Assembly (NCBI GenBank): GCA_902489515.1
Contig: CABUAL010000007.1
Coordinates: 1-16,966, forward strand
DNA length: 16,966 nucleotides
Source of the DNA: an uncultured Collinsella sp.
GTDB taxonomy: Bacteria > Actinomycetota > Coriobacteriia > Coriobacteriales > Coriobacteriaceae
Direction of reading: 5' to 3'
Below the pieces are notes generated by a model. It worked only from the letters and a program-made list of their open reading frames with translations. It made no database searches and was not told where the DNA came from. Shown here in pieces: positions 1 to 16,966 of this stretch; position 1 is the stretch's first letter; each line of letters starts with the position of its first letter. The translations under genes and the position numbers were made by a program.

Positions 1-169
1 TGGACGAGACGTTGTTCTCGCGCAGCTCGCGCAGGGCGTCGGCGACGATGTAGAGAGCCTTGAGCTCATCGGTGGTCTTGTCCCAGGTGTGCAGGAAGTC
101 GCTGCCATACATACCCTTAAAATCGAGGCCGTTCAGCTGCTCGACGAGCTCGGTAAACTTGGCGTCCAT
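1..169 (-). CDS. ygeW: Knotted carbamoyltransferase YgeW, N-terminal part (runs off the window)
   Basis: Only the first 56 codons are inside the window. They begin MDAKFTELVEQLNGLDFKGM and continue with a YGSDFLHTWDKT segment, which I recognise as the N terminus of the YgeW family: transcarbamylases with a trefoil knot, related to ornithine and aspartate carbamoyltransferases. The start is the ATG at 169-167, preceded by a good Shine-Dalgarno site (GAAAGGA on the minus strand, about 178-184). The catalytic carbamoyl-phosphate motif lies beyond the window edge and cannot be checked. It follows ygeY on the same strand after a 201-bp gap. The likely role is carbamoyl transfer from a ureido intermediate in the anaerobic purine-degradation pathway that also uses YgeX and YgeY; the exact substrate is inference. 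Confidence 0.9.
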   Translation of the reverse strand, partial: MDAKFTELVEQLNGLDFKGMYGSDFLHTWDKTTDELKALYIVADALRELRENNVSS

Positions 170-323
170 GTAAATGTCCTTTCTAAAGGTGAAACGATCA
201 CAATGAGTAGATGTGCTCCGGCATGCGCGTGTGGCTAGAACATGCAGAGCACCATGACGAGGACCCGCCACCGTTGAGGAAGCATGGGAGATAACGACCG
301 CGGGCCCCAAGTCAACAGGGGGT

Positions 324-348
324 GCCGGGGACACGAGCGGCCCCCGGC
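324..348 (-). other. GC-rich hairpin between ygeY and ygeW
   Basis: GCCGGGG (324-330) and CCCCGGC (342-348) form a 7-bp stem around an 11-nt loop, 23 nt after the ygeY stop. No T-run follows on the minus strand, so it is not a classical terminator. It may be an mRNA-stability or partial-attenuation element that sets ygeW output relative to ygeY. Confidence 0.4.
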
Positions 349-370
349 TCAACAAAATCGAGGAATGGGA

Positions 371-1756
371 CTAATCGATCTTGTTGTTAGTCAGACCGGC
401 ACGGAACACGGTGGCGTCGCCATCGGCCTGGCTCGGATCGTAGAGGTTCAGGGCAGCCACGTACATGGCGGCAGCGGTGACCAGGTCGTCCTTGTAGGTG
501 ACCTCGTTGGGAGCGTGAGCCTGAGACTCGGCACCCGGGCCAAAGCCCACGCAGGGGATGCCGTAGCGGCCCTGGATGGAGACGCAGTTCGTGGAGAAGG
601 TCCACTTGTCGCACAGCGGGCGACCGGTGCGCTTGTCCATGCTGGGCTCGCAGCCGATGCGCTCGTCACCAAACATGGCCTTGTGGGCGTCGACGAGGGC
701 CTTGACGTGCGGAGCGGTCTCCTTGTTGATCCACGTGGGGAAGTAAGCCTCGGTCTCGTAGACCTCGCCGGTCCAGGACGGACGATCGTACATGTACATG
801 GAGACCTTCACGTCGTCGCCGTACTTCTTGGCGGCCGGCAGGTTGCGGATCTCGTCCAGGCAGGACTCCCAGGTCTCGCCGGCGGTCATGCGACGGTCGA
901 TGGAGATGGCGCAGGAATCGGCCACGGCGCAGCGGCTGGGGCTGGTGTAGAAGATCTGGCTGACGGTGCAGGTGCCGCGGCCCAGGAAGCGGGCATCCTC
1001 GAAGTGCTCGGGGTTGTACTTGGGGTCGAGCATCTTGACGAGGCCCTTGATGTCGGTCGACTCGTCGCAGCCGTTGTTGTTGAGGGCGCGGACGTCGGCG
1101 ATGATGTCGGCCATCTTGTAGATGGCGTTGTCGCCGCGGTCGGGAGCGGAGCCGTGGCAGGAGGTACCGTGAACGTCGACGCGGATCTCCATGCGGCCGC
1201 GGTGACCGCGGTAGATGCCGCCGTCGGTGGGCTCGGTGGAAATGACGAACTCGGGCTTAATGCCGTCCTTGTTGTAGATGTACTGCCAGCACATGCCGTC
1301 GCAGTCCTCTTCCTGGACGGTGCCGACGACCATGATCTTGTAGCCCTCGGGGATGAGGCCCATGTCCTTCATCATCTTGGCAGCGTAGGTAGCAGAAGCC
1401 ATGCCGCCCTCCTGGTCGGAGCCGCCGCGGCCGTAGATGATCTCGTCGGTCTCGTAGCCCTCATAGGGATCGGCATCCCAGTTCTCGATGTTGCCGATGC
1501 CGACGGTGTCGATGTGGGAGTCGATGGCGATGATCTTGTCGCCCTCGCCCATAAAGCCCATGACGTTGCCCAGACCGTCGACCTTGACCTCGTCATAGCC
1601 AAGGCTCTCCATCTCGGCCTTGATGCAGGCGACAACCTCACCCTCCTCGCAGGACTCAGAGGGATGGGAAATCATAGCGCGCAGGAAACGAGTCATATCA
1701 GCACGATGAGACTCAGCAGCAGCCTTGATTGCGTCAAAATCGAGTTCCTTAGTCAT
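371..1756 (-). CDS. ygeY: YgeY family M20 metallohydrolase, selenium-metabolism linked
   Basis: A 461-residue cytosolic hydrolase of the M20/ArgE/DapE fold. Zinc ligands and catalytic residues are visible: His81 and Asp83 in [12 protein letters not shown], Asp114 in [10 protein letters not shown], the Glu149-Glu150 pair in [10 protein letters not shown], Glu175 in ISTEPTDGG, and His414 in SQAHAPNE. YgeY proteins sit with YgeX and YgeW in purine/urate catabolism; hydrolysis of a ureido or amide intermediate upstream of diaminopropionate is a reasonable but unproven role. I place the start at the ATG at 1756 because AAAGG lies 9 nt upstream; a TTG at 1765 directly abuts that site and is rejected. 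It is about 55 residues longer than the E. coli protein as I remember it (about 403). The extra residues fall in two internal loops (near 225-250 and 364-383) and a C-terminal tail. No in-frame UGA suggests selenocysteine. Confidence 0.93.
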
Positions 1757-1860
1757 AACAGTCAACCTTTCTACAAGGGTTTACCTACAGGTAGATATTT
1801 CAGATAGATCACTTGTGCCAAGCAGCGTGAGGTCGAGTACCCGGCAAGCAAGTAAACGTA

Positions 1861-1978
1861 GGAGGCGGACGGAGGACTTTGCTCCGTCGCGAGTTCCGCA
1901 CGAGCCGGAGAGCACTTAATGTGCTCTCCGTGCGAGCAGGACTGTCCGAGCGGGGAGTAAAGTCCTCCGGCTGCCTCC
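1861..1978. repeat. 118-bp compound inverted repeat between ygeX and ygeY
   Basis: Outer arms GGAGGC (1861-1866) and GCCTCC (1973-1978) are separated by a 3x3 internal loop from a second stem. That stem runs 1870-1885 against 1954-1969: 15 Watson-Crick pairs plus one position (1881/1958) that is G-U in a plus-strand transcript but A-C in the operon-sense transcript. Inside is a perfect 10-bp hairpin, CGGAGAGCAC (1906-1915) with loop TTAAT and arm 1921-1930. There is no T-run on either side, so a simple terminator is unlikely. It lies in the 237-bp gap between the ygeX stop and the ygeY start. It could be an mRNA processing/stability structure, an attenuator, or a small intergenic repeat element. 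Confidence 0.75.
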
Positions 1979-1993
1979 GGACAGGTCAGTCTG

Positions 1994-3208
1994 CTAGCAG
2001 GTCGGATACTCGCCTTCCCAAACAATGCGGCGATACTGGTCGGGATCGGTGTCGCCCTCGGTGGAGAAGCAGAGCACAGAGCTCGTCTTGTCCAGGCCGA
2101 TGAGCTCCTTGAGCTCGGCGTACTCGGGATCGAGCATGAGGGTCTCGACCAGGCCGGTGGTCACCGCGCCGGACTCGCCGGAGATAACGCGCGGGTCACC
2201 CTTTTCGGGAGCGCCCAGGGTGCGCATGCCACGAGCGGTGACCCAGTCGGGGCAGGACACGAAGGCAGTGGTGTGGTTGCGCAGGATATCCCAGCCCAGG
2301 ATGTTGGGCTCGCCGCAGCACAGGCCCGCCATGATGGAGGGCATGTCGCCGTCCACGATGCGCGGATCGCCGTCGCCGGCGGCAGCGCCCTTGTACAGGC
2401 AGGCGGCAGGCGCGCACTCGACCACAACGAAGGTGGGCGGGTTATCGGGATACAGGTTGGTGAAGTAGCCCACCACGGCGCCGGCCAGCGAGCCCACGCC
2501 AGCCTGGACAAAGACGTGCGTCGGGCGGTTGATGGCCATCTCGCGCAGCTGCTCGGCAGCCTCGGAAGCCATGGTGCCGTAGCCCTCCATGATCCAAGAC
2601 GGAATCTTCTCGTAGCCCTCCCAGGCGGTGTCCTGAACGATGACGCCGCGCTCGCAGGCATCGGCCTCGGCGGCGGCCATGCGCACGCACTCGTCGTAGT
2701 TGACCTCTTCGATGGTCACCGTGGCGCCCTCGGCGGCGATGTTATCGAAGCGGGGCTTGGTGGAACCCTTGGGCATGTGCACGACGGCCTTCTGGCCCAG
2801 CTTGTTGGCAGCCCATGCCACGCCGCGGCCATGGTTGCCGTCGGTGGCGGTAAAGAAGGTAGCCTGGCCAAAGTCCTTGGCAAGCTGATCGGAGGTCAGG
2901 TAATCGAAGGTGCACTCGGCAACGTCCTTGCCGGTCTCGCCGGCAATGTAATTGGCCATGGCAAACGAACCGCCCAGAACCTTAAAGGCGTTGAGGCCGA
3001 AGCGATAGCTCTCGTCCTTAACGCACAGGTTGGACAGGCCCAGGCGCGCGGCCTGGCCGTCCAGGCGGGCAAGCGGAGTGACGGTGTACTGGGGGAACGA
3101 CTGGTGGAAGGCGCGGGCCTTCTTCACGTGGTCGAGGCTCATGATTCCCAAGTGCTTGTCATCGCTCTTGGGCATCGTGTTGCCCGCCCACTGGATCTTA
3201 TCGGCCAT
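1994..3208 (-). CDS. ygeX: 2,3-diaminopropionate ammonia-lyase (PLP-dependent)
   Basis: A 404-residue fold-type II PLP enzyme, also called dpaL, that converts 2,3-diaminopropionate to pyruvate and two ammonia. The PLP lysine is Lys76 in GLNAFKVLGG. Asp123 in ATDGNHGRG and Asp193 in VQDTAWEGY align, by my recollection, with the two acidic catalytic residues of the enterobacterial enzyme. The phosphate-binding loop is QAGVGSLAG (235-243). Length matches the family (about 400). The start is the ATG at 3208, with AAGGAG 8 nt upstream. It is the first gene of the minus-strand ygeX-ygeY-ygeW block, so it should lead a transcript beginning in the operator region 3209-3485. The gene order differs from E. 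coli (W-X-Y). Confidence 0.95.
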   Translation of the reverse strand: MADKIQWAGNTMPKSDDKHLGIMSLDHVKKARAFHQSFPQYTVTPLARLDGQAARLGLSNLCVKDESYRFGLNAFKVLGGSFAMANYIAGETGKDVAECTFDYLTSDQLAKDFGQATFFTATDGNHGRGVAWAANKLGQKAVVHMPKGSTKPRFDNIAAEGATVTIEEVNYDECVRMAAAEADACERGVIVQDTAWEGYEKIPSWIMEGYGTMASEAAEQLREMAINRPTHVFVQAGVGSLAGAVVGYFTNLYPDNPPTFVVVECAPAACLYKGAAAGDGDPRIVDGDMPSIMAGLCCGEPNILGWDILRNHTTAFVSCPDWVTARGMRTLGAPEKGDPRVISGESGAVTTGLVETLMLDPEYAELKELIGLDKTSSVLCFSTEGDTDPDQYRRIVWEGEYPTC

Positions 3209-3300
3209 ACGGTGAACTCCTTAAGTTCTCTCTTGCCGGCCCCCGCATACGCGTTTCAGCCCATTCCCATTCATGCGACTGAACTTTTATGTGGATGCCA

Positions 3301-3315
3301 AACAAAAAGTTTGTT
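3301..3315. promoter_or_regulatory. Operator 1: AACAAA-AAG-TTTGTT palindrome
   Basis: A perfect 6-bp inverted repeat with a 3-bp spacer, in the divergent region about 93 bp upstream of the ygeX start. An identical pair of half-sites with another spacer occurs at 3352-3366. The spacing and symmetry fit a dimeric HTH protein. The adjacent PAS/HTH regulator is the obvious candidate, by inference. Confidence 0.75.
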
Positions 3316-3351
3316 AGCACTGTTCTATCACACTTTTTGATTGGTAAACCT

Positions 3352-3366
3352 AACAAATTGTTTGTT
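3352..3366. promoter_or_regulatory. Operator 2: AACAAA-TTG-TTTGTT palindrome
   Basis: Second perfect copy of the 15-bp palindrome, 51 bp centre-to-centre from the first (close to five helical turns). It lies about 120 bp upstream of the regulator start. The AT-rich stretch between the two sites is the likely ygeX promoter, but I see no convincing -35/-10 pair there and do not place one. Confidence 0.75.
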
Positions 3367-3485
3367 GCCGTAATCGGTACCTTTTCGCCGCCGAACGGTC
3401 ATGAATTGCCTTGTTGATGGATTTGTTTGCGGTCATGTGTGGTTTATGGCACAGTGAGCCCAAACTAATTTTTAGGAAGGTACCC

Positions 3486-4139
3486 ATGACCCCCGCACAG
3501 ATTGAGTTTTACAAGCGCCTCGCACACGGTCTGGCGCTCCAATTTGGCCCCAACTGCGAAGTCGTCGTCCACGATCTGGAGACCGAGGACGTGGACCACT
3601 CCATCGTAGTAATCGAAAACGGCCACGTCAGCGGGCGCAAACTGGGTGACGGCCCCAGCCATATCGTGTTTGAGTCCATGCACGAGGGCGCCACCGACGT
3701 ACACGACCGCGAGCCATACCTCACCAAAACCACCGATGGCAAGCTGCTCAAGTCCTCGACGATCTTTATCCGCAACGATGAGGGCAAACCCGTCGGCATT
3801 TTGGGCATCAACTTTGACATTACGCTTATGAAGGCTTTTGAGCGTTCGCTCGACGCCTTTACCGGCACCGGCGGCACGGGCTATACCGAGCCCGAGCCTA
3901 TTACCAAGAACATCGGCGATCTGCTCGAGGACCTGCTGCACGAGTGCGAGCAGTTTGTGGGCAAGCCCGCGGCGCTCATGACCAAAGACGAGCGCATTCG
4001 TGCCATTGGCTACCTCGACCGTCGCGGCGCCTTTCTCATTTCCAAGTCGAGCGAGCGCGCCTGCGAGTTCTTTGGCATCTCCAAGTACAGCTTCTATAGC
4101 TACCTCAATGAGGCCAAGGCGATGGCCGGCGACAAGTAG
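3486..4139 (+). CDS. YheO-type PAS/HTH transcriptional regulator
   Basis: A 217-residue cytosolic DNA-binding protein. Residues about 5-118 match the YheO-like PAS domain (for example ENGHVSGRKLGDGPSH and GKPVGILGINFDIT). Residues about 150-212 match the C-terminal HTH domain of the same family (IGYLDRRGAFLISKSSERAC followed by FFGISKYSFYSYLNEA). The start is the ATG at 3486 with AGGAAGG 5 nt upstream; an in-frame ATG at 3411 lacks such a site. It is divergent from ygeX and shares its control region, which holds two identical palindromes. It is therefore probably the operon's ligand-responsive regulator, perhaps sensing a purine breakdown product and regulating itself. The ligand and the sign of control are unknown. 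An IS110 element begins 18 bp after its stop. Confidence 0.88.
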   Translation: MTPAQIEFYKRLAHGLALQFGPNCEVVVHDLETEDVDHSIVVIENGHVSGRKLGDGPSHIVFESMHEGATDVHDREPYLTKTTDGKLLKSSTIFIRNDEGKPVGILGINFDITLMKAFERSLDAFTGTGGTGYTEPEPITKNIGDLLEDLLHECEQFVGKPAALMTKDERIRAIGYLDRRGAFLISKSSERACEFFGISKYSFYSYLNEAKAMAGDK

Positions 4140-4169
4140 GCACTCGCCTGGATTGCCCATTACAGTCTG

Positions 4170-4390
4170 AAATAGGCCATCGATAAATTTCGATGGCGAG
4201 CATTCGGCGCATTGCCTACGATACGGGCAAGCCCCGAGGGGCCGCCGATCGGGCGCCTCCGGATGGCCGTCTGCCCCTGCCCCGTAGAGGGCCCGGGGGG
4301 CCATCTCACCGGGGGCGCTCGCCGCTCCGGACGACTGATAGGAAACTGCCGGGCGCAAGCGCCACGGCCAGGTAATGTGGGTGTCGCGGG
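4170..4390 (+). ncRNA. Predicted IS110 bridge RNA (limits approximate)
   Basis: IS110 recombinases use a bridge RNA, usually encoded upstream of the transposase, with a 5' stem-loop, a target-binding loop and a donor-binding loop. All three can be drawn here in that order. The 5' stem-loop is GCCATCGA/TCGATGGC (4176-4197). The target-like loop is closed by GATGGCC/GGCCATC (4262-4268, 4299-4305). The donor-like loop is closed by CGAC/GTCG (4332-4335, 4383-4386) with an apical hairpin at 4346-4371. On the 5' side of the donor loop ATAGGAA (4338-4344) equals the right end (5688-5694). On the 3' side GTAATG (4372-4377) is the complement of CATTAC at the left end (4158-4163). Fold and limits were made by eye. 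Confidence 0.72.
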
Positions 4391-4398
4391 GAGGGGTT

Positions 4399-4418
4399 CC
4401 GATCGGCCTACCGATTGG
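4399..4418 (+). promoter_or_regulatory. Hairpin hiding the transposase Shine-Dalgarno site
   Basis: CCGATCGG (4399-4406) pairs with CCGATTGG (4411-4418), including one G-U pair, around a CCTA loop. The transposase ribosome site GGAGG is 4417-4421, so its first two bases are in the stem. Such structures in insertion sequences commonly keep transposase translation low. It lies just after the predicted bridge RNA. Confidence 0.6.
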
Positions 4419-4429
4419 AGGATACCACC

Positions 4430-5587
4430 GTGGCACCAATTAGAATGCCGGAAGCCGTCATCGGGCTCGATGTCGGGAAATCGTCCCACTGGGCATGCGT
4501 CGCGACTCGAGATGGCGAGGTGCTGTTGAGCACCCCCGTCGCGAACAGGGAGGACGACCTGGACTCGCTGTTCGGCCGCTTCCCCGATGCGCTCGTGGTC
4601 GTCGACCAGTCGCGCAACATAGGCGCCCTCGCGCTCGCCCGCGCCAGGGCGGCCGGGATGTCGGCGGCGTACCTGCCGGGACTCGCGGCGCACGGGGCCG
4701 CCAGGCTCTTCGCCGGCGACGCCAAGACCGACGAGCGAGACGCGATGGTCATCGCGAAGACGGCGCTTGGCATCCCCGACGCGCTCCTGCCGGTCGGAGA
4801 CCCGGGTCCGACGATTGCGGCGGCGAGGGCGCTGGCCGCCCAGAGGAACTTTCTGACCTGCGAGAACACTAGGAATAAGAACCGGCTGCGCAGCATCCTG
4901 CTGGAATCGTGCCCCGCCTTCGAGACACTGGTCGACCTGTCCGACGGGCCCCAGCTGAGGCTCATGGCATCCCTCGGCGGGGCCTGGTCGGTAGCCGACG
5001 CCGGGCCCCGCAGGGCGGCGGCGCTCACGCGTGGGGCGGCGCGCGGTAAGATCGAGGCCCTCGTCCGCTCGACAACCTCCTCGACAAGGCCGGATGCGTC
5101 GGTCGTCGCCGCCGAGGACCGGGCGGTGAAACTGCTCGCGCGCAGGATATCCGAGAACTCGGCGGAGATCGAGGCGATCACGGCGGAGATCTCCGCCCTG
5201 CTCGAGGGCGACGATACCTACCGATGCCTCCTGACGGTGCCGGGCATCGGGCCCAAAACCGCTTCCGAGCTTGCGATCTCCATCGACATCGAAGACTTCC
5301 CCAGTCACGACAGGCTCGCGTCGTACTGCGGCCTGGCGCCGCGCAACCGCCAATCGGGAACCTCGATCTCCTCGGTGACGGCATCGCGCCAAGGCAACAA
5401 GAGGCTGAAGAACCTGCTCATATTCTCATGTAACTGCCTTACCCGGACAGAGGGGAGATGGGGCGACTACTACACCAGGTGCCGGGAGCGGGGCATGTCG
5501 CACGGCAAGGCGCTCAAGGCGCTGGCGCGAAAGAGACTGAAGGTCATCTACGCGGTCATGCGAGACAGGGTGCCTTACGCAGCCTAG
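4430..5587 (+). CDS. IS110 family transposase (RuvC-like domain plus Tnp_20 domain)
   Basis: A 385-residue recombinase. The N-terminal RuvC-like DEDD domain shows Asp14 (VIGLDVGK), Asp59 (LVVVDQS), and Asp101 and Asp104 (KTDERDA). The second position is Asp where IS621-type enzymes have Glu. The C-terminal Tnp_20 domain (about 263-345) has the helix-hairpin-helix-like VPGIGPKTASEL and the RQSGTS motif, where Ser309 is the probable nucleophile. Between them (about 225-262) is a predicted helical, coiled-coil-like stretch. The start is the GTG at 4430, 8 nt after GGAGG; an in-frame TTG at 4415 overlaps that ribosome site and is rejected. It should act on DNA with the bridge RNA encoded just upstream. 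The frame is intact, so the element may be active. Confidence 0.93.
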   Translation: MAPIRMPEAVIGLDVGKSSHWACVATRDGEVLLSTPVANREDDLDSLFGRFPDALVVVDQSRNIGALALARARAAGMSAAYLPGLAAHGAARLFAGDAKTDERDAMVIAKTALGIPDALLPVGDPGPTIAAARALAAQRNFLTCENTRNKNRLRSILLESCPAFETLVDLSDGPQLRLMASLGGAWSVADAGPRRAAALTRGAARGKIEALVRSTTSSTRPDASVVAAEDRAVKLLARRISENSAEIEAITAEISALLEGDDTYRCLLTVPGIGPKTASELAISIDIEDFPSHDRLASYCGLAPRNRQSGTSISSVTASRQGNKRLKNLLIFSCNCLTRTEGRWGDYYTRCRERGMSHGKALKALARKRLKVIYAVMRDRVPYAA

Positions 5588-5676
5588 CCGAAACGCACCG
5601 AGCAGACTGAAGCCCACCGGCCTAATGGCTTGGCGTCAGCATGCCGCGATTCGGTCGCACGGAGAGCATTTCCCAG
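5588..5676 (+). other. 3' non-coding end of the IS110 element
   Basis: No gene is visible. The segment can fold: CCGAA (5589-5593) faces TTCGG (5650-5654), with CGC/GCG continuing the stem after an A/A mismatch, and AAGCC/GGCTT forms a short inner stem. It may end the transposase transcript or serve as right-end structure. Confidence 0.4.
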
Positions 5677-5682
5677 TTGACA
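5677..5682 (+). promoter_or_regulatory. Consensus -35 box at the IS right end, facing outward
   Basis: TTGACA lies 12 bp before the predicted core CA at 5695-5696. In an excised circle, joining right end to left end would put TACAGT (4161-4166) 15 nt downstream of it, giving a promoter reading into the bridge RNA. This junction-promoter arrangement is known for IS110 elements. In the integrated state no -10 box is seen at the right distance in the C/T-rich flank. Confidence 0.55.
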
Positions 5683-5760
5683 AAACTATAGGAACACCCC
5701 CCTTTTGGGCGCGAGTTCTGGAAAGCACGAATCCAAGACCGAGCAGCTTGGGAAGTTCCA

Positions 5761-5766
5761 TATAAT
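5761..5766 (+). promoter_or_regulatory. Possible -10 box for the Pro/Ala-rich protein gene
   Basis: TATAAT occurs 35 bp before the ATG at 5801. No good -35 is present at 16-18 bp, so the promoter may be weak or activator-dependent. The IS insertion 65 bp upstream left this box intact. Confidence 0.35.
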
Positions 5767-5800
5767 CGATGTCATTAGTATTTCGAAAGGATGGAACAGA

Positions 5801-6778
5801 ATGGCGTTGAGCAAGGCATCATGCACCGGTCGCGGATTGATTCCGGCAATTGGTGGACATGTGCACCGCATGTTCGATGAGGGTGAAGACGACCTGTTTT
5901 CGCTGAGCCTTGACGACGTGATGGATGATCGCCCGTGGACCGCCGACGAACTCATGGGCGGCGGGGCTCGCCCGTCAAGCCCCAATCCCGCACTTGCGCC
6001 TAAGTCCACACCTGCGCCGACTCCTGCGCAGTCGCCTGTTTCGACGCCCGCGCCTACGCCCGCACCCACTTCGGCGCCCACACCCGCTCCCCGCCCCGCA
6101 AGCGACCCGTCCGAGACGGCGGCATTTCTCGCTGCAGCGACGCAGGGCAAATCGGCCGACAGCACTGTTATGTACAGCGCCCAGCAGTTGCCTGTTCCTG
6201 CGGCACGCAAGCCTCCGGTCACAAGGCTCGATGAGCCCGTTGCCCATCAGGTTGTCCACGATTCCTGGGCTGCAGCCGATCTGGATGAGACCTCTACCGG
6301 CATGCCGGCGCTCGATGTTCCAGTTAACCCGCTTTTTGCCGCCAACACGAGCGCCGCGGACTATGAGGGCGGTGCGGCATATTCCGATGACTATGCTGGC
6401 ACCAGTCGCATCGAGACCGAGGATTATGGCACCGCATCGAGCGATTATCTCAATGATTCGTACGCTGCCACGCCTGCACCGGAATATGACCCGGAGGCCG
6501 CGTCCGCACCGGCGTATACCAAAAGCACGGGCGAAGAGCGCTTCGCCGATTATTACGCCGAGGAAAAGGCGCTGCGTTTCTCGGAATTTCCGCAGGCAGT
6601 CAAGGTCGCCTTTATCGCCATTGTCATTGCCCTGCTCGGCGCCATTGCGTTTGAGGGATTCCAGCTGTTCCGCGGCCCCACCGCATCCGAATCGGCAACG
6701 CAGCAACAAGAGAACGACAACGAGCATCTGGACATCAACACCCTCAAGGGTGACCCCAACGACGGAGACGACGAGTAA
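5801..6778 (+). CDS. Hypothetical Pro/Ala-rich single-pass membrane protein
   Basis: A 325-residue protein that I do not recognise. The N-terminal 60 residues are acidic (FDEGEDDLFSLSLDDVMDDR). Residues about 62-100 are a low-complexity Pro/Ala/Thr run made of repeated PAPTPAP-like units. A long Asp/Tyr/Ala-rich, probably disordered region follows to about 255. One hydrophobic helix (about 266-288, VAFIAIVIALLGAIAF) precedes a short acidic tail. There is no N-terminal signal peptide, so it is probably a tail-proximal membrane anchor with the large acidic part in the cytoplasm. The start is the ATG at 5801, with GAAAGGA 9 nt upstream; reading frame open further upstream from 5705 lacks a ribosome site. 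It stands alone between the IS element and a convergent gene. Function unknown. Confidence 0.75.
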   Translation: MALSKASCTGRGLIPAIGGHVHRMFDEGEDDLFSLSLDDVMDDRPWTADELMGGGARPSSPNPALAPKSTPAPTPAQSPVSTPAPTPAPTSAPTPAPRPASDPSETAAFLAAATQGKSADSTVMYSAQQLPVPAARKPPVTRLDEPVAHQVVHDSWAAADLDETSTGMPALDVPVNPLFAANTSAADYEGGAAYSDDYAGTSRIETEDYGTASSDYLNDSYAATPAPEYDPEAASAPAYTKSTGEERFADYYAEEKALRFSEFPQAVKVAFIAIVIALLGAIAFEGFQLFRGPTASESATQQQENDNEHLDINTLKGDPNDGDDE

Positions 6779-6876
6779 CAGATGCCGAAAACTGAGGGCC
6801 GTAAACCAAATCAAGCGACTCGCGGGATTGTGGGGGCGTAGACGGGCGAATGGGCCATCGACGATTTTGAGCTGGC

Positions 6877-6904
6877 AAGGGCCGGGAATTAGATTCCCGG
6901 CCTT
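6877..6904. terminator. Bidirectional hairpin between convergent genes
   Basis: A 12-bp stem (6877-6889 with 6893-6904, one bulged G at 6880/6881, loop TAG) lies 5 nt beyond the stop of the minus-strand nuclease gene and about 98 nt beyond the plus-strand gene. The flanking T content is low in both directions, so its efficiency is uncertain, but position and stability suggest a shared terminator. Confidence 0.65.
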
Positions 6905-6908
6905 CAAC

Positions 6909-9032
6909 CTAGCACTGCTTTATGAGATCGAGCACCGCAGGAATGTCATCGGCGTTCCGAAGCGCAACGTAAGTGGGTAAGCCCGGGCCAAATCCGCCCT
7001 GTGCGCGTTTGTCCTGACACATGTCCTCTGGATCAATTAGGTCGTCCACGCTCTTTGCCAGGCCAACGGCGATCCAACCACCGTTGCTGGTCCTGCCTTC
7101 TAACACGGCATGCAGTTTTCGCTTGCCCGACCTGAAGCCTACATAGTACTTAGCTATGTAGGACTCCCACGAAGGGTTACCACTCAGAACGGACTCGCGC
7201 ACCTCATCGAAAAGCTTCTGGTTGACCCCACCTTCGGCAAAGGTGGGGTGATTCTCCTGCAGAGTCCAGATAGGAGCCTCATCAGACTCCCCGCGAGAAG
7301 GACGGTACTTGTCGACGACGTCTGCCGGAAGGTCGGGATATTTCCATATCTCACACGCCTCTTTCGCCAGCTCGTCCGCGCGCTGTCCAATCTCTTCCTC
7401 ACCCCATTTTTCACGCGAGGCGATCGACTTGTTCAGGTAGAGCGGACTGCACTTAAATCCGACGTCAGGCAGATTGAGCTTGTCCGAGAACGACCGGTTT
7501 GAGTACTCCTGGTTGTAGCCCGTCAGCGTAAGATTTCCCAAGTTGTTGCACAGCCTGTCGTGGACGTCTTCCCAGTTCTCACCAAGCGATTCCTTCCAGC
7601 CGTGCTCATCATCGATCGTCTGGGGCATGATGTGCTCGATCTGGTAATCGTCGGCTGAGATGGACTCCTTCGGGTGGTGCCAGTTCTCCATGCGTTCCAG
7701 GTAATAGCGCTTTTTAGAGAAGCGGTTGTAGCAGTCACGCGTCTTAAACTCCTCGACAAAATGCTCGTCTGTCGGAAAGTATGCGGTCATACCGCTGCTG
7801 TGGATAAGGAGCATCGCCGTAACGTACTCCTCGATATCGTCCTGCTGCTCGAGATTGCGATACATGCCGGCAAAGAAATTATTTAGGCCCGTGGTAAGTC
7901 TGCCGCAAACCGCTCGCCTGAACAGAAACGACTCGATAGTCTCGCAGATACGTAAAAACGCATTGCGGTCTAGTCCATTCCCCTCGTAAACCGAATAAAG
8001 CAACATTAAGAGGGGCCTTATCTGCTTCACATCGAGGCTTACGATTCTGCCGAACACTCGGCGCAGTCCGTCGTCCTTCTCCTTACCAAGGAACAGACTG
8101 GCGTATCTATGTGCATACCCTCGCAGCTCCTTAAGCAGGCCCTCGGTGTCACCATCGTAGTCGTCGGCGAAATAGCGCTTAAACTCGTAGTAGGCCTCGT
8201 TCTCCTTCGGCATCCTATTGGGAACTTTAAGCCACAGCCAGTACCAGATAAATGCATTGAACTCGTCCTCGCCGCCTTTTCCGAACAAGCACTCGAGTGG
8301 ATGCCAATAACCCTCATAAAGATTGGTCTGTTCGTCGTTGGGAAGCGACATTAGAACGTAGTTACGGATGAGGTCAATGGGCGTGAGCGGCTTGCCCTTG
8401 GAGTTCATGGACTCAAATATGAGCTGGGCATTATCAACGCCAGCGGTGAGCTTAGTGTCGATGACCTGCACGCGGTTTAGCCCCGCCCAAAGCCTTGCAG
8501 GGTCGAATGATTTCCCGTGCATCTTTTCACGGAAGAACGCATGGTTTTCGACAATGCGATCCGATTTTTCATCTGGCACGGGAGCCCCAGACACGATGGA
8601 GAACAGCGTCTCTTTATCGTCCTGCGAGAGCACCAGCTTGTAGCGTGCCAGACCGTTGTAGTCGTCATCGTTAAAGAGGTAATTTTTCCTCAGCGCCGAG
8701 ATTTTGAGGTCGCCAAGGAAGCCAGCCTTGTCGGGGTTGCTCTCCAAATAGTCAGCCAAAGCTGCAATCATCAACGAAAACGTCGTCATGCGCTGCTGTC
8801 CGTCAATCAGAAGCACGCGCGAAATGCTCGTGGCAGAGCTCTCGGACTCGGGGATATAAAGCATTGACCCCACGAAGTGCGATACGCCATCACGACCCGC
8901 TCGCATGACGTCATCCCAAAGCACCTCGCACTCTTTTACACTCCACGAGTAAATACGCTGGTACACGGGAATGACGAACTGCATCTTCGCCACGCCCATA
9001 AGGTCGAGTAGATTTGCCTCGGTTGCTTTCAT
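6909..9032 (-). CDS. GmrSD-like DUF262/DUF1524 nuclease
   Basis: A 707-residue cytosolic protein. The N-terminal DUF262 domain shows IPVYQRIYSW (21-30), LLIDGQQRMTTF (74-85) with the DGQQR NTPase/nuclease signature, and FESMNSKGKPLTPIDLIRNY (206-225). The DUF1524 HNH-type nuclease domain shows IEHIMPQ (465-471), with His467 probably catalytic, and NLGNLTLTGYNQEYSN (497-512). The C-terminal ~110 residues resemble the DUF5655-type domain often fused to these proteins. The family includes GmrSD and BrxU, NTP-dependent nucleases that restrict modified phage DNA, so phage defence is the likely role; the target modification is unknown. The start is the ATG at 9032, 10 nt after GAGGAG. It appears to be a single-gene unit, 452 bp from the next upstream gene. 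All key motifs are present. Confidence 0.9.
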   Translation of the reverse strand: MKATEANLLDLMGVAKMQFVIPVYQRIYSWSVKECEVLWDDVMRAGRDGVSHFVGSMLYIPESESSATSISRVLLIDGQQRMTTFSLMIAALADYLESNPDKAGFLGDLKISALRKNYLFNDDDYNGLARYKLVLSQDDKETLFSIVSGAPVPDEKSDRIVENHAFFREKMHGKSFDPARLWAGLNRVQVIDTKLTAGVDNAQLIFESMNSKGKPLTPIDLIRNYVLMSLPNDEQTNLYEGYWHPLECLFGKGGEDEFNAFIWYWLWLKVPNRMPKENEAYYEFKRYFADDYDGDTEGLLKELRGYAHRYASLFLGKEKDDGLRRVFGRIVSLDVKQIRPLLMLLYSVYEGNGLDRNAFLRICETIESFLFRRAVCGRLTTGLNNFFAGMYRNLEQQDDIEEYVTAMLLIHSSGMTAYFPTDEHFVEEFKTRDCYNRFSKKRYYLERMENWHHPKESISADDYQIEHIMPQTIDDEHGWKESLGENWEDVHDRLCNNLGNLTLTGYNQEYSNRSFSDKLNLPDVGFKCSPLYLNKSIASREKWGEEEIGQRADELAKEACEIWKYPDLPADVVDKYRPSRGESDEAPIWTLQENHPTFAEGGVNQKLFDEVRESVLSGNPSWESYIAKYYVGFRSGKRKLHAVLEGRTSNGGWIAVGLAKSVDDLIDPEDMCQDKRAQGGFGPGLPTYVALRNADDIPAVLDLIKQC

Positions 9033-9184
9033 TTGCGGTTGTCTCCTCTTTCTTGTTTACGCCGTTTGCAGTCAGTCCCCCACTGAGCGGAGGGTGCCAA
9101 AGACGAGAGCATCGAAGCACAGAAGCAACCGGGATGCTCATATCGTTAGATTTTACAACGCAAGCAAACGCTTACGCCGTCAGG

Positions 9185-9209
9185 GTGGCGCGCGATCGCT
9201 GCGCGCCAC
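9185..9209. other. Strong 9-bp hairpin in the spacer upstream of the DUF262 gene
   Basis: GTGGCGCGC (9185-9193) pairs perfectly with GCGCGCCAC (9201-9209) around a 7-nt loop. For minus-strand transcripts from the 787-residue protein gene it lies about 280 bp past the stop. There is no T-run, so it may be a Rho-assisted stop or a leader structure of the nuclease gene. Confidence 0.5.
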
Positions 9210-9225
9210 TCCCCAAAATCATACG

Positions 9226-9263
9226 ATGTCAAAAGACTGACACTTGTGTATGCCTTTTGACAT
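9226..9263. promoter_or_regulatory. 38-bp concentric dyad, possible operator
   Basis: Arms ATGTCAAAAG (9226-9235) and CTTTTGACAT (9254-9263) are perfect complements. The inner palindrome ACACTTGTGT (9240-9249) shares the same centre (9244.5). Nested symmetry in the leader region of the DUF262 nuclease gene suggests a binding site for a dimeric regulator; a transcript hairpin is the alternative. The rest of the 9033-9484 spacer holds no convincing gene. Confidence 0.5.
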
Positions 9264-9484
9264 TGCCACGGACTTACGGGTTTCTTGTCTCATATGCCAA
9301 GAGCGGATATCTAGATCGCTGCCCCTCCCGCCCAAAGGAGCTCGACAAGAACTGATCGAAGGGCAAATCAGACATCGAGCAAGTCGCCGACATGCTCATC
9401 GCGCCTCGCAAAAAGATGGGCAAACACGGGACCATCTTAAGCGGTGGCGATGATGACACGGAATTGCAGCCGAATCGCCCCGAC
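9264..9484. other. Spacer without a convincing gene
   Basis: The 452-bp gap 9033-9484 holds two dyads in its left part. Its right part is only weakly protein-like in one plus-strand frame: about 9357-9480 would read KSDIEQVADMLIAPRKKMGK and onward, but an in-frame stop lies just upstream and no ribosome site is visible. It could be a decayed gene end or chance. Confidence 0.35.
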
Positions 9485-11848
9485 CTATTCGCCACCCGAT
9501 GCTGGCAAGCTGTTGAGCGGCTCGCTCTCACCGGCGGCACCAAGGCGCTTCTGCATCTTCTCGATCTGCTTAAGGGTCGAAGTCAAATACCCAAGACCCT
9601 TCTTCAACTGCTTAAGCAACCTGCCATTCCTGCGGTCCCCCTTTCCATTCTCCTTCTCGACATCCTCCTCAACACCAGCGATGCTGCGCTGCACGGCCTC
9701 GGCCGCCTTCTGCACCAAAATGGCTCCCTCATGCGGGCAGCGGTCAGTTGCCACATCAAGAAATGCGAGAAGCCTTGAGCATTCAACGAGCACGAACTGC
9801 GCATAGTCCTCCCCCATCGACGCCGCCAGGGCAACGCCGCTAGAACCCAAAAGGCCAAACGCAGCGCCGCCGCCAGCAATTAAAGCGGTGCCACCGGCCA
9901 TGCCCATGCCGCCGGCGGCCAAGGCGCCGCCGCCAGCAGCAGCAAGACTCGCATTGACGAGCGCAGCCCCGTGAAGGCCGACAAACGAGCCTCCAAAGAT
10001 ACCGACAGCAATATCCGGAGCCAATGCCGCGGCCACTCCTCCTGTGCCCAGGGCCGCCGCCACGGCAATGGCGCCGCCTACCAAGACCTTTGGCAATGTA
10101 CCTGAGAGCTCACGGATATGCGCCCCGCATTGCTTCTCTAGGGAACGCACGGCGTCCAAATCAACCGCGTCTTGTCTCCTGGGAAATTCATCTTTAACCC
10201 AAGCCCCGCTCCCCTTCAAACCTTTGTATTCCTTCTTCTCTTCATCTCCTATCTGGAAATAGGGGCGAAACTCAACCAGCTCCTGAGCGATCAGCAAGGC
10301 GCGCACCTTGCCGCCTCGCTGCCGCGAAATAGCCTCAAGGGCTCCGTACGCATCTTCCTCGCTCAAAAAATAGCCGTCTGCATCAATGCCTAGGCCATCC
10401 GTGACCGAATCCTGCCACGCGCGGGCCCAGCTCCTCTTTTGCCCTTTGCGCACTTCGTTCTTCTCGTTCCCGCAGTCGTAGTTGATGGCGGCAAGCTTCA
10501 GCGAGAAGGCAATCCTCGTCGTCTCTCTATCTAGGCTATAAAAGTGGAATCCATCGAAGATATCCTGGCGGCGCCTGGCGCGCTCAGTCCAAGCCTCGGA
10601 CATTTCCTCCGCCATATAGCCCCAGTCGGCATGGAGTGCAAACGCAAGGCGTCCAACTCCAACGTAGTTTATTCGCAAGAAGAACTTCTGGGCGAACACG
10701 ACCTTGTTCCCCTCGCATTCGATACCCGCCCTGACCGCCGCCGTCGCCAGATTCGCCAGAACGAACGAAGTACTCGAAACCGTGACCATGCGAGTGAGGG
10801 CCCTGCTGTTGTAGGGCATGAAATGCGAAGCCTTGAGCTTGCGCAAGCCGGAGACATCACTCACTTCGCAACGTTCTAGCTCGGCCTTGAGCCTTGAAAG
10901 CATGTAGAGACAACGAACGATAACCTCGTTGGCCACGACTGCTGGCACCTGGCTTAAAGCTTGATCGAAAAGACCGACTTCCGTCCGAAGGTCGAAGCGA
11001 ATGGGCTTGCCGTCCTCGGTTTTGAACGCCGTTCCGTTAAACAGCTTTGAGATCCATTGCTGAATGCGAATATCCTTGCCCTTATAGGCAATCCGCATGT
11101 CTTGAAAAACAGGCAGGGAGGAGAGCTCCTTTAGCAGGGACAGCACAACGCCGGGAATACCCGTCCCCTTACCGGGGTTTGAACTAGACCCCGCCATGTC
11201 GCTCACGAGATGCATTGCCCAGAACAGAGTGCCAAACGCGATCTTCTCTGGAACGTTCCTGCCTATAAGAGGGCGGTCAGGATCGAAGGCGGCGGCAGGC
11301 AGGTCAAAGGCGACAAACCGGCCGGCCGTATCGGTGCCATAGCCTTTGCACGTGAATTGCGAGAGGATCGAACACGCAAGGCCAACCAAGCTCGGGTGGT
11401 GCGAGAAATCCCGCAGATGATGTTGGAGCCCGCCGCCAAACTCGGCAGTCAGCTTGTCCGCGGCAAGAGGAAACCCTTTCTCTAGAAAGCGAATAGCGTC
11501 TTCTAGAGTTGCATCCGCCTTTGTCATACCCGCAGACTTGGCAATCGTAAGAACGAATTTGCCAACCTTCTCGTCGCCCCACTCTTTGGCACCCTCTAGG
11601 TTGAAGTCTTTCTGCCACAGGATATTCAACGCGCCCGTGAGGAGCCCGCTAACGGCTGCAAGTTCATAGTCGAGCTTCGTAGCCTTTTCAGCCCGAGGGT
11701 CAAAATCAAAGAGGACCTCCTCCCCATCGGGAGCGTCCTTAAAACCAACCAGCACGGCGCTACCGTTCAGCGGCACAGATGCAACTTTGGGCAGTTGAGG
11801 CATGGTGTAAACTATCTCGCCGCCACTAAAAACAAGTTCGTCTGCCAT
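9485..11848 (-). CDS. Uncharacterised 787-residue protein: His/Asp-rich domain plus Gly/Ala-rich membrane segment
   Basis: I recall similar hypothetical proteins in Actinomycetota and Firmicutes but know no assigned function. The most conserved-looking part has His143-His144, DFSHHPSLVGL (147-157), a YGTDTAGRF loop, and HLVSDMAGSS (213-222), then GTGIPG (228-233). Clustered His and Asp in this pattern could bind metal, as in HD-type or zinc phospholipase-like hydrolases; this is inference. Residues about 588-678 are a long hydrophobic stretch dense in Gly and Ala, resembling glycine-zipper membrane segments. The last 70 residues are charged and helical, possibly coiled coil. The start is the ATG at 11848, 8 nt after AGGAGG; a GTG at 11890 in frame is less likely. 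It is the last gene of a minus-strand operon with an exonuclease and a small broken gene. Confidence 0.85.
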   Translation of the reverse strand: MADELVFSGGEIVYTMPQLPKVASVPLNGSAVLVGFKDAPDGEEVLFDFDPRAEKATKLDYELAAVSGLLTGALNILWQKDFNLEGAKEWGDEKVGKFVLTIAKSAGMTKADATLEDAIRFLEKGFPLAADKLTAEFGGGLQHHLRDFSHHPSLVGLACSILSQFTCKGYGTDTAGRFVAFDLPAAAFDPDRPLIGRNVPEKIAFGTLFWAMHLVSDMAGSSSNPGKGTGIPGVVLSLLKELSSLPVFQDMRIAYKGKDIRIQQWISKLFNGTAFKTEDGKPIRFDLRTEVGLFDQALSQVPAVVANEVIVRCLYMLSRLKAELERCEVSDVSGLRKLKASHFMPYNSRALTRMVTVSSTSFVLANLATAAVRAGIECEGNKVVFAQKFFLRINYVGVGRLAFALHADWGYMAEEMSEAWTERARRRQDIFDGFHFYSLDRETTRIAFSLKLAAINYDCGNEKNEVRKGQKRSWARAWQDSVTDGLGIDADGYFLSEEDAYGALEAISRQRGGKVRALLIAQELVEFRPYFQIGDEEKKEYKGLKGSGAWVKDEFPRRQDAVDLDAVRSLEKQCGAHIRELSGTLPKVLVGGAIAVAAALGTGGVAAALAPDIAVGIFGGSFVGLHGAALVNASLAAAGGGALAAGGMGMAGGTALIAGGGAAFGLLGSSGVALAASMGEDYAQFVLVECSRLLAFLDVATDRCPHEGAILVQKAAEAVQRSIAGVEEDVEKENGKGDRRNGRLLKQLKKGLGYLTSTLKQIEKMQKRLGAAGESEPLNSLPASGGE

Positions 11849-11913
11849 ACCGGCTTCCTCCTGCAAACGCGTAAAACTAGATTGCTCCACGCCGCCAAAT
11901 CCCTCTCGTAGAA

Positions 11914-12218
11914 CTACTCGATAATCTCGATGATGCAGTTGCTCAGAACCTCGTCGGAACTGTTCACCTCTGGCAGCCTGTACGCCTCATTGTGAACGAT
12001 AACGCGCGCAGCGTCACGGGTCTATGCCTGCCCATCCAGCGAATCATGTTAGCAAGCCGTTCTTCGACAATGGATGCCATCTCGGTGTCCATACTCTTGA
12101 CCTGCCTGGTCTCGGCGGGCGTCAGCGTGTCCTTGAATAGCATCTCAAGCACAGCCCTCTGATGCTGATTCTGGAATCCTTCCCGCAACCATTCCTTCTG
12201 CTTACGCCCAATGGGCAC
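11914..12218 (-). pseudogene. Small conserved-looking protein gene interrupted by a one-base frameshift
   Basis: Translation from the GTG at 12218 gives MPIGRKQKEWLREGFQNQHQ and onward through MDTEMASIVEERLANMIRWM, then turns basic and ends at an early stop (84 codons, 11964). One base earlier in register, the continuation reads RDAARVIVHNEAYRLPEV, then acidic residues, ending CIIEIIE before TAG at 11914-11916. Joining the frames at the CCC run near 12019-12021 gives a coherent protein of about 100 residues. One C missing from a C-run explains it. The ribosome site (GGAAGG) lies inside the 3' end of the exonuclease gene and the start is 4 nt after that gene's stop, so translation is coupled. 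A sequencing error, a recent mutation or phase variation are all possible. Function unknown. Confidence 0.72.
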
Positions 12219-12222
12219 CCGC

Positions 12223-12957
12223 CTACCTTCCCGCCGCCTTCAGCTTCAGCAGCAGGTCGCCCAGCTCGGGGCACTTGCTAGAAAGGCGCGTCTGAGCTCG
12301 CTCGCCCATCCCCCACCGCTGGCGGACTTCCTGGGCGCGCGGGCTCACGCGGTAGTCCCCGTCCATCACCTGCTTGAGCAGCTTGGCGGTCACGCGCGCA
12401 TCGGCAAGGGCGCTGTGGGCGTGACCCGTCGACTCGTCGAACTCGATGCCAAACCACGTCGCCGCGTCACTCAAAGAGACGCACCCGTGGCTGCCCACGT
12501 CCATGATCGAGGTGTAAAACGCCTGCAGGTCGGCCCAATCCGTAGGAAATGCGGAAAGATCGATGTGCTTTGCCTGGCACTCGGTCAAAAGCTGTCGACG
12601 GTCCGCCCCGCTCCAGCAAACTACCTGTGCGGAGTAGCGACCGATCCAATCGCTGAGCCTTTTGATTACCATGTAGAGCGGATCGGCCATCGCAGTGTCC
12701 ACGGCCGATATCCCCGTAAGCTCGCGGACGGAAAACGCAACGCCTTCGGTAAATTCCGTCTGCACAAACTGCGAGAACTCGCCCATAACGTTGCCGTGGT
12801 AATCGAGCTTGACGGCGCCGACCTCGATAATCTCATTACGCAGCCCACGTCGCTGGCGCTGCTTTGGCACCGGCGCAAACTCAAAGTCCAGCACAATCTG
12901 GCGCGCAAAGTTCGTCGTATCGATAGCCGAGATACACGGCGTCTTTTCAGCTGACAC
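12223..12957 (-). CDS. DEDDh-family 3'-5' exonuclease
   Basis: A 244-residue exonuclease of the RNase T / DNA polymerase III epsilon superfamily. Motif ExoI is Asp24-Phe-Glu26 (IVLDFEF), ExoII includes Asp119 (WSGADRRQL), and ExoIII is HSALADA with His181 and Asp186 (HxAxxD). The GCVSLSDAATWFGIEF segment (158-173) before it is typical of the family. Layout resembles KapD/Eri1-like stand-alone exonucleases rather than the long polymerase-associated ones, so RNA or DNA could be the substrate. The start is the GTG at 12957, with AGAAAGG 8 nt upstream. It opens a minus-strand operon: its last codons carry the ribosome site of the next small gene, and the 787-residue protein follows. A hairpin and a terminator separate it from the ATPase genes upstream. 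Confidence 0.9.
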   Translation of the reverse strand: MSAEKTPCISAIDTTNFARQIVLDFEFAPVPKQRQRRGLRNEIIEVGAVKLDYHGNVMGEFSQFVQTEFTEGVAFSVRELTGISAVDTAMADPLYMVIKRLSDWIGRYSAQVVCWSGADRRQLLTECQAKHIDLSAFPTDWADLQAFYTSIMDVGSHGCVSLSDAATWFGIEFDESTGHAHSALADARVTAKLLKQVMDGDYRVSPRAQEVRQRWGMGERAQTRLSSKCPELGDLLLKLKAAGR

Positions 12958-12981
12958 GGTTAGGGCCTTTCTCCGTTGCTT

Positions 12982-13002
12982 GCCGCTTGTTACATAAGCG
13001 GC
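12982..13002. promoter_or_regulatory. 7-bp dyad in the exonuclease leader
   Basis: GCCGCTT (12982-12988) and AAGCGGC (12996-13002) are perfect complements around a 7-bp spacer, 25 bp upstream of the GTG start. A TATGTA that could serve as -10 overlaps it on the minus strand, without a good -35. It may be an operator or a leader hairpin. Confidence 0.4.
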
Positions 13003-13118
13003 TACATTGCCGTAAGGTTAGGCGCTCGTGCGGACATGAAATCGGAGCGCAATGCCACGCGCGCTAGGCACACGCCATGCAGACGGCCCCAAGAGAGTCG
13101 CCCGCTCTATTCAAATGC

Positions 13119-13167
13119 ATGAAAAAGATTTAGGCCCGGTGACTTGAATCAGCGGTCATCCCGGGCC
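13119..13167 (-). terminator. Rho-independent terminator, minus strand
   Basis: GGCCCGG (13133-13139) pairs with CCGGGCC (13161-13167); TGAC/GTCA extends the stem inward. On the minus strand the stem is followed by TAAATCTTTTTC. It sits only 2 bp after the stop of a possible 29-codon ORF and about 250 bp after the DUF4143 ATPase gene. It insulates the exonuclease operon from upstream transcription. I see no other gene in 12958-13414. Confidence 0.7.
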
Positions 13168-13169
13168 CA

Positions 13170-13259
13170 TCAGAGCTCGTAGAGCTCTTGGTTGCTTTGG
13201 TCTCGCTCTTCACGGCGCTTATCGAACTTTCCGAGGCACTCAAGCAGCATTCGAAGCAT
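13170..13259 (-). CDS. Possible small protein of 29 residues
   Basis: ATG at 13259 to TGA at 13170-13172. The product begins MLRMLLECLGKFDKRREERD and ends LYEL, an amphipathic, highly charged peptide. Its stop is immediately followed by the terminator hairpin and overlaps a small perfect dyad (13172-13188), as expected for the end of a transcribed unit. There is no clear ribosome site before the ATG, so it may instead mark the 3' end of a small RNA or a chance frame. Confidence 0.25.
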   Translation of the reverse strand: MLRMLLECLGKFDKRREERDQSNQELYEL

Positions 13260-13414
13260 AACAAGTCGCTGCCATTAAGGCACTGACCTCTTGACCAAGC
13301 AACGGCGCTGCCCAGCTATCACCCTTGGGCTGCCGTCAACTTTATTCTATCCGCGAGCATCTGGTTTACCAAATGGATTTTCGGTAAAGGAAGCACGGCG
13401 CGCCCGCAAAACCA

Positions 13415-14710
13415 CTACGCCCCAAGTGCCGCCATGGGAATCACCGCCACGCCGTCGTCGCGTGTGTAGGCAATGCTCCCCTTTCCAACCACGACCGCCA
13501 AAAACGCCGGCGCGGCATTCTGGGCGGCAGGATTGGAGAGCACTTTCCTCTCCAGCGCCTTGAGATTTCTCGCTCCATCGTCTGCTTTCGCATCACTCAG
13601 CTTGACCTCGATGGCTCCCCAGCGCCCGTCGTGCTCAACGATCAGATCGACCTCAAGGCCCTTCTCATCTCGGAAATAATGGACACTGTTGTCGACACCG
13701 CCGTAGGTGGAAAGGAACACGCGCACGTCGCGCAGGACGAGATTCTCAAAGAGCATCCCCAGCGTTTGCATATCGCCAAGCAGCCGCTCAGGGGTAGCCC
13801 CCAGCAACGCCGCCGCAAGTGACGGGTCACAGAAGTAGCGCTTGGGGCGCACGCGAACGCGGGCCTTCGAGCGCATGGGCGGCTCCCATCCGCACAGGTC
13901 CTCGGTCAGCTTGAGCCTGTTGAAGAGGTCCAAGTACGCAGCGATGGTCCTCTCGTCGGGGCCCGCCTCACCGTACGAGGCGTCCTTTACGAGCGTCTTG
14001 TACGTGACAGCCTGGCTCTCGTTCATGGCAAGAGCTCGCAAAAGGCCGTGTGCAAGCTCGGGCGACATGCCCTCGTCCAGCACGTTGACGTCGAGCACCG
14101 AGTGCACGTACTGGCTTGCCGTCTCTCGCGCAAGATCTTCCGAAAGCCCAAGATTTGCAGGCCAACCGCCCCTGCAGCACCAGCGGGCGACGTCATCCAC
14201 CGTGCTCTCGCGACGCTGAGGGGCAAAATCCTCGCCCTTAAAGAGACTTGCCAGTGACACGAGCGGCTCGCCGTCGCCCGACTCACACAGGGCCATGGGG
14301 CGCATTGACAGACGGGCGATCCTACCCGTGCCGGAATGACGAACATGGCTGCGCTCCTCGCTTTTGAGCGCGGTCGAGCCCGTGAGCAAAAGTGTCCCCC
14401 GTTCGTTGCCGCTCGCGTCCACGAAACGCCGGGCGGCATCCCAAACCTCGGGCACCTCCTGCCATTCATCGACCAGGTGTGGCGCATCGCCGATGAGCGC
14501 CAGGCTTGGGTCGACCTCTGCCGCCGCACGCTGCGCAGGCTCATCGAGCCTGGAGACGCTCGCCGAGCGAGAGAGCGCCGTCCAGGTCTTGCCGCACCAT
14601 TTGGGGCCGTTGATCTCCACACAGCCAAACGCCCGCATAAGGGTGTCGAGGCGCTCCTCTATGAGCCGGGGCCTATATCCCTTTTGGGTCAATCTCTTTG
14701 GTGCATCCAT
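13415..14710 (-). CDS. AAA ATPase with DUF4143 domain
   Basis: A 431-residue protein of the AAA_14/DUF4143 family. Walker A is GPKWCGKT (35-42), Walker B LVDEWQEVP (79-87, Asp81 and Glu82), and sensor-like LLTGSTAL is at 108-115. The C-terminal DUF4143 part has FENLV (321-325) and a PD-(D/E)XK-like signature: Glu353 and Asp355 in GLEVDLIVEHDG, then Glu368 and Lys370 in GAIEVKLSD. A nuclease activity is therefore possible but not established for the family. The start is the ATG at 14710, with GAGGG about 9-10 nt upstream. Four 23-bp tandem repeats lie directly upstream and overlap the likely promoter, suggesting autoregulation. It lies downstream of a second ATPase of similar architecture. Physiological role unknown; often found near toxin-antitoxin and mobile regions. 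Confidence 0.88.
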   Translation of the reverse strand: MDAPKRLTQKGYRPRLIEERLDTLMRAFGCVEINGPKWCGKTWTALSRSASVSRLDEPAQRAAAEVDPSLALIGDAPHLVDEWQEVPEVWDAARRFVDASGNERGTLLLTGSTALKSEERSHVRHSGTGRIARLSMRPMALCESGDGEPLVSLASLFKGEDFAPQRRESTVDDVARWCCRGGWPANLGLSEDLARETASQYVHSVLDVNVLDEGMSPELAHGLLRALAMNESQAVTYKTLVKDASYGEAGPDERTIAAYLDLFNRLKLTEDLCGWEPPMRSKARVRVRPKRYFCDPSLAAALLGATPERLLGDMQTLGMLFENLVLRDVRVFLSTYGGVDNSVHYFRDEKGLEVDLIVEHDGRWGAIEVKLSDAKADDGARNLKALERKVLSNPAAQNAAPAFLAVVVGKGSIAYTRDDGVAVIPMAALGA

Positions 14711-14746
14711 AGACGGCCGTCCCTCTCTATCACGCGATATGCGAAA

Positions 14747-14844
14747 TTACGCCATTCTCAATGCTGATTTTACGCTACTTTCAATGTAGTTTTTACGCCA
14801 TGACAGATGTAGTTTTTACGCCATTTTCATTGAAGGTTTTACGC
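14747..14844. repeat. Four 23-bp tandem repeats plus a partial fifth
   Basis: Units start at 14747, 14770, 14793 and 14816, exactly 23 bp apart, with a truncated fifth at 14839-14844. Each begins TTACGC and most continue CATT..CA(A/T)TG with a T-rich end. They lie 37 bp upstream of the DUF4143 ATPase start. In the first unit TTGAGA (14756-14761, minus strand) could be a -35 box with TATCGC (14734-14739) 16 bp downstream. The iteron-like layout suggests several protein copies bound on one face over two turns per unit. Confidence 0.9.
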
Positions 14845-14895
14845 TTGGCATCCTTAGCGCGACCCATTCCGAGCATCACATCAGAGCGTGCTTGG

Positions 14896-16287
14896 TTATC
14901 TCCGCTCGCACATCTCGGCAAACGAAATCAGCTTGGCATCTCCCCTGCTCGCCGCAGCTTCCTGACATCCTTGCGTAAAGCCTCGCTTCGAGAAGATCGC
15001 ATAGCTTTTGTGCTGCCGCCTAAAGAGCTCGCTTCGATGCACGAGCTTTTGCAGCACGTCTTCGCCCACCGGTTCATTGCGCCATTTGCATTCCGCAAAC
15101 AGCGCAGTGCCCTCGCCATCGTCAACAATCAAGTCGATTTCTTCCTGCGTATGCGTGCGATTATCCGTCCCCCACCAGCGCCCAACGCTTGCCGGAACCA
15201 CATCAAGCTGGCCCGCCCGCGCGAGTTCGTACACGTATTGTCTGCATATAAGCTCAAAGACCGTACCCATGTAATCCGATACGTGCGGCTCAATGCGCTC
15301 ATACGCCATCTCGGCCATATCGTTTTGAATCAGCCCGATGTTCTGCGGAACAAACTTGTACCAGAACCTAAACATCTGATCGCTCAGCAGATACACGGCT
15401 CGCTTATTGCTCGTCTCGTTTAGGGGCAGCTCGCGCTCGACAATCCCAAGCGACGCCAGCTTATCCACATAGCTCTTTACGTTGCTCGCAGGGATTCCCG
15501 TAGAGCTCGCAATCTCCGAGATCTTCGAGCGCCCCTGGGCAATTGCTTGCACGATCGCATCATATTGCTCGGGATTGCGGCACTCCTGCAATAGCAGGTT
15601 ACTCGGCTCCTCAAAGAGATAGCCCGTAGGAGTTAGAAAAAGACGTTTGATGTTGTCCTTGAGCGGTGCGGCAGGATCGACTTTCTCGATATATGCAGGA
15701 ATGCCACCTGTCATGCCATAGCAAACTGCAGCGTCTTCGCGACCCATGCTCTGCCACAACCCGAGGGTCGTCGTAAAATCGAGCGGCATGATCTTAAACT
15801 GGGCCGTACGCCTACCGTATAGTGGGCTCTCGTAGCCCAACACCTGTTCCTCCATAAACGAAAGCGACGACCCGCACAGGATAAGCATAAGCTTGGTCTC
15901 TTTGTACAAGTGATCGATCTTGTCTTGCAGCAACGAGCTGATCTCGGGATTCGATTGGGCGAGATAAGGATACTCGTCGATCACGACAATCAAACGTTCC
16001 GTGCGAGCCATGGTAGCCAATGCATCGAACGCCTCGTCAAAACTACGAAACAACACGCCAGCAACACCAACGGAGCCCGCAAGTATCGCCTGGCTAAAGC
16101 CATGCAGGTTTGCCTCTGCATTGGTACGACGAGCTTGAAAGTAAATAGCCTTCTTGCCTTGGATAAACTCTGTGATAAGACGCGTTTTGCCCACGCGACG
16201 GCGGCCGTAAATCACAGGCATCTCAAAGGAGCCCGTGCCATACAGTCGATTGAGCTCGGACATTTCCGCCGTTCTTCCGATAAACAT
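14896..16287 (-). CDS. AAA ATPase of the ATPase_2/DUF234 family
   Basis: A 463-residue protein of the archaeal-type ATPase family. It begins MFIGRTAEMSELNRLYGTGS. Walker A is GRRRVGKT (28-35), Walker B LIVVIDEYPYL (99-109, Asp104 and Glu105) and sensor 1 LILCGSS (135-141). A winged-helix segment spans about 240-290 (KISEIASSTGIPASNVKSYV). The C-terminal DUF234 domain shows a PD-(D/E)XK-like pattern: Asp385 (EEIDLIVDD), Glu399 and Lys401 (FAECKW). The winged helix makes DNA binding credible. The start is the ATG at 16287, with AAGGAAGG 8 nt upstream. A perfect 56-bp palindrome ends 16 bp before the start codon. The next gene on the strand is another ATPase (DUF4143), after a 185-bp gap with its own repeats. 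Biological role unknown. Confidence 0.88.
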   Translation of the reverse strand: MFIGRTAEMSELNRLYGTGSFEMPVIYGRRRVGKTRLITEFIQGKKAIYFQARRTNAEANLHGFSQAILAGSVGVAGVLFRSFDEAFDALATMARTERLIVVIDEYPYLAQSNPEISSLLQDKIDHLYKETKLMLILCGSSLSFMEEQVLGYESPLYGRRTAQFKIMPLDFTTTLGLWQSMGREDAAVCYGMTGGIPAYIEKVDPAAPLKDNIKRLFLTPTGYLFEEPSNLLLQECRNPEQYDAIVQAIAQGRSKISEIASSTGIPASNVKSYVDKLASLGIVERELPLNETSNKRAVYLLSDQMFRFWYKFVPQNIGLIQNDMAEMAYERIEPHVSDYMGTVFELICRQYVYELARAGQLDVVPASVGRWWGTDNRTHTQEEIDLIVDDGEGTALFAECKWRNEPVGEDVLQKLVHRSELFRRQHKSYAIFSKRGFTQGCQEAAASRGDAKLISFAEMCERR

Positions 16288-16302
16288 AGGGCCATCCTTC
16301 CT

Positions 16303-16358
16303 TTACGTTATAGCTAGCTATATTATACCTTCCTATAATATAGCTAGCTATAACGTAA
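16303..16358. repeat. Perfect 56-bp palindrome (25-bp arms, 6-bp centre)
   Basis: Left arm 16303-16327 and right arm 16334-16358 are exact complements around CCTTCC. Each arm contains the self-complementary 14-mer TATAGCTAGCTATA (16309-16322 and 16339-16352), centres 30 bp apart. TATAAT occurs in both orientations next to the centre, so it may include promoter elements. The arm ends directly at the ribosome site of the DUF234 ATPase, so the mRNA leader would form a long hairpin if transcription starts upstream. Confidence 0.93.
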
Positions 16359-16411
16359 TTCGACAAGCGGCGCACGCAAAAGGGTCGGTACACCACCGCA
16401 CGTGGACCGTT

Positions 16412-16495
16412 CCGGAAAATGTATCCCGTTCTGGAGCCAAAAACTGGGCCGTAGTTTCCACCAAACATGCCATCCGGAAAGCGTGTCCCGTTCTG
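16412..16495. repeat. Two copies of a 22-bp direct repeat
   Basis: CCGGAAAATGTATCCCGTTC plus TG (16412-16433) recurs as CCGGAAAGCGTGTCCCGTTC plus TG (16474-16495), 19 of 22 identical, 62 bp apart. The intervening sequence is unrelated. It could be remnants of a dispersed intergenic repeat or of another operator array. Confidence 0.75.
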
Positions 16496-16740
16496 AGTGG
16501 CAATTCCGGGTCACGGTTTCCTCAGGTACAAGATGACGATCCTCCGCCCTTATCACATGCCTTCAAATATGCGATCCAGAAACACAAAACAGCAGATAGA
16601 ATGCTCTTTCTCTAAAAAGTACACGTCCCGAAACTTACCAAGGCTTCATAACTAGCTACCATTCACGGGTGCCGATTACCGCCCACCGATTCGGATGTAA
16701 AAATGTCGCCGAAAACAGGTCATCTACCTGCATGGTTAGA

Positions 16741-16762
16741 TTTTGGTCAGCTTTTGGTCAGC
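16741..16762 (+). repeat. Exact 11-bp tandem duplication before the last gene
   Basis: TTTTGGTCAGC occurs twice in a row (16741-16751, 16752-16762), 56 bp upstream of the ATG at 16818. Eleven base pairs is one helical turn, so the copies would present the same face; this may be a regulator site for the downstream gene. Confidence 0.6.
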
Positions 16763-16817
16763 TGAGCGGCAAGTTCCAGCTGGTACGTTTTTGCTACCCA
16801 AAAGAAGGCGGTAGCTC

Positions 16818-16966
16818 ATGACCCATTGCAATGACCAACTCATCGACCAGCTGTTGAACCAAGCCGAACAAGAGGGGCGCTGTCTGATTCCCCCGAGCAC
16901 GGCGATCCGAAAAGCGCTCCTTCGGCGCACCGGCGGCACGGTTGTCTCGCCCATGCCGGGGTTGTT
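16818..16966 (+). CDS. Hypothetical protein, N-terminal part (runs off the window)
   Basis: 49 codons lie in the window, beginning MTHCNDQLIDQLLNQAEQEG and continuing RCLIPPSTAIRKALLRRTGG to VVSPMPGL. The pattern (short helix, then RCLIPPS, then an Arg-rich helix and a VSP turn) resembles the N-terminal domain of a Collinsella protein group I associate with AbiEi-type antitoxins or DUF559-like endonucleases; this is recollection from a short fragment. The start is the ATG at 16818, with AGAAGG 9 nt upstream. The frame is open to the window end. The tandem 11-bp repeat upstream may control it. Confidence 0.6.
   Translation, partial: MTHCNDQLIDQLLNQAEQEGRCLIPPSTAIRKALLRRTGGTVVSPMPGL

Follow-up and report, generated by a model that had tools for sequence, protein, structure and literature searches.

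A very likely bridge-RNA-guided IS110-group insertion sequence of Collinsella whose donor guides match its own ends

Does the IS110-type insertion sequence in this Collinsella contig carry an RNA that addresses its own ends, and on which bases would donor and target be joined? The sequence-only reading of the window (the whole 16,966-nucleotide stretch analyzed here) had proposed an IS110 element with a self-consistent bridge RNA, both donor guides of which match the element's ends and put a CA dinucleotide at the junctions as the core. In our analysis the element, the guides, their sides and their coordinates stood, whereas the CA core did not. The element very likely belongs to the bridge-RNA transposons and, judging from its sequence and that of its relatives, in all likelihood moves as a circle by RNA-guided recombination, as an IS110-group element with a bridge RNA. 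The coordinates of its features are given in Table 1.

Table 1. Features of the window element and its right flank, in window coordinates.
Feature	Position	Strand	Remark
IS110-group insertion sequence	4158..5696	+	net insert 1539 bp, CATTACAG...GGAACA
Left end CATTAC (right donor)	4158..4163	+	paired by the right donor guide
TACAGT, proposed -10 box	4161..4166	+	reaches a 17-nt spacing to TTGACA only on circularization
Bridge RNA	4173..4395	+	putative transcribed extent, from the fold and the profile of relatives
Left target guide GTCTGCCCC	4269..4277	+	7 of 9 letters equal T1-9 of the window site; weak for C-runs
Right target guide GGGGGG	4295..4300	+	pairs with CCCCCC right of the element
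Window-only change CCATCTC	4301..4307	+	TGTTGCC in other copies; covers the supposed handshake position
Left donor guide ATAGGAA	4338..4344	+	identical to right end 5688-5694
Right donor guide GTAATG(TG)	4372..4379	+	complementary to (CA)CATTAC, the presumed circle junction
IS110 transposase (recombinase)	4430..5587	+	start GTG, 385 aa, internal stop absent
TTGACA, proposed -35 box in right end	5677..5682	+	
Left donor ATAGGAA in right end	5688..5694	+	matched by the left donor guide
Terminal CA of element, outside target	5695..5696	+	absent in the right ends of L016 and L174
Right target CCCCCC	5697..5702	+	flank right of the element

The transposase matched PF01548 (DEDD N-terminal domain, E 4.5e-32) and PF02371 (Transposase_20, E 1.5e-19), both over the curated cut-off. 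Noncoding DNA of 272 nt precedes its start codon and 109 nt follow its stop codon, and relatives are laid out similarly. Both domains, together with a long noncoding left end and a short right end, identify window 4158-5696 as an insertion sequence of the IS110 group. Among solved structures, only IS621 (8wt6, E 2.1e-11) and the IS110-group transposase of ISCro4 (PDB 9t56, E 4.5e-11 over residues 245-384) were related at E ≤0.001, the latter compared by the protein search match alone. The similarity to these two transposases lies mainly in residues 245-384; similarity to IS621 is significant mainly in the C-terminal part, where a serine-glycine motif aligns with that of IS621. We take the serine of this motif to be the catalytic serine. 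Of 396 genomes of the class that were searched at the protein level, 66 contained relatives at E ≤1e-40. Just before the transposase GGAGG ribosome site, and overlapping it, lies an inverted repeat (CCGATCGG/CCGATTGG, window 4399-4421); a sister family (family B, below) has a similar inverted repeat before its transposase in different letters. Because the repeat is kept while its letters differ, translation of the transposase may be controlled by structure.

Elsewhere in the window, 6912-9032 and 9488-11857 (-) hold a GmrSD-type restriction protein (PF03235, PF07510) beside a 790-codon frame that had no Pfam match; the two form a possible defense locus. Two adjoining AAA ATPase genes (DUF4143; ATPase_2 with DUF234) lie at 13418-16287 (-) and 16303-16358; immediately upstream of the second gene there is an AT-rich inverted repeat.

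The ends of the element were compared among its copies. Close copies in C. aerofaciens contigs were near-identical to the window element, and the nearest comparison genome, G001, which shares 50% of the window's sampled 31-letter words, contains ten nearly full-length copies at 93% identity. Both ends were parsed at 23 fetched loci, with end anchors tolerating ≤5 and ≤4 substitutions, and two further fetched loci had a left end only. The 23 loci represent 17 distinct sites with identical end sequences; at every one a C stands before ATTACAG and the terminus is ATAGGAACA. In a larger count of left ends (65, minus four that were mis-picked), C precedes ATTACAG in 61 of 61 distinct sites. The window's insertion site is empty in G001 and other Collinsella genomes, and 11 empty loci were aligned. 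Ten of these read CCCCTCCCC and the eleventh has an extra T, whereas the filled site predicts eight C; the one-base difference may reflect a T lost before or at insertion. More generally, filled C-run sites predict 7 to 10 C and the aligned empty sites have approximately 4 to 9, some of them interrupted; because run length varies, C-run sites cannot fix the boundary or the core to the base.

Family B is a sister IS110 family with a transposase approximately 62% identical to that of the window element and with the same terminal letters. Its insertion site was GAACGTC|CCCAAY in 13 of 13 parsed loci, and its flanks, joined minus one C, occur uninterrupted elsewhere at 100% (L121) and 99.5% (L122). 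For six of 11 queried family B sites an empty counterpart of ≥95% identity ran through the join without a gap, and four gave no full-length empty site. At the L068 site one of eight relatives aligned at ≥96% (L130) was without two letters at the join, and at the L070 site relatives were without 13 letters near it. From the family B empty sites the net insert is therefore CATTACAG...GGAACA, corresponding to window 4158-5696. The ends that had been proposed from the window alone were thus exact, family B and the 17 distinct sites being in agreement, and no copy with ends elsewhere turned up among those sites. Target duplication is absent in family B; in the C-run family the same holds only inexactly, the run length varying.

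Some ends and flanks are recorded here in their own right. The right ends of L016 and L174 read AACC and GGACCC instead of the usual GGAACA, the terminal CA being missing. To the right of the element in L070, the 13 bases CCCAATGACTATG occur twice, and once in the aligned empty sites. In L009/L043 a close copy abuts another IS110 element at the latter's right end (GAACACCC|ATTACAG), so that the two stand in tandem. Family B flanks (L014, L022, L057, and others) contain a REP-like palindrome, TAGTCATT...AAGAACGTCCCCAATGACTA, that is recurrent in Collinsella genomes.

We then considered the noncoding DNA ahead of the transposase. Its predicted fold (-124.6 kcal/mol) was more stable than that of shuffled sequences (-106.7 kcal/mol; z -3.57), and none of 200 shuffles did as well. 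In a consensus structure derived from 18 relatives, 11 of the 33 pairs have at least one sequence changed on both sides. A profile built from 18 bridge RNAs found the RNA in 28 of 30 fetched loci and, at 20 more distant loci, gave 10 clear matches, two weak ones and eight without a match. The stem and guides, rather than being unconserved, were conserved or co-varying among homologs. The window sequence folded alone pairs the target loop differently from its siblings, and the guide register was therefore not taken from that fold.

Within this RNA, the left donor guide is same-sense and the right one complementary to the element's own ends, each on the side required by the IS621 model, and all letters of ATAGGAA, GTAATG (4372-4377) and CATTAC lie exactly where the sequence-only reading had put them (Table 1). 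Could such matches have arisen by chance, the region being GC-rich and the ends freely chosen, with no guide RNA at all? They are short (7 and 6 letters) and were picked by eye, and an Rfam scan gave no family at gathering scores; but the ends are fixed independently by the copies and empty sites, and the match is kept while its partners change (guide/end ATAGAGA/ATAGAGA, ATGGGAA/ATGGGAA and ATAGGGA/ATAGGGA, beside the ATAGGAA of the window). Among 27 representatives (<90% protein identity), the left donor guide equals the element's own right-end heptamer in 24, against a shuffled mean of 8.7, and 0 of 100,000 shuffles reached 24. Unless the parsing was wrong, this count contradicts chance, which we regard as extremely improbable, and the donor matches exceed what shuffling gives.

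With redundant copies included, 68 of 71 left donor guides in the parsed loci match. The exceptions (guide/end) are L162 (CTAGGAA/ATAGGAA) and L174 (ATAGGAA/ATAGGAC), each with one mismatch, and L197 (ATGGAAA/ATAGAAA), with one G·T pair. The parser took one general guide/end pattern, so that elements with other patterns or a single end were dropped, among them L061 and L183, in which the right end was not found, and L171, which has a right end ATAGGGA and no recognizable left donor guide. Because the relatives are not independent, a protein tree of 26 of them was built, leaving out L167, which is without a left end. Seven label groups require six changes on this tree, the minimum possible; the signal is therefore carried by a handful of joint changes. 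By eye, more distant IS110 elements (approximately 31-38% identity) have ATAGGTTGA in both guide and right end (e.g., L186 and L187), and L189 and L193 have ATTGGTTGA in both. The right donor guide is nearly invariant among aligned rows, as is CATTAC. It forms a G·T pair in L048 and has a mismatch in L197, and in L061 CAATAC occurs with GCATTG, one position being compensatory and another mismatched. As a separate observation, L157 (in genome G163) lies, by sequence, in the bridge RNA gene of another copy, where it interrupts the right donor guide in inverted orientation; the CATTAC that flanks L157 on the right is complementary to the right donor guide of L157 itself.

These ends, guide matches, co-variation across relatives and targets are read directly from the sequences, and the following course of events would fit them. 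Conservative recombination would produce a circle in which GGAACA is joined to CATTACAG, and excision would thereby bring TTGACA to 17 nt from TACAGT. The proposed -35 box is spaced 14 nt from the last base in all 71 right ends that were parsed, a number that counts redundant copies, although the search pattern would have admitted 14-17 nt. It reads TTGACA in 70 and TTGACG in one; the right end of L048 has TTGGCA in its place. By analogy with IS621, the bridge RNA of which is made from a promoter formed by the joined right and left ends (as described in the accessible text of PMC11208160), the TTGACA-17-TACAGT spacing across the joined ends would make a promoter that turns on transcription of a bridge RNA from the left end. 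In the donor loop ATAGGAA copies the right end and so would pair with its bottom strand, and the partner of GTAATG(TG) would be (CA)CATTAC on the top strand. For the target loop the partner would be a run of approximately eight C, GGGGGG taking the six C right of the element, and the recombinase would join donor junction and target. Transcription, circle formation, strand exchange and present activity of the window copy are what we infer from this arrangement.

The base or bases common to donor and target are the part of the original proposal that failed. A CA core would give a circle GGAA-CA-TTACAG with the junction GGAACATTACAG; CA is present at both ends in all close copies among those listed, and the IS621 core is two bases long. 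Against this, CA is missing from the aligned empty sites at the position where the filled sites carry the insertion (CACCCC is read there in L115 and L118, divergent empty relatives of the L006 site), the family B net insert contains both CA pieces, and eight guide letters, GTAATGTG, complement CACATTAC of GGAACA|CATTACAG, two more than had first been counted. The targets (C-runs, CCCAAY and CGTCCC) likewise are without CA at the insertion point. By the family B empty sites donor and target have a single C in common; CA 4158-4159 and CA 5695-5696 are two separate pieces of the presumed circle, not one core, and a CA core is very improbable. A CC core with a two-base overlap (junction GGAACACCATTACAG) was also ruled out, the family B empty sites having four C and not three.

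A single C (junction GGAACACATTACAG) fits the site counts. All 61 distinct sites have C at the left junction and 60 have it at the right junction, where L067 has T. The donor continues with A, and the target continues with C at 58 sites, G at two and A at one (L157); T follows in L162 and L195, outside the 61-site count. Only one base is therefore common to donor and target, L157 excepted, and an identical two-base core as in IS621 was not found. The bases neighboring the common C differ between donor and target, and none was seen exchanged in the copies examined. Since the guides place the core at CC in the target and CA in the donor, cut positions or mismatch handling would, on a one-base core, have to differ from those of IS621. 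The reading that this Coriobacteriia clade recombines with a one-base core, in which donor ...GGAACA-C-ATTAC and target ...GTC-C-CCAATG would share one C, is a tentative one, to which we give somewhat less than an even chance; a two-base core that is mismatched and resolved with a bias may fit the sequences as well. In IS621 the core CT in donor and target is strongly preferred and not absolute, according to the accessible text of PMC11208160, and the missing two-base core is therefore counted here as a variant within the bridge-RNA kind.

The target guides were compared with the insertion sites, the register of the left guide being set from family B, in which GAACGTCCC equals the target at 9 of 9 letters. 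The right guides fit the six bases right of the element as GGGGGG/CCCCCC, as GTTGGG/CCCAAC or CCCAAT and, for the two distant elements L018 and L181, as GGGACG/CGTCCC. Over 21 representatives (excluding L058, L181, L020 and L048), 122 right-guide positions were paired against 115.6 on shuffling, and 121 of 50,000 shuffles were as high. Misfits occurred in L157 (CATTAC), L058 (CGTTAC, with a loop deletion) and L048 (CCCTAT), and partial fits in L196 (5 of 6) and L161, which needs two G·T pairs. For the left guide, family B gave a nine-letter match in 10 of 13 loci and an eight-letter match in three, and over the families 1,224 of 50,000 shuffles did as well. At 16 sites of the window's own family, positions 6-12 are all C and position 13 is C in 14, while letters 1-5 show little preference; only the C's being constant, the first five left-guide letters seem not to be required there. 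The right guide thus fits, and the left guide fits in full in family B and weakly in the window's own family.

The letters TG after the right target guide complement the element's terminal CA in 31 of 34 aligned rows. This count was made by eye, because the target parse was restricted to elements in which the right guide is followed by TG, or by the CC of the window itself, which biased its 64-to-1 count in favor of TG; a rough automatic recount (33 of 34) was too lenient. By analogy, this TG would be equivalent to the handshake guides described for IS621 in the accessible part of PMC11208158. The three other rows are the window itself (CC), L061 (TA) and L058 (deletion). In the window the change extends over seven letters: CCATCTC replaces the TGTTGCC found at the equivalent of 4301-4307 in 30 fetched loci (one of them without a left end), among which the left flanks distinguish 18 other copies. 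The sequence-only reading, right about the donor guides and ends, overlooked this alteration of the target loop. CCATCTC creates a perfect GATGGCC/GGCCATC pair with 4262-4268, and the change may be a palindrome-templated (template-switch) mutation or an assembly error.

The RNA of the window copy may therefore be impaired. The element would then be a bridge-RNA IS110 whose own RNA is damaged and which is immobile alone or moved by RNA from elsewhere, a reading for and against which we find the evidence evenly balanced. The replacement is peculiar to the window and absent from 18 other distinct copies, it removes the TG at the supposed handshake position, and it changes the predicted fold of the target loop; on the other hand, guides, ends and transposase frame are all intact, the predicted loop energy hardly shifts (-52.1 versus -51.0 kcal/mol), and a sequencing or assembly error would also explain the letters.

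Bridge RNAs of IS110 elements are already known, and the window element is a well-supported new one. As far as the accessible text of PMC11208160 describes IS621, the two are alike in having an IS110-type transposase, an RNA in the long left end, the order of 5' stem-loop, target loop and donor loop, a same-sense left guide and a complementary right guide, and a promoter from the joined right and left ends, here predicted. Unlike IS621 with its two-base CT core (PMC11208160), the window element has only one C common to donor and target, and its target is a C-run. Family B sits in a REP-like palindrome, and the accessible text of PMC11208160 likewise raises REP targeting for IS621, asking how often REP elements are targeted. 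The ISEc21/seekRNA IS110 elements, in the accessible text of PMC11187229, require the upstream noncoding region and form an abutted circle with a promoter, as would be predicted here; they are also alike in the absence of target duplication and in a relative naturally redirected by changed guide letters, so that natural retargeting of IS110 elements was already known; they differ in their ends and target, and that text covers target matches and not donor guides. A literature search for Collinsella with IS110 gave a single listed match, concerning gut microbiome composition, and among the titles listed in broader searches no study of these elements was named; IS110 is not treated in the accessible part of PMC13174815.

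These results show that, in the gut class Coriobacteriia, many elements carry a putative bridge RNA laid out like that of IS621. The relatives amount to natural experiments, in which the same ends occur with different target guides (C-runs and the REP-like palindrome), different ends occur with matching donor guides, and CGTCCC sites occur with matching guides in two distant elements; such natural variants test the guide rules without engineering. A one-base core is unusual and, if true, would make the window element a variant of the bridge-RNA system. In that case a matching dinucleotide would not be general, which would bear on the programmability of such recombinases.
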